Assembly (NCBI GenBank): GCA_903916675.1
Contig: CAIWXQ010000045.1
Location: 1 to 64,000 of the forward strand
Reading direction: 5' to 3'
Source of the DNA: an uncultured bacterium
Lineage (GTDB): Bacteria; Verrucomicrobiota; Kiritimatiellia; RFP12; CAIWXQ01
DNA length: 64,000 nucleotides
Positions within the stretch are counted from its first letter, which is position 1. Each line of letters begins with the position of its first letter. Of this stretch, positions 1-64,000 are shown one piece after another. Below the pieces are notes generated by a model. The model did not search any database, was not told the DNA's origin, and was given only the letters and a program-made list of their open reading frames with translations. Position numbers and translations under genes: made by a program.

Positions 1-1
1 A

Positions 2-586
2 TTGGCGGGTTGCCGGCATTATCTGGAGTTTGGCAGTGGCGCCAGTACCAAACTGGCCGTCGAAGAACCGCGGATCGAGCGGATCGACGTGGTCGAATCC
101 GACGGTAGGTTTATCGATACTGTTTTGCGCAGCGACCCGGCTGTACGAATTGCGGAAATCGAGGGTCGGCTGTTCCTCCACCATATCGATGTCGGTCCGG
201 TTCGAGACTGGGGGCGCCCGGCGAACCGAGCCAGATATCATCTATGGCCTGCGTATGCGCTCTCCATGTTTGCTGTGCGTCAGGGCTTTGACCTGGTCCT
301 TGTTGACGGGATTTTCCGTGGCGCGTGTGTCCTGGCTGCTGGTTTGTCGCAACCCGACATTCGAATTCTGATCCATGACTTCTGGCTTCGGCGGCGCTAC
401 CGGTTCCTCCTGCGCTTTTTGCGATGCGAGCAACGCGTCGATTCCATGGGGCTTTTCACTGTGCGCCGCGATGCGGACCGGCATGTCATGCAGCGGATCC
501 TGGCCGTGCATCAGTACCTGCCGGATGACGAGAAGTGGCCTCGGCGATTGCTGAATTCCTGGCAAAATTGGATCCGGGCGCAATAA
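2..586 (+). CDS. Class I SAM-dependent methyltransferase-like hypothetical protein, probably truncated at the window edge
   Basis: ORF opens with YLEFGSGASTKLA...IDVVESD, resembling the glycine-rich SAM-binding motif followed by an acidic residue; ORF touches the window edge. Confidence 0.55.
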   Translation: MAGCRHYLEFGSGASTKLAVEEPRIERIDVVESDGRFIDTVLRSDPAVRIAEIEGRLFLHHIDVGPVRDWGRPANRARYHLWPAYALSMFAVRQGFDLVLVDGIFRGACVLAAGLSQPDIRILIHDFWLRRRYRFLLRFLRCEQRVDSMGLFTVRRDADRHVMQRILAVHQYLPDDEKWPRRLLNSWQNWIRAQ

Positions 587-1175
587 AACTGCAACGGTTT
601 TTGCTTCGTGCTCGCGCTGAGGAAATATATCTGCGACAGGAGAAATGATCGACGCCACTGTGCTCCTGGCCCTGACCGACATATGGGGTAGAGGGGTAAT
701 TAGGTAAAAGCAAGATTGCGTTTCCGTTGAATCCCACGCCACAACACACGCCTGCATCACCGGCCAGCGCACGCGCGCAATAGCGCGCGGGGATTGAAAA
801 ATATCTTTTTCCGCCGATCTGAAACGTCGCTTCGCCCCATTCTGTCGCGATCATCTGCCTACAGCCCACTGATTTCTGATCTCCCTACCTCCTCAAAAAA
901 AGTGTCAAGCATATTTTTATTAGGTTTTCCTCGTCCTTGTGTCCCTTCCTGTCCCTTCGTGACGTTTCAGGACATTTCACCGTGTTTCATAATTGGCCCC
1001 CCGCCGGCTGGCCCACGTTCCTTATTAAATTTACAGGGTGTATAACTGCGTCATGCTACGGATAGGAATTTGTTATGCAAAAGAAGGGTCGCAAAACGCA
1101 GCGCAGCGATTGCGGAGTAATCCGGGACGTTTTGCTGGTCCAAAATGTTGGTTTTTCTTCTTATTGATCAGTCAC

Positions 1176-1370
1176 TGAAAGAGTGACAAGGCAGCCGAGT
1201 TTCTCCAAGGGCCGCAGAAATTCTCTCGGGGTCGGGATCGCTATCGGTATCGGGGTCGGGAAGCTGAAGACGGAAGGCGGTTAGGTAAGAGACGTCAGAC
1301 GAAAGTACTTTCGATGCCGATTCCGATAGCGACTCCGACCCCGATGCGAGTGTCACTCTTATTGCGAAAG
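1176..1370. repeat. Hexad-array inverted repeat H1 (GTCGGG/TATCGG units; right arm CGATGC CGATTC CGATAG CGACTC CGACCC CGATGC)
   Basis: Left array about 1223-1260 and right array 1311-1349 are inverted relatives with 6-bp period, bounded by GAGTGACA/TGTCACTC; homologous to 16546-16660 and 19481-19552. Confidence 0.8.
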
Positions 1371-1495
1371 TTCAATAGGTAGGGCAGTGGTGTTTTCACA
1401 CAGGGGGGGTATGGGCGAGCAAGGACAAGGTGCGGATGCTGCCAACGACGGCGGGGCCTGGGGATCTCAGAATCTCGTAACGTGTTGGCTACCAA

Positions 1496-1530
1496 ACCTA
1501 ACAGCCTTCAGCCTACAAGCCTAAACACCT
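1496..1530. repeat. Heptad array S1 (CCTAACAGCCTTCAGCCTACAAGCCTAAACACCT)
   Basis: AGCCTWM-type units at 7-bp spacing; same sequence type as 16673-16690. Confidence 0.65.
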
Positions 1531-1794
1531 TCTTCTGAAAGTAGCCCGGAAACAGCAATCAGACACATCGAACAGGGCGCAAAGCGCGAATCCATTCGCA
1601 ACCTATTGCAGAACAACAAGGGACGCATGCACGAGACCTAAAGAGGGGCCTAAAAAGTGTCGGATTGTGTCGGATTGCCATCCGGCTTCGCCTTTGGCGT
1701 GCCCCGACGATCTTGACCAATGACCTTGTGTTGATTTCCGTCGTAAGTCAGAGAACGCACGCCCGCGTTCTCGGGAAAGCCAACAACCTGAGCA

Positions 1795-2040
1795 GCAAGG
1801 AGTAGCTATGAGTCTCACCTGGCGCGGCTATTCCACCGCGACCTGCACGAACAACAACGACTGCAAGCGGCAAGGAATAGACAACCCGTTGCGGCGCCGC
1901 TGGTTATAGATATTGACCTGTCCGGCGCCCCCGGTCTACCCGATGGATCGCCTCCCTCCTGCGGCGGCTGAAAAGGCGTTTTTACAAAACGAACTCCCCT
2001 GATTGTTCCCGCAGCTGCGGCCGACGGTTGCGGCTGCATA
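1795..2040 (+). pseudogene. Decayed DDE transposase fragment (tentative)
   Basis: One frame reads YESHLARLFHRDLHEQQRLQAARNRQPVAAPLVIDIDLSGAPGLPDG...GG*KGVFTKRT, resembling the DIDLTG...EG..KGYF region of some DDE transposases; flanked and interrupted by stops. Confidence 0.3.
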
Positions 2041-2202
2041 AATTCAGACTGCTCCAATAGAGCCGGTGCAGCAGGGAGTTCTTGTAGCGCCTGGCTAGGT
2101 GGCGCAGAGGGTTTTTCTCGGTCGGGTCATGTGTTCGTTTTGCCGTGGACATCGGGCCGCGTCGGTTCGATAATCCACCCGCTCACCGGAACGGGAGGCG
2201 CA

Positions 2203-3528
2203 ATGCAGAAGCTGTTTCGACGCGATCAGGTTGCATCCGGAAGTTGGTGGCGGGCAATGGCCGCCGCACTGGCGGCATTCGGGCTGGCGTCGGGATGTTC
2301 GACCAATGGTGTCTCCGGCACCTGTCCCGCGTGTTGCCGGGAATCCCGGCGCACGGAGCAGGTCCACCAGACCGTGGCCGACTGGCTGGCGCACTGGTTG
2401 ACGCCCAAGCGTGAGGCGAACCTGACGCAGCTGGCGGAGCAGATCGTCACCCGTCTGGCGGCCGGCGGAACACTCTACGTGGCCGGCGACGCCGGATTCT
2501 GCGACGAGATGTACTTCCGTGCCGGCTGCTTTGCAGGCAGCGTGGTGTGGAACGTCACGCAGCCGTTCCTGGGGACCAACGACGTGCTGCTCGTGGGGTG
2601 GCTGGAGGGGAACGGCAAGGCTACACGCGAATTCCGTCCCGCCTTCATTGGCCAGAATCAGGGGCGCATCAGCAGCGCACTCACCATCGTCGTGGCCAGC
2701 GCGCGCTGGCCGCTGGTCACGCGGACGCTGGAAGTGGCCGATGCCCGGAAGTGGCCGGCCGGCCTCTGCCTGCTGGACACGGACGCGCCGCCCACGGAGC
2801 GCATGGCCGACTTCGCCGTCGGGCAGATTGCGACAGTCGCGGCAGCCCACGCGCTCGAGGGCGAGATGATCGCGGCAGCCACGCGCCGCGGCCGCACGCT
2901 GGCCTTCTACCCGAGCCTCGGCGCGCCGGGCGGGGACACGTTCTGTGAGCGGATCAGGGCGAAGTCGTTTCTCGATGAGCCGCATCTGGCGCCGATCCCC
3001 GCCGGTAAGCTGGCGCGCGCCTACCTCGAGGCCTGTCACGGATATGTGTCGGCGTTTCTGGCTTCTGACGAACCGGCACAGGTGCGGCGCGCCGCGGAGC
3101 GGATCGCGGCCTGCCAGCGGCGCGGCGGCACGGCGTGGACCGTGGTCAGCGGCCATGTGCTGCAGCGCGGCGGGACTGTGCCGCCGGAACTGAGCAGCCT
3201 GGCGCTCTACAGCGGCCGGTGGCAGTGGGAGGCACCGCGCGGGCTGCACGCGGACGACCTGCTCTGCAATCTGGGGTTTTTTGACTACCCGCAGAAAGAA
3301 GTGGATGCCGCGCGGGGCATCGGCGCGGAGGTGGTGACGCTCTCCGTGGCAGGCGGTCCGGCGCGGGAACAGGTTACGAACATCCGCTGCTTCTGGTCAA
3401 CGAACGACGGCACAGTCGAAGTGCCTGGCTATCCAGCCGGCTACCGGGCGCTGCCCTCGTCCGTTGTGTCCATGAGCGCATTCTGGTACAGCCTCATGGA
3501 CGAAGCGTGCGCCTGCCTGCGAAAGTAG
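2203..3528 (+). CDS. Hypothetical lipoprotein
   Basis: Signal peptide with lipobox (AAFGLASGC); ORF 2131-3528 with likely ATG at 2203; no recognised family. Confidence 0.7.
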   Translation: MQKLFRRDQVASGSWWRAMAAALAAFGLASGCSTNGVSGTCPACCRESRRTEQVHQTVADWLAHWLTPKREANLTQLAEQIVTRLAAGGTLYVAGDAGFCDEMYFRAGCFAGSVVWNVTQPFLGTNDVLLVGWLEGNGKATREFRPAFIGQNQGRISSALTIVVASARWPLVTRTLEVADARKWPAGLCLLDTDAPPTERMADFAVGQIATVAAAHALEGEMIAAATRRGRTLAFYPSLGAPGGDTFCERIRAKSFLDEPHLAPIPAGKLARAYLEACHGYVSAFLASDEPAQVRRAAERIAACQRRGGTAWTVVSGHVLQRGGTVPPELSSLALYSGRWQWEAPRGLHADDLLCNLGFFDYPQKEVDAARGIGAEVVTLSVAGGPAREQVTNIRCFWSTNDGTVEVPGYPAGYRALPSSVVSMSAFWYSLMDEACACLRK

Positions 3529-3677
3529 TGTATCAATTTGCCAATGCGGCAGGCCCCTCCTTCGCCAACTGGATCGGCGGCTGTGCCAGCCGCCGTCGCC
3601 GCGTGACACGCGCGTCGCTACACCCGGCGGCCCCGCCCTTGCGAATCCTGCAATAACAGTACAAATTGATATACAAC
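3525..3677 (-). mobile_element. MITE-like palindromic element, copy A
   Basis: Termini GTAGTGTATCAATTTGC (3525) and revcomp GTTGTATATCAATTTGT (ending 3677); core with two tandem hairpins shared with copies at 17865-18022 and about 22100-22191. Confidence 0.8.
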
Positions 3678-3732
3678 CCGCTGTGCTGTGCGCTGGACAG
3701 GTACGGCAGTTTCCTGCATTCTTCCGCCCGAG

Positions 3733-5226
3733 ATGAATGAGCTTTCTTCGGGACTGATCGGGCTGATTCCGCTGGTGCTGCTGCTGATCGGGCTGGGGTT
3801 CACTCGGCTGCCGGCGCACCTGGTGGCTGTGGCGGCGGCCGCCGCCGCCGCTCTGCTGGCGTGGGGCGGGTGGCACGCGGCACCCGCCGCGCTCGGGTGG
3901 GCGGCGTGCGAGGGCGCCGTGGTGGCGCTGGTCCCCATCCTCTGGGTGATCTTCGGCGCCGTGTTCGTCTTCCTGGTCTGCACAGAGACGCGCGGGATGG
4001 CCGCCTTTCGCCGCTTCATCACGGGCGTCTCGCCGGATCGTTCCGTGCAGGTGGTGCTGATCGCCTTCTGTCTGGGCGGCTTTCTGGAAGCAGTGGCTGG
4101 CTTCGGCTCTGCCGTGGCAGTCCCGGCCGGCATGCTGATCGTGCTGGGGGTCGAGCCGGTGCGCGCCACGGTCATCTGTCTGGTCGCCAACTCCGTGCCT
4201 GTGGCCTTCGGCGCGCTGGGGATTCCGCTGCTGGCGCTGGTGAACGTCACGGGGATTGATACTGCGGTTCTGACCCGCGACGTGGCGCTACAACTCAGCC
4301 TCTTCGCGGTCGTGGTGCCGGCAGTGCTGGTGTTCATGGCCGGCGGCGGCTGGCCGGCGGCGCGACGGGCGTTGCCCGATGCGCTGTTCATCGGGTTCGT
4401 CTTCTCCGCCACGCAGCTGCTGATTGCCTGGTTCTCGGGTCCGGAACTGGTGGCGGTCGGCGCGTCTCTGGCCGCGCTGTTTGCCTACGTGGCTTTCCGC
4501 CGCTGCCAAGGCGCGTGCGCGACCGCGCTGCGCGCGGCGGACGAGCCGTCGCTGTTCACCGCGTCGCTGCCGTTTCTCTGCCTGCTGATTCTCGTGCTGG
4601 CCACGCGCCTGACGCCGCTGCGCATCCTGCAGAAGCCGCCCTTTGCGTTCGTGCTGCATGTCCCCAACGGGCATGTGCTGACGCTCGACCTGTTCACCAC
4701 GCCGGGCACGCTGCTGACGATCGCCGGATTCGTCGGCGCCTGCGCCGGCGGGCTTTCCTTCCGCCGCACGATCGGGCTGGCAGGGCAGGCGGCGGTGAAG
4801 ATTCGGCGCACGGGCATCGTTGTCGTCTCCATTCTGGCGCTGGCCAAGATCATGACGTGTTCCGGCATGATCGCGTCGGTGGCGCGGATGCTGGCCGGCG
4901 CCGTGGGTCCGTTCTTCCCGATGCTGTCGCCCTGGCTTGGCGCGCTCGGCACGTTCGTCACCGGCAGCGACACGTCTTCGAACATCCTGCTCGGCGCGCT
5001 GCAGAAACAGACAGCTCTCGACACCGGCTGCGACCCCGGCTGGATCGCGGCGGCCAACACCTCCGGCGCCACGGCAGGGAAGATGATTTCGCCCCAGAGC
5101 ATCTCGATCGGCGCCGCCACGGCGGGCGTGGAATCGCGCCAGGGTGAAATCCTGCGCGCCACCATCTGGTACTGCGCCGGCTACCTGCTGCTCCTCAGCG
5201 TCGTGATTTATCTGGGAGCGCGGTAG
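3733..5226 (+). CDS. lctP: L-lactate permease (LctP) family transporter
   Basis: Highly hydrophobic protein of about 497 aa with LctP-like segments (GGFLEAVAGFGSAVAVPAGMLIVLG; GSDTSSNILLGALQ; NTSGATAGKMISPQSISIGAAT). Confidence 0.85.
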   Translation: MNELSSGLIGLIPLVLLLIGLGFTRLPAHLVAVAAAAAAALLAWGGWHAAPAALGWAACEGAVVALVPILWVIFGAVFVFLVCTETRGMAAFRRFITGVSPDRSVQVVLIAFCLGGFLEAVAGFGSAVAVPAGMLIVLGVEPVRATVICLVANSVPVAFGALGIPLLALVNVTGIDTAVLTRDVALQLSLFAVVVPAVLVFMAGGGWPAARRALPDALFIGFVFSATQLLIAWFSGPELVAVGASLAALFAYVAFRRCQGACATALRAADEPSLFTASLPFLCLLILVLATRLTPLRILQKPPFAFVLHVPNGHVLTLDLFTTPGTLLTIAGFVGACAGGLSFRRTIGLAGQAAVKIRRTGIVVVSILALAKIMTCSGMIASVARMLAGAVGPFFPMLSPWLGALGTFVTGSDTSSNILLGALQKQTALDTGCDPGWIAAANTSGATAGKMISPQSISIGAATAGVESRQGEILRATIWYCAGYLLLLSVVIYLGAR

Positions 5227-5259
5227 AGGCGACGGCGAGAACCGCAAAACCGCAGAACA

Positions 5260-5300
5260 GCAGAGTGTTGATTTTTGAAGGGGAAACTTCAACACTCTGC
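5260..5300. repeat. Strong hairpin downstream of lctP
   Basis: GCAGAGTGTTGA (5260-5271) is a perfect inverted match to TCAACACTCTGC (5289-5300), preceded by ACCGCAAA ACCGCAGA ACAGCAGA 8-bp units. Confidence 0.7.
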
Positions 5301-5427
5301 GGTTGGACGTTCGTCAATTTGCTGTTCGCATGGACAAATCCCAGTGTCATTACCAAAACGCCCCGGCGAACTGCTTGACAGTTGCCGCGGGGCTTTGGGA
5401 AGATGCGACAGAAGGAGAGCCTCTTCC

Positions 5428-5922
5428 ATGGATTTGACGAATGAACAGCGCCAGGCAGTGAAGCAGTGGATCGCGGAGGGCGCGGGCCTTTCGCAGGTGC
5501 AGACGCGTATCAAGGCCGAGTTTGGCGTGTCGCTGACTTTCCTGGCGACGCGCATGCTCGTGCAGGAGATCGGCGCGCAGGTGAAGGACAAGCCCGAGCC
5601 GAAAAAGCCGGTGCCGCCTGTCAATGACGCCCACCCCGGCGAGGACGATCTGGATGCGTTGGACGAGGAGGCGCCGGAGCCCGTTGCGCCCGATGGGCAG
5701 ATTCGTGGCAAGGTGTCGGTCACCGCCGACCGCGTGTTGCGGGCCGGCGCCGTGGCCAGCGGCGAGGTGACCTTTTCCGACGGCACGCGCGCCAAGTGGC
5801 TGCTCGACCAGACGGGGCGGCTGGCGCTCGATGGCGTGCCGCCGACCTACCGGCCGCCGGCGCAGGACGTGCAGGAGTTCCAAACGCAACTCCGGGCGCT
5901 GCTGCAATCGAGAGGGTATTGA
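5428..5922 (+). CDS. Hypothetical protein
   Basis: ATG at 5428 after AAGGAGAG; MDLTNEQRQAVKQWIAEGAGLSQVQTRIKAEFG...; no family recognised. Confidence 0.7.
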   Translation: MDLTNEQRQAVKQWIAEGAGLSQVQTRIKAEFGVSLTFLATRMLVQEIGAQVKDKPEPKKPVPPVNDAHPGEDDLDALDEEAPEPVAPDGQIRGKVSVTADRVLRAGAVASGEVTFSDGTRAKWLLDQTGRLALDGVPPTYRPPAQDVQEFQTQLRALLQSRGY

Positions 5923-5985
5923 GTCTTTGGGCATTAGTCATTGGTGTCGATGCGAATGTTTTTCCGCCAATGACAGAGGAGTTGT

Positions 5986-6789
5986 ATGCGCATCGGCTTT
6001 CTCGGCGCAGGCAAAATGGCGGAGGCGATTCTGGCAGCGCTGATCCGCAGCCGGGTGGCTTCCGCCGCGCGCATTCGGATCTGCGACGTGGTTCCCGCGC
6101 GTCGTGCCGACCTGCGCCGCCGGTACGGTGTGCGCGTGGCAGACACGGCGACGGATCTGGTGCGCGCCAGCGACGTGGTCTTCTTGGCCGTAAAGCCGCA
6201 GGACCTTGACCAGCTGCTGACGCACGTGGCGCCGGCGCTTGCGCCGCGGCACGTGGTGATCTCGATCGCGGCGGGCAAGACCCTGGCACAGTTGCAGAAA
6301 CTGGCGGGCCGGCAGGTCCGCCTGGTGCGCGTGATGCCCAACCTGGCCGTGATGGTCGGTGAGGGGATGAGCGCTTTCTGCCTGGGGCGGCGCGCCGTGC
6401 CGGCGGACCGCAAACTGGCCGCACGCCTGCTCGGCTGCTGCGGCCGCGTGGTGGAGATCCGCGAGAAGCATTTCGACGCGGTGACCGCGCTGAGCGGCTC
6501 CGGGCCCGCGTTCTTCACCTATCTGCTGGTGGCGCTGGCTGATGCCGCGGTGGCCGAGGGGCTGCCGGCCGCAGACGCCCGCCTGCTGGCAGAGCAGACC
6601 ATGCTGGGCGCTGCGCGCTATCTGCTGGAGACCGGCATCGAGCCGGAGGAGCTGATTCGTGCAGTGGCGTCGCCCAAGGGAACCACAGCAGCTGGACTGA
6701 AGGAACTCGAACGGCCAGCCGTGCGCCGGACACTGGCGCGTACCATCCGGGCGGCAGCGCGCCGTAGCCGCGAATTGAGCCACGGGTAA
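5986..6789 (+). CDS. proC: Pyrroline-5-carboxylate reductase
   Basis: MRIGFLGAGKMAEAI N-terminus, VFLAVKPQ, ALSGSGPAFF and SPKGTTAAGL motifs typical of ProC. Confidence 0.93.
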   Translation: MRIGFLGAGKMAEAILAALIRSRVASAARIRICDVVPARRADLRRRYGVRVADTATDLVRASDVVFLAVKPQDLDQLLTHVAPALAPRHVVISIAAGKTLAQLQKLAGRQVRLVRVMPNLAVMVGEGMSAFCLGRRAVPADRKLAARLLGCCGRVVEIREKHFDAVTALSGSGPAFFTYLLVALADAAVAEGLPAADARLLAEQTMLGAARYLLETGIEPEELIRAVASPKGTTAAGLKELERPAVRRTLARTIRAAARRSRELSHG

Positions 6790-7075
6790 GGCGCTCGGGC
6801 TGTAAGCCAAAGGAAAAGAAACCGGTCGACTTTTTCTTCCTTCTTCCAGCGAACGGGAAGAGGTGGTTCACGGCAAGCTTGTCTGCTGCCGCGATGTGGC
6901 CGATGTGCATCACGTCCCGAAGCATCCACTGTGCGAGGTGCTGTTGTCCCAGAATTAGGATTCGGTTAGGAGACGCGCAAAATAGCGTTTGCCAACCGCG
7001 CTGTTATTTCCGCATAATTCCTTCATATTTCGTAGTCTGCTTTTTTGCGCGTTGGAACATCTTGGGAGGAAGGCC

Positions 7076-10000
7076 ATGAAACGACTCCTAGGGGCGCGTG
7101 CGGATCGGTTTCCATTTGTCGGGCTGCGCGGCGTGCGCTTGCTGGCGGCTGTCTGGCTGGCGGCGGCAACTACGGCCTGGGCCAGTCCTCCGGTGCTGAA
7201 CCTTGCGCCGGCGTCGATCCCCTGGAACACCAACACGTTCGTGGCGTTCAACCTGAGCGGCATCGCCGCCGGCGCGACGGTCAATCTCTCCCTCTGGGCG
7301 GACATTGCCCACACGGGAGTGGTCGACACGAATGCGGACGTCCTGCTGATGGAATTCCGGCTGCAGGACGGTGTGAGCAACAGCCTGGCGGCCCGGACCG
7401 TGGTGTGCGACACGGACGGCGCGGCAAACGGCAGCATCCAGGGGCAAATCTCCTATCATGGCCGTACCGACGAGGCGCAGCTCTGGCACGCATACGGCGC
7501 GTACGTCTGGCAGGCGTCGTACACCGACGGCACACCGATCGCATCGGCGCCCTTCACGATCCAGGAGCCGACCGGCGGCATCTGGATCACGGGGTCAGTC
7601 CAGGTGGTTACCAGCCTTTTGCCACTGCAAGGGAGTCCGCTGGGTGGCGCCGTCCTGTTTCTGCAGCAATATTCCGCGATCGGCAGCTATGCGCCGTCCG
7701 TCTGGACCGACACGAACGGCTGCTTCACGCTGCATCTGGCGTCGAGCATCACCACCGGCAATGTGGCGCAGATCATGGCCGCGAAACCGGGCTATTTCGC
7801 GGCGTCGACTGGGCCGGACGAGGGCACGCCGCTCTCCGTCCATTCGTTCACGCAACCGCTGCATCCCGGCACAAACGCGCTGGCCGGCCCGCTCCTGCTG
7901 GTGCCGGCGTATCCCGGCATGGTGGCGACACTGTCCGGCACGGTGACGGACGATTCCGGCAAGGCCCTGCCGGGTGTGCTATTGATCGCCGAAGAGCCGA
8001 GCAGCGACAGCCAGGATCTCGGGCTGGCAATCAGCGATGCGAACGGCGCGTTTGCCATGGTCTGGCCGCAATTCGGCGGCACCGTGCAGTTGATTTCCGG
8101 GACAGCCGCGCTGAACATGCGCGGTCTGGTCGGCGCAGCGTTGCAGGTCGGGCCGGTGACGACGGATGTTTCCGGGCTGCACATGGTCTGTCCAATCGCC
8201 ACGACGCTGGTCACTGGGAAGGTCCGCTCGGAGCTCAACAACGGCATGGCCGGCATCAAGGTGGAAGTGGGTTCCGACATTCTGGGCGCGTCGGTCTTTA
8301 CCTTCAGCAGCAACGGGAATTTCGAGGCCTGCCTGACAGGCGGGTCGGATTTTTACGCTTCCGTTACGACGGAGACTCTGCAGCCCAAGCTGCGGATCTG
8401 TCCGACCAACACGCTCGGCCCGTTGACCATTCCCGCCTCCGGGATCGACGATATCTTCGGGTTCCAGACCTTGCCCGGCTTCGTGATTTCGGGGCATGTG
8501 TATGACCAGAGCACCACGAATCCACTGACTGGCGGGCAGGTCTGGGCGCAGATTCCGAACAACGGTTTCGGCCGTGTGGACGAGGAACCGGTGAATGTCA
8601 TGGGCCTCTACCAGTTGCTGGTTCCGTCCGGCGAATACACCGTGGGCACCTACCAATACGGCAACGCAGGGTATATCGATCAGACCTGGCCCACCAACAT
8701 TCTCGTGGGATCCGGCAGCGTGGGCGGGATCGATTTCTATCTGTCGCCGGGCGGTTTCATCCAGGGACAGGTGCTGGGCAACGGTGTGCCCATGACCAAT
8801 GCGTTCGTGGGGGTGGGCGTCGTGTCATCGAGCTTTTGGATGTTTGTGGCCGGTGCGCCGACGGATTCCAACGGCAACTATTCTGTGACAATGCCGCCGG
8901 GATCGAACTACCTCGTGAAGGCCAATGGACCGAACAACAGCCCATGGCTGGAACAGTTCTATAGCAACGCCGTCAGCTTTGCCGGGGCCACGTCGGTGAC
9001 GGTCCAAGCCGGTGTGCCGACCGCGGGGATCGACTTCAACCTTTCGGTTGGCGCGCAGGTCTCCGGTCAGGTGCTGGGCAACGGCGCACCGCTGCCCCAC
9101 GCGGGCGTGGAGGTGGGCGTTGTGATTTCGAACAACTGGATATTTGTGGCAGGTTCGATGGCTGACTCCAACGGCAACTATTGTGTGACGGTGCCGCCGG
9201 GGTCGAATTACATCGTGAAGGCCGACGGGCCGAACGGCAGCCTGTGGCTGGAACAGTTCTACAGCAACGTCGGCAGTTTCATCGGCGCCACGCCGGTGAC
9301 GGCTCTGTCCGGCGTGCCGACCGCGGGGATCGACTTCAACCTTGCGGCTGGCGCGCAGGTCTCCGGTCAGGTGCTGGGCAACGGCGCACCGCTGCCCCAC
9401 GCGGGCGTGGAGGTGGGCGTTGTGGTTTCGAACAACTGGACATTCGTGGCAGGTTCGATGGCGGACTCCAACGGCAACTATTTTATGACGGTGCCGCCGG
9501 GGTCGAATTACATCGTGAAGGCCGATGGGCCGAACGGCAGCCCGTGGCTGGAACAATTCTACAGCCACGTCGGCAGTTTCATCGGCGCCACGCCGGTGAC
9601 GGCTCTGTCCGGCGCGCCGGCTGCGGGGATCAACTTCAACCTTTCGGCAGGCGCGCAGGTCATGGGGCATGTGTTCGGGCATGGCGCGACGCTGGCGGGC
9701 GTCAGCGTCGAGGTCGGCACCGTCCTGACGAATTCCGGCAGCGGATGGAGCTGGCAAGAGACGCATTACGGGATGACGGACAGCAACGGGATCTATGCCA
9801 TCACGCTGCCGCCCGGCAGCAATTATTACGCATTTGTGGCCCAGCCGCCGGAGTCGATCTGGCTCAGCCAGTTTTATCTTGGCGCGGTGGACATTTCGGG
9901 CGCGACTTCGTTCGCGACCCAAACCAATGCGCCGGCTACGGTAATCGACTTTGACCTCCTGCAGCGCACGCAGATCAGCGGCACGGTGCTGGGGAACGGC

Positions 10001-11020
10001 ACGCCGCTGGCGGGCGCCCGCGTGTCGGTGGGCAGCCTGTTTGCGAGTCTGTGGCAGTTTCTGGCCAACACGACGACCGACACCAACGGTTTCTACGGCC
10101 TGACGGTCCCGCCGGGCACCGCGTACGTGGTCAAGGCGGAAGGGCCCAACGGGACCACCTGGGCCGAGCAGTTCTACAACCTCGCCAGCAACGCGCTGGC
10201 GGCCACGCCGGTCTCCGCTTTGGACGGCGCGCCTGCCGCGAACGTCAACTTCAACCTGTCGGCGCCCAGCTTCGGCATCCTCTCGCTGCAGAGCGGTTCC
10301 AACACGCTGGCAGCGGCGCTGGGGGCCGGCGTTGCTTCCGCGGACGTGTTGGCGCAGCTGGATGCGGCCGACACGACCGGGCTTACGTTTGTGCCGGCGC
10401 TGGTGGGTGAGTATGGCACGGCGACGCCGGTCCCGCCGGGCGCGCCGGTCGGCACATCAATCGTCAACCTCCCGCCCGGCGACGGCGAAAGCGGATTTTT
10501 CCGGTTGACGTTCCTACTGCCGCCGGACTTCGCCAATGTTCAGTTGAGCGGCAGCGCCAATGCGGACGATTACGGGCGCGTCTTCCTGAACGGCCATCCA
10601 CTGACGCCCGCCATTGCCAGCAGTGATCCGGGGCGGATTAACGAGTTCGGGAACGTGGCCGTCCTGACGCAAAATCCCGCGTGGTTTACGGCCGGGACGA
10701 ACGTGATTCTGGTAGCGGACGCCAACAGCGGCGGCCCAAGCGGCGCGGCGTTCTTCTTTGAGGTCACCTACCAGCGGGGGACGCTGCCTGTGCAGTTGCG
10801 CTCGCCTGCAATGCAACCGGGCGGTCCCTTCCGCTTCTCCTTCTCAGCCACGCCGGGCCGGCAGTACCGGATCTGGAGCTCCACCAACCTGCTGCTGACC
10901 AATGGCTGGACGCTGCTGGTCACCAGCAATGCCGCGGCCGGCAGCTTCGATTTTGCGGATCCGGACGTGGCCGGCCATCCGCAGCGATTCTACAAGGGCG
11001 AGGAAGTGCCGGCGCCTTGA
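7076..11020 (+). CDS. Large secreted protein (about 1314 aa) with tandem carboxypeptidase-regulatory-like/Ig-like repeats
   Basis: Signal peptide; repeated QVxGQVLGNGxPLxxAxVxVGVV...DSNGNYxVTxPPGSNYxVKAxGPNGSxWLEQFY... units; C-terminus ATPGRQYRIWSSTNLL..W.L...PQRFYK. Confidence 0.8.
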   Translation: MKRLLGARADRFPFVGLRGVRLLAAVWLAAATTAWASPPVLNLAPASIPWNTNTFVAFNLSGIAAGATVNLSLWADIAHTGVVDTNADVLLMEFRLQDGVSNSLAARTVVCDTDGAANGSIQGQISYHGRTDEAQLWHAYGAYVWQASYTDGTPIASAPFTIQEPTGGIWITGSVQVVTSLLPLQGSPLGGAVLFLQQYSAIGSYAPSVWTDTNGCFTLHLASSITTGNVAQIMAAKPGYFAASTGPDEGTPLSVHSFTQPLHPGTNALAGPLLLVPAYPGMVATLSGTVTDDSGKALPGVLLIAEEPSSDSQDLGLAISDANGAFAMVWPQFGGTVQLISGTAALNMRGLVGAALQVGPVTTDVSGLHMVCPIATTLVTGKVRSELNNGMAGIKVEVGSDILGASVFTFSSNGNFEACLTGGSDFYASVTTETLQPKLRICPTNTLGPLTIPASGIDDIFGFQTLPGFVISGHVYDQSTTNPLTGGQVWAQIPNNGFGRVDEEPVNVMGLYQLLVPSGEYTVGTYQYGNAGYIDQTWPTNILVGSGSVGGIDFYLSPGGFIQGQVLGNGVPMTNAFVGVGVVSSSFWMFVAGAPTDSNGNYSVTMPPGSNYLVKANGPNNSPWLEQFYSNAVSFAGATSVTVQAGVPTAGIDFNLSVGAQVSGQVLGNGAPLPHAGVEVGVVISNNWIFVAGSMADSNGNYCVTVPPGSNYIVKADGPNGSLWLEQFYSNVGSFIGATPVTALSGVPTAGIDFNLAAGAQVSGQVLGNGAPLPHAGVEVGVVVSNNWTFVAGSMADSNGNYFMTVPPGSNYIVKADGPNGSPWLEQFYSHVGSFIGATPVTALSGAPAAGINFNLSAGAQVMGHVFGHGATLAGVSVEVGTVLTNSGSGWSWQETHYGMTDSNGIYAITLPPGSNYYAFVAQPPESIWLSQFYLGAVDISGATSFATQTNAPATVIDFDLLQRTQISGTVLGNGTPLAGARVSVGSLFASLWQFLANTTTDTNGFYGLTVPPGTAYVVKAEGPNGTTWAEQFYNLASNALAATPVSALDGAPAANVNFNLSAPSFGILSLQSGSNTLAAALGAGVASADVLAQLDAADTTGLTFVPALVGEYGTATPVPPGAPVGTSIVNLPPGDGESGFFRLTFLLPPDFANVQLSGSANADDYGRVFLNGHPLTPAIASSDPGRINEFGNVAVLTQNPAWFTAGTNVILVADANSGGPSGAAFFFEVTYQRGTLPVQLRSPAMQPGGPFRFSFSATPGRQYRIWSSTNLLLTNGWTLLVTSNAAAGSFDFADPDVAGHPQRFYKGEEVPAP
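8761..10272 (+). repeat. Five coding tandem repeats, three of exactly 300 bp period
   Basis: Units start at 8761, 9061, 9361, 9661 and about 9973; 9061-9360 and 9361-9660 are near-identical at DNA level. Confidence 0.9.
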
Positions 11021-11028
11021 TGGCCGCA

Positions 11029-11077
11029 ACAACCGCAACGGGCAGGGCGTCTGGTGCGCTCCTGCCCGTGCGGTTGT
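11029..11077. terminator. Bidirectional terminator-like hairpin between convergent genes
   Basis: ACAACCGCAACGGGCAGG (11029-11046) pairs with CCTGCCCGTGCGGTTGT (11061-11077), one bulge; no strong T-tract. Confidence 0.6.
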
Positions 11078-11091
11078 CGGCTTTCGGCGGA

Positions 11092-11544
11092 TCATGCCGC
11101 GGCTGTCGGCGCGGCGCGAACCGGGGCGGACGCTAGCGTCGCGACATGCTTGAGCGTCTTGACGCGCACCACGGTCTTGTCGCCCTTCTTCCGCTCGGAG
11201 CCCAGGGCGATCACCTGGACGCTCTGGCCGAGGTAATCCGCGAGCTGGATGGCAGGCGCGGACGATCTCTTCTTGCCTGCCTTGGTCTGGGGCAGGTGGA
11301 TCCGGCTGCCAGTCTCAGTGACGAGCACGAAGCAGGCGCGGTCCTTGCCGGCCACGAAGATGTGGTCGCTGGCCACGGTGCCGATGAGGGTCAGCTCCTG
11401 CAGCGGGGCCGCGTTCTTGGGCACCTTGGTCTTGGCCGGGTGGTCGGCATTCATCAGGCCGTTTCCGGCCGCGTGGGCTGTTGCGCCGCTGGTCATGATG
11501 CCCGCCAGCGCCAGCACGGCCGCGAGTTGTGTGGAACGGTTCAT
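11092..11544 (-). CDS. Hypothetical secreted protein
   Basis: Signal peptide MNRSTQLAAVLALAGIMTSGATAHAA; coherent basic/OB-like sequence; convergent with the previous gene. Confidence 0.65.
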   Translation of the reverse strand: MNRSTQLAAVLALAGIMTSGATAHAAGNGLMNADHPAKTKVPKNAAPLQELTLIGTVASDHIFVAGKDRACFVLVTETGSRIHLPQTKAGKKRSSAPAIQLADYLGQSVQVIALGSERKKGDKTVVRVKTLKHVATLASAPVRAAPTAAA

Positions 11545-11679
11545 GTGAGCACTCCTTCTCTATTGTTCCGGCAACGACCATCGCTGCCGGCGCGGGAACG
11601 CATCCCGTCTACACTTCGCTATATGCAAACCGGGGCGCAAATCTTACACTTGCAGCGAAATTTCTTCGGGAGGTGACGC

Positions 11680-12300
11680 ATGGGCCCTGCATCTCGGAAG
11701 ACGTCGGACGACGCGCCGCGGACGCGCGTGACGCTCATCCAGCGGCTCCGCGCGCAGCAGGACGAGCGGGCGTGGCAGGAGTTCGTCACGCACTACCAGG
11801 GGTACATCCACCGGTTGGCGCGGCGCATGGGGGTGGGGCACCACGACGCCGAGGAGACGGTGCAGGATGTCTGCCTCAAGGCCTGGAAGGCGCTGCCGAC
11901 GTTCACGTACGATCCTGGCAAGGGGCGGTTTCGCGGCTGGCTGTGGCAGGTGACGGCCAACGAGGTGCGCGCGCGCTGGCGCAGCCGCCGGCGCGAGGCG
12001 CCGCTGGCCGTGAACGAAGAGGGCGTGGCAGCCGACATTCCGGATCCGTCGGTCTCGGCCACGGAGCGGGATGCGGAGGAGGAATGGCGGGCGCATGTGG
12101 CGGCTGTGGCCTGGCGCAATGTCAGTGGCGAATTTGAGGAACGCACCCGGCAGGCCTTCGAGCGGCTTTCCAAGGGGGAGTCGCCCGAGGCGGTGGCTTC
12201 CGCGCTGGGGTTGGCGCCTGCCAGCGTCTACGTCTACAAGAAGCGCGTACAGGACCGCCTGCGGCAGGAGGTCCGGCGGCTGAACGACCTGTTGGATTGA
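11680..12300 (+). CDS. ECF-subfamily RNA polymerase sigma factor
   Basis: Region 2 (EFVTHYQGYIHRLARRMGVGHHDAEETVQDVCLKAWKALPTF...GRFRGWLWQVTANEVRARWR) and C-terminal HTH (GESPEAVASALGLAPASVYVYKKRVQDRLR). Confidence 0.88.
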   Translation: MGPASRKTSDDAPRTRVTLIQRLRAQQDERAWQEFVTHYQGYIHRLARRMGVGHHDAEETVQDVCLKAWKALPTFTYDPGKGRFRGWLWQVTANEVRARWRSRRREAPLAVNEEGVAADIPDPSVSATERDAEEEWRAHVAAVAWRNVSGEFEERTRQAFERLSKGESPEAVASALGLAPASVYVYKKRVQDRLRQEVRRLNDLLD

Positions 12301-12386
12301 GCGGATTTTTTGTTGTGGCGGACAGCTTCGCGGAAGATAATACGGGCAAGTTGTTGCGGTGGAATTGACATCGGGAGAGACAGAAC

Positions 12387-12824
12387 ATGCGCGGGTGGAC
12401 CATCGGAATTCTTGGGTTGCTGGCAGTGACCGCGGCGCTGGCCGAGGGGCCGGCGACGAACGCCGTGCTGATGCGGGCGCAGATCGACCAGAAGCTGGCC
12501 GCGCTGGTCCACCGGCAGGTCGAGATCTCCTTCGAGCTGCGGGATCAGGGGCGCAAAAACGAGGCCCTGTGGCTGGATCCGAAGTACACCTCGCCGGAGA
12601 TCGAGACGCTGCGCCAGCGTCTGGCAACGCTGCGGCAGACGGTCCCCCAGACCGAGGCCATCCAGCAGCAGGCGGCCCGGACAACGGCGGCGCTGCGGCA
12701 GGCGGTTGAGGCGCTCCCGGAGGCCCGGGCCGAGTTGGCGAAGATCCCGGGTGGTAAGACAGAGTACCAGCGGATCGTCCAGCAGATCGAGGAACTGCAG
12801 AAACAGCGCGAGCAGGCGCCCTAG
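12387..12824 (+). CDS. Hypothetical secreted coiled-coil protein
   Basis: N-terminal signal peptide; Q/E/R-rich helical sequence; starts after GGGAGAGACAGAAC. Confidence 0.6.
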   Translation: MRGWTIGILGLLAVTAALAEGPATNAVLMRAQIDQKLAALVHRQVEISFELRDQGRKNEALWLDPKYTSPEIETLRQRLATLRQTVPQTEAIQQQAARTTAALRQAVEALPEARAELAKIPGGKTEYQRIVQQIEELQKQREQAP

Positions 12825-12849
12825 GCGCAATTGCGCGGAGATCGTTCGC

Positions 12850-14379
12850 ATGGCCCGACGCAGCGTCAAGATTCCCCGGCCGCGCATCCTGGTGGTGACG
12901 CCGGAGATCACGTATTTGCCGACTGGCATGGGAAACATGGCCGACCGCCTGAACGCCAAGGCCGGCGGCCTGGCCGACGTTTCCGCTTCGCTGGTGACCG
13001 CGCTGTTCGACCACGGCGCGGACGTGCACGTGGCGCTGCCGCACTACCGCCGCATGTTTCACATGGACGTCGGCCGGCTGATCAGCGACGAGCTGCGCGT
13101 CTACAAGAGCCGTCTGCCGGACAGCCGCATCCACCTCGCCGAGGACCGCTGCTTCTACTACCGCGAGACGGTCTACAGCAACTACCAGAACGAGAACCCC
13201 AGGCTGGCGCTGGCCTTCCAGCGCGAGGTCCTTAACAACATCATCCCCACCGTGCAGCCGGACCTGATCCACTGCAACGACTGGATGACCGGGCTGATCC
13301 CCGCGGCTGCCCGCCGCCTCGGCATCCCCTGCCTGATCACGGTGCACAACATCCACACGCACCACGTCACGCTGGCGCAGATCGAGGATGCCGGCATCGA
13401 CGCGGCCGAGTTCTGGCCGCACCTCTACTATTCGAACGTGCCGTCGAGCTATGAGGCCTGCCGCAGCGCCAACCCCGTGGACATGCTGGCCAGCGGCGTG
13501 TTTGCGTCGCACTTCATCAACACGGTCAGCCCGGCGTTCCTCGACGAGATCTGCCGCGGCTGGTTCGATTTCATCCCGCCCTACTTCCGCAAGGAGATCA
13601 TCGGCAAGCGCGACGCAGGGTGTGCCGCGGGGATCCTGAACGCGCCGGACGAGTCTTACGACCCCGCAGTCGACACGGCCATCGAGCGGAACTACACGCC
13701 TGACACGCATGCCGAAGGGAAGCGGGCCAACAAGCTGGCCTTCCAATCCAAGATGGGGTTGGAGGTGGATGCCGACGCGCCGCTCTTCTTCTGGCCGTCG
13801 CGCCTCGACCCGATCCAGAAGGGGCCGCAGCTGCTGACGGACATTCTCTTCCGCGTCGTGTCGCGCCACTGGGACCGCAAGCTGCAGGTCGCGGTGGTGG
13901 CCAACGGCCAGCACCAGAACGCCTTTCATGACGTGGTGCGCCAGCACGACCTCATGGACCGCGTGGCGGTCTGCAATTTCGACGAGCGCCTCTCGCGCCT
14001 CGGCTACGCGGCGGCGGACTACGTGCTGGTGCCGTCGCTCTTCGAGCCGTGCGGCCTGCCGCAGATGATCGGCGCCATCTACGGGTCACTTCCCGTGGTG
14101 CACGACACCGGCGGACTGCACGATACCGTCGAGCACCTGTCGGCGGACGGCCACTACGGCAACGGATTCGTCTTTAAGGTCTATGGCAGCGAGGGGCTGG
14201 AATGGGCCATGGATCAGGCCATGGCGTTCCACGCGCAGCCGGCAACGGGCCGCCAGGAGCGGGTTGCGCGGATCATGCGCGAGTCCCGGGCCCGCTTCAA
14301 TCATGCGGTCTGCGCCCGGGCCTACGTGGACATTTACGAAACCATGCTGAATCGGCCGCTGGCCGCCAAGGCATTCTGA
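12850..14379 (+). CDS. glgA: Glycogen synthase (GT5)
   Basis: NAKAGGLADVSASLVTAL, HCNDWMTGLIP, TVHNIHTHH, VPSLFEPCGLPQMIGAIYGSLPVVHDTGGL motifs; ORF opens at 12706 but ATG 12850 fits the family. Confidence 0.9.
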   Translation: MARRSVKIPRPRILVVTPEITYLPTGMGNMADRLNAKAGGLADVSASLVTALFDHGADVHVALPHYRRMFHMDVGRLISDELRVYKSRLPDSRIHLAEDRCFYYRETVYSNYQNENPRLALAFQREVLNNIIPTVQPDLIHCNDWMTGLIPAAARRLGIPCLITVHNIHTHHVTLAQIEDAGIDAAEFWPHLYYSNVPSSYEACRSANPVDMLASGVFASHFINTVSPAFLDEICRGWFDFIPPYFRKEIIGKRDAGCAAGILNAPDESYDPAVDTAIERNYTPDTHAEGKRANKLAFQSKMGLEVDADAPLFFWPSRLDPIQKGPQLLTDILFRVVSRHWDRKLQVAVVANGQHQNAFHDVVRQHDLMDRVAVCNFDERLSRLGYAAADYVLVPSLFEPCGLPQMIGAIYGSLPVVHDTGGLHDTVEHLSADGHYGNGFVFKVYGSEGLEWAMDQAMAFHAQPATGRQERVARIMRESRARFNHAVCARAYVDIYETMLNRPLAAKAF

Positions 14380-14404
14380 TCCGGCGGCAGGGTGCCGCCG
14401 GATC
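14378..14404. repeat. Perfect 11-bp-stem hairpin at the glgA stop / glgB leader
   Basis: GATCCGGCGGC AGGGT GCCGCCGGATC. Confidence 0.75.
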
Positions 14405-14428
14405 GCAGCAGGGGGAGAAGTTCGGGAC

Positions 14429-16450
14429 ATGTCGCCTGCGCCGCACATCGCCCGCCTGCGGGACGACCCGTACCTGGCCCCCTATCTGGACACCATCGCC
14501 CGCCGGGCCGCCGCGGCCGACGCGCGGGCCCTTCGTCTGGCGCAGGGGCCGGGCTCGCTGGCCGAGTTCGCCTGCGCCCACGAATACTACGGCCTGCACC
14601 GGCGCGAGAATGAATGGATCTTTCGCGAGTTTGCCCCCCACGCCACCGGCATCTGGCTGGTGGGCGATTGTTCCGGCTGGGAGGTGCGCGATGCCTTCGC
14701 GTTGCGACGCCTGCCGGGGCGCGAGGTCTGGGAGCTTCACCTGCCGGAGAACGCGCTGCGGCATGGTCAGCACTACCGGCTGGAAATGGCCTGGCCGGGT
14801 GGCCGCGGCGAACGCATCCCCGCCTACGCGCGCCGCGTGGTGCAGGATGAGGGGACCAAGCTCTTTTCCGCGCAGGTCTGGGATCCGCCGCCGTACGTCT
14901 GGCGCTGCCCGTCCTTCCGCGCCCCGGCGCGCGCACCGCTGATCTATGAGGCGCACGTCGGCATGGCGCAGGAGAAGCCCGGGATCGGCACCTACCGGGA
15001 ATTTCGCGAACGCATCCTGCCGCGCATCCGCGACGCCGGCTACAACACGATCCAGCTCATGGCGGTGATGGAGCACCCGTACTACGCCTCGTTCGGTTAC
15101 CAGGTCTCCTCGTTCTTCGCCGCGAGTTCGCGGTTCGGCACGCCCGAGGAGCTGAAGGAGCTGGTCGACGAGGCCCACGCTGCCGGCCTGTCCGTGATCA
15201 TGGACCTCGTCCACTCCCACGCCATCCGGAACGAGCGCGACGGCCTGTCGCTCTTCGACGGCCGGCCCAACCTCTACTTCCACGACGGCTCGCGCGGCTG
15301 GCACGACGCCTGGGATTCGCGCTGCTTCAATTACGGCAAGGTCGACGTGCTGCATTTCCTGCTCTCGAACTGCCGCTACTGGATCGACGAGTTCCGGTTC
15401 GACGGCTTCCGGTTCGACGGCGTCACCAGCATGCTCTACCTCCACCACGGACTGGGAGTGGAGTTTGGCGACTACCGGAACTATTTTGGCGAGGCCGTGG
15501 ACGAGGATGCCTGGATCTACCTCAATCTGGCCAACCGCGTGATCCACGAGGTGCGGCCGGCCGCTATCACGATCGCCGAAGATGTGAGCGGCATGCCCGG
15601 CCTGGCTGCTCCGGTGGCGGAGGGCGGTGCGGGGTTCGATTTCCGCATGGCCATGGGCGTGCCGGACTGCTGGTTCAAGCTCGCGCGCGAGGTCAAGGAC
15701 GAGGATTGGAGCATCGGCTACCTCTGGCACGAGCTGACCAACCGGCGCGACGACGAGCGCACCGTCAACTACGTCGAGAGCCACGATCAGGCGCTGGTGG
15801 GCGGCAAGACGCTGATTTTCCAGCTCATGGATTCCGCGATCTACGACTCCATGAGCCTCGGCACGCAGAATCTGGCCACGGATCGCGGCGTGGCGCTGCA
15901 CAAGCTCGCGCGGCTGGCCACGCTCGCCACAGCCGGCCACGGCTACCTGAACTTCATGGGGAACGAATTCGGCCACCCGGAGTGGATCGACTTCCCGCGC
16001 GAGGGGAACGACTACTCGTTCCGGCACGCGCGGCGGCAGTGGCATCTGCGCGATGATCCGGCGCTCTACTTCCACTATCTGGCGGAGTTCGACCGCGCCC
16101 TGCTGGCGCTAACGCAGCAATACCAGCTGCTGGAGGATGGCGCGCCGCGCAAGCTGCTGGTCGCGGAGCCGGAGAAGCTGCTGGTCTTCCAGCGCGACGG
16201 CCTCGTCTTCCTCTTCAATTTCCAGACGCAGGTCTCGCTGGACGGCTATGCCGTGCCCGTCCCGCCCGGTCGCTATCGCGGCGTGCTGGACTCCGACGAG
16301 CGGCGCTTCGGCGGCCAGGGACGGATCGCGCCCAACCAGGAATATCCCGTGGTCGCGGAGACACGCGGCGCGGAGCGCTGCCTGGCAATCCGCGTCTACC
16401 TTCCCTGCCGCACCGCGCTGGTGCTGCGCCGGGAGGGGGAGTTAGGCTGA
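14429..16450 (+). CDS. glgB: 1,4-alpha-glucan branching enzyme, eukaryote-like GH13_8 type
   Basis: IQLMAVMEHPYYASFGYQVSSFFAASSRFGTPEELKELVDEAH, DEFRFDGFRFDGVTSMLYLHHG, TIAEDVSGMPGL, NYVESHDQALVGGKTL, GYLNFMGNEFGHPEWIDFPREGN. Confidence 0.95.
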   Translation: MSPAPHIARLRDDPYLAPYLDTIARRAAAADARALRLAQGPGSLAEFACAHEYYGLHRRENEWIFREFAPHATGIWLVGDCSGWEVRDAFALRRLPGREVWELHLPENALRHGQHYRLEMAWPGGRGERIPAYARRVVQDEGTKLFSAQVWDPPPYVWRCPSFRAPARAPLIYEAHVGMAQEKPGIGTYREFRERILPRIRDAGYNTIQLMAVMEHPYYASFGYQVSSFFAASSRFGTPEELKELVDEAHAAGLSVIMDLVHSHAIRNERDGLSLFDGRPNLYFHDGSRGWHDAWDSRCFNYGKVDVLHFLLSNCRYWIDEFRFDGFRFDGVTSMLYLHHGLGVEFGDYRNYFGEAVDEDAWIYLNLANRVIHEVRPAAITIAEDVSGMPGLAAPVAEGGAGFDFRMAMGVPDCWFKLAREVKDEDWSIGYLWHELTNRRDDERTVNYVESHDQALVGGKTLIFQLMDSAIYDSMSLGTQNLATDRGVALHKLARLATLATAGHGYLNFMGNEFGHPEWIDFPREGNDYSFRHARRQWHLRDDPALYFHYLAEFDRALLALTQQYQLLEDGAPRKLLVAEPEKLLVFQRDGLVFLFNFQTQVSLDGYAVPVPPGRYRGVLDSDERRFGGQGRIAPNQEYPVVAETRGAERCLAIRVYLPCRTALVLRREGELG

Positions 16451-16690
16451 AGGCTATAGACTGGAGACTGTAGGCGACAGCGCCAATTTGAACATCATGG
16501 AAAAGAACACCGCATACGCGTATTTCGATGACGTCAACCAGACAGAAGAGTGACAATCGCATCGGGGTCGGCGTCAGTATCGGTATCGGCGTCGAGAATG
16601 CGATCGATACCGATTCCGATAGCGACTCCGACCCCGAAAAACTCTTCGCAACTTGTGGCGAAAACCTGACATCCTTCAGCCTAACAGCCT
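16442..16690. repeat. Composite repeat: inverted heptad arrays (16442-16476 / 16673-16690) flanking hexad array H2 (16556-16637)
   Basis: TTAGGCTGAAGGCT... versus CCTTCAGCCTAACAGCCT (inverted); between them CATCGGGGTCGGCGTCAGTATCGGTATCGGCGTCGA / TCGATACCGATTCCGATAGCGACTCCGACCCCGA. Confidence 0.8.
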
Positions 16691-16747
16691 GCCGACCGGC
16701 GGAAATTGTCGCCACGAAGGTGCGGCAACGGCGTGAGGATGACGAAA

Positions 16748-16824
16748 TGGTGGGCACTACAGGACTCGAACCTGTGACTTCTGCCGTGTGAAAGCAGCGC
16801 TCTAACCAACTGAGCTAAGTGCCC
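16748..16824 (-). tRNA. tRNA-Val (anticodon CAC), 3' CCA encoded
   Basis: Minus-strand GGGCACT-TA-GCTC-AGTTGGTTA-GAGC-G-CTGCT-TTCACAC-GGCAG-AAGTC-ACAGG-TTCGAGT-CCTGT-AGTGCCC-A-CCA folds as a full cloverleaf. Confidence 0.95.
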
Positions 16825-16906
16825 ACAAGCGTTCGAACGCGCCAACAAATAGCACGCCGGGCCGCGCAGTGTCAAGGTGGGGTTGCGGAACAGTGGATCG
16901 CGATGC

Positions 16907-16996
16907 AATGTCGAATATCGAACCATGAATATCGATCGCTGAAGTCTTCCACCCTTCGGCGTTCCTGGTTCCTGGTTCGACATTCGATATTCTCTC
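16907..16996. repeat. Inverted heptad arrays S7 upstream of nfo
   Basis: AATGTCG AATATCG AACCATG AATATCG versus TTCCTGG TTCCTGG TTCGACA TTCGATA. Confidence 0.75.
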
Positions 16997-17014
16997 CGTG
17001 TAAAGGGAACTATC

Positions 17015-17857
17015 ATGTATTTCGTGGGGCCGCACGTGTCGATCAAGGGCGGGGTCGGGCAGGCGCCGGCGAACGCCGCGGCAGTCGGTGCCACGGGCTT
17101 CGGCATGTTCACCAAGAATCAGGTGCAGTGGCGCGCGGCAGCCTTCTCCGCGGAGGACCGCACGCGCTTCGCCGCGGCGCTGGCAGAGCGTGGCTACGCG
17201 CCGGAGCAGGTGTTGCCGCACGCGGGCTATTTGATCAATCTGGCGAATCCGGACGACACGGCGCACGCCAAGGCCCTGACCTCCTTCGTTGGCGAGCTGC
17301 AGCGCTGCGCAGAGCTGGGGCTGACCATGCTGAACCTGCATCCCGGCAGCCACTTGCGCAAGCTGGAGCCGTCAGCCGCCTGCGCGCGCGTGGCCAGCGC
17401 GATCAACGAGGCGCTGCGGCAGACGCGCGGCGTGACCGTGGTGATCGAAAACACGGCCGGTCAGGGCGCCTGCCTCGGCGCGACGTTCGAGGAGCTGGCC
17501 GCCCTGGTTGCAGGGGTGGAGGACCAGAAGCGCATCGGCATCTGCCTCGACACAGCGCACACCTTTGCTGCGGGGTTCGACATCCGCACGGCCGGCGGCC
17601 TGCAACGCACGCTGGACGCCTTCGACCAACTCGTGGGGTTCCGCTACCTGCGCGGCCTGCACCTGAACGATTCCAAGGTCAGCCTCGGGTCGCGCGTGGA
17701 TCGGCACGAATCGCTCGGCCAGGGGCACCTTGGATGGGAGCCGTTCCGGCAGATCATGCAGGACGCGCGCTTCGCCAATCTGCCGCTGGTCATCGAGACG
17801 CCGGACGAGGCGCGCTGGCCCGGGGAAATCAGGCAGCTGCTGGACTGGGCAAGGTGA
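17015..17857 (+). CDS. nfo: Deoxyribonuclease IV (AP endonuclease IV)
   Basis: GPHVSIKGGV, LNLHPGSHL, VIENTAGQGACLGATFEEL, GICLDTAHTFAAGFD, HLNDSK..LGSRVDRHESLGQGHLGWEPF, VIETP motifs. Confidence 0.93.
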   Translation: MYFVGPHVSIKGGVGQAPANAAAVGATGFGMFTKNQVQWRAAAFSAEDRTRFAAALAERGYAPEQVLPHAGYLINLANPDDTAHAKALTSFVGELQRCAELGLTMLNLHPGSHLRKLEPSAACARVASAINEALRQTRGVTVVIENTAGQGACLGATFEELAALVAGVEDQKRIGICLDTAHTFAAGFDIRTAGGLQRTLDAFDQLVGFRYLRGLHLNDSKVSLGSRVDRHESLGQGHLGWEPFRQIMQDARFANLPLVIETPDEARWPGEIRQLLDWAR

Positions 17858-17864
17858 GCGGGCG

Positions 17865-18022
17865 GTGGTGTATCGATTGGTACTGTTACCGCAGGATTCG
17901 CAAAGGTAGGGCGAGTCCGCCGGGTGTAGCGGCGCGTGTGTCACGCGCCGACGGCGGCTGGCACAGCCGCCGCTACAGTTGGCGAAGGAGGCATCCGCCG
18001 CATTCGCAAATGGATACACAAC
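17865..18022 (+). mobile_element. MITE-like palindromic element, copy B
   Basis: GTGGTGTATCGATTGGTACTGTTACCGCAGGATTCGCAA... to ...CGCATTCGCAAATGGATACACAAC; same ends and core as copy A; core hairpins GGCGCGTG TGT CACGCGCC and GGCGGCTG GCA CAGCCGCC. Confidence 0.85.
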
Positions 18023-18164
18023 CGGGCGGCGGTTCGCTTGGCAGGTCGGTATCGCTGTGGCACAATGATCTCCCTGCGGCAGCTCCTCCTTGGCTGTCGC
18101 TGTCGGCGCACGGAAACTGCCGCGCGGCGAACAGGCAGTGTGCGAAGAATGGACGGAACGGCTG

Positions 18165-19472
18165 ATGCGGATTGTGCTGATCATTCCCGGCTCAGGCGGC
18201 GCCTTCTACTGCCAGAACTGCCTGCGCGACGCCGACCTGGCGCGGGCGCTGCGGCAGCAGGGGCACGACGCGTTCGTGGCGCCGCTCTATCTGCCGCTCG
18301 CCCCCGGTGAAGCTGCGCCCGCTTTCTACCGCGCGGTCACGCTCTACCTGCGCCACCGCTATCCGCGGCTGATGCGCTGGATCCCTGCTGCGCTGGGGCA
18401 ATGGCTCGACTCGCCCGCCGTGCTGCGGTTCGCCTCGCATCTGGCCGGCAGCACCCGCGCCAAGGGGCTGGGCGACCTGACGCTCTCCATGCTGCAGGGC
18501 GAACAAGGCCAACAGGCGGAGGAGCTGGAACGGCTGGTTGCCTGGCTGCGAGACGACTTCGGCGCACGGCCCGACGTGGTGGTGCTCTCTAACGCTCTGC
18601 TGCTGGGACTGGCACGGCGCATTCGTGCGGAACTCGGCGTGCCGGTGGTCTGCTGGCTGCAGGACGAGGACGTCTGGGCCGACGCCCTGCCGCCGGACGA
18701 GGCGCGGCGCGTGTGGCAGGAGCTGCGGGCGCGCGTGGCGGACGTCAACGGGTTCGTGGCCGTGAGCCGGTACTACGCCCGGCGCATGGCTGAGGCGCTG
18801 GCGCTGCCGCCCAATCGTATCCGCGTGATCCACGTGGGTGTTGATCCCGAAGCGATGCCCGCCCCGGACCTGACCCAACGGCCGCGCGTCGTGGGCTTCC
18901 TCTCACGCCTGGCAGAGGGCGAGGGGTTCGGGTTGTTCGTGGAGGCGTTTCTCGCCCTGCATCGCGACCCGCGCTTCGCCGATGTGCGCCTGAAAGCCAC
19001 CGGCGGCGGTACCGACCGGCAATACGTGCAGCGCCAGCTCCGGCGTCTGCGCGCCGCCGGGCTCGCGGACCTTGTGGAGATACTGCCAAAGGCCTTCCGG
19101 GACGACCGCGCCGCGTTTTTCCACTCGCTTACGCTCCTCTCCTCGCCGGTGCCGGAGGGCGAGGCGTTCGGCACCTACACGATCGAGGCCATGGCTGCCG
19201 GCGTGCCGGTGGTGGAGCCGCCAGTGGGCGCCTATCCGGAGATCTTTCAGGAGGCGGGATGCGGCGTGCTGTCCGCCGCGGCAACTGCAGAGGCGCTGGC
19301 CGTGGCCTGGGGCGCGCTGCTGGAAGATCCGGCGCGCCTGGCGAACGAAAGTGCCCGCGGCCGCGAAGCTGTGCGGCGATACTTCAACCTCAATCGCATG
19401 GCGAGGGAGACGGTTGGCTTGTACGAGGAATTGACTGGCCGTGCGAATACGGGTAACAAGGTTCAAGGGTGA
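18165..19472 (+). CDS. Glycosyltransferase family 4-like
   Basis: MRIVLIIPGSGGAFYCQNCLRDADLARALRQQGHD; PEGEAFGTYTIEAMAAGVPVVEPPVGAYPEIFQ C-terminal GT-B donor-site-like region. Confidence 0.82.
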   Translation: MRIVLIIPGSGGAFYCQNCLRDADLARALRQQGHDAFVAPLYLPLAPGEAAPAFYRAVTLYLRHRYPRLMRWIPAALGQWLDSPAVLRFASHLAGSTRAKGLGDLTLSMLQGEQGQQAEELERLVAWLRDDFGARPDVVVLSNALLLGLARRIRAELGVPVVCWLQDEDVWADALPPDEARRVWQELRARVADVNGFVAVSRYYARRMAEALALPPNRIRVIHVGVDPEAMPAPDLTQRPRVVGFLSRLAEGEGFGLFVEAFLALHRDPRFADVRLKATGGGTDRQYVQRQLRRLRAAGLADLVEILPKAFRDDRAAFFHSLTLLSSPVPEGEAFGTYTIEAMAAGVPVVEPPVGAYPEIFQEAGCGVLSAAATAEALAVAWGALLEDPARLANESARGREAVRRYFNLNRMARETVGLYEELTGRANTGNKVQG

Positions 19473-19480
19473 AAACAAAA

Positions 19481-19552
19481 GCGGGGTCGGTATCCGGGTC
19501 GACAAAAGTTGTTGGTTCGATGCCGATTTCGATAGCGACCCCAATCCCGAGG
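19481..19552. repeat. Hexad-array inverted repeat H3
   Basis: GCGGGGTCGGTATCCGGGTCGA / TCGATGCCGATTTCGATAGCGACCCCAATCCCGAGG; same family as H1 and H2. Confidence 0.75.
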
Positions 19553-19610
19553 CATGCTTCTGCGTAAATCTTAGCTAAAGAAACAGCGTTCATCCGTTCG
19601 CCCGACCCAT

Positions 19611-19673
19611 TCTGACTACTGACCTCCGACCGCTGCCCCCTGACCTCTGATCTCCGGCCCCCGATTTCTCCCC
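19611..19673. repeat. Nine consecutive heptads (S3) ending one base before a start codon
   Basis: TCTGACT ACTGACC TCCGACC GCTGCCC CCTGACC TCTGATC TCCGGCC CCCGATT TCTCCCC. Confidence 0.85.
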
Positions 19674-19674
19674 C

Positions 19675-20853
19675 ATGAATAATCGCAATCCATACAAGTT
19701 CGAGGCGCTGCTGTTGACGATCACGCTGCTGGCGGTCTATTTCAGTATTCGCACCATTTGGATCGCATGGCAGCCTTCCGCCAGCGTGGGCGCTGTTGCG
19801 CCACGTGCCGCAGTCATGCGTGCGCCGGAGCCGTGGCAGCGGGCATGGACCTGTCCGATTGGCGCCATGCTCACCGGCGCACCGGCAGCCTGGAGCAACG
19901 GCTGGGTTGCGCTTGCCGGGCGCGGGCGCATGGCGGTTGTGGACAACGGGGGCAGGTTGTGCTGGAGCCAGACGTTCTCCAACGTCTTTTTTACCGGCGC
20001 ACCGGCAGTGGCGGGAGACACGGTCTTTGCGGTCGGCAGCAGCGGCGAACTGCTGGCAGTGGATGTTGCGACCGGTGCGCTGCGGTGGCAGGTGGCGATT
20101 GACAGCGCCTGCCGGCACGGTCCGCTGGCAATGCAATGCGGCGGCACGTGGCAGGTGGTGCTGCTGTCGTCGTCCGATGGCGTGCTGCGGTGGTTCGATG
20201 CTGCCACCGGCCGCGAGCTGGCGCAGTCGCAGCCAACCAACGAAAGCGACGGCCCGCCGGGTACCGACGGCCGGATGCTTGCCTATGGCAACTGCGATGC
20301 GACCATGTACGTCTTCGATCTGGTTGAACGCAAACCGCTGGCTGCCATTCCCGTGGGGGCCGGCCTGCAGGCGGCGGCCCGCTCGGCCATGCCGACCGGC
20401 GTGATGGCCGGCGGCATGCTGGTGCGCGACGGGCTGATTTACGGCGGCACCGGCGGCGGTGAGCTGGTTTGCGCCCGTGTGGCGGACAGCAACATCGTCT
20501 GGCGCGCGCCAGTGGCGGATCGCGAGGCCTTCAACACGCCCGTGGCGGCCGGGAAGCGGGTGCTGATGAGCAACCACGACGGCGAGGTGATGGCTTTCGA
20601 CGCAACCAGCGGAACCGAGGTGTGGCAGGTGTCGTTGAGCAATGTGGTCAAAACCTTGTGCGTGGCGGGCGATGCGGTCTTTACGGTTGCGGGCGGGGCG
20701 CTCGTGGGACTGCGCGCGGCAGATGGCCGCATCTTCCTGCGGCAGAAGGTCGGCGACGACGTGGATGGCCCGGTCTGGAACGGGCGCACCCTGGCCGTGG
20801 CCGCTGACGGCGGGGATCTGATCGGTTTCCGTCCAATGACCAATGACCAATGA
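19675..20853 (+). CDS. PQQ-like beta-propeller repeat protein (BamB-like)
   Basis: N-terminal membrane anchor; repeated GELLAVDVATGALRWQV, GEVMAFDATSGTEVWQV, LVGLRAADGRIFL blades. Confidence 0.82.
   Translation: MNNRNPYKFEALLLTITLLAVYFSIRTIWIAWQPSASVGAVAPRAAVMRAPEPWQRAWTCPIGAMLTGAPAAWSNGWVALAGRGRMAVVDNGGRLCWSQTFSNVFFTGAPAVAGDTVFAVGSSGELLAVDVATGALRWQVAIDSACRHGPLAMQCGGTWQVVLLSSSDGVLRWFDAATGRELAQSQPTNESDGPPGTDGRMLAYGNCDATMYVFDLVERKPLAAIPVGAGLQAAARSAMPTGVMAGGMLVRDGLIYGGTGGGELVCARVADSNIVWRAPVADREAFNTPVAAGKRVLMSNHDGEVMAFDATSGTEVWQVSLSNVVKTLCVAGDAVFTVAGGALVGLRAADGRIFLRQKVGDDVDGPVWNGRTLAVAADGGDLIGFRPMTNDQ
20833..20853 (+). repeat. (CCAATGA)x3 perfect heptad array at the CDS 3' end
   Basis: Three exact 7-bp copies spanning the last codons and stop codon of the BamB-like CDS. 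Confidence 0.9.
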
Positions 20854-20878
20854 CCATCTCCAACGCGCGGAGGCGCCC

Positions 20879-21559
20879 ATGACCCATGCGATTCTTTCCC
20901 TGCGCCAGGTTGCCAAGAGCTATTCGATGCCGGGCAGTTCGGCCGTGGTGGTGCTGCGGCGTGTGGACCTCGACGTGGCTGCTGGCGAGAGCGTGGCGAT
21001 CGTGGGGCCTTCCGGTTCCGGCAAGACCACGCTGCTGCAGTTGATCGGCGCGCTCGACACGCCGGATGCCGGCGAGGTGCGGTTCGAGGGCGTGGATCTC
21101 GCGAAGCTGCCGGAGTCCCGCCGCCTCGAACTGCGCAGCCGGCGCATTGGGTTCGTCTTCCAGCTGCACCATCTGCTGCCGCAACTGACGGTTCTGGAGA
21201 ACGCGCTGGTGCCGGCCTGGGCTGCCGGCGACGCGGAATCGTATCACGGGCGCGCCCTCTCCCTGCTGGAGCGCGTGGGACTCTCCGAACGCCGCGATCA
21301 CCGCCCGGCACAGCTCTCCGGCGGGGAGCGCCAGCGCGTGGCGCTGGTGCGCGCGCTGCTGCTGCGGCCAGCCCTGCTGCTGGCGGACGAGCCGACCGGC
21401 TCGCTCGACCACGCCGGCGCAGTGGCGCTGGCGGATCTGCTGGTTGCGCTCAACCGCGACGAAGGCGTCACGCTGGTCGTCGTGACCCACTCCCGCGAAC
21501 TGGCAGAACGGATGGGACGGCGGATGGTGTTGGAGGATGGGGAGCTGCGAAATGCGTAA
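20879..21559 (+). CDS. ABC transporter ATP-binding protein, LolD/MacB-like
   Basis: Walker A GPSGSGKTT, Q-loop FVFQLHHLLPQLTVLEN, signature LSGGERQRVALVRALLLRPALLLADEPTGSLD. Confidence 0.92.
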   Translation: MTHAILSLRQVAKSYSMPGSSAVVVLRRVDLDVAAGESVAIVGPSGSGKTTLLQLIGALDTPDAGEVRFEGVDLAKLPESRRLELRSRRIGFVFQLHHLLPQLTVLENALVPAWAAGDAESYHGRALSLLERVGLSERRDHRPAQLSGGERQRVALVRALLLRPALLLADEPTGSLDHAGAVALADLLVALNRDEGVTLVVVTHSRELAERMGRRMVLEDGELRNA

Positions 21560-21569
21560 AGCAGTTGGC

Positions 21570-21706
21570 AGGATGTAAGATTCAGGGTGCAAGATTTGGG
21601 ATGCGGGATGCAGGATGGGGGATGAGAACCAAGGGAAAGAATTTCTGGATTCTGTGAGCGACGCGACTGCCGTATTCCGAATCCCGCATTCCGAATCTTG
21701 CATCCT
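21570..21706. repeat. Inverted heptad arrays S5 (8 heptads / 5 heptads)
   Basis: AGGATGT AAGATTC AGGGTGC AAGATTT GGGATGC GGGATGC AGGATGG GGGATGA (21570-21625) versus GTATTCC GAATCCC GCATTCC GAATCTT GCATCCT (21672-21706). Confidence 0.85.
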
Positions 21707-21728
21707 TTTCTCAATCAGCAACGAGCAT

Positions 21729-24700
21729 ATGATGAACTTCCGTATCTGGATTACACGTAGCCTCCGCTTCCACCGCCGGATGCACCTGGCCGTGGCAGGC
21801 GGGGCGGCCTTGGCTGCGGCCGTGCTGGCCACGGCGCTGCTCACCGGCGATGCGCTGAACCGCAACCTGCGGCGCATCGCGCGGGAGCGCGTGGGCTGGG
21901 TCCGCTCCGCTGTGGAACTGCGCGGACGTTTCGCGGATGCCGCGCTGGCAGACCTCCTGGCGCAGGCGACCGGCGGCCGGGTTGCGCCTGTGCTGCGGCT
22001 GCCAGCCTCCCTGCTGGCCTCCGACGCGGCTGCAGACGAACGGCGCGTGGACCGCGTGGACGCCTATGGCGTGGACGAGCGGTTTTTCGCGCTGCGGTCG
22101 GATTCAGGTAGGGCGGGGCCGCCGGACCCGCCGGGTGTAGCGGCGCGTGTGTCACGCGCCGACGGCGGCTGGCACAGCCGCCGCTACAGTTTTCGCGGCG
22201 TTTCCGTCGGCCCTGTCCTACCTTTGGCCAGCGAGGTTTTGATCTCCCACGCGTTGCAGGACGCGCTGGGACCGATTCCCGCGACAACCGGACTGGCGCT
22301 GCGGTTCGAGCAGCCCTCCGCGTTCCCGGGTGAGATGCCCCTGGCGGACCGGCGAAGCGACCACGTGCAGCGGCGGTCGGTGCGGCTGTGCGGGATGCTG
22401 GACGATGCGGAAATGGGGCGCCTCTCGCTGCAGGCCAGCCAGATTCCGCCGCGCAACGCCTTCGTCGACCGTGCGTGGCTGGCCAGCGAGGCAGGTGTCG
22501 GCCAGCGCATCAACCTGCTGCTGAGCGACGCGCCTCCGGAGAAATTCGAGGCTGCCCTGCGCGCCGCGCTGCGGCCGTCGGACGCGGGTGTGACAATCGT
22601 CGCAGCCACAGGCGGCGTGTGGCTGGTGCAGTCGGACCGCGTCTATCTCGACGAGGCGCACGTGCGGGCGCTGGCCAATGCCACGAACGCGCCCGTGCTG
22701 GCGCTGCATCATCTGGTGGATGCGTTTGCAGTGGGCGAGGGGGCAACGGCGCGCGAGACGCCCTACGGATTCGTCACGGCTCTGTCGCCCGCGGCCGATG
22801 CGCGGCTGGGCGTGGTGCCGGCCGGGATGCGCGACGACGAGATCGTGGTCAACGTCTGGCTGGCGGAAAAGCTGAAGGTGGGGGCAGGCGACCGGCTGAC
22901 CCTGCGCTGGCGGCGGTTCGAGTCCGGCGGCCGGCTCGTTCCCGACGAAGCGACCTTCCGCGTGGCGCGCGTGATCACCATGGCAGCCTGCGCGCCGGAG
23001 CGCGCCCTGCTGCCGCGCTTCCCGGGGCTGGCCGATGTGGATCGGTGCACTGACTGGGACATCGGCCTGCCGCTGGACGCGCAGAAGCTCAACGATCCGG
23101 ACAACGAGGCATACTGGAAAGCGTACGGTCCGACGCCCAAGGCGTTCGTCACGCTGACCGCCGGGCGGCTGCTCTTCGGCACGCACTTCGGCACAGCCAT
23201 GACTGCGCGTTTTCCTCCGGAGGCGTTGCCAGCAACGATCGAGGCAACGCTGCGCCGTGCCGCGCCAGCGGAACTGGGGTTTGCGGTGCGGCCGGTGCAA
23301 GCAGAGGCGTTGCAGGCAGCCGGGCAGGCGATGGATTTCCGGCAGTTGTTTGCGGGGATGGCGATGATGCTGATGGTCTCGGCGCTGCTGCTGACCGGGC
23401 TGCTGGCCTCGCTGGGCGTTGCGCACCGGCGCGCGGAGGTGGGGGTGCTGCGGGCCGTGGGGTTCACGCCGCGGCAGGTGGCGTTCCTGTGGCTGGCGGA
23501 ATCGCTGGTGCCGCTGACAGCAGGCGTGGTGGCGGGTGTGGCCATTGGACTGGGCGGCGCGCGCCTCCTCATCTGGGTGCTGAACCGGGTCTGGAGCGCT
23601 GCGGTGGCGTCGGCGCAGGTGCCGTTCTCAATCGGCCTGGAGGCGTGTGCAGCGGCTGGCGCGCTGGCGCTGGGAATGTCGCTGCTGGCGGTGCGATGGG
23701 GGATTGCGCAGGCGTCGCAAGCGCAGGTGCGCGAGCTGCTGGGCGATCTGCCGGATGAGGAGGCCGGTGCGGACCGCCGCTGGACGGTCCGGAACTTTGC
23801 GATCGGCATCGGCGCGGCCATTGGGGCGATCGCGCTGCTGGCGTGGGGCGGGCGGCTTTCCGGCGAGGCAGCGTCTGGGGTTTTCTTCGGCGCTGGCGCG
23901 CTGCTGCTGGTCTCGCTGCTGAGCCTGGCGCGGCTGCTGGCGCAGTTTCCGCTGGCCAACAGCCAAGCGGCAATCGGTCCGGCGCGGGCCGGGTTATTGA
24001 ACGTGGCGCGTCACCGCGGGCGGAGTCTGCTGGTGATGACGCTGCTGGCGTCGGGGAGCTTTCTGACGATCGGCACGCTCTCCATGAAGCAGGACCCGGC
24101 TGCGGGTGGGACGCGGAGCTGGTCCGGCAGCGGCGGTTTCGAGGATCTGGTGGAGTTGTCGATCCCTCTGCCGGGCAGCCGGGCGGACGAGGCTGTGCGC
24201 CGGACTCTGGAGCCGGGCGCGGCCGTGCTGGCGTTCCGGGTGCGGGAGGGGGAGGAGGCCGGCTGCCTGAACCTCAACCGTGCGCAACAGCCGCGCCTGC
24301 TGGGCGTGGCGCCGGAGGCGGCAGCGGCGCTGCGGGCATTTGAGCGGCCGGGCGGGAAATCGGTCTGGCGGCTGCTGCAGCAGCCAATGGCGGACGGCAC
24401 GATCCCCGTGCTGGCGGGCGATCGCACCACCGTGGACTACGGCCTGCAGGCGAAGGTTGGTGTGCGCGACGGCAGCGTGTACGAGTATGTTGGCGAGGAC
24501 GGGACCGTGTGGCGGCTGCGCGTGGTGGGCGTGTTGCCGGTGCGCACAGGCGTGCTGCAGGGCAGCCTGCTGGTGGAGGAAGCGGTCTTCACGCGCCTGT
24601 TCCCCTCGACGCCCGGGCATGGCATGTGGCTGACGCGCAGCCGGCTGCCGGAGGCAGAGTCTGCGGCGCGGCTGCGGCGCGCGCTGGGGCGCAACGGCGG

Positions 24701-25133
24701 GATTGTGACGCCAACGCGCGAGCGGCTGCGGCTGCTGGGCGCAGAGGAAGGGACCTACCTCGACATGTTTCTGGTGCTGGGCGGGTTGGGTGTAGTGTTG
24801 GGCGCTGCCGGCGCGGGGCTGGTGATGCTGCGCAACGCGGCAGCTCGGCGTGGCGAACTGGCAACGCTGCGGGTCATGGGCGTGCCGCCGCGCCGGGTGC
24901 TGCTCTACCTGGTGGCGGAGCATGCCTGGGTGGTGCTGGCAGGTCTGGTTGCCGGTGTGATTGCGGCGCTGGTGGCGGTGCAGCCGGCGCGGCACAGCCT
25001 GGGCGGAGAGATGCCCGTGGGCACCATGGCAGGCATGATCGCCGCGATGATCCTCGCCGGGATCCTGGGGATCTGCGCCGCAGTCCGGTCCGCGGCGCGC
25101 GTGCCGCTGATCGACGCGCTGCGCGGCGAGTGA
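21729..25133 (+). CDS. ABC transporter permease, FtsX-like (two FtsX domains)
   Basis: N-terminal TM, periplasmic domain, LASLGVAHRRAEVGVLRAVGFTPRQV...AESLVPL and LRNAAARRGELATLRVMGVPPRRVLLYLVAEH; start set at 21729 because upstream codons are repeat DNA. Confidence 0.88.
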   Translation: MMNFRIWITRSLRFHRRMHLAVAGGAALAAAVLATALLTGDALNRNLRRIARERVGWVRSAVELRGRFADAALADLLAQATGGRVAPVLRLPASLLASDAAADERRVDRVDAYGVDERFFALRSDSGRAGPPDPPGVAARVSRADGGWHSRRYSFRGVSVGPVLPLASEVLISHALQDALGPIPATTGLALRFEQPSAFPGEMPLADRRSDHVQRRSVRLCGMLDDAEMGRLSLQASQIPPRNAFVDRAWLASEAGVGQRINLLLSDAPPEKFEAALRAALRPSDAGVTIVAATGGVWLVQSDRVYLDEAHVRALANATNAPVLALHHLVDAFAVGEGATARETPYGFVTALSPAADARLGVVPAGMRDDEIVVNVWLAEKLKVGAGDRLTLRWRRFESGGRLVPDEATFRVARVITMAACAPERALLPRFPGLADVDRCTDWDIGLPLDAQKLNDPDNEAYWKAYGPTPKAFVTLTAGRLLFGTHFGTAMTARFPPEALPATIEATLRRAAPAELGFAVRPVQAEALQAAGQAMDFRQLFAGMAMMLMVSALLLTGLLASLGVAHRRAEVGVLRAVGFTPRQVAFLWLAESLVPLTAGVVAGVAIGLGGARLLIWVLNRVWSAAVASAQVPFSIGLEACAAAGALALGMSLLAVRWGIAQASQAQVRELLGDLPDEEAGADRRWTVRNFAIGIGAAIGAIALLAWGGRLSGEAASGVFFGAGALLLVSLLSLARLLAQFPLANSQAAIGPARAGLLNVARHRGRSLLVMTLLASGSFLTIGTLSMKQDPAAGGTRSWSGSGGFEDLVELSIPLPGSRADEAVRRTLEPGAAVLAFRVREGEEAGCLNLNRAQQPRLLGVAPEAAAALRAFERPGGKSVWRLLQQPMADGTIPVLAGDRTTVDYGLQAKVGVRDGSVYEYVGEDGTVWRLRVVGVLPVRTGVLQGSLLVEEAVFTRLFPSTPGHGMWLTRSRLPEAESAARLRRALGRNGGIVTPTRERLRLLGAEEGTYLDMFLVLGGLGVVLGAAGAGLVMLRNAAARRGELATLRVMGVPPRRVLLYLVAEHAWVVLAGLVAGVIAALVAVQPARHSLGGEMPVGTMAGMIAAMILAGILGICAAVRSAARVPLIDALRGE
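22100..22191 (+). mobile_element. MITE-like element core, copy C, inside the permease CDS
   Basis: 64 bp (22128-22191) identical to 17917-17980 of copy B; encodes PPGVAARVSRADGGWHSRRYS in frame. Confidence 0.85.
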
Positions 25134-25143
25134 TGCAATACAG

Positions 25144-25260
25144 GACACGAAGAAACGGAAGGAAAGACGAAGCGCACGAAGGACCGATCTTGGCAGCCGG
25201 GGTCGGCCGCCCGCCAGACGCCTTCGCTTTTCTTCGGCAGCCTTCCTCCCCTTCGTGACC
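25144..25260. repeat. Inverted arrays of about 9-10 bp units between convergent genes
   Basis: GGACACGAAGAAACGGAAGGAAAGACGAAGCGCACGAAGGACC versus GCCTTCGCTTTTCTTCGGCAGCCTTCCTCCCCTTCGTGACC. Confidence 0.55.
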
Positions 25261-25286
25261 TGCATTTACGCAGACGTGTCCAGAAA

Positions 25287-28200
25287 TCAGCGGGTCGTCT
25301 CGGTGGTCGAGGCGCTGCGGGAGAGGCGCTGCTCCAGCGCGGCCATCTCTGTCTTGACGACGGCCGGGATCGACGGGAACTTGACGGGGATGTCGCGGAG
25401 GATGCGGCGCGCCTCGTCGGTGCGGCCCTGCGCGAAACGAATCGTGGCCAGGCTGACGTGGAGGCGTGGGTCGGTCTGGCAGAGGGCCAGCGCCTGTTCA
25501 GCGGCCTTGGCCGCTTCGTCCGGCTTTCCGGCGTCGAGCAGAATGCGCCCGAGCGTATCCCAGGCCTGGTACAGCTTGTCGCTCAGCGCCAGCGCCTCGC
25601 GCACGGCCTTTTCCGCCTCGGCGAAGCGCTTCTGCCGGCGCAACAGCTCGGCAAAGTCGTTGAGCGCGCCGGGAATTTTTTGTGCCGCGAAGCTGCGGCG
25701 GAAGAAGGTCTCCGCGCGGGGGAAGTCGCCGCGTTCCAGCGCCACGGCGGCCAGCAGATAGTTGGCCAGCGCATCGTCCGGATCGGCGCGGAAGACCATG
25801 GTGCCATCGGTTTCCATGTTGGCGAGGTCGCTGGTGGCGAGGTCGAGCAGGAGCAGATCGTTGCGCACGCCGATCAGATCGGGCCGGAGCGCCAGTGCGT
25901 GCAGGTAAGAGACTCGCGCGAGGGCGAAGTCCGGCGGCGTTTTCTCGCTGAACAGCTTGGCGCGGAGGATATGAATCAGCACGTGATCGCGTTTGCCGAG
26001 CGCCTTCCACATGCCTGGCAGGATGCGTTGCTCGATCTCCTTGAAGTTCTTGCGGCGGAACAACGCGTCGGCTTGCAGAGACCAGGCTTCGATATTTTCC
26101 GGGTGCCGGTCGGTGATGGCCTGCAGCAGGGAGATGCCCTCGTTTAGCTTGCCGGTCTGGACCAGCAGCGAGGCGTTGCAGAGCGCCAGGGCGTCGGGGG
26201 TGGCGCCGGCGGCGCGTGCCTGGTCGAGCCAGTGCTGCGCCTCGCCGGTGCGGCCGCCGATCAGCGCCACGGCCGCCAGGCCGACCAGGGCGCGGGCGTC
26301 GGCCGGATTGGCGGCCAGCAGCGTACGGTAGATTTGCCCGCAGCGGTTGGTGTCGCCCTGGGTCAGGAAGAAGGACGCGAGTTGCAATTCCGTTTTCTGG
26401 GCGCCGCCGTGGCCCAGCGTCAGGGCGCGTTTAAACTCGTTCCGGGCGATGACGGGCTGCCCGCGCAGCGACCAGTCGTGGCCTTGCGAAGTGAGCGCGT
26501 CTGCGTTTCGGATTTCACCGCAGATTTCGACCACGCGGGAGATGGCCGGGGCCTGCTCGCTTTGGGCCAGCAGGTCGCTGATGGCGGTCTTGATCTCGCC
26601 CGTTTTCTCCTTGTGGACGCCGCTTTCGGTCAGGAAGAAGAGATTGATCACGGCGCTGAGATTGTTCGCGTTGAAGTGCCAGGCCGCCTGGTAGGCTTCG
26701 TAGGCGTCCTCGTTCCGCCCCTGGTCCTGCAGCAGCACGCCCAGGTCGTTTGCCGTGCGGCTGATCTGCCAGCGCAGGGAACGCCGCAGGTAATCCAGCA
26801 GCGGAAGGGCATTCGTGGCCGGCGCGAGTGTCTGGTCCATGCGCGCCCAGAATGCGCGGTTGGCTTGCAGCAGGTCCGTGCTGTGCAGGGTTTCCGCGTG
26901 CGCCACGCCGCCATAGCCGATGCCGAGGGGAACCGGCTGCCATCCGGCGCGCTTCCAGATGGCGGAAGAGCCCAGGGTGACGAGTTTGGTCTCGGCGGAT
27001 CGGTCGGTCTTGAGCCATTCCAGGAAGAACGTCTGTACGCCGAACGAGGCGGCCGTGTTCAGGCTTTCACGTTGCGTGCGGAACACGGGGTCTGCGGCGA
27101 CCCACGCCTGGAGTTGGCGCACACTGCGCGAATCGGTGCTGCCAGCCGATGAAATCATGCGCAGGGTGCGTCCCTGCATGCGGGCCGCCAACTGGATGTG
27201 ACGATCCAGCGGGCCGCCGCCCGCGATCCAGTCGCGGTCGCCGAACTGCGCCAGCACCTCGCGGGCCGCGCGGTCGGCGAACGCGCTGGCGCGGCCGTTC
27301 GCATCGCGCAGGTTGACCAGCGGAAAGATGCAGACCAGCACCAGGATCAGCCAGGTAACACCGATGCCCGCGATGCGACGGAACGTGAGAGAAGGGGCGA
27401 GATTCCTCCAGAATTCGGTGCCGGAGGGCTTGCCCAGCCGGTCCAAGTGCTTGTTGTTGCCGTCTTCCGTTCTTTCGGGGGGGATGTCGTCCGGCGCGCC
27501 CAGCAGGCGCCAGTAGGCGGCGAGGTAGCCGGCGACCGCGGCCACGGCCAGATACGGCAGGACTGGCAGGTAGTCGCCGTCGCGTGCCAGGGCCCATGGC
27601 GAAATGGAGTCGGCGTTGAACAGGCAGATCAGCGTGGCGATCGTGAACAACTGGTTCATCGCCAGGCGGGCCAGCGAGTCGCGGTTGGCGAACGCATTCC
27701 GGGCGGTCGAGAGGGAGATCACAGCGGGGAGAATGGCCAGCAGCAGAATCCAGAACCATCCCGTGTGCGGCAGGCTGTTCTTGAGTGCCTGGTAGTGTGC
27801 GTGCAGCAGGCCGGAGGCCAGGAAGCGGATGCCGGTGGGCATGCCCGGCGCGGTGGACTTGGTCAGAAACAGGAGCAGCAGCCCTGCTCCGGCGCCGACG
27901 CCAGCGAAAAACAACGCGGTGGGGAGCAGGCGATCCCATGATTTGCGGCGGCGCGCCAGGTGAACGGTATACAGAACGATCAGCAAGGCTGAAAGCGGGA
28001 TGAAAATCTCGGTCTCCATGCTTCCCAGGCCGCAGAGGAAGGCGATCAGCGCGGCGACCGGGTTCGGGCGCCGTGCGTGGAGGTAGCTCCGGATCAGCAG
28101 GAGGATGACGAGCAGCAGCAGCAGGTCGAATGTCTGGCAGCCGAAGCGGGTGCAGGCGGACCAGAACGGCGCGCAGAAGGCAAGTGTCAGCGCAGCGACG

Positions 28201-28703
28201 CATCCGCCGAGCAACGAGGCCAGCGACAACTGCCGGTTGTGCGATTCCACGCCGGGGGTAATGCTCGCGACAACCGGACCACGCGGCGGTTCGGCTTCGT
28301 CGCTCTCGAGCGACATGGCGCGGGCGCTCCCGCCGGCATCCTCGCGGGCGTTCACAAACAGAAACCACGAAACCAGCCACCCGAAGAGCGCCACGGCGCC
28401 GGCGCCGCAGATCGCGCTGAACAGGTTGAGACGCAGCGGAAGGTCCAGCAGATGGAGTTGTGCAATCCCATGTGTCAGCAGAAACCAGACCGGATGCCCG
28501 GCTGGGTGCTCTGGAATGGCGCCCGAAACCGAGGCGAGCAAGGTCGCCGAGATCCCGGGGTAGGCGCCCGGTGCGAGGGTGAGCAGATAGACGACCAGGG
28601 CCAGAACGCCGGCCAGAAGCGGCCAATGCCGCCAGCGCTGCTCCAGAACCGGATCCCAATCCACGCGCGGCACAGACGATTTCTGAGAAGATTTCGCGTT
28701 CAT
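25287..28703 (-). CDS. DUF2723-like multi-TM protein with C-terminal TPR repeats
   Basis: N-terminal YLLTLAPGAYPGISATLLASVSGAIPEHPAGHPVWFLLTHG, many TM segments, then TPR-like repeats; likely ATG at 28703. Confidence 0.8.
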   Translation of the reverse strand: MNAKSSQKSSVPRVDWDPVLEQRWRHWPLLAGVLALVVYLLTLAPGAYPGISATLLASVSGAIPEHPAGHPVWFLLTHGIAQLHLLDLPLRLNLFSAICGAGAVALFGWLVSWFLFVNAREDAGGSARAMSLESDEAEPPRGPVVASITPGVESHNRQLSLASLLGGCVAALTLAFCAPFWSACTRFGCQTFDLLLLLVILLLIRSYLHARRPNPVAALIAFLCGLGSMETEIFIPLSALLIVLYTVHLARRRKSWDRLLPTALFFAGVGAGAGLLLLFLTKSTAPGMPTGIRFLASGLLHAHYQALKNSLPHTGWFWILLLAILPAVISLSTARNAFANRDSLARLAMNQLFTIATLICLFNADSISPWALARDGDYLPVLPYLAVAAVAGYLAAYWRLLGAPDDIPPERTEDGNNKHLDRLGKPSGTEFWRNLAPSLTFRRIAGIGVTWLILVLVCIFPLVNLRDANGRASAFADRAAREVLAQFGDRDWIAGGGPLDRHIQLAARMQGRTLRMISSAGSTDSRSVRQLQAWVAADPVFRTQRESLNTAASFGVQTFFLEWLKTDRSAETKLVTLGSSAIWKRAGWQPVPLGIGYGGVAHAETLHSTDLLQANRAFWARMDQTLAPATNALPLLDYLRRSLRWQISRTANDLGVLLQDQGRNEDAYEAYQAAWHFNANNLSAVINLFFLTESGVHKEKTGEIKTAISDLLAQSEQAPAISRVVEICGEIRNADALTSQGHDWSLRGQPVIARNEFKRALTLGHGGAQKTELQLASFFLTQGDTNRCGQIYRTLLAANPADARALVGLAAVALIGGRTGEAQHWLDQARAAGATPDALALCNASLLVQTGKLNEGISLLQAITDRHPENIEAWSLQADALFRRKNFKEIEQRILPGMWKALGKRDHVLIHILRAKLFSEKTPPDFALARVSYLHALALRPDLIGVRNDLLLLDLATSDLANMETDGTMVFRADPDDALANYLLAAVALERGDFPRAETFFRRSFAAQKIPGALNDFAELLRRQKRFAEAEKAVREALALSDKLYQAWDTLGRILLDAGKPDEAAKAAEQALALCQTDPRLHVSLATIRFAQGRTDEARRILRDIPVKFPSIPAVVKTEMAALEQRLSRSASTTETTR

Positions 28704-28846
28704 GGCGTTCCCCCATTCCAATTGCCGGCAGAATAGACGGTGAGATTTCCAAAAGCAAGCGGGAAGGAGGAACAACTGGGCAATATCGCGCGCAATTCCC
28801 GCGTAATTGGTCAGTTTAGGAGGGCGGCCCCGGCGGCTTGTCCTCC

Positions 28847-28867
28847 TTGGCGAAGGAGGGGCCTGCC
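28847..28867 (+). repeat. 21-bp fragment shared with MITE-like copy A
   Basis: TTGGCGAAGGAGGGGCCTGCC identical to revcomp of 3548-3568; lies in hairpin CCTCCTTGGCGAAGGAGG. Confidence 0.65.
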
Positions 28868-28909
28868 TTTTGCCGGGTCGAAAACTCGCTAAAAATGCTA
28901 AAAAATCAG

Positions 28910-28927
28910 GAATTTCTTCGGAAATTC
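28910..28927 (+). other. UUCG-tetraloop hairpin
   Basis: GAATTTC TTCG GAAATTC perfect 7-bp stem. Confidence 0.5.
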
Positions 28928-29005
28928 TTCGCCCGCGGCGCAAGGCCGCAGGGGGTCGCCAACCCACCGTGCCGGACGCCCCTTGTTTCTTACAATTATT
29001 TAACG

Positions 29006-29035
29006 TTGACAGGTATCGAGGAGAAAGGGTATTTT
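29006..29035 (+). promoter_or_regulatory. Candidate sigma-70-type promoter of the PEP-CTERM gene
   Basis: TTGACA (29006) - 18 nt - TATTTT (29030). Confidence 0.45.
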
Positions 29036-29123
29036 TCCTGCAACAGGCGAGATTGTCTCGACTGCGATTTCCTGGTGGTTAACGCTGAAGTGCCGTAAAA
29101 GCACGGCAAAAGAGGGAGCAAAC

Positions 29124-29813
29124 ATGAAGAAGATCACAGCAATGGCAGCTGTCCTGGCGATGGCTGCGGTGACGCAGGCGGCGACAGTGACGACGACGGG
29201 TGCGGGATGGGTCAAATATTCTGACACGGCTTCCGGCAGTGTCGACAACCCCATCAACGTAACGGTGCAGCAGTTCAACAACATCAGCGGCACGTATGCC
29301 GGCGCCACGTTGAACTCCGTGACACTCTCACTTGTGGATACGACGGCATCAGCCGATGTGACCGTGAATAACACCGGTAGTTCGTCGAGGGATATCACTG
29401 TCACCTTCTCTGGCGGCCTCAGATTTGGAAATGGTGCCAAGAACGTGACGGACAACCTTACGCTAGCCGAGACGATCTACACGGTTGGCGCTAAATCATC
29501 GTATGGCCCCGTTGCGCTGACGACAGATGCTGCGACGGCGAATCATTCGTTCAATAGCGCCAGCGGTCTCTCCGCCTTCATTGGAACAGGCGATATTGCG
29601 AGTATGGCGATCTCCCTTGTCGGATCTTGGGGCGGTTACGGGTGGACCTCTGGTGGCGTTGAGTCTGGCAACAACAAGATGACTGGAACGTGGTCTGTCA
29701 GGTATGATTACAGCGAAGCCCCGGGCCCAGTGCCGGAACCCGCCAGCATGGCCCTGTTGGGCATCGGCGGTCTGGTCGTGGCGCTGCGTCGCCGCTTCAG
29801 CAAGAAGGCCTAA
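29124..29813 (+). CDS. PEP-CTERM sorting-domain exported protein
   Basis: Signal peptide; C-terminal VPEPASMALLGIGGLVVALRRRFSKKA matches PEP-CTERM architecture. Confidence 0.9.
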   Translation: MKKITAMAAVLAMAAVTQAATVTTTGAGWVKYSDTASGSVDNPINVTVQQFNNISGTYAGATLNSVTLSLVDTTASADVTVNNTGSSSRDITVTFSGGLRFGNGAKNVTDNLTLAETIYTVGAKSSYGPVALTTDAATANHSFNSASGLSAFIGTGDIASMAISLVGSWGGYGWTSGGVESGNNKMTGTWSVRYDYSEAPGPVPEPASMALLGIGGLVVALRRRFSKKA

Positions 29814-29847
29814 GCTTCTTTCTCCGGCATAATTTCATTTTTGCCCA

Positions 29848-29884
29848 GCAGCCGTCGGCGCAAGCCGGCGGCTGCTTCATTTTT
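29848..29884 (+). terminator. Rho-independent terminator after the PEP-CTERM gene
   Basis: GCAGCCGTCGGC GCAA GCCGGCGGCTGC followed by TTCATTTTT. Confidence 0.8.
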
Positions 29885-29888
29885 GCCC

Positions 29889-30062
29889 CCTGCAGGGAGC
29901 GCGGGCGTCCCGCCAGCAGATTGCCGTGCACCATCGGCGGCAACAGTAGGGCGCCGCGTCCTCGCGGCCGCCCCAATCCGCGGAAATCCGCGGCCGAAAA
30001 TCTGGACGCTGCCCTCCATCCCTGGGCTCGGCGCGGGGACGCGCCGGCCTACTCTGCCCTGC
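29889..30062. repeat. GC-rich intergenic inverted-repeat region
   Basis: CAGTAGGGCGCCGCGTCCTCGCGGC (about 29949) versus GCGCGGGGACGCGCCGGCCTACTCTG (about 30031), preceded by GGGAGCGCGGGCGTCCCGCCAGCAG. Confidence 0.6.
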
Positions 30063-30108
30063 GCCACACCATCCTCTAGGATTATGCTATCCTAAATCCC
30101 TACAATCC

Positions 30109-30501
30109 ATGTCCAGCAAGGGAAATCAATTACCGCATGAATCCTGGCTTTTCCTGGCCGAGGCAACGGTGGAGCGCACCCTGCGCGCGCTGCCAACGGA
30201 CCTGCGCGACCGCCTGCGCGACGTGCCGGTCCTGTTCGAGGAGCGTCCCGGACCGCATTTGATCGAAGACGGCTGGCCGGACGACCTGCTCGGTCTGTTC
30301 GAGGGGCCGTGCCATGGCGAGCGCGCCACGGACATCTCCACGCAGCCGCCGACGGTCACGCTCTTCCTGGCTAACCTGCGCGACGAGGCGGGCGACGATC
30401 CGGAGATTTTCCGCGCGGAAGTGCGCACCACGCTGCTGCACGAGATCGGGCACTATCTGGGGCTCGACGAGGACGGCCTGGCGGCGCGCGGACTGGAATA
30501 A
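30109..30501 (+). CDS. Zincin-like metallopeptidase family protein
   Basis: LLHEIGHYLGLDEDGL (HExxHxxGxxE) near the C-terminus; size fits the small bacterial zincin family. Confidence 0.82.
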   Translation: MSSKGNQLPHESWLFLAEATVERTLRALPTDLRDRLRDVPVLFEERPGPHLIEDGWPDDLLGLFEGPCHGERATDISTQPPTVTLFLANLRDEAGDDPEIFRAEVRTTLLHEIGHYLGLDEDGLAARGLE

Positions 30502-30541
30502 CGGCAACGCGGCGGTTTGCAAAACCGCCCCGTTGCCGTTA
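30499..30541. terminator. Very stable 43-nt hairpin overlapping the zincin stop codon
   Basis: TAACGGCAACG-C-GGCGGTTT-GCA-AAACCGCC-C-CGTTGCCGTTA; 19 paired positions, single C/C mismatch; no clear T-tract. Confidence 0.7.
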
Positions 30542-30639
30542 TCAAATCACCTTGCTTTTTGCCGCGTGGAAAGGCATAGTACGCGCCCTTCTTTCTTTCC
30601 TTTGCCGGGCCGGATTGTGCCGGCCGCCGAACCAGGAGA

Positions 30640-32730
30640 ATGACCATGTCCCGCACCGTACCGTTGGATCATGTCCGCAACATCGGCATCATGGCGCACA
30701 TCGATGCCGGCAAGACCACCTGCAGCGAGCGCATCCTGTTCTACTGTGGCAAGAACTACAAGATCGGCGAGGTGCACGACGGCGCCGCGACCATGGACTA
30801 CATGGTGCAGGAGCAGGAGCGCGGCATCACCATCACCTCCGCCGCCACGGTGGTGCAGTGGCAGGATCACCAGATCAGCCTGATCGACACCCCCGGCCAC
30901 GTGGACTTCACGGCCGAGGTCGAGCGCAGCCTGCGCGTGCTGGACGGCGCCATCGCTCTTTTCTGCGCGGTGGGCGGCGTGCAGCCGCAGACCGAGCAGG
31001 TCTGGCGCCAGAGCGAGAAGTACGAAGTGCCCAAGCTTTGCTTCATCAACAAGATGGACCGTACCGGCGCCGACTTCATGGGCGTGATCGAAGAGATCCG
31101 CGCCGAACTGAGCGGCAACCCCGTCCCGATGGTCCTGCCGATCGGCCAGGCCGAGCACTTCGAGGGGCTGATCGACCTGCTGTCCATGAAGGCCATCCGC
31201 TTCGACGAGGCGTCGAGGGGCGTGAAGCTGATCTACTCCGAGATTCCCGAGGCGCAGCGCGCCGACGCCGAGAAATGGCGCCACTATATGGTCGAGAAGG
31301 CTGCGGAGCAGGATGACGCCGTGCTCGAGAAATACCTCGGCGGCGGCGTGCTGACCGACGACGAGATCCTTGCCTGCCTGCGCAAAGGGTGCATCTCCCG
31401 CGCGCTGGTGCCGGTCTACTGCGGCACCGCCTTTAAGAACAAGGGCGTGCAGCCGCTGCTGGACGGCGTCGTCAAGTTCCTTCCCTCCCCGCTGGACGTC
31501 GGATCCGTCCACCAGGCTGACGCCCCTGAAATCGTGCGCCGCCCGGACGACAGCGAGCCGTTTTCCGGCCTGGCGTTCAAGATCCTTTCGGACAAACACA
31601 TGGGCAAGATCACCTTTGTGCGCGTCTATTCGGGCACGCTGCAGGTCGGCGCCACGGTCCTCAACACGACGGTCGGCGCCGAGGCGCGCATTGGCCGTCT
31701 CTTCCGGATGCATGCCAACCGCCAGGAGGCGATCGAGATGGCGCATGCCGGCGACATCGTGGCCGTGGTTGGGCTCACCAAGACCCGCACCGGCGACACG
31801 ATCTGTGACCCGGAGCATCCCATTGTCCTGGAATCGATCGAGTTCCCCGCGCCCGTGATCTCGGTTTCCATCCGGCCGGCCAGCCGCGCGGACAACGAAA
31901 AGCTGGGCTCCACGCTGCATACGCTCGCCGCCGAGGACCCCACCTTCCTGGTCACCTACGATCCCGAAACCAGCGAAACCATCATCTCCGGCATGGGCGA
32001 GCTGCACCTCGAGATTATCGTGGACCGCCTGCGCCGCGAGTTCAACGTCGGCTGCGAAGTGGGGCGTCCGGAAGTCGCCTACCGTGAAACCATCACGACG
32101 CCTGTGGAAGGCGCCTACAAGCACATCAAGCAGTCGGGTGGACGCGGCCAGTACGCGCACGTCTGCCTGCGCATCGAACTGCAGGAAAAGGGCCAGGGAT
32201 TCGTGTTCGAAAACGAGGTCAAGGGCGGCAACATCCCCGGCGAATACATCCCGGCCATTGAGAAGGGCGTCATCAAGGCCATGGAGCATGGCCCGTGTGG
32301 CGGCTATCCGGTGGTCGACGTCAAGGTCACGGTCTACGACGGCTCGTACCACGAGGTGGACTCGAATGAGTTCGCCTTTATCGAGGCGGCGCGCGTCTGT
32401 TTCCGCAACCTGTTCCTCAAGGGGAATCCGGAGCTGCTCGAGCCGATCATGGACGTGGAAGTCACGGTGCCCGAGGATTACATGGGCGCGGCCACCGGTT
32501 CCATCTGCCAGCGCCGCGGGCGCGTGGAGGGGATGGAGGATAAGGGCGGCGTGAAGCTGGTCCGCGGCTTTGTGCCGCTGGGCGAGATGTTCGGCTACTC
32601 CAGCGCCATCCGCACCGCCACGCAGGGGCGCGGCTCGTTCACCATGCACTTCGAGCACTACGAGGCCGTGCCCTTCAACCTGGCGGAGGCGATCATGGAG
32701 AAGCGCCGCAAGGAGAACAAGGTCCGCTAG
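30640..32730 (+). CDS. fusA: Elongation factor G (stand-alone paralog with canonical domain IV)
   Basis: [36 protein letters not shown]; domain IV GGRGQYAHV present; start 30640 or 30646. Confidence 0.95.
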   Translation: MTMSRTVPLDHVRNIGIMAHIDAGKTTCSERILFYCGKNYKIGEVHDGAATMDYMVQEQERGITITSAATVVQWQDHQISLIDTPGHVDFTAEVERSLRVLDGAIALFCAVGGVQPQTEQVWRQSEKYEVPKLCFINKMDRTGADFMGVIEEIRAELSGNPVPMVLPIGQAEHFEGLIDLLSMKAIRFDEASRGVKLIYSEIPEAQRADAEKWRHYMVEKAAEQDDAVLEKYLGGGVLTDDEILACLRKGCISRALVPVYCGTAFKNKGVQPLLDGVVKFLPSPLDVGSVHQADAPEIVRRPDDSEPFSGLAFKILSDKHMGKITFVRVYSGTLQVGATVLNTTVGAEARIGRLFRMHANRQEAIEMAHAGDIVAVVGLTKTRTGDTICDPEHPIVLESIEFPAPVISVSIRPASRADNEKLGSTLHTLAAEDPTFLVTYDPETSETIISGMGELHLEIIVDRLRREFNVGCEVGRPEVAYRETITTPVEGAYKHIKQSGGRGQYAHVCLRIELQEKGQGFVFENEVKGGNIPGEYIPAIEKGVIKAMEHGPCGGYPVVDVKVTVYDGSYHEVDSNEFAFIEAARVCFRNLFLKGNPELLEPIMDVEVTVPEDYMGAATGSICQRRGRVEGMEDKGGVKLVRGFVPLGEMFGYSSAIRTATQGRGSFTMHFEHYEAVPFNLAEAIMEKRRKENKVR

Positions 32731-32763
32731 GCGTTCCCGCCTGCGCTCCTCTGTGCGCGAAAA

Positions 32764-32797
32764 AGGCCGTCCGGTTCTGCCGGGCGGCCTCTTCTTT
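32764..32797 (+). terminator. Intrinsic terminator after the stand-alone EF-G gene
   Basis: AGGCCGTCCGG TTCTG CCGGGCGGCCT followed by CTTCTTT. Confidence 0.85.
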
Positions 32798-32826
32798 GCA
32801 TACGTCGCCGGCGTGGGCCGGCCGCG

Positions 32827-33471
32827 TCAGTGTGTCTGGGCGCGCGCCGTCTTCTCCACCCAGGCCACGATGCGCTCCGCGACTTCTAGCTTGGAGAGCA
32901 GCGGCAGCGTTTCTTCCGCGCCGTTCCGCGGGATGAGCGTGACGCGGTTGGTGTCAGCTGCGAAGCCGGCATCCGGCTGCGAGACGTCGTTGGCGACTAG
33001 CAGGTCGAGCCCCTTATCCGCCAGCTTGCGCCGCCCCTCCGGCCGCGGGTCGCCGGTTTCGGCCGCGAAGCCGACAAAGATCCGTCCGCCTTTCCGGCTG
33101 CGGATGGTCGCAAGGATGTCCGGGTTGGGCTCGAGCGCCAGGCTGGGCGACATGTCGCGCTTCTTGAGCTTGGCGGCGCTGGCCTGCTTCGGCCGCCAGT
33201 CCGCCACGGCGGCGCACATCACCAGCGCATCGCAGGCGTCGAGGTTCGCTTCCACGGCAAACAGCAGGTCGCGGGCGCTGACCACGTCCACCCGCTGCAC
33301 GCCGGGCGGTGTGGGGAGCGCGACCGGGCCGGCGAGCAGCGTCACGGTGTGTCCGCGGACGGCCGCGCACTGCGCGAGGGCAAATCCCATCTTGCCCGTG
33401 GACCGGTTACTGAGGAACCGGACGGGATCAAGGTGTTCGCGGGTGGGGCCGGCAGTGACAAGCAGGCGCAT
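32827..33471 (-). CDS. coaB: Stand-alone phosphopantothenate-cysteine ligase (CoaB domain)
   Basis: LLVTAGPTREHLDPVRFLSNRSTGKMGFALA...; NPDILATI...VGFAAETGD; no CoaC domain fused. Confidence 0.85.
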   Translation of the reverse strand: MRLLVTAGPTREHLDPVRFLSNRSTGKMGFALAQCAAVRGHTVTLLAGPVALPTPPGVQRVDVVSARDLLFAVEANLDACDALVMCAAVADWRPKQASAAKLKKRDMSPSLALEPNPDILATIRSRKGGRIFVGFAAETGDPRPEGRRKLADKGLDLLVANDVSQPDAGFAADTNRVTLIPRNGAEETLPLLSKLEVAERIVAWVEKTARAQTH

Positions 33472-33507
33472 GTGGCAACCCTAGCGCAAAATGGGTGGTA
33501 ATGGGAA

Positions 33508-33664
33508 GAAGTCAGAGGTCAGACATCAGGCGGCAGAGGCCAGAGGTTTGAATCGCCGACTCCCTCTTCGTGACATCGCCGACAACCGGCGTGTATCCCG
33601 ACTCCCTGCATTCATTTTGCATGCTTTCAGATTGCTGACCTCTGATTACTGGCTTCTGACCTCT
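33508..33664. repeat. Inverted heptad arrays S6
   Basis: GAAGTCA GAGGTCA GACATCA GGCGGCA GAGGCCA GAGGTTT (33508-33549) versus GATTGCT GACCTCT GATTACT GGCTTCT GACCTCT (33630-33664). Confidence 0.85.
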
Positions 33665-33710
33665 TGCGCGCCGTTCGCCTCTGCCGCTGTAGCCGGCGTC
33701 GCAGAGGCGC

Positions 33711-34940
33711 TTATTCGTACCGCAGTGCGTCGATGGGGTTGAGGCGCGAGGCGCGCCAGGCAGGGTAGAAGCCGAAGAAGATGCCGATGGCGGCGGAAAA
33801 ACCGAGGGCCACCAGGATGGTTACGGGCGCGATCAGCACAGGCCAGTGGTAGATGTGTGCGAGGGTCCGCGCGAAGCCGATGCCCAGGCCCACGCCGAGC
33901 ACACCGCCCACGCCGGCCAGGATGATGGCCTCGACGAGGAACTGTGTGAGGATGTCGTGCTGGCGCGCGCCGACGGCCATGCGCAGGCCGATCTCGCGGG
34001 TGCGCTCCGTCACCGACACCAGCATGATGTTCATGATGCCGATGCCGCCGACGAGGAGTGAGACGGCCGCAATGATGGTCAGCAGGATGGTCATCAGGGA
34101 GGCCACCTGCGTTACCATCTTGGTGACCTCGGTCATGTCGCGGATGGTGAAGTCGTCGTCGGCGGACGGCGCGAGGTGGTGACGCTCGCGCAGGGTGGTG
34201 ACGATCTCCGTGCGGGAGATCTCCAGGTTCGACATGTTGTCGAGGCTGAGCATGATCTGGTTGACGTTGTCGAAGGAGTTGCGCTGGAGCACGCGGCGGC
34301 AGGTGGTCAGCGGTGTGAGGATGAGGTCGTCCTGATCCTGCCCCCAGGCGGATGTGCCCTTCTTGGCGAGGATGCCGAGCACGCGGAACGGGATGTTGCG
34401 CAGGCGGATGAAGGTGTTGTCGACCAGAACAGGATCCTCGCCGAAGAGATTCTCGGCGACCGTGGCGCCCAGCACGCAGACATGCGTGCCGCTGCGCTGG
34501 TCAGCCTCGGAGAAGAAGCTGCCCTGCTCGACGGGCCAGTTGCGGATCTCCAGAAAATTGGGCGTGACGCCGGAGACACGCGTCCACCAGTTGTTGGCCC
34601 CAAAAATGGATTGGGCGCCGGCAACGACGATGGGGCAGACGAAGCGCACGTGGGAACACTCCTTGGCGAGCGCATCGGCGTCGCCGTCGGTCATCGTCTG
34701 CTGGGTGCCCATGCCGCCGCGCACGCCGGAAGTGTTCTGGCTGCCGGGGAAGATCATGAGCAGGTTCTCGCCGAGGCTGCTCATCTGCTCCTTGATCATG
34801 GAGGTGGCGCCGTTGCCGATGGCCATCACGACGATCACGGCAGCGATGCCGACGATGATGCCGAGCGAGGTGAGCAGGGAGCGCACCTTGGCGCGCCAGA
34901 GGGCGCGGAACGCCACGCGCAGGAGGAGGAGTGGATTCAC
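33711..34940 (-). CDS. MacB-type ABC transporter permease
   Basis: ALWRAKVRSLLTSLGIIVGIAAVIVVMAIGNGA; SLLVGGIGIMNIMLVSVTERTREIGLRMAVGAR. Confidence 0.92.
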   Translation of the reverse strand: MNPLLLLRVAFRALWRAKVRSLLTSLGIIVGIAAVIVVMAIGNGATSMIKEQMSSLGENLLMIFPGSQNTSGVRGGMGTQQTMTDGDADALAKECSHVRFVCPIVVAGAQSIFGANNWWTRVSGVTPNFLEIRNWPVEQGSFFSEADQRSGTHVCVLGATVAENLFGEDPVLVDNTFIRLRNIPFRVLGILAKKGTSAWGQDQDDLILTPLTTCRRVLQRNSFDNVNQIMLSLDNMSNLEISRTEIVTTLRERHHLAPSADDDFTIRDMTEVTKMVTQVASLMTILLTIIAAVSLLVGGIGIMNIMLVSVTERTREIGLRMAVGARQHDILTQFLVEAIILAGVGGVLGVGLGIGFARTLAHIYHWPVLIAPVTILVALGFSAAIGIFFGFYPAWRASRLNPIDALRYE

Positions 34941-35626
34941 GCGACGACCCTCCCGTCGCGCATGTGGATGGTGCGCTTGGCCTGCCGGGCGATGTCCTCG
35001 GCATGCGTGACCATGATCAGCGTGATCCCCTCTGCACTCAACTCGTGGAACAGCGTCATGATCTCCGCGCCGGAGCGGCTGTCGAGATTGCCGGTGGGTT
35101 CGTCTGCCAGCAGGATGGCGGGCTCGTTGACCAGCGCGCGGGCAATGGCCACGCGCTGCATCTGCCCGCCGGAAAGTTGGCCGGGGGTGTGGTGCAGGCG
35201 GTCGCCAAGGCCGACGCGCTGCAGCAGGGCAATGGCGCGGCGATGGCGTTCCTCCGCGGGACGGTGCGGGCCGTAATAGAGGGGCATCTCGACGTTTTCG
35301 AGGGAGGAGGTGCGCGACAGCAGGCTGAAGTTCTGGAACACGAAGCCGATGCGCCGGTTGCGCACGCGGGCCAGGCGGTTCTTGTCGAACTGCGCGACAT
35401 CCTCGCCGTCGAGCACGTACGCGCCGCTGGTGGGCTGGTCGAGGCAGCCGAGGATGTTCAGCAGGGTGCTCTTGCCGGAGCCGGAGGCGCCCATGATGGC
35501 GACGAAATCGCCGCCGGCGATGTCCAGCGAGACGCCGTCCACGGCAGCGATGTCCTCGCCGCCCAGGTGGTAGACCTTGCGGATGTCGCGGAGCGACACG
35601 ACCAGTTTGGGTTCGGCCATGAACAA
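34937..35626 (-). CDS. MacB-type ABC transporter ATP-binding protein
   Basis: GASGSGKSTLLNILGCLDQPTSG, LSGGQMQRVAIARALVNEPAILLADEPTGNLD. Confidence 0.93.
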   Translation of the reverse strand: MFMAEPKLVVSLRDIRKVYHLGGEDIAAVDGVSLDIAGGDFVAIMGASGSGKSTLLNILGCLDQPTSGAYVLDGEDVAQFDKNRLARVRNRRIGFVFQNFSLLSRTSSLENVEMPLYYGPHRPAEERHRRAIALLQRVGLGDRLHHTPGQLSGGQMQRVAIARALVNEPAILLADEPTGNLDSRSGAEIMTLFHELSAEGITLIMVTHAEDIARQAKRTIHMRDGRVVA

Positions 35627-35636
35627 GCTCCGGAGG

Positions 35637-36878
35637 TTACATGCGCGGGCGGCTCGGACGGCTGGCTGACGCAGGCGCAGGCAGGAAGGGGTTGACGACT
35701 TCGACCTTGGCCTCGCCCTCCAGCACGCCGGTAACGACGTCCGTCCCCTCGGTCAGCCCCTCGCCGGAAACTTCGGTCCAGGTGCCGTCCGTGATGCCGA
35801 CAATGACGGGAATGGCGCGCAGGGCGCCGTCCGGCAGCAGGATGTGAAGCTTCGGCTGCCTGCCGGAGGCTTTTGCCCGGTCATCGGTCGGCGCAGCGCC
35901 GGGCTTGTCTGCGGTCTTGCGTTTCTCGGGCTTGAACCGCAGGGCGGCGTTCGCGACCCGCAGCACGTTGGTGCGCTCGGCAATGATGCAGGAGATGTTG
36001 GCGGTCATGCCGGGGAAGAGCTTCTCCCCCGGGTTGGCGGCGCAGACCATGACAGGGTAGGTGACTACGTTCTGCACGGTGCTGGCTGCGATGCGGACCT
36101 GGTTCACGGAGCCGGTGAAGGCGGTGGGATAGGCATCCACGTTGAAGGTGACCTTCTGGCCGGCGCGGACCGGGCCGACGTCCGCCTCGGGGACACTGGC
36201 GCTGATCAATACAGTGCGCAGGTCCGTGGCGATGGTGAAGATGGTCTGCGCGCTCATGCTGGCGACGACGGTCTGGCCCTCGTCCACGTTGCGCGAGACA
36301 ACGGTGCCGTCCACCGGCGAGGCGATGGTCGTGTAGCTGAGGTTGGCCTGAGCCAGTTCCAGAGCAGCGGCGTTCATCTGCACCTGCGCCTGCGCGACCT
36401 TCAGCTGCGCCTCGGCAGCGGCGGCATTGTCCACGGACGTGTCGAGGTCCGACTGCGAAAGCAGGTCGCGTTTGGCCAGGGCGCTGGCCCGGCCGAGGTC
36501 GTTGCTGGCCTTGAGCAGGTTGGCGCGCGCCTCGTCCACGGACGCGTGGCTGTGGGTCAGGTTGGCCTCGGCCTGCGAGAGGTTGGCCTGGTAGACGGCC
36601 GGGTCGATCTGTGCGACTACGTCGCCGGCTTTGACGCGGCTGTTGAAATCCGCGTTTAGCTTGAGCACCTTGCCGTTGACCTGCGTGCCGACCTGAACGA
36701 GCTTGACCGGCTGGACAGTGCCGGTGGCGCGCACGATCTGGATCACGTCGCCGCGCTCGACCCGGACGGTGCGATACGTGGCGGGCTTGATGCGGGAGCC
36801 TCCCCACTTGTGCCAGGCGAACCAGCCGGCGGCCGCAGCCGCAGCCACGAGGAGAAGCACGAGAATCCAGTGTTTCAC
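35637..36878 (-). CDS. MacA/HlyD-family periplasmic adaptor
   Basis: GTG start VKHWILVLLLVAAAAAAGWFAW; GDVIQIVRATGTVQPVKLVQVGTQVNGKV; coiled-coil hairpin; IASPVDGTVVSRNVDEGQTV. Confidence 0.9.
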   Translation of the reverse strand: MKHWILVLLLVAAAAAAGWFAWHKWGGSRIKPATYRTVRVERGDVIQIVRATGTVQPVKLVQVGTQVNGKVLKLNADFNSRVKAGDVVAQIDPAVYQANLSQAEANLTHSHASVDEARANLLKASNDLGRASALAKRDLLSQSDLDTSVDNAAAAEAQLKVAQAQVQMNAAALELAQANLSYTTIASPVDGTVVSRNVDEGQTVVASMSAQTIFTIATDLRTVLISASVPEADVGPVRAGQKVTFNVDAYPTAFTGSVNQVRIAASTVQNVVTYPVMVCAANPGEKLFPGMTANISCIIAERTNVLRVANAALRFKPEKRKTADKPGAAPTDDRAKASGRQPKLHILLPDGALRAIPVIVGITDGTWTEVSGEGLTEGTDVVTGVLEGEAKVEVVNPFLPAPASASRPSRPRM

Positions 36879-38275
36879 AGGGATGTCCTTGCTGTTGGCG
36901 GCACGTCGCCGGTGTTGAGCAGGATCAGCGCCTGCGCGGCGAGCTCGTCGTGCCGCGCCTGCGCCTGCTGCGAGCGGGCCTGTGCCACGGCTAGCTCCGC
37001 GTCGGTCAGCTCCAAGGAGGTGGCCAGGCCGAGGCGGTAGCGCGAGGTCACCAGGTCGAGGGTTTCGCGCGCCGCGCGGACAACGACCTCGGCCACGGCG
37101 GACTGCGCGCGCGCCGTCTGCAGCTGGATCAGGGCCGTGATCAGGTCCTGAAACAGGCGCTGTTCGCGGTCTGCCATGCGGGACCGGCTGGCCTGCAGGT
37201 TTGCGGCAGCGGCGTCGATGACGCCAACCTTGTGTCCGCTGTCGAACAGGGTCCAGTCGAGCGAGGGGCCGAGCGACCATTTCCGGGCGAGCGGGAAGGT
37301 GGCGCCGCTCCAGGCGAGGCTGGCGCCGAGCGAGAGGTCAGGGCGCAGGTCGGCCACGGCGTAGTCGACCGCGGCACTGGCGGCGTCGACCTGGCATTGC
37401 AGGGCCGCGAGGTCGGGATTGCCGCGGCGTGCGCGGGCGTAGAGCGCCTGGCGGTCTTCGGTCGGCAGCAAGAGCGTGTTTGGCGGCGCAACGATCGGGC
37501 AGGCAAACTCCTCGGCCAGGCCGAGCGTGCGACCCAGCGCCACACGGGCGGTGAGCAGCGTGTTGCTGGCGCTCAGCAGGCCGAGACGGGCATTGCCCAG
37601 GTCCACCTCGGCGGTGGTGATGTCGTAGCGGATGCGCGTGCCGAGCTCTGCCATGACGCGCACTTGTTCGAGGTGGGAGGAAAAATCGCGGACGTTTTCG
37701 ACGGCCACGACCAGGAGGTCCTGGGCGAGCACAAGGCCGAAAAAGTCGTGTCGGGCGTTATAGGCGGCTGTGTTGATCGCGGATGCAAGCTGCGCGGTGG
37801 CGGCATCGTACTGGGCGCGGGCCTGCGCGAGCGCGGCGATGTTGCGGCCGAAGGAGAGCAGGTCCAGGCCCAGCGACAGTCCTGCGTTATAGCTGTCCGC
37901 GGCGTCCTTGGCTGGGTGGCTGTAGCTCTTGGCGCGGCTGTAGCCGGCGGCTCCCGAGAGCTGCGGCAGGTAAGTGGCGCGCGTGATCTGCAGCTGGCTC
38001 TCGGCCACAACCAGGCTGGCGCGCGCCTGAAACACGGCGGGGCTGTTGGAGATCGCCAGCCGGACCGCTTCGTCAACCGTCAGCGCCGTGCGGCCATCGG
38101 GGAGAATCTCCGCGAGGCTGACGGACCGCTCGCCGGGCAGCGGACTGGCCGGATCCTGCACCTCGCGGGCGTGTTGCACGCTGCGGCACCCGGCGGTCGC
38201 TGCGGCCAGCGCCAGCAGGACGAGAAAGGTTCGCAGCGCGTCCGCAGAGCGGACGGACAGAAAATTACGGTACAT
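36875..38275 (-). CDS. TolC-family outer-membrane efflux lipoprotein
   Basis: Signal with lipobox (LAAATAGC); two OEP repeats; stop overlaps the downstream adaptor start (GTGA). Confidence 0.88.
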   Translation of the reverse strand: MYRNFLSVRSADALRTFLVLLALAAATAGCRSVQHAREVQDPASPLPGERSVSLAEILPDGRTALTVDEAVRLAISNSPAVFQARASLVVAESQLQITRATYLPQLSGAAGYSRAKSYSHPAKDAADSYNAGLSLGLDLLSFGRNIAALAQARAQYDAATAQLASAINTAAYNARHDFFGLVLAQDLLVVAVENVRDFSSHLEQVRVMAELGTRIRYDITTAEVDLGNARLGLLSASNTLLTARVALGRTLGLAEEFACPIVAPPNTLLLPTEDRQALYARARRGNPDLAALQCQVDAASAAVDYAVADLRPDLSLGASLAWSGATFPLARKWSLGPSLDWTLFDSGHKVGVIDAAAANLQASRSRMADREQRLFQDLITALIQLQTARAQSAVAEVVVRAARETLDLVTSRYRLGLATSLELTDAELAVAQARSQQAQARHDELAAQALILLNTGDVPPTARTSL

Positions 38276-38358
38276 GCGCGAGACACTCCCACGTCCGGGT
38301 TCGCAAGGCGGACGTCGGGACGTAAACTAGCACCTATTCGGCGGATTCGCAACCCAGT

Positions 38359-38387
38359 TGACAGGGAATGGCGGAACGTGGTAAACA
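38359..38387 (+). promoter_or_regulatory. Candidate sigma-70-type promoter
   Basis: TTGACA (38359) - 17 nt - GTAAAC (38382) upstream of 38406 CDS. Confidence 0.4.
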
Positions 38388-38405
38388 AAGAATGGACTAG
38401 GGATA

Positions 38406-39182
38406 ATGTCCCGTCAAAAAAGGTGGTTAGTCATGAGGCCCATATCGTTTTCGTGGACAGTACTGGGAGCGATTCTGGTGGCGAACCTGCTGTATGCGCA
38501 ACAGTTGCCCGATCTGGTGGTGACTGATGCGAAGTTCAGGCCGGACCCGGAACTCGGCAAAACCTTTACCGCCTATGTCACGGTAATGAATAAAGGCAAG
38601 GCCCTCAGCAAGGTTTGCCGGCTCGATGTCAAGGCCAACGGGACGTTCTCGAATCTCGTGGGACAAGTCGGCGACCAGTACACGTCCGTACCGGCGTTGC
38701 CGGTTGGTGCCACAATTACCCTGCCGATCAGCGGTTTAATTGTGTCCAACGTGATTAATTTTGCGACGAACACTACGCGAACCTTTAGTGCCTTTGTCGA
38801 TTCAAAGGGCGCGGTTTCGGAATTGAATAAGAGTAACAACATCTACAAAACGACGTATGTGCCCATTGGTCCAGATTTGATTGTCTCGCGCGTCGTGCTT
38901 CCGTCAGCGCCCAGAGTCGGGCACCAATATATGTTTCAGGTGTATGTCAAGAATATCGGGACCAGGATGAGTCAACAATATTCGCTTATTGGATCCCTCG
39001 GCGGCCCATTTTTTACAGTGGCCATTTCACCCGGCCTTCCCCCGGGCATGGAAACATTTTATCTGGTCCGGGCGCAAGCGATCAGCGCGGGTTTGGCGCC
39101 GACATTTTGGCAGGTTAACAGTGCGTGGGAAGTGAATTACGGCAACAATTTCCTCGTTTACACGTGCACGATTCTGAATTAG
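38406..39182 (+). CDS. Secreted CARDB-like domain protein
   Basis: Signal peptide; two DLVV(T/S)... units with EVNYGNNF/ELNKSNN motifs typical of CARDB-type domains. Confidence 0.65.
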   Translation: MSRQKRWLVMRPISFSWTVLGAILVANLLYAQQLPDLVVTDAKFRPDPELGKTFTAYVTVMNKGKALSKVCRLDVKANGTFSNLVGQVGDQYTSVPALPVGATITLPISGLIVSNVINFATNTTRTFSAFVDSKGAVSELNKSNNIYKTTYVPIGPDLIVSRVVLPSAPRVGHQYMFQVYVKNIGTRMSQQYSLIGSLGGPFFTVAISPGLPPGMETFYLVRAQAISAGLAPTFWQVNSAWEVNYGNNFLVYTCTILN

Positions 39183-39249
39183 GGCGTGGCATACGCTCCT
39201 GGGGGTAAGGCAAGCGTCGAGCACGGATCGGCGCTTGCCTGCTGCTTGT

Positions 39250-40371
39250 ATGCGTCAGGCGTTCATAGCGACTTTAGTTGCCGGATTGGTTGCCTTTGGC
39301 GCCATCGGTTGGTTTTGCGTCGATTTCGGCGGCTATCGGAGTGCGGCGCCTTCACGGCAGGAGACCGGGCAGCCGACATCTGCCTCGGTGGAAGTAGGGC
39401 ACGGGTCTGGGAAGACCAATCGTGCCGTTCGCCGGCGCCCCTTGCCGTTGGCAGATGCCGTTCCGGTGGCGCAGCCATTCTCGCTGGACGGACTGGCCCG
39501 CCAGCTCAGGAGCGGATCGCCGGAGGCGATTCTCTCTGCGGGCAACCGGTTGATTGAGAGCAACACGGAAGAGGCGTTGCGGCTGTTGTTGGCTTGTCTG
39601 GAGACGATTCCGGACGATGAGGCCCGGCAACAGATCGAATTCCGCCTGGAGAACGGGCGCCATCCGGAAAAAGCCGTGCTGTTTCTCGATGTGCTGGCAA
39701 CCAGTTCGAACGCGCAGACGAGGTTTGTCGTTTCGCGGGCGCTGGCAAGTTCCATGACACCCGAGGTGTTGCAGCAACTGGCCGCCCGGTATCTTTCCGC
39801 CGACTCCACGCTGGCCGCAAGCGGGCTCGCGGACGTCTTGCGGCTGGTCAAGGATCCGGCCTGTCTGGCCGACATGGAGGCGATTGTCGATGCGACGCGT
39901 GGCGCAGAAAACAAGGAGGACCTCGCGGCAGCGGCTGTTGACGCGATTGCACAGATGGGGACACCGGAGGCAATTGCTGCGTTGACCAGCCGGATCGATG
40001 GGGTGGGGGCAAGCGACATCCGCGAATTTTATCTGGGGGCCTTAGCCCTCTGTCAGAATTCCGACGGGCGGGAGATGCTGATTTCGTTGGCGGACGGCAC
40101 GAGGACAACAAATGTCGAGGTTCGCGCAGCCGCCACGCATGCGCTTGGTAATTTTTCGGCGGACGACATGTGCGACACGCTCTTGTGCCTACAGGGAGAC
40201 GCCGAAGAAGCAATACGCAAGGCGGCCATGCAATCATGGGACAAGGTGTACGGCATACCTGTTTTCAATCCGTACTGTCCCACAAGCGAACAGGAAGCGG
40301 CTTCGAATCCTGGCAGGAACGGCTCTCTTGCGGAAGGAACGGGTCGATGGGGAACACCGGTTGTTCCATAG
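39250..40371 (+). CDS. HEAT-repeat-like membrane-anchored protein
   Basis: N-terminal TM; alpha-helical repeats (LRLVKDPACLADMEAIV..., EVRAAATHALGNFSADD). Confidence 0.65.
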   Translation: MRQAFIATLVAGLVAFGAIGWFCVDFGGYRSAAPSRQETGQPTSASVEVGHGSGKTNRAVRRRPLPLADAVPVAQPFSLDGLARQLRSGSPEAILSAGNRLIESNTEEALRLLLACLETIPDDEARQQIEFRLENGRHPEKAVLFLDVLATSSNAQTRFVVSRALASSMTPEVLQQLAARYLSADSTLAASGLADVLRLVKDPACLADMEAIVDATRGAENKEDLAAAAVDAIAQMGTPEAIAALTSRIDGVGASDIREFYLGALALCQNSDGREMLISLADGTRTTNVEVRAAATHALGNFSADDMCDTLLCLQGDAEEAIRKAAMQSWDKVYGIPVFNPYCPTSEQEAASNPGRNGSLAEGTGRWGTPVVP

Positions 40372-40701
40372 CAACGCAGCAACTCGCCGAGGTCGGTCTT
40401 AACCCACTTGGCTGCGTGCCATGGCCAGGCGCAGGAGCCGCGGGTAGGTCTTGGCGGTTGTGACATCGGCGGGAGACATCAACTCGTCCCGCAAGATCTT
40501 GCCCGCAGAGCGCAGCTTTTTCACGGTGCGGCAGATGCTTGCCTTTCCGGCTCGTTTTCGTACAGTGCCTCTGTTCCATGTCTTGGTTCCTTTCCCCTGT
40601 TGGGTCCTTTGACAAGAACCACAGAGGTTGGCGGGCCTTGGCAGGGAGCGCTTCCCTTTATACCTGCGGCTTTTCACCTTACACTCTTCCCAACATTTCG
40701 T

Positions 40702-40730
40702 TTGGCAAATGGGCGGACGCTCGTTTACAC
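40702..40730 (+). promoter_or_regulatory. Candidate promoter of the pilus/secretin module
   Basis: TTGGCA (40702) - 17 nt - TTACAC (40725). Confidence 0.4.
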
Positions 40731-40786
40731 TGAATAACAACACTGGCCATATTTCTCTTCTAGGACTGGTAACAGGAGGCGCAGCC

Positions 40787-41437
40787 ATGAAACGGATGAG
40801 TGTCTGGGTTGCGGCGGGAATCGTCGGATTGCTGGTTTGTGCGCTCGCGGGCATGGGCTGGGCGCAGGGTGCGCGGCCGGTGCCGCCGGTCGTCTATCGG
40901 AACGTCCTGACCATTCAGCATCTGACCAGCCTGAACCGGGTCAAGCAGACTACGCCCATTTTCAACACCTCGGCGTCCATGGGGTCCAGTGCGCAGCCGC
41001 GCGAATGGGGCGTCTTCGAGGTGAACTTTCGGACGATGCCCGAGTGGCTCGACGAGATCGTGGTGACCTATTCCGTCATGGCGGAGCGACGGACCACGGA
41101 AGCCGGCCCCCGGTATTCCTTTTTCCAGACAACTGTGCGCTATGCGGACATCGCGCGTGGCGACCACAACGCCGCCGTGGTGTTGGCGCCCGGCACCCTG
41201 CATCGGTACGCGGACCCGGTGATCGGGTTTGCGGTCGAAATTACCGCTGCCGACGGCACGCTGCTGGCCACGCACACGGAAATCGCGTCGACGCCCGGAA
41301 TGGTCCTGCCGCCCGACTGGTGGAAGAAACCGGAAGTGACGGAGAGCAAGGCCGTGACCAAGCGCGGCGGCCTGATGGATCGTTCCAAGTCTCCCTTTGG
41401 TCTGATCAATATCGACGACTATGAGGTAGTAAAGTAG
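40787..41437 (+). CDS. Amuc_1102-like secreted protein
   Basis: Signal peptide; first gene of the module, directly upstream of pilM (TAGTG overlap); family assignment mainly by position. Confidence 0.65.
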   Translation: MKRMSVWVAAGIVGLLVCALAGMGWAQGARPVPPVVYRNVLTIQHLTSLNRVKQTTPIFNTSASMGSSAQPREWGVFEVNFRTMPEWLDEIVVTYSVMAERRTTEAGPRYSFFQTTVRYADIARGDHNAAVVLAPGTLHRYADPVIGFAVEITAADGTLLATHTEIASTPGMVLPPDWWKKPEVTESKAVTKRGGLMDRSKSPFGLINIDDYEVVK

Positions 41438-43098
41438 TGTTTGCGCAAGATCGAATCCTCGCGCTGAACGTGGGCGCCGGCAAGCTGGTGCTGGCCGAGT
41501 TCGGGGTGCGGCCCGGACGCGCGCCCGAGTTGCTGAACTACGGCATTGGCGCCTTGGGGGTGGAGCCGGACAACGAGACAGACGCCTCGCCGTACATTGT
41601 CGTGGCGCTGCGGGATCTTCTGCGCGAGCGGAACATCCGCCCGGCGCCGCTGCTGATGGCCCTCTCCGGCCAGGTGGTGTTTCCCCGGTTCGTGAAGCTG
41701 CCGCCTGTGGCCCGCGACAAGATCGTGGAGATGATCCGCTACGAGGCCGAGCAGAACGTGCCGTTCCCGATTGACGAAGTGGTCTGGGACTACCAGCTCA
41801 TCGGCGATGCGAGCGAAGGCGAGCAGCACGCCATGATCGTGGCGGTCAAGACCGAGAACATCGCTGCCGCCGCGGAATGCGTCGCTGCCGCAGGGCTGGA
41901 GCCGGATCTGGTGGATGTCGCTCCCCTGGCGCTGTACAACTGCGTCCGCTACAACTATCCGGACCTGTCGGGCTGCGCCATGGTGCTGGACATCGGCGCA
42001 CGCTCCACCAATCTGGTTTTCATCGAGCAGGGGCGCGTCTTCAGCCGCACGATCGCTGTGGCGGGCAATGCCATCACGCAAGAGATCGCCAAGAGCTTTC
42101 AGGTCAGCTTCGCGGAAGCCGAGTCGCTCAAGCGCCAGCACGCGTTCGTGGCCCTGGGCGGCGTGTTCGCCGGCGCCGAGAATGAGGTGGCGGACCGGAT
42201 TTCCAAGATCGTGCGCAACGTTGTCACGCGCCTGCACGCCGAGATCAGCCGCTCGATCAACTTCTACCGCAGCCAGCAGGGCGGAAGCGCCCCCACGCGG
42301 ATCCTGCTGACGGGCGGTTCGTCGGTGATCCCGCACATGGACACGTTCTTCCGGGAAAAGCTCCAGATGGACGTGGAAGTGCTGAACCCATTCATCCATG
42401 TGCCGGCCGCCGCCACGTTGAATCCGCAGCAGGTCGCCAAGGACGTGGCCTGTCTGGGCGAGGTCGTGGGATTGGCGCTGCGGCGTTCGCTGGCGTGCCC
42501 CGTCGAGATCAATCTCATGCCGCCGCGGCTGGCGCAGGCCAAGAATTTTCGCGGCCGTCTTCCATTTTTCGGGTTGGCGGCCCTGGGGCTGATCCTGACC
42601 ATGGCCGTCTGGGCGCTCTATTATTATCGGGCGCAAAAGGACTACCAGGATCAGAACGCCTATGTCGGCAAGAGGGTCGGCAAGTTGCAGAGCGCGGAGA
42701 AGGAGCTGCGGGCGGCCGTGACAGCGCGCGACGCCGTGCAGCAGAAGGCTGACGACCTGAAGGACCTGACGGCGCATCGCACCGACTGGATCCGCGTCCT
42801 CAATGGCGTGCGCGACTGTCTGGTGGACGGCATGTGGCTGACCTCCCTGGCTCCTGCTGAGGGGCGGACAAAGATCGTGATGACCGGGTTCGGCTTCAAG
42901 GACGAGCTTGACCAGGCGCTGGCCGCGGCTAGCGGGCCGAGCCGGCCGACGACGCCCGGCGAACTGCTGCGGGACCGCATCTTGAGCCAGCCGGACCTGT
43001 TCCGCAAGGTGACGATCCGGAACGACCGCTATTCGACCCGGGAGACGTACCTGCACGAATTCACGATTGAAGTGACGCTTACGGAAAGCCTGCGTTAA
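41437..43098 (+). CDS. pilM: PilM-like ATPase with C-terminal PilN-like membrane region
   Basis: FtsA/PilM-fold motifs (MVLDIGARSTNLVFI, RILLTGGSSVIPHMDTFF); then TM LPFFGLAALGLILTMAVWALYYY and coiled coil. Confidence 0.88.
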   Translation: MFAQDRILALNVGAGKLVLAEFGVRPGRAPELLNYGIGALGVEPDNETDASPYIVVALRDLLRERNIRPAPLLMALSGQVVFPRFVKLPPVARDKIVEMIRYEAEQNVPFPIDEVVWDYQLIGDASEGEQHAMIVAVKTENIAAAAECVAAAGLEPDLVDVAPLALYNCVRYNYPDLSGCAMVLDIGARSTNLVFIEQGRVFSRTIAVAGNAITQEIAKSFQVSFAEAESLKRQHAFVALGGVFAGAENEVADRISKIVRNVVTRLHAEISRSINFYRSQQGGSAPTRILLTGGSSVIPHMDTFFREKLQMDVEVLNPFIHVPAAATLNPQQVAKDVACLGEVVGLALRRSLACPVEINLMPPRLAQAKNFRGRLPFFGLAALGLILTMAVWALYYYRAQKDYQDQNAYVGKRVGKLQSAEKELRAAVTARDAVQQKADDLKDLTAHRTDWIRVLNGVRDCLVDGMWLTSLAPAEGRTKIVMTGFGFKDELDQALAAASGPSRPTTPGELLRDRILSQPDLFRKVTIRNDRYSTRETYLHEFTIEVTLTESLR

Positions 43099-43119
43099 GA
43101 CGGACGGACGAATTTTCAC

Positions 43120-44031
43120 ATGAAAACTCGCGACATCGTGCTGATGGCCAGCGCAGGAGGTGTCTTTCTCCTGTGTGCGGCGGGGGTCTGGTTTGCCTAC
43201 GATTCGTATGCCAAGTCCAGCAAGGTCCGAAGCAAGCTGGACGGCACGTACAACACGCTCAAGAAAATCTACGACGCGGATCCGTTCCCCAGCACGAACA
43301 ACGTGGCGCTGCTCCAGCGCGAGACGGCCTGGCTGTCTGGCTGGCACCGGACGCTGGCGGACGAATTGCGCGCGGCCGCCGCGCCGAGCGAATCCCCGAC
43401 GCCGGGCGGATTCATCCAGAAGCTCCAGAACGTCAGCGCCGAATTGCACAGGAAGGCGGCTGCCGAGGGCGGCAAGGTGCTGGCTGACGAATTTGCCTTC
43501 GGATTTGAACGCTATCTGGGCGGTACGAGCGAAATGCCCAAGTCCGAGAACGTCAAGCGTCTGGCGCTCCAGCTCGCCATGGTGGACGCGGTTACGCGGG
43601 AGATTCTCGACAGCCACGTGAACGCGATCTCGCAGATCGGCCGCGAGGTTTTCGAGGGCGAGTCCGGCGAGGCGCCGGTTACGAGCGGCCGGTCCCGCCG
43701 ACCGGCTCCAGCGGCCGCAGCGGCGCCTGTGGCCGACGCCAGATATCCGTGCCAGCACTTCACTTTCACGTTTGTTTCGGACGAACGATCCCTGGCAACG
43801 GTTCTCGTCCGATTGGCCAAGATGCCGATGTTCGTGATGGTTGCGGACCTGCGGATTGACCGGGAGGACCGCGGGCTGCAGCCCCGCCCGGAGAAGTCGC
43901 CGGCTGAGGCCGACAAGGGCAAGCCCGCGGCTGCCGCGGCGCCTGCCCAGCGCGTGGTTTCCGGTCCCGAGATTGCGCCGCTGCTGAAGACACAGATGCA
44001 AGTGGACGTGTACACCTTTGAGGGAGTGTAG
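43120..44031 (+). CDS. Amuc_1100-like membrane-anchored pilus-module protein
   Basis: N-terminal TM, coiled coil, DERSLATVLVRLAKMPMFVMVADLRIDRE segment and Ala/Pro linker; position between pilM and the Amuc_1099-like gene. Confidence 0.7.
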   Translation: MKTRDIVLMASAGGVFLLCAAGVWFAYDSYAKSSKVRSKLDGTYNTLKKIYDADPFPSTNNVALLQRETAWLSGWHRTLADELRAAAAPSESPTPGGFIQKLQNVSAELHRKAAAEGGKVLADEFAFGFERYLGGTSEMPKSENVKRLALQLAMVDAVTREILDSHVNAISQIGREVFEGESGEAPVTSGRSRRPAPAAAAAPVADARYPCQHFTFTFVSDERSLATVLVRLAKMPMFVMVADLRIDREDRGLQPRPEKSPAEADKGKPAAAAAPAQRVVSGPEIAPLLKTQMQVDVYTFEGV

Positions 44032-44034
44032 CCC

Positions 44035-45120
44035 GTGGCACAAAAACGAGGCTTCAGCTTTTTGCTGATCCGTCATTACGACAAAGCCATCGCTGTGGTG
44101 GTCTTGGCTGCCCTGTTGGTTTCCCTCTTTGTCCTGGCTCGCTCGGCCGCGGAAAGCCGGGAACGGAAAGACCGGTATCAGGCGGACGTGGCCGGCATGC
44201 GGCCGAAGCACGAGACACTGGCGCCCCTGTCGACCGGACCCTACGAGGCGGCTCAGCGCAATCTGCACTTCCCGCAGACCCTGCGCCAGCCCGACTCCGG
44301 TGTCGGCTTGTTCGTTCCCGAGCGCCGCGTCCGGTGCGTGGACTGCCTGTATCCGATCCGCGCCGACGCGAAGGAATGTCCGTTCTGCCACGCCCCGCAG
44401 CCGGAACCGGTCGTAATCGACAAGAACAAGCTCGACAGCGAAGGGCGGGGCATCCCCAACGGGTGGCGGATGAAGTATTTCGGGCATCCGTACGCCATGG
44501 CGGAGGATCTGTCGCGCGCAGATGACGACGCGGACGGCGACGGATTCACCAACCTTCAGGAATACCAGGCCAACACCAATCCGCGCGACCCCAAGGATCA
44601 CCCGGACTGGATCGACCTGCTGCGCTGCAAAGAAATCGCAGTTCGCCCGTTCCCGTTCACCCTCACGAGCGCGATCCGGATGCCGAAGGGCGATTTGCAG
44701 TTGACGTTCAACATGCGCGGCAGCGACAATACATACTTCGTGAAAAAGGGCGAACCCATTGGCAAGACCGGCCTGATCTACAGCAATTGCACGACAACGG
44801 TCGAGAAGGTGCATGACCCGAAAGTCGGGGACAAAAATAACAACCGGTATGAAGCGCTGCTGTTCCGCCCGGCCGATGGAAAGACCTTCACGTTGCGGGA
44901 CAACGACACGCAGTCGCCGATGGAACAGGAAGTCGTGCTGATGCTGACGGTTGGCAAGAAATCCAATGAATACCGGGTCGCGACCGGCGGCACGCTGGAA
45001 TTGGACGGCCAGCGCTACAAGGTTGATGTCAATCTCGGGGTTGACTCCCAACCCCATTCTGTTGTATTAGAAAACCTTTCAACTGCGAAGAAGTCTACTG
45101 TCAACGTCGGGGTGTTGTAA
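44035..45120 (+). CDS. Amuc_1099-like protein with zinc-ribbon and Ca-binding-like motif
   Basis: TM anchor; CVDCLYPIRADAKECPFCHAP; DDDADGDGFTNLQEYQANTNPRDPKDHP; followed directly by the secretin. Confidence 0.7.
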   Translation: MAQKRGFSFLLIRHYDKAIAVVVLAALLVSLFVLARSAAESRERKDRYQADVAGMRPKHETLAPLSTGPYEAAQRNLHFPQTLRQPDSGVGLFVPERRVRCVDCLYPIRADAKECPFCHAPQPEPVVIDKNKLDSEGRGIPNGWRMKYFGHPYAMAEDLSRADDDADGDGFTNLQEYQANTNPRDPKDHPDWIDLLRCKEIAVRPFPFTLTSAIRMPKGDLQLTFNMRGSDNTYFVKKGEPIGKTGLIYSNCTTTVEKVHDPKVGDKNNNRYEALLFRPADGKTFTLRDNDTQSPMEQEVVLMLTVGKKSNEYRVATGGTLELDGQRYKVDVNLGVDSQPHSVVLENLSTAKKSTVNVGVL

Positions 45121-45180
45121 GGCTTAGACCTGTTCCGGGTCCGGAAATGATTGCGGGCGGCGGACCGAGGAGTTCCACAA

Positions 45181-47736
45181 ATGAAGAATGCAGCCAAGTG
45201 GGTGGGCCTGTTTTCCGTCGTGTTGCTGGCGTCAGGGCCGGCATTTGCGCAAAGCGAAAGCGCGCCGTCCGGTAACGCACCGGCCGCTCCTGCGGCAAAT
45301 CCCGCCGTGACTTCCGCCGGCGACAGGGACACCACCATCGCCGAGGTCAAGACGCTGGAAGGTCTGCGCCGCAATGCACTGCGCAATTATGGGATGGACA
45401 GCCTGGCTGCAGGCGACAAGGCCCTGCGGGACGGCGACTACGAGGAAGCCCGTAAGCAGTACGCCAATGCGATTAACTATCTGCCGGATACGCCCGAGAC
45501 CCGTCCGACGCGCGAGGCGGCTCTGGAGGGTATCCGTCAGTCCTATTATCTCAATGCCAAACAGGTGTGGAAGAGCGGCGATCGCGAAAAGGCGATCCAG
45601 CTGGCGCGCTTGGCGGTCGAGAAGGGGCACCCGGATGCCGCCCAGATGTTGGCCGACATTCAGAAGGAGATCGAGACCCCTGCCAAGGCTGCCGCACCCA
45701 AGGAGCAGACCCGCCTGCTGGAGGAGTCGTACCAGGATGACCGGACGGTCATCATGCGCCATCTGCGCCTGGCCCGGCAATACTACGTGGTCGGTGAATT
45801 TGATAGAAGCCGCGAGGAGCTGGAGTTCATCCTGCGCGACCACCCCTACAACACCGAAGCCATGGACATGCTGAAGAAGATGGGCGATCGCACCTACGAC
45901 ATCGCCAACGAGGAGTTCGCCGCCACCCGCGCCAAAATGATCCGTGACGTCAAGAAGTCTTGGACGCCCAACCGCTACGCCGTCGATACGGTGCAGGTCA
46001 AGGAGTCCACCGCCGGGCAGTCTGCTGGCCGGGCCCTCCTGCCGAGCGGCAGCACAACGGAACAGGAGACCGAGGCGAAGATGAAGCGCATCGTGATCCC
46101 GGAGATCAATTTCCGCAACGCCAACATCTCCGACGTGGTTGCCTTCTTCGAGTCTTCCGCCCGTGAGTACGACGACCCCTCTCTGCCCGCCGAGAAGCGC
46201 GGCGTGAACTTCGTTCTCCGGGGAAACTCGTCGGCCGCGCCGGCTGCGGCAGCGACGCCGGCCCCGGCTGCTGATCCCTTTGCCCCGGCCGCTCCGGCCG
46301 CGGACGCAAGTGCAGCCGCGACCGCCAGCGCCACGACGCCAATCTCATTCTCCGCCCGGTATGTCTCGATCTGGGACGCACTGCGGATCGTCACCGAAAT
46401 GACGGGCTTCAAGTACCGCACCCGCGGCAATGTTGTGATCATCATGCCGCCCAATGTGGTGGTGGACGAGATGGAAACCCGCTCCTACACGGTGTTGCAG
46501 AACCTCATCGAACGCGCGAACACCTACTCCGAGGCGCTGGCATCCGGAGGGGCCGTCGGTGGCGGCGGCGCACCAGCGGCCGCGGCGGCGCCTGCCGCAG
46601 CAGCAGCGGACCCGAACGATTCATCCGATCGTCTCAAGAAGCTGTTTACCACGATGGGCGTGCAATGGCCGAACGGATCCTCGATCTTCTATGTCCCTGT
46701 GGCCGGCAAACTGCGCGTGCACAACACCGTGGATAATCTGGCGGCCTTTGAGAATGCCTTGGAGGAACTGAATGTCACGCCGCGGCAGATCGAGATCGAG
46801 GCGCGGTTTATCGAGGTGCTGCAAGGGGATTTGGATGCGTTGGGCGTGGAATGGGGAATGGACCCTGTGTCGATCGGACGAAACAGCTCACAGTCCACAT
46901 TCTGGTCCACCCCATCGCAGGCACTTCGCTTTCTCACCGATTCATCTACGGGTCCTCTTGGCGCATTAACGACGGCGACAGGTACGCAGGTTAATCCCAA
47001 TGACAGCATCCTGTTCTCTTCGCTTGGCTCGCTTGGTCCCTTTACGGATGTGACCGCGGTTCTGCATGCCTTGAGCCAGTGTCAGAATACGGACCTGCTT
47101 TCCGCGCCCAAGGTGGTCACCAAGGCGGGCCAGGAAGCGACGATCAAGGTCGTGACCGAATACATCTATCCGACCACCTTCACCATCAAAACGCCGAGCG
47201 TTTCCAGTACGGGAACCGGTTCGGTAAGCGCTAACCTCACACCGGCTGTGGAACCGGGTGGATTCCAGATGCGCGAAGTCGGCGTCATCCTGCAGGTGGT
47301 CCCGGAGGTGAGCGCCGACGGGCAGATGATCAATCTCGCGATGAGTCCGCAGGTTGTTTCAGAGCCGTTTTGGAAGGACTATGGATTCGACGACAATTCC
47401 ACGTCACCTCCGACACACCTCGCGATGCCGCAGCCATTCTTCCCGGTCCGCTCGGTCAAGACCAGCGTATCGATCTACAATGGCGCTACGGTCGTGATGG
47501 GTGGCATGATTACGGAATCCCGTATGGCGTCCAATGATAAGGTTCCTTTCCTGGGCGAAATTCCCTTCATCGGACAGCTCTTCCGCAGCAAGACGGAGCA
47601 GACGCAGAAGCGCAACCTGCTGATCTTTGTGACGGCCCGGCTGGTGGATCCAGCTGGTCGTTCGGTGAAGACGCAGTCAGATGCGATTCTGCGACCCAAG
47701 CAGGCATCGGAATCTGCTGCGAAGTCTGGCAAATAA
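45181..47736 (+). CDS. Type II/III/IV-pilus-type secretin (Amuc_1098-like)
   Basis: Signal peptide, TPR-like N-terminus, TPRQIEIEARFIEVLQ, LLSAPKVVTKAGQEATIKVVTEYIYP, VPFLGEIPFIGQLFRSKTEQTQKRNLLIFVTARLVDP. Confidence 0.92.
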   Translation: MKNAAKWVGLFSVVLLASGPAFAQSESAPSGNAPAAPAANPAVTSAGDRDTTIAEVKTLEGLRRNALRNYGMDSLAAGDKALRDGDYEEARKQYANAINYLPDTPETRPTREAALEGIRQSYYLNAKQVWKSGDREKAIQLARLAVEKGHPDAAQMLADIQKEIETPAKAAAPKEQTRLLEESYQDDRTVIMRHLRLARQYYVVGEFDRSREELEFILRDHPYNTEAMDMLKKMGDRTYDIANEEFAATRAKMIRDVKKSWTPNRYAVDTVQVKESTAGQSAGRALLPSGSTTEQETEAKMKRIVIPEINFRNANISDVVAFFESSAREYDDPSLPAEKRGVNFVLRGNSSAAPAAAATPAPAADPFAPAAPAADASAAATASATTPISFSARYVSIWDALRIVTEMTGFKYRTRGNVVIIMPPNVVVDEMETRSYTVLQNLIERANTYSEALASGGAVGGGGAPAAAAAPAAAAADPNDSSDRLKKLFTTMGVQWPNGSSIFYVPVAGKLRVHNTVDNLAAFENALEELNVTPRQIEIEARFIEVLQGDLDALGVEWGMDPVSIGRNSSQSTFWSTPSQALRFLTDSSTGPLGALTTATGTQVNPNDSILFSSLGSLGPFTDVTAVLHALSQCQNTDLLSAPKVVTKAGQEATIKVVTEYIYPTTFTIKTPSVSSTGTGSVSANLTPAVEPGGFQMREVGVILQVVPEVSADGQMINLAMSPQVVSEPFWKDYGFDDNSTSPPTHLAMPQPFFPVRSVKTSVSIYNGATVVMGGMITESRMASNDKVPFLGEIPFIGQLFRSKTEQTQKRNLLIFVTARLVDPAGRSVKTQSDAILRPKQASESAAKSGK

Positions 47737-47740
47737 GCAT

Positions 47741-47764
47741 TCCAGCCTGGGTGACCCGGCTGGA
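47741..47764 (+). terminator. Hairpin downstream of the secretin gene
   Basis: TCCAGCC TGGGTGACCC GGCTGGA; no clear T-tract. Confidence 0.5.
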
Positions 47765-47976
47765 GGCTCATTCGCATGCATCCTGCGCGGATGTCGCGCC
47801 CCCTGATGTGGCTAGGTCTGCGCGGGGCGCGTAGTCGCGCGGTAGAGTTTTTGCCTTCCCAGCGGACGGGGTGTTTGGAGTGCCGCCGTGGAGGCTTGCA
47901 CAGGCGCCGTGAATTCATTCCGCTGCCGGAGATGGACGAGCCCTCCGGTCTCCCGGGGCTCCGGGTTTGATTCCTG

Positions 47977-48567
47977 ATGAAACGAATTGCCCTAACCGGA
48001 GGGATTGCCTGCGGCAAGAGTTCGCTGGCTGACTTTCTGGCAGCGTGCGGCTGCGAGGTGTGGGACGCGGACGAGGCGGTGCATGCGCTGGAGGCGCCCG
48101 GCGGCGAAGCCGTGGCGCCGATTCTGGCGGCCTTCGGTCAGGATGTGCGGACAACGGACGGCGGGATCCATCGCGCCCGGCTGGGGCAGACGGTGTTCGC
48201 CGACAAGGCAGCCCGCCAGCGCCTGAACGGGATCGTGCATCCCCTGGTTCGCCGGGAGTTCGAGCGATGGCTGGCCCTGCCGGGAAATTGCCCGAAGGTG
48301 GCGGTCATCCCCCTCCTGTTCGAAGTGGGATGGGAAAAGGGATGGGATTCGATCGTTTGCGTAGCCTGTGCCGGACAGGAACAACTGCGTCGATTGCAGG
48401 CGCGCGGATTATCCGCCGTGGAAGCGCATGCCCGCCTGTCGGCACAGCTTCCGCTGTCGGAGAAGGTGCGGCTCGCGGACCGCGTGGTTTGGAATGACGG
48501 CGATCTGCCGGCGCTGCAGCGCGAGGCGTTGCAATTGCGCGACGAATGGACGGAGAAGCAGACATGA
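47977..48567 (+). CDS. coaE: Dephospho-CoA kinase
   Basis: [59 protein letters not shown]. Confidence 0.93.
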
Positions 48568-50174
48568 ACGATGAGAATCAGCAACCGCCCCCGAATCAGG
48601 ATAATAGCGGCCCGGCGGGCCGCCCCGAGGGAGGGCCTGACAATCGCCCCGATGGTCGCCCCGGGGGTGGCGGGCACGGTCCAATGCGCTGGGGCGGCTC
48701 GCGCTTTTCCCGTGGCCACGGCAACAACCGGCGCCCGATGCGGGGGGACCGCGATCACCGCAATCGCGATCGCGACCGCCGGCCGTATGGCGGGCCTCCC
48801 GCCGGTCTGCCGCAGGACGGCAATGCCGGAAACGATCCCCGCGCCGCGCATTCCGCCGGAGGCATGCCTGTCAACAGCGGCCCCGACAACTACCAGCCGC
48901 CGCCACCCCGCGCCGACCTCCCGCCGGTCAACCTCGGCGAATTGCAGCAGCGCGAAATGGCAGACCTGCAGGCATTGCTTTCGCACTTGCCGCCCGACGA
49001 GGTCGCCAGCCTTCGCAAGCACGAGGTCATCTACGAGTTCGTCCGCAGTTACCTGCGCAAGGGAGGCTCGGCCATCACGCAGGGCGTGCTGGAGATCCTG
49101 CCGGACGGCTTCGGCTTCCTGCGCTCGCCGCGCAGCAACTATCTGCAGTGCCCCGAGGACGTCTATGTGTCGCCGTCGCAGGTGCGCCGGTTCGGTCTGC
49201 GCACCGGCGATCAGGTCGAGGGTCCCATCCGCGACCCCAGGGACAAGGAGCGCTTCTTCGCCATGGGGCGCGTGGACCTGGTGAACGGCAAGCCCGCCGC
49301 CGAAGCGCGCAAGATCGTCCACTTCGAGAGCCTCACGCCGCTCTTCCCGGACCGCCGCATCCGGCTGGAAACCACGCCGGACGAGACCGCCATGCGCGTG
49401 ATGGACATTTTCACGCCCATCGGCCTGGGGCAGCGCGGTCTGATCGTCGCGCCCCCGCGCACCGGCAAGACCGTGCTGCTGCAAAAGATCGCCAACTCGA
49501 TCTCTGCTAACCACCCCGAGGCCTGGCTGATCATCCTGCTGATCGACGAGCGCCCGGAGGAGGTCACCGACATGCAGCGCCACACCAAGGCGCAGGTGCT
49601 CAGCTCGACCTTCGATGAGGCGCCGGAGCGCCACGTGCAGGTCGCCGAGATGGTGATCGAAATGGCCAAGCGCCAGGTCGAGAACGGCCGCGACGTGGTC
49701 ATCCTGCTCGACAGCATCACGCGCCTGGCCCGCGCCTACAACACGGTCCAGCCGCACAGCGGCAAGATTCTCTCGGGCGGCGTGGACGCCAACGCGCTCC
49801 ACAAGCCCAAGCGCTTCTTTGGCGCGGCGCGCAACATCGAGCGCGGCGGCAGCCTCACGATCGTGGCCACGGCGCTGGTCGACACCGGCAGCCGCATGGA
49901 CGACGTGATCTTCGAGGAGTTCAAGGGCACCGGCAACATGGAGCTCTGCCTGGATCGCGCCCTCGTGGACAAGCGCGTCTTTCCGGCCATCAACATCGAG
50001 AAATCCGGCACCCGCAAGGAGGAACTCCTCCTGCACCCGGACGAGCTCAACCGCACATGGCTGCTGCGCCGCGCGCTCAACGGCGTGCCGCCGGTGGAGT
50101 CCATGGAGATGATCATCAAGCGCCTCAAGAACACCAAGAGCAACGCCGAGTTCCTGATGGGGATCAAGGAATAG
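48564..50174 (+). CDS. rho: Transcription termination factor Rho with Gly/Arg-rich N-terminal extension
   Basis: [84 protein letters not shown] overlaps coaE stop. Confidence 0.97.
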
Positions 50175-50227
50175 ATCAACGGCCGAATCCGAACTTCCGA
50201 CGCCCGCAGCGAGAAAAAATACGCATC

Positions 50228-51517
50228 ATGAAAGTCGACACCAAGACCAGCGGCCCGTGCCGCATGAAGTTGATCGTCAAGGCCGAGGCCGCGGAGACGC
50301 GTCCGGACTACGAGGAGATCGTCGGGCTCTACGTCCAGCAAGGACGCCTGCCGGGGTTCCGCTCCGGGAAGGCGCCGCGCAAGGTCGTCGAAACCCGCTT
50401 CCGCGCCGACATCGACGCCGACGTCCGCAGCCGCCTGATCGGCAAGTTCTACCGCGAGGCTGTCCAGGCGGCCAAGCGGTCGCCCGTGGCCGTGGTCGAC
50501 GTGACGGACGTGATCTTCTCGCCCGAGACCGGCATCTCGTTCGTGGCGCTGGTGGACGTGGCGCCGGAATTCAAGCTGCCCAGGTACAAGAAGATCCCGC
50601 TCAAGGCGGAGACGCCCATGGTCACCGACGAGCAGGTCGAGGCCCAGGTCACCCGCTTCCGCAACATGCTGGCGCGATACGAGGATGCCGCCGGCCAGAC
50701 GGCCGCGCGCGGCGATCTGGTCTGCATCGATTACTCCGGCATCTGCGACGGCAAGCCGCTGCAGGAACTCGTGCCGGAGGCCGCCGGTCTCGCCGGCGGG
50801 AAGGACTTCTGGGCGCAGGCGGACGAGCCGGAGTTCATCCCCGGCCTTGCGCTGGCGCTGCAGGGGATGAAGGGCGGCGACGCCAAGGAGATCAAGGTCA
50901 AGTTCGAGAAGGACTTCCACCTCGAGGCTGTCCGCGGCCGCAAGGTGGAGTACCGTGTCCAGGCCAAGGGCGTCCGCCGCCGCATCCTGCCGGCCGACGA
51001 GGAGATCTGCCAGCGCATCGGCTTCGCCAGCCTCGACGAACTGCGCGCGCGCAGCCGCAAGGACCTGCTCGCGGCCGCCGAGCAGCGCGAGCAGGCACGC
51101 CAGCAGCAGGAGGTTGTGGACTTTTTGCTCAAGCGCACGGAGTTCGACCTGCCCGAGAGCGTCGTGGCCGAGGAGACCAACCTGACCGTGCGCGGCATGG
51201 TGCGCGACATCGTCGGCCGCGGCGCGACCAACGAGGACGTTGCCAAGAATCGTGAGGCGATCCTCGGCGCCGCCGCCACGGCCTCCAAGGACCGTGTGCG
51301 CCTGCGCTACATCCTGGCCCGCATTGCGGAAGAGGAGCAGGTCGAGGTTACGGACGCCGAAGTGGAGCAGCGCGTGCAGGCCATGGCCGCGCAATATCGC
51401 ATGACCGTGGAGAAACTGCGCGCCACGCTCGAGGAGCGCCACGGCTTCGAAAGTCTGCGCGCCGACATCCGCAACGAGAAGGCGCTCGCCCGTCTCGTCG
51501 AGGAGGCCAAAGCCTGA
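50228..51517 (+). CDS. tig: Trigger factor
   Basis: N-terminal ribosome-binding signature GxRxGKxPxxxV ([16 protein letters not shown]), FKBP-like and C-terminal helical domains. Confidence 0.88.
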
Positions 51518-51564
51518 TTTTCCGGCCGCCGCCGGCGTGGGAGAAAAAAGATCGTGCGCGGGGC

Positions 51565-51593
51565 TTGCGCATTCCGGCGCGGATTGCTATATT
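51565..51593 (+). promoter_or_regulatory. Candidate str-operon promoter
   Basis: TTGCGC (51565) - 17 nt - TATATT (51588) upstream of rpsL. Confidence 0.5.
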
Positions 51594-51636
51594 CAACGCC
51601 TTTCGCAGCCTTCGATTACAGCAAGGATTGCATCGC

Positions 51637-52029
51637 ATGCCGACCATCAACCAACTCGTCCGCAAGGGGCGCTCGCCACTGCGCAAGAAGAGCAAGTCGC
51701 CGGCGCTCAAGTCGTGCCCGCAGCGCCGCGGCGTCTGCCTGGTCGTGAAGACCCAGACCCCCAAGAAGCCGAACTCCGCGCTGCGGAAGGTGGCGCGTGT
51801 GCGGCTGACCACGGGCTACGAGGTGACAGCGTACATCCCCGGCGAGGGGCACAATCTGCAGGAACACAGCGTGGTGCTGGTGCGCGGCGGTCGCGTCAAG
51901 GACCTTCCCGGCGTGCGGTATCACATTGTCCGCGGCTGTCTGGACAGCCTGGGCGTCGCGGGCCGGCACCGCAGCCGTTCGAAGTACGGCGTGAAGATTG
52001 AGAAGAAGGGCGACAAGAAGGAAGGTTGA
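51637..52029 (+). CDS. rpsL: 30S ribosomal protein S12
   Basis: [12 protein letters not shown]...[17 protein letters not shown]...[17 protein letters not shown]. Confidence 0.98.
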
Positions 52030-52041
52030 GGCGGCTAAATC

Positions 52042-52512
52042 ATGTCGAGAAGGCGTAGAGCGTCCAAGCGGTCCTTGATTCCGGACCCGAAGTTCAACAG
52101 TGAGCTGGTCGCGCGTGTCATCAACAGCATGATGCAGCGCGGCAAGAAGACCACCGCTGAGAGGATCGTGTACGGCGCGATCGACGAGCTGGCTGCCAAG
52201 ACCGGCAAGGATCCGCTGGAAGTGCTCGACCATGCCATTGCCAACATGAAGCCCAAGGTCGAGGTGAAGTCGCGGCGCGTCGGTGGCACAACCTATCAGG
52301 TGCCGGTCGAGATCCGGCCCGCCCGTCAGCTCGCGCTGGCGTTGCGTTGGATGGCGCAATTCGCCGCCACCCGCCGCGGCACGCCCATGCCGAAGGCGAT
52401 TGCTGTTGAATTACTGGAGGCCTACAACGGCCAGGGCAACGTGATCAAGAAGCGCGACGACACGCACAAGATGGCGCAGGCCAACAAGGCCTTTGCGCAC
52501 TATGCGTGGTAG
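52042..52512 (+). CDS. rpsG: 30S ribosomal protein S7
   Basis: [10 protein letters not shown]...[32 protein letters not shown]. Confidence 0.97.
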
Positions 52513-52573
52513 CTGCGCGGCGGCTGTGAGAGCCGCCAACTTGTTCTTTGAAAATTCGCGTGGAGCAGGCGTC

Positions 52574-54706
52574 TTGGACGGCAAAGTCAAAGAATGCAAG
52601 GCGGTGAAGTCCGGCAATGCGCCGGATGGGCGCGAGGTTTCCCTCGCGCAGGTCCGCAATATCGGGATCGTGGCGCATATTGATGCGGGCAAAACCACGA
52701 CCACCGAGCGCATTCTTTTTTATGCCGGCCGCACGCACAAGCTGGGCAACGTCGACGACGGCAACACCGTCACCGACTGGATGATCCAGGAACGGGAGCG
52801 CGGCATCACCATTACGAGTGCCGCGATCACCTGTGCGTGGCATGATACGCAGATCAACATCATCGACACGCCCGGTCACGTGGATTTCACCATCGAGGTG
52901 GAGCGCTCGTTGCGCGTGCTCGATGGTGCCGTCGGCGTGTTCTGTGCAGTCGGCGGTGTGCAGCCGCAGTCCGAAACGGTCTGGCGACAGGCCGACAAGT
53001 ATCAGGTGCCGCGGCTGGCCTTCATCAACAAGATGGATCGCTTGGGTGCCGACTTCAAGGCCGTCGTGGCCGAAATCCGCCGCAAGCTGGGAGCCAATCC
53101 GGTTCCGCTCTTCCTCCCTTGGGGCCGTGAGTCTGGCTTTCAGGGAGTGATCGACCTGCTGGAGCGCCGGGCGCTGCAGTTCGACGACGCCACCCAGGGT
53201 CGAGAGGTGCGGGCGCTGGCGATTCCGGAGGAGTTGCGCGCCGACGTCGAGGAGGCGCGCGCCCGGTTGATCGAGCAGATCGCCGAGGTGGACGAGGAAC
53301 TGGTGCCGAAGTATCTGGAGACGCCGGACCTGCCGGCCGAGGTGCTGCGGCCGGCCATCCGGCGAGCCACCTTGGCGGGCAAGCTGGTTCCCGTGCTGTG
53401 CGGCTCGGCGCTGCGCAACAAGGGGGTGCAGCAGCTGCTGGATGCCGTGGTTGCCTACCTGCCGTCACCAGAGGATCGCCCGGCCATTGTGGCCACGGAA
53501 GTGAAAACCGGCGAACGCATTGCGCGGGAAGTGAATGACGCAGCCCCGCTGAGCGCGCTGGTGTTTAAGATCGCCACGGACCCCTATGTCGGGCGGCTCT
53601 TTTTCCTGCGGGTGTACTCGGGCAGGCTGCGCAAGGGGCAGAACGTGTACAACCCGCGCACGAAGAAGCGCGAGCGGGTGTTGAAGCTGGTGCGGTTGTT
53701 CGCGGACGCGCAGACCGAAAGCGAGTCGCTCTACACGGGTGACATCGGCGCGGCCGTGGGGCTGAAGGAAGCGACGACCGGCGACACCCTGTGCGCCGAG
53801 CATCAGCCCGTGGCGCTGGAACGGATCCAGGCGCCAGAACCGGTGATGTTCATGGCCATTGAGCCGAAGTCGCGAGCCGATCGCGAGAAGCTCGAGGACG
53901 CGCTGAAAGCACTGGCTTCCGAGGACCCCACCTGCATCGTGAGGCTGGACCCGGAGACCGGACAGACGATTTTGAGTGGCATGGGCGAGTTGCACCTGGA
54001 GATCCTGGTGGACCGTCTGCGCCGCGAGTTCTCGGTAGAAGCCAATACCGGTAAGCCGATGGTCTCGTACTACGAGACGGTGACGGCGACGGCCTGCGCC
54101 ACGCATCTCTTCGACCGCGAGCTCGGCGGCAAGCGCCACTGGGCCCGGATCACGGTGGAGGTGTCGCCTCGCGAGCGCGGGAGCGGGCATGCGACGGAGG
54201 TCGCGGCTGCAGCTCTGCGCAAGCTGGAGAACCATGAGGTTCTCCGCGACTGCCTCGAGCAGGGCCTGACGGATGGGATTCTGACTGGAGTGTTGGCGCG
54301 GTACCCGATGACGGACGTGCTGGCGCGGGTGACAGAAGTCGCGATCGCAGACGAAGAGACGGCCACGGATGTGGCCTTCCGAACGGCGGCGGTCATGGCG
54401 TTTCGGGAGGCAGCCTTGGGGGCGGGTCCCGAATTGCTCGAACCGATCATGTGCCTGGACATCGTCACGCCGCCGGAACACGTCGGCGAGGTGATCGGGG
54501 ACGTGAACGGACGGCGGGGACAGGTGCGGGACATGACGATGCGTGGCGACACGCAGCTCATTCGCGCGCAGGTGCCGCTGGCAGAGCTGTTCGGTTACGC
54601 GGGAGCGATTCGGTCGCTCACGCGGGGACGCGCCAGCTATACGATGGAGCCCGACGAGTTCGCCGTGGTGCCGAAGGCAGTGAGAGAACAACTACTGAAC
54701 AGGTGA
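52574..54706 (+). CDS. fusA: Elongation factor G paralog in the str operon with divergent domain IV
   Basis: [37 protein letters not shown]; domain IV reads [24 protein letters not shown] instead of GGRGQYxHV; TTG 52574 preceded by GGAG (ORF opens at 52493). Confidence 0.93.
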
Positions 54707-54713
54707 CGCGAGA

Positions 54714-55022
54714 ATGCAAAGTCAGCGCATACGCATTCGGTTGCAGGGTTACGACCATCGGGTGTTGGACCAGGCTGTGACGGATATCATCGACACGGCC
54801 CGCAGCACCGGGGCTCAGGTGGTGGGCCCGATTCCGCTCCCGACGCGGATCGAGCGCTTCACCGTGAACCGGAGCCCCCACGTGGACAAGAAGTCCATGG
54901 ATCAGTTTGAAATGCGGACGCACAAGCGGCTGCTCGACATCGTCAGCCCCACGGCTAAGACGGTGGACGAGTTGAAAAAGCTGAACCTGCCCGCGGGTGT
55001 GGACATCGCAATCCGCATCTGA
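54714..55022 (+). CDS. rpsJ: 30S ribosomal protein S10
   Basis: [42 protein letters not shown]. Confidence 0.98.
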
Positions 55023-55038
55023 GCGGGATGGAGCAACC

Positions 55039-55731
55039 ATGCAAGGTCTGATTGGAAAGAAGATTGGCATGACGCAGGTCTGGGACGCCCAGGGCCGGCG
55101 CGTCGCCGTGACGGTCATCGAAGCCGGGCCGTGCCCGGTCGTGCAGGTCAAGGCACCGGAGAAGGACGGCTACGCGGCGGTCCAGCTCGGGTTTGGCGCC
55201 CAGCAGGCCAGGCGCCTGAGCAAGGCGCAGGCCACGCGCTACGAGAAGGCGGGCGTTGCACCCTGCCGCACGCTGCGCGAGTTCCGGCTGGCGGCCGACG
55301 AGACGATGAAGGTCGGCGAGCAGGTCACGGTTGCGGTGTTTGAGGGCGTTGCGCGGGTCGATGTCTCGGGCACGAGCAAGGGACGCGGCTTCTCGGGTGT
55401 GGTGCGCCGCCATAGCATGGCCGGTGGCCCGATGACCCACGGCGGCCACTCGAAGCGCCGCATCGGCGGCATCGGCGCACGCGATCTGCCAGGCTGGGTG
55501 CATAAGGGCAAGCGCATGCCCGGCCACATGGGCGCGGTGTTGCGCACGGCGCGCAACCTGATCGTGGTTCAGGTGCGCACGGACGACAATCTGTTGCTGG
55601 TTCAGGGCGCGGTTCCGGGTCCGGTGGGCGGCGTGGTGGTGATCCACAAGGCCCTCAGCCAGGCCGTCAGCAAGGTGCCGGTCGCCAAGGCGGGCAAGGA
55701 AGTCAAGGGCGGCAAGGCCGCGAAGAAGTAG
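55039..55731 (+). CDS. rplC: 50S ribosomal protein L3
   Basis: MQGLIGKKIGMTQVW; GRGFSGVVRRHSMAGGPMTHGGH. Confidence 0.97.
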   Translation: MQGLIGKKIGMTQVWDAQGRRVAVTVIEAGPCPVVQVKAPEKDGYAAVQLGFGAQQARRLSKAQATRYEKAGVAPCRTLREFRLAADETMKVGEQVTVAVFEGVARVDVSGTSKGRGFSGVVRRHSMAGGPMTHGGHSKRRIGGIGARDLPGWVHKGKRMPGHMGAVLRTARNLIVVQVRTDDNLLLVQGAVPGPVGGVVVIHKALSQAVSKVPVAKAGKEVKGGKAAKK

Positions 55732-55739
55732 GGAATCCG

Positions 55740-56384
55740 ATGAGTGCGATCAAACTGTTCAAGTCCACCGGCGAACCCGGCGGCGACGTGGCGCTGGATG
55801 ACGCGCTGCTGGTCCTCGATCGCGGCGCCCAGGCCGTGAAGGACGTGGTCGTGGCGACGCGGAACGCGCGCCGCGCCGGGACGGCCTCCACGCTCTCCAA
55901 GGGCGAGGTCGCCGGCAGCAACAAGAAGCCTTGGAAACAGAAGGGCACGGGTCGTGCGCGCGCCGGCCTGCGGCAGTCTCCCGTGTGGCGCGGCGGCGCT
56001 GTGGCGTTCGGCCCGCGCCCCCGCAGCTTCGCCAGCAAGATCAACCGCAAGGTGATGCAGCTCGCGTACCAGCACGCATTCAGCGACCGTGTCCGCGAGG
56101 GTCGCGTGATGGTCATCGAGCGCTTCGCGATGGCCGAGGCCAAGACCAAGGTGCTGGCCGCGCTGCTCGCGAAGCTCGGTCTGGACCGCGGCTGCCTGAT
56201 CGTCGTGGATGTGCCTGACGCCAATCTGGTGCGCGCCGCGCGCAACATTCCGAAGGTTGCTGTTGTCAGAGCGGCCGATGTTGGTGTATATGATCTGGTT
56301 CGCTACCGCGCAGTCCTGACGACGCGCGCGGCTCTGGCGGCCCTGACGGCCCGCCTGGCGAAGAAGGCGGAGGTGGCGGCATGA
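55740..56384 (+). CDS. rplD: 50S ribosomal protein L4
   Basis: GSNKKPWKQKGTGRARAGLRQSPVWRGGAVAFGPRPRSF. Confidence 0.97.
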   Translation: MSAIKLFKSTGEPGGDVALDDALLVLDRGAQAVKDVVVATRNARRAGTASTLSKGEVAGSNKKPWKQKGTGRARAGLRQSPVWRGGAVAFGPRPRSFASKINRKVMQLAYQHAFSDRVREGRVMVIERFAMAEAKTKVLAALLAKLGLDRGCLIVVDVPDANLVRAARNIPKVAVVRAADVGVYDLVRYRAVLTTRAALAALTARLAKKAEVAA

Positions 56385-56659
56385 AGCACGCCGGAATTAT
56401 CCGCAGGATCCAGGTGACCGAGAAGGGCACGATCCTGGGAGCACAAAACCAGTTTCAGCTTGAGGTGGCGGTGAAGGCCAGAAAGCCCGAGATCTGCCAG
56501 GCGGTCGAGAAGCAGTTCGGCGTGCACGTGCTGGCGGTCAACACCCAGAACTACAAGGGCGAGACACGCGTGTTGCGCAACCGGCGCACGGCCCGCACGT
56601 CCGACTGGAAGCGCGCGATCGTGACGCTGAAGCCGGGCGAGCGCATCGAGGCTGTGTAA
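56381..56659 (+). CDS. rplW: 50S ribosomal protein L23
   Basis: VTEKGTILGAQNQFQLEVAVKARKPEICQAVEKQFGVHVLAVNT. Confidence 0.93.
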   Translation: MKHAGIIRRIQVTEKGTILGAQNQFQLEVAVKARKPEICQAVEKQFGVHVLAVNTQNYKGETRVLRNRRTARTSDWKRAIVTLKPGERIEAV

Positions 56660-56680
56660 CGCCGCCGGAGGAGACGAGAG

Positions 56681-57505
56681 ATGGGGCTCAAGACATTCAA
56701 ACCGACGTCCGATGGTCAGCGCCACCACGTGGCCCAGACGTTCGAAGAAATTACGGAGCTGCGTCCGGAGCGCCAGCTGACCGAGGCGCACAAGCGCGGT
56801 TCGGGCCGCAACAACGTCGGCCGGATCACCACGCGGCATCGCGGCGGCGGTGTGCGCTCGCGCTACCGTATCGTGGACTTTCGGCGCGACAAGCTCGGCA
56901 TTCCGGCGCGTGTGGCGGCGATCGCCTACGACCCGAACCGCAGTGCGAACCTGGCCCTGCTGCACTACGTGGACGGCGAGAAGCGTTACATCCTGGCGCC
57001 GGAAGGTTTGGTCGTGGGCGCGCTGGTGCTGGCCGGCCCGGACGCGGAGCCCAGCGTGGGCAACGCCGTGCCGTTGGAGAAAGTGCCGCTTGGACTCTTC
57101 GTGCACAATATCGAACTGGTCCCCGGCAAGGGCGGCGCGCTCGCGCGCTCCGCAGGCAACAGCTGCCAGGTTATGTCCCGCGAGGGTGATTTTGCGACGC
57201 TGCGCCTCCCCTCGGGAGAGGTGCGCCGCGTGAATGTCCGCTGCTTGGCCACCATTGGCAAGGTCGGCAACGCGGAGTGGAGCAGCGTGGAGTTTGGCAA
57301 GGCCGGCCGCAAGCGCTGGATGGGCATCCGTCCGACCGTGCGTGGTGTGGCCATGAACCCGGTTGACCATCCGATGGGCGGCGGCGAAGGCCGCACGTCT
57401 GGCGGCGGTCACCCGCGCTCCCCGTGGGGGCAGTTGGCGAAGGGCGGCAAGACGCGCAGCCCGCGCAAGCCATCCGGCAAATTCATCGTCAAGCGGAGAA
57501 AGTAA
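56681..57505 (+). CDS. rplB: 50S ribosomal protein L2
   Basis: [45 protein letters not shown]. Confidence 0.98.
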
Positions 57506-57508
57506 GCC

Positions 57509-57790
57509 ATGGCGCGGTCCCTCAAAAAAGGTCCCTATGTGGATCCCAAGCTCCTCCGCAAGGTCGAGCAGATGAACAAATCCGGCCGGAAGATCCCGAT
57601 CAAGACTTGGTCGCGGCGCTCGATGATCACGCCGGAGTTCATCGGTCACACGTTCGCCATCCACAACGGGAAGCAGCACATCCCGATCTTCATCACGGAG
57701 AACATGGTGGGGCACCGCCTCGGCGAGTTTGCCGCCACCCGCATTTTCCGCGCTCATGGCACCCACACCGATAAGGTTGTGGCGCGGTAG
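57509..57790 (+). CDS. rpsS: 30S ribosomal protein S19
   Basis: [23 protein letters not shown]...[23 protein letters not shown]. Confidence 0.98.
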
Positions 57791-57803
57791 GAGAGCAGCA
57801 AGC

Positions 57804-58154
57804 ATGGAAGTGACAGCCAGAACGCGTAATGTCCGGCTTTCGGCGCTGAAGGGTCGTCCCTTGGCGCGCAAGGTGCAGGGCCTGCCGGTCGCGCAGGCGC
57901 TGCAGGTGACCGATTTCAGCCCGCAGAAGGCCGCGTTGACGCTGAGCAAGACGATCAAGTCGGCGGTGGCCAACGCGCGGGCCAAGAACTTGGATGTTGA
58001 CCGCCTGCGTGTGAAACTCGCGGTGTTCGACGAGGGAACGCGGATGCGGCGGCACTGGGCGCGCGCGCGCGGCAGCGCCAGCCCCATCGCGCGGCGGTTG
58101 TGCCATATCAAGGTGGTGGTGTCGGACGGTCAGCCGGATCAGTCGGCCGTATAG
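57804..58154 (+). CDS. rplV: 50S ribosomal protein L22
   Basis: S10-operon position; TLSKTIKSAVANARAKNLDVDRL...RARGSASPIARRLCHIKVVV. Confidence 0.95.
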   Translation: MEVTARTRNVRLSALKGRPLARKVQGLPVAQALQVTDFSPQKAALTLSKTIKSAVANARAKNLDVDRLRVKLAVFDEGTRMRRHWARARGSASPIARRLCHIKVVVSDGQPDQSAV

Positions 58155-58183
58155 GCCGGTGTTGGTAGGGAAGGAGCGGCACG

Positions 58184-58858
58184 TTGGGACAGAAAGTCAA
58201 TCCGATCGGCTTCCGAATCGCGCTGGATAAGCAGTGGCGGTCGCGCTGGTTCAGCGGGAAGAAGCATTTTGGCGAACTGCTCACGGAGGATCTGATGATC
58301 CGTGAGGAGGTTCGCAAGAGCCTGGAAAACGCGGCGGTCGCCAAGATCGTCATCGAGCGCTATGCCAACCGCGTGCGGGTGAACATCCACACTGCGCGCC
58401 CCGGCATCGTGATCGGCCGCAAAGGGCAGGACATCGAAAAAGTCCGCGCCGACCTCGCCAAGAGGACCGGTAAGGAGATCTACGTCGAGATCCATGAAGT
58501 GCGGGACCCGGATGCCAACGCCCAGCTGGTGGCCGAGAGCATCGCGCAGCAGGTCGAACGCCGCGTGGCCATCAAGCGCGCCATCAAGCGCGCCGAGAAG
58601 GTCGCCATGGACATGGGCGTCGACGGCATCAAGATCCGCTGCTGCGGCCGCATCAACAACGCCGAGATCTCTCGCGTCGAGTGGAGCAAGCAGGGGAAGG
58701 TTCCGCTTCACACGCTGCGCGCGAACATCGACTACGGCTTTGCCGAGGCGCACACGACGGCCGGCCTGATCGGCGTCAAGGTCTGGATCTGCAAGAAGGA
58801 CGATTTCCAGCCGGCGCGCACCAACGCCAGGAGACGCACCAATGCCTCTCATGCCTAA
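58184..58858 (+). CDS. rpsC: 30S ribosomal protein S3
   Basis: TTG start; [12 protein letters not shown]...; [27 protein letters not shown]. Confidence 0.98.
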
Positions 58859-59252
58859 GCGGGTCAAGCACCGCAAACAATCGAAGGGGAACCGCAGCGG
58901 CTTCGCCACCTCCGGCACGGAGCTGGCATACGGCGATTTCGGGCTGAAGTCGCTCGATCGCGGCTGGCTCAAGAGCGTGCAGATCGAGGCGTGCCGCGTG
59001 GCCGTCAACCGCTTCATGAAGCGCAAGGGAAAGCTCTGGATCCGCTTGTTCCCGGACAAGCCGATCACTCGCAAGCCCATCGAAGTGCGCATGGGCAAGG
59101 GCAAGGGCAATCCCGAGTTCTGGGTGGCCGTGGTGCTGCCTGGCAAAATGCTGTTTGAGGTCGGCGGCGTGCCCGACGCCGTGGCGCGTGAGTGCCTGCG
59201 GCTGGCGTCCACGAAGCTGGGGCTCCGCACGCAGTTGGTGAGCCGCCGGTAA
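58842..59252 (+). CDS. rplP: 50S ribosomal protein L16
   Basis: [17 protein letters not shown]...; [22 protein letters not shown]. Confidence 0.97.
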
Positions 59253-59273
59253 CGGCAGGAGACGTGGCACCCG

Positions 59274-59471
59274 ATGAAGACCAGAGAATTAAGGGAACTG
59301 AAGGCGGAGGAGCTCGACCAGCGCATCCGCGAGGTCACGCAGGAGCTGCGTGACCTGCAGCTGAAGCACCGGACGGGCGAGGGCGCCGACAAGCCCGTGC
59401 GCATCCGCCTGCTGCGCCGCGAAGTGGCGCGCATGCAGACGGTGGCGCACGTGCGGAAGGCAGGCAAGTGA
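59274..59471 (+). CDS. rpmC: 50S ribosomal protein L29
   Basis: MKTRELRELKAEELDQRIREVTQELRDLQLKHRTG. Confidence 0.95.
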   Translation: MKTRELRELKAEELDQRIREVTQELRDLQLKHRTGEGADKPVRIRLLRREVARMQTVAHVRKAGK

Positions 59472-59770
59472 TGGCCGAGACGAAGACAACGACTGAGACG
59501 GCGGACCGCGGCAGCCGCAAGCACCGCAAGGGCGTGGTGCTGAGCAAGAGCGGCGACAAGAGCATCGTGGTGCGGTTTGAGCGCCGCCGGCCGCATCCCA
59601 AGTACGGCAAGGTGATGCGTCAGTTCAAGAAGTACCATGTGCATGACGAGCGCAACGAAGCCAAGGTGGGCGACCTGGCGGAGATCGCCGAGTGCCGCCC
59701 CATGAGCCGGCTGAAGCACTGGCGGTTGGTGGCGGTGACGCCGGCCGCTGAAGGAGCGCAGAAGGCATGA
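59471..59770 (+). CDS. rpsQ: 30S ribosomal protein S17
   Basis: [42 protein letters not shown]. Confidence 0.96.
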
Positions 59771-60132
59771 TTCAGGAAGGTACCGAACTGGTGGTGGCCG
59801 ATAACACCGGCGCCAAGCTGGCGATGTGCTTCCGTGTCATCGGCCAGCGCAAGCGCTATGCCCACATCGGCGACGTGATCAAGGTGGCCGTCAAGGAGGC
59901 CTTGCCGACCGGTGCGGTCAAAAAGGGTCAGGTCTGCCTGGCAGTGGTGGTGCGCACCGGTCATGCGATCCGCCGCGCGGACGGCTCGGTTGTGCGGTTT
60001 GACCAGAACGCCTGCGTGGTGGTGGACGCCAAGCTGAATCCGCTGGGTACGCGCATCTTCGGCCCCGTGGCGCGCGAACTGCGCGACAAGAACTACATGA
60101 AAGTGATCTCGCTGGCGCCGGAGGTGGTCTGA
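59767..60132 (+). CDS. rplN: 50S ribosomal protein L14
   Basis: [26 protein letters not shown]...; [28 protein letters not shown]. Confidence 0.98.
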
Positions 60133-60447
60133 ATGAGCGTGGCACGCATCAAGAAGGATGACACGGTGTTCGTCACCACGGGCGTCTTCGCCGGACAGAC
60201 CGGCAAGGTCCTTCGGATCCTGCCCGGCCGCGGCAAGGCCGTGGTCGAGGGCATCAACGTGGCGAAGAAGGCCGTGCCGAAATCGCAGACAGCGCCCCAG
60301 GGCGGCTTCGTGCGGCGCGAGGCACCCATCGATCTATCGAATCTCATGCCCTACGATCCGGACAAGAAGATGGGCACGCGCATCACGCGCGAACGACAGG
60401 GCGGCCAGCTCACGCGCCGGTCCAAGCGTTCCGGAAAGTTGCTGTAG
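60133..60447 (+). CDS. rplX: 50S ribosomal protein L24
   Basis: [41 protein letters not shown]. Confidence 0.96.
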
Positions 60448-60460
60448 AGGAGCGGCGAAC

Positions 60461-61000
60461 ATGGCCAGACTCAAGGACAAGTATCGCAAGGAACTGGTGC
60501 CGGCGTTGCACGCCAAGCTGGGGGTTAAAAACCCCATGCTCGTGCCGCGCCTCACCAAGGTGGTCGTCAACATGGGGTTCGGCATTGTCGAGAAGGACGC
60601 GCAGAAGTCGCTCCTTCAGGACTTCGCCGCGCTCACCGGCCAGCTGCCGATGATCTGCAAGGCCCGGAAGAGCATCTCGAACTTCAAGCTTCGCGAGGGC
60701 ATGGTCATCGGCGCCAAGGTGACCCTGCGCGGCGACCGGATGTACGAGTTCGTCGACCGTCTGATCAACGCGGCGCTGCCGCGCATCCGCGACTTTCGCG
60801 GGGTCGCCAACCGCGGTTTTGACGGGCGGGGAAACTACACGCTTGGCCTGAAGGAACAGACAATTTTTCCCGAGATCGCCGGCGGTTCTGGCGGGGGCAC
60901 GGAAAAGGGCATGGACATCACGTTTGTGACGACGGCCCGCAACGACAAAGAGGCGCGCGAACTGCTGACCCAGCTGGGCATGCCGTTCGCGGGCCGCTGA
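60461..61000 (+). CDS. rplE: 50S ribosomal protein L5
   Basis: [16 protein letters not shown]...; [40 protein letters not shown]. Confidence 0.98.
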
Positions 61001-61013
61001 AAGGGGAGTGGCC

Positions 61014-61199
61014 GTGGCCAAGACCTGTTTGATTGTAAAGGCGAAACGTAAGCCAAAATTCTCGTCGCGCAAGTACTACCGCTGCTCACGCTGCGGTCGT
61101 CCGCGCGCGGTGATGCGCAAGTTCCAGCTCTGCCGTTTGTGTTTCCGCGAGCTGGCTGTGTCCGGACAGATCCCGGGCGTGACCAAGGCAAGCTGGTGA
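61014..61199 (+). CDS. rpsN: 30S ribosomal protein S14, type Z (zinc-binding)
   Basis: [47 protein letters not shown] with CxxC...CxxC; GTG start (61008 or 61014). Confidence 0.96.
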
Positions 61200-61209
61200 G
61201 GGCAGGAAG

Positions 61210-61605
61210 ATGAGTTGGTCGGACCCCATTTCGGATATGTTGACGCGCATCCGCAACGCGCAAAAGGCCGGCATGCCTTCGCTGGATATGCCGGGCTCCC
61301 GCCTCAAGGGCGAGATTGCGCGCGTGATGCAGGCCGAAGGCTACATCGCCGGCTACACCCTCACAGGTGAGGGCCGCCGCATGCTGCACATCGACCTGAA
61401 GTACAACGAGCTGGCAGAGCCTGCCATTCGCGGCCTGCGCCGCGAGAGCAAACCGGGCTTGCGCCGCTTCAGCGGCTTCAAGGAGATCCCCCGCGTCCTT
61501 GGCGGCATGGGCACTGCGGTGCTGAGCACCTCGGGCGGCGTCATGAGCGGCAAGGATGCCCGCCAGCGCAAGCTGGGCGGCGAACTGATCTGCACCATCT
61601 GGTAA
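61210..61605 (+). CDS. rpsH: 30S ribosomal protein S8
   Basis: [18 protein letters not shown]...; [26 protein letters not shown]. Confidence 0.98.
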
Positions 61606-61615
61606 GGAGAGCGTG

Positions 61616-62152
61616 ATGTCGAGAATCGGCAAACAGCCGGTCGTCGTTCCGGCCGGCGTCACTGTGACCGCCCTGGGCGGGCAGGTGACCGTCAAGGGCC
61701 CGCTGGGGCAGCTCGCGCGCGAGCTCCCCAAAGGGATCACGGCGCGCGTCGAGGCCGGCAAGGTCATCGTGGCGCGCACCGACGATTCCCGCGGCCAGAA
61801 GAGCTGCCACGGCCTGAGCCGTACCCTGCTCGTGAATATGATCGAGGGCGTGACCAAGGGGTACCGCAAGGAACTCATCATCGAGGGCACGGGCTTCAAG
61901 GCCGCAGTGCAGGGGAACAAGCTGCAGCTCTGGCTGGGATTCGCCTCGTCTAAGGAGTTCACCATCCCGGCGGGGATCAAGGTTACCGAGAAGCAGGGTG
62001 TGCAGCTCACAGTGGACGGCATTGACAAGGAACTGGTGGGCGACACCACGGCCCGCATCCGCGGGCACTTCCCCGCCGAGCCGTACAAGGGCAAGGGAAT
62101 CAAGTACGTCGGCGAGCAAATCCGCCGCAAGCAAGGCAAGACCGTCGCGTAA
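61616..62152 (+). CDS. rplF: 50S ribosomal protein L6
   Basis: MSRIGKQPVVVPAGVTV...VKGPLGQL; PEPYKGKGI-like PAEPYKGKGIKYVGEQIRRKQGK. Confidence 0.97.
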   Translation: MSRIGKQPVVVPAGVTVTALGGQVTVKGPLGQLARELPKGITARVEAGKVIVARTDDSRGQKSCHGLSRTLLVNMIEGVTKGYRKELIIEGTGFKAAVQGNKLQLWLGFASSKEFTIPAGIKVTEKQGVQLTVDGIDKELVGDTTARIRGHFPAEPYKGKGIKYVGEQIRRKQGKTVA

Positions 62153-62178
62153 GCGCACCGGGGCAAGCGGAGCATGAC

Positions 62179-62559
62179 ATGAGTTTCAATCGCAAGGAAC
62201 AGCGCACCACACGGCATCGTCGCCTGCGTCAGCGCGTACAGGGCACGGCGGAGCGGCCGCGCATGGCGATCTTCATCTCGAACAGGCACCTGTACGTGCA
62301 GTTCATTGATGACCTCGCCGGACGCACGCTGGCGGCCACCACTTCGGGCACGGCCGTCAAGGGGTGCAACTTGGCCACCGCCAAGCAGGTTGGCGCGCTG
62401 GCCGCTGAGGCCGCGCTGGCCAAGGGATTGCGGCGGGTGGTGGTGGACCGCGGCGGGTTCCGCTTCCATGGCCGCGTGAAGCAACTGGTCGAGGCGGCCG
62501 TATCCGGCGGCCTCAAGATTACCAACGACGCCGCGCCTGCGGCGGAGGTGACGAAGTGA
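62179..62559 (+). CDS. rplR: 50S ribosomal protein L18
   Basis: [52 protein letters not shown]. Confidence 0.96.
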
Positions 62560-63050
62560 GCGCGATGGATCGAACTTCCAGGAACCAGACCCCCAGCGAC
62601 GGCCTGGACGAGCGCGTGGTTTTCGTGAACCGCTGCGCCAAGGTTGTGAAGGGCGGGCGCCGCTTCAGCTTCAGCGCCGTGGTGGTCGTCGGCAACGGTG
62701 CTGGCAGCGTGGGCTTCGGGTTCGGCAAGGCCAACGAGGTCAGCGACGCCATCCGCAAGGGCGGTGAGGCCGCGCGCAAGCGAATGATCCGCGTCACCAT
62801 GCACGGCAAGACCATCCCGCACGAGGTCTTCGGCACGTGCGACGGCGGACGCGTACTGCTGAAACCCGCCCCGGACGGCTCCGGCGTAATCGCGGGCGGC
62901 GGCATGCGCCCTGTGCTCGAGGCCGCTGGCGTGCGCGATGTGATCGGCAAGTCACTCGGCAGTAAGAATCGCTTGAACGTGGTCAAGGCCACGATCGCTT
63001 CTCTTCAGAAACTCCGCTCGGCTGAAAGTATCGCGGCCGCGCGGGCATGA
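62556..63050 (+). CDS. rpsE: 30S ribosomal protein S5
   Basis: [45 protein letters not shown]. Confidence 0.98.
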
Positions 63051-63082
63051 CCCGTTTCGATCGTCATCGGAGACAGCACACC

Positions 63083-63523
63083 ATGGATCTCTCCACCCTG
63101 ACCAACACACCCGGCAGCCGCCGCCGCCGCAAGCGCGTGGGCCGCGGTACGGCCTCGGGCCATGGCCGCCAGTGCGGCAAGGGCCACAAGGGCCAGATGG
63201 CCCGCAAGGGCCACAAGCACAAAGCTGCCTTCGAAGGCGGTCAGATGCCCCTGCTGCGACGCCTCCCCAAGCGCGGTTTCACGAACCCGACGCGCACGAT
63301 GTTCAGCAGTGTGAACGTGGGCGCTCTGGCGGTTTTCGCCGACGGCGTCGAAGTCACCCCCGAACTGTTGCGTGGTGCCGGCCTTGCGCCCAAGAACCCC
63401 GACCGCGTCAAGATCCTCGCCGACGGCGCCTGCGCCAGGAAGTTCACTGTTAAGGCGCACGCATTCAGCGCGGCCGCGCGGGCCAAGATCGAGGCCGCTG
63501 GCGGATCGTGCGTGACGCTGTAG
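63083..63523 (+). CDS. rplO: 50S ribosomal protein L15
   Basis: MDLSTLTNTPGSRRRRKRVGRGTASGHGRQCGKGHKGQMARKG; ORF opens at 63047 but ATG 63083 fits the family. Confidence 0.96.
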   Translation: MDLSTLTNTPGSRRRRKRVGRGTASGHGRQCGKGHKGQMARKGHKHKAAFEGGQMPLLRRLPKRGFTNPTRTMFSSVNVGALAVFADGVEVTPELLRGAGLAPKNPDRVKILADGACARKFTVKAHAFSAAARAKIEAAGGSCVTL

Positions 63524-63540
63524 TCTGCGAATCAGGAGTG

Positions 63541-63589
63541 TAATTCGTAATTCATAATTCATAATTAGTATTTACGAGTTACGAATTGT
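63541..63589. repeat. AT-rich inverted heptad array S8 between rplO and secY
   Basis: TAATTCG TAATTCA TAATTCA TAATTAG TATTTAC GAGTTAC GAATTGT; ends are inverted relatives. Confidence 0.85.
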
Positions 63590-63602
63590 ACGAGGACACG
63601 CC

Positions 63603-64000
63603 ATGCTCGCCGCTTTTGCCAACACCCTCCGCATCCCCGAGCTGCGCAAGCGCATCGGGTTCACTATCGGCCTGGTGTTCATCTGCCGGCTGATCTCCAT
63701 GGTGCCGACGCCGGGCGTCAACTGGCACGTCTTGGAGGACGCAGCCAGTCGCATGCGCGAGACGGGCGGCCTGATGGGGTGGTTCGACGTCTTCAGCGGT
63801 GGCGCCATGAGCCACTGCTCGGTTGGTTTTCTCAGCATCTGGCCCTACATCAGCGCGACGATCGTGATCCAGTTGATGACGGCCGTCATCCCGACTCTGG
63901 AGCGCCTTTCCCGCGAGGGCGACACCGGCCGGGCGAAGATTAATCAGTACGCCCGCTACCTCACGCTGGTGATCTGCGTCGTGCAGTCCTACCTGCTGGC
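63603..64000 (+). CDS. secY: Preprotein translocase subunit SecY (5' part; runs off the window)
   Basis: MLAAFANTLRIPELRKRIGFTIGLVFICRLISMVPTPGVNW...FSGGAMSHCSVGFLSIWPYISATIVIQLMTAVIPTLERLSREGDTGRAKINQYARYLTLV; no stop in window, so absent from the ORF track. Confidence 0.96.
   Translation, partial: MLAAFANTLRIPELRKRIGFTIGLVFICRLISMVPTPGVNWHVLEDAASRMRETGGLMGWFDVFSGGAMSHCSVGFLSIWPYISATIVIQLMTAVIPTLERLSREGDTGRAKINQYARYLTLVICVVQSYLL

Follow-up and report, generated by a model that had tools for sequence, protein, structure and literature searches.

A GTAG-tagged REP dimer among older repeats: probable nested mosaics in an uncultured Kiritimatiellia genome

Two intergenic sites in a 64,000-nt stretch of DNA from an uncultured Kiritimatiellia bacterium (the whole stretch is referred to as the window) carry copies of a block of about 153 bp bounded by terminal inverted repeats (TIRs), which raises the question of what the repeated and mobile unit is: the block as a whole or something within it. 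A sequence-only reading had described the block as a MITE-like element or a member of a REP/BIME-like family, and its outline of the locus is confirmed. The first copy (A) occupies most of the 159-bp gap between the genes at 2131-3528 and 3688-5226, the latter encoding an L-lactate permease, and its ends form an imperfect inverted repeat with 14 of 16 positions complementary (88%; 13 of 16 in copy B), and a 14-of-16 match within the outer 36 nt arises in just 7 out of 4000 windows of 153 bp drawn at random from this sequence. The second copy (B), in inverse orientation, aligns with A over the full length at 84% identity; it starts 7 bp past the stop of a xylose-isomerase-like gene (17015-17857), and a glycosyltransferase gene comes next. 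The left end of copy A does contain the TAG stop of the upstream gene. In that gene, which the sequence-only reading called a lipoprotein gene, the reading frame has a lipobox-like LASGC, and Pfam names no domain there.

Repeat features of the window, with positions in the window and strand
Feature	Position	Strand
Copy A, composite: outer inverted-repeat element, older GTAG REP (R4; remnant), REP dimer	3525-3677	+
Copy A, left TIR; holds TAG stop (3526-3528) of ORF 2131-3528	3525-3540	+
Copy A, right TIR	3662-3677	-
Copy A, first REP, TGTGCC-loop type; tag GTAG mutated to GGAT	3571-3595	+
Copy A, inverse REP, TGTGTC-loop type; outer end CTAC; 1-bp spacer to first REP	3597-3621	-
Copy A, remnant of older repeat R4 (GGTAGGGCNGGGCCGCCGG...)	3623-3638	-
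Copy B, same composite as copy A	17865-18022	-
Copy B, R4 remnant, adjoining the dimer directly	17905-17924	+
Copy B, intact REP head-to-head dimer, GTAG...CTAC, 51 bp	17926-17976	-
R4 REP, intact, immediately preceding the third dimer	22107-22133	+
Third REP dimer, identical to copy B core; inside FtsX-like permease gene, in frame	22137-22187	+

The repeated unit proved to be the 51-bp core rather than the 153-bp whole. In copy B, the first arm of this core reads GTAG-CGGCGGCTG-TGC-CAGCCGCCG and is followed by a single base T, and the second arm is the inverse of GTAG-CGGCGCGTG-TGT-CACGCGCCG; both arms belong to one family, with differences in the loop and, in the stem, a GC pair exchanged for CG in a compensated way. 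Each 25-nt half-site comprises GTAG, a 9-bp stem, and a 3-nt loop, which is the form expected of a REP, a palindrome of 20 to 50 nt after an unpaired GTAG, with one tag mutated in copy A. Within the dimer, the GTAG tag can pair with the CTAC of the partner. Across 12 dimers of this genome, 93.8% of the pair cells were formed, as against 18 to 53% when the partner was slid by one to three columns, and the intact dimers fold with z scores of about -6 to -7. The twin core hairpins of the sequence-only reading are clear in copy B (two adjacent hairpins with an outer closing stem; z = -6.9), but in copy A one of them is degraded (z = -3.0). Because of its tag, its stem-loop, an inverted partner 1 bp away, the pairing, and the fold, the core is, by sequence, a GTAG-tagged REP head-to-head dimer (BIME/REPIN).

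When copy A was used as a query against the genome assembly (2.48 Mb in 48 contigs, 87% complete), as the sequence-only reading had proposed, we obtained 19 matches, among which only A and B were full length; most of the others covered the central 50 to 60 nt. A half-site query with four free stem positions found 26 half-sites at no more than one mismatch, paired or single, and single REP arms also occur in isolation; the same query returned none in the 161 other genomes of the order and none in the reversed control. Viral contigs held no copies of the core, and an Rfam scan of the window returned tRNA only. We sampled about 400 kb of this genome for reading and placed half-sites relative to genes in a 460-kb sample, where a crude gene caller put nine between genes and three within genes and left three unclassified. 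The core is thus interspersed, multicopy, mainly extragenic, and present both as singles and as inverted pairs, as in REP/BIME/REPIN families. A total of about 26 half-sites is small for a REP family, and this counts against the REP-dimer explanation.

Beyond this genome, the motif has at least 113 sites in GTDB species genomes. Among the matches listed, nearly all lie in soil Verrucomicrobia (Chthoniobacterales and relatives) and in one Victivallis vadensis MAG, and one site is in Rheinheimera. The free stem positions are complementary in 100 of the 113 listed sites, with seven pair types and a chance expectation of 7%; sites within one genome share descent, so that their independence would be exaggerated by a p-value, but the pair types differ between genomes. 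Such compensatory change is what a REP stem would display. An inverted partner follows in 44 of these 113 sites, ending ~35 to 40 nt further on.

We consider it very unlikely that the 153- to 158-bp block is a single MITE that a DDE-type transposase mobilises whole through the TIRs. Its ends have the required inverted repeats, A and B share both ends and interior, and a third locus (C13:36833-36916) also has both ends, but these three loci are the only ones in the genome with the full TIR form, fewer than the numerous copies, uniform both at the ends and inside, by which a MITE is defined, and the C13 copy, 84 nt long, lacks the core, which itself is found in many places without these ends. 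No direct repeat that could be a target-site duplication was seen by eye at the flanks of A, B, or C13, and a search of this genome for the ends found no transposase that carries them. Other GTNGTRTATC-like ends (on C24, C1, C8, and C41) were single ends, in about the number expected by chance. Neither do TIRs of this type stand beside a RAYT in this genome, as they would in a TIRtron; the RAYT flanks carry GTAG REPs. The C13 element contains an R4-like stretch and no dimer, and it may be either ancestral or a deletion from a full copy; deletion may explain it because ~17 nt beyond the dimer are also absent, part of which (TCCTTCGCCAA) recurs elsewhere as another repeat. Since the ends occur without the core and the core without the ends, the two have at least partly separate histories. 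The sequence-only reading had overlooked both this coreless form and the many solitary recurrences of the core (for example, at 22137-22187), and its 153-bp mobile unit is not borne out.

Instead, at least three repeat families are combined in the 153-bp stretch, and layering of this kind is seen in the FtsX-like permease gene (21615-25133). There, the insert formed by R4 and the dimer (22107-22187) is translated in frame as PDPPGVAARVSRADGGWHSRRYS and adds ~30 to 40 residues that are absent from distant orthologues. In a genus-mate (G001), the orthologue shares 60% identity and carries R4 twice at the same site, with no dimer, and 11 more distant orthologues have neither R4 nor dimer. R4 itself occupies 213 places in the genus-mate and eight in this genome, and the dimers of A, B, C6, and C18:8.9 kb likewise have R4 remnants at their flanks. 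The G001 site with R4 but without the dimer, the R4 remnants elsewhere, and the C13 form together point to a younger dimer having joined an older REP, apparently once in a coding gene and twice inside the TIR element. Inside A and B, the order of events is one that we infer. The core of A and B is, very probably, a GTAG REP dimer that landed in or beside older repeats, and A and B are therefore best described as nested REP mosaics. Mechanistically, the dimer would be a non-autonomous miniature element that a REP-associated tyrosine (HUH) transposase (RAYT) spreads as a single strand, and it would have landed in or beside an R4-type GTAG REP that itself lay within a low-copy inverted-repeat element with GTNGTRTATCNATTTG ends.

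Other repeats came to light as well. A second head-to-head dimer family (GGTAGGGACGGTTCTCCGAACCGTCCGCGGACGCCTCGGAGAGGCGTCCCTACC) has the same architecture (L117 19475-19528, L118 9810-9868, L116 5136-5189, and others). A palindromic repeat of ~80 nt (AACCGCAGAACAGCAGAGTGTTGA...TCAACACTCTGCGGTT), possibly a MITE, has several copies (window 5248-5327; L118 10596-10810; L129 17597-17675), and dispersed TCGGGGTCGGCGTCGGTATCGGAATCGG-type repeats are present in many copies (window 1226-1348, 16546-16637, and 19506-19550; L113-L129).

A transposase associated with dimers of this kind is found in a relative. In a Verrucomicrobium locus (L172), two identical dimers (845-909 and 1376-1440) bracket a RAYT gene whose product, an HUH transposase, has no more than 176 residues (98.5 bits against NCBI model NF047646; cut-off 80), and the stop codon of this gene is the TAG of the second GTAG. 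This arrangement was the only one of its kind among 109 loci from the matches listed. The membership in a REP/BIME-like family suggested earlier is right for the core, given its tag, perfect stems, head-to-head pairing, copy number, stem covariation, and this bracketed RAYT.

In the genome under study, a search with Y1_Tnp (PF01797) returned nothing, and this had been read as absence of a RAYT. That reading was overturned: a profile built from three genus-mate RAYTs found one RAYT at C18:144.4-145.1 kb, so that the Y1_Tnp result was a false negative. The C18 RAYT is not recognised by Pfam and matches the NCBI RAYT model at 9e-19, under the cut-off. It is bordered by three GTAG REPs (GTAGGTCCGCG...; GTAGGTCCGCGACT..GGCGCGGACC) that differ from the core REP, two of which are followed by an inverse partner. 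Its locus (L120 4280-5130; C18:144.3-145.1 kb) has the layout of a complete REPtron between dxs-like and proA-like genes, named from their translations. A RAYT bordered by the exact REP of the core (GTAGCGGCG) was not found in the 87% complete assembly. Because the genus-mate profile also recognises the L172 type, it should have picked up any second RAYT within the assembled part. The cognate RAYT may therefore lie outside the assembly, may have been lost, or may have given way to the C18 RAYT. A genus-mate RAYT (L136) is likewise bordered by three GTAG palindromes, and at another locus of G001 (L137 2414-3630) a RAYT-like reading frame lies amid GGAG-tagged palindromes (GGAGTGCGCGACCTTGGTCGCGC, GCGGCGGCAAGCCGCCGC). 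Y1_Tnp is present in 24 of 26 motif-bearing genomes, a frequency only slightly higher than that across the order (116 of 162), and this proves nothing alone. We infer that these copies were moved by a RAYT, and likewise which one it would be; in E. coli and in other systems that have been studied, the transposase is known to cleave the tagged hairpin as a single strand (PMC8266576).

It is extremely unlikely, in our estimate, that the core is a functional RNA element (a terminator or an mRNA 3' end protector) kept by selection and not mobile: its fold is stable, with stems that include G-U pairs, and the nine classifiable intergenic copies divide into six unidirectional, three convergent, and no divergent placements, but neither an intrinsic terminator nor a T-run lies behind the hairpins, relatives in the order lack the motif, and one copy lies within a coding gene. 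A mobile origin would leave room for a secondary role as RNA, and any effect of the dimer on mRNA would be secondary and putative.

A REP dimer that landed among older repeats is ordinary mobile-repeat biology and a modest discovery, with clear evidence of a repeat landing beside a repeat: a REP family with clean layering, in which the older REP is common to the genus-mate and the younger dimer is present here only. Together with the REP-bracketed RAYT of a relative, this layering opens RAYT-REP specificity and REP-on-REP insertion to study outside Proteobacteria. A broader proposal, which we regard as doubtful, is that a GTAG REP family found across the PVC group inserts preferentially in or beside other REPs and inverted-repeat elements, so that families would stack as dated layers, and that its dimer could be served by a RAYT with a different REP of its own.

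Our literature search found no biochemical data on a PVC RAYT and, specifically on REPs of Verrucomicrobia, a single paper, in which the GTAG REP superfamily is described in the PVC superphylum, including the GTAG-17 head-to-head dimers of Opitutus terrae with a spacer of 1 to 2 bp (Di Nocera et al. 2013, PMC3733652). GTAG REPs typically lie behind genes, and their tags often provide stop codons (PMC3733652). The core resembles this superfamily and GTAG-17 in its GTAG tag, short perfect stem, short loop, and head-to-head heterodimers 1 to 2 bp apart, and further in tag-supplied stop codons, intragenic copies, and REP dimers within other palindromes; the likeness to the named families is one of description. 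It also resembles the group 3 TnpA_REP/RAYT REPs in REP form, being short and perfectly paired with a GTAG foot (Corneloup et al. 2021, PMC8266576). As in REPINs (Bertels and Rainey 2011, PMC3116915), an inverted REP doublet would be the replicative unit, with singlets alongside; unlike in REPINs, the spacer here is 1 bp, so that the two hairpins are immediate neighbours, closed by a short outer stem. The present case also differs from those of PMC3733652 in that the host palindrome exists here without the dimer (C13), a form that was not found there for two of three cases.
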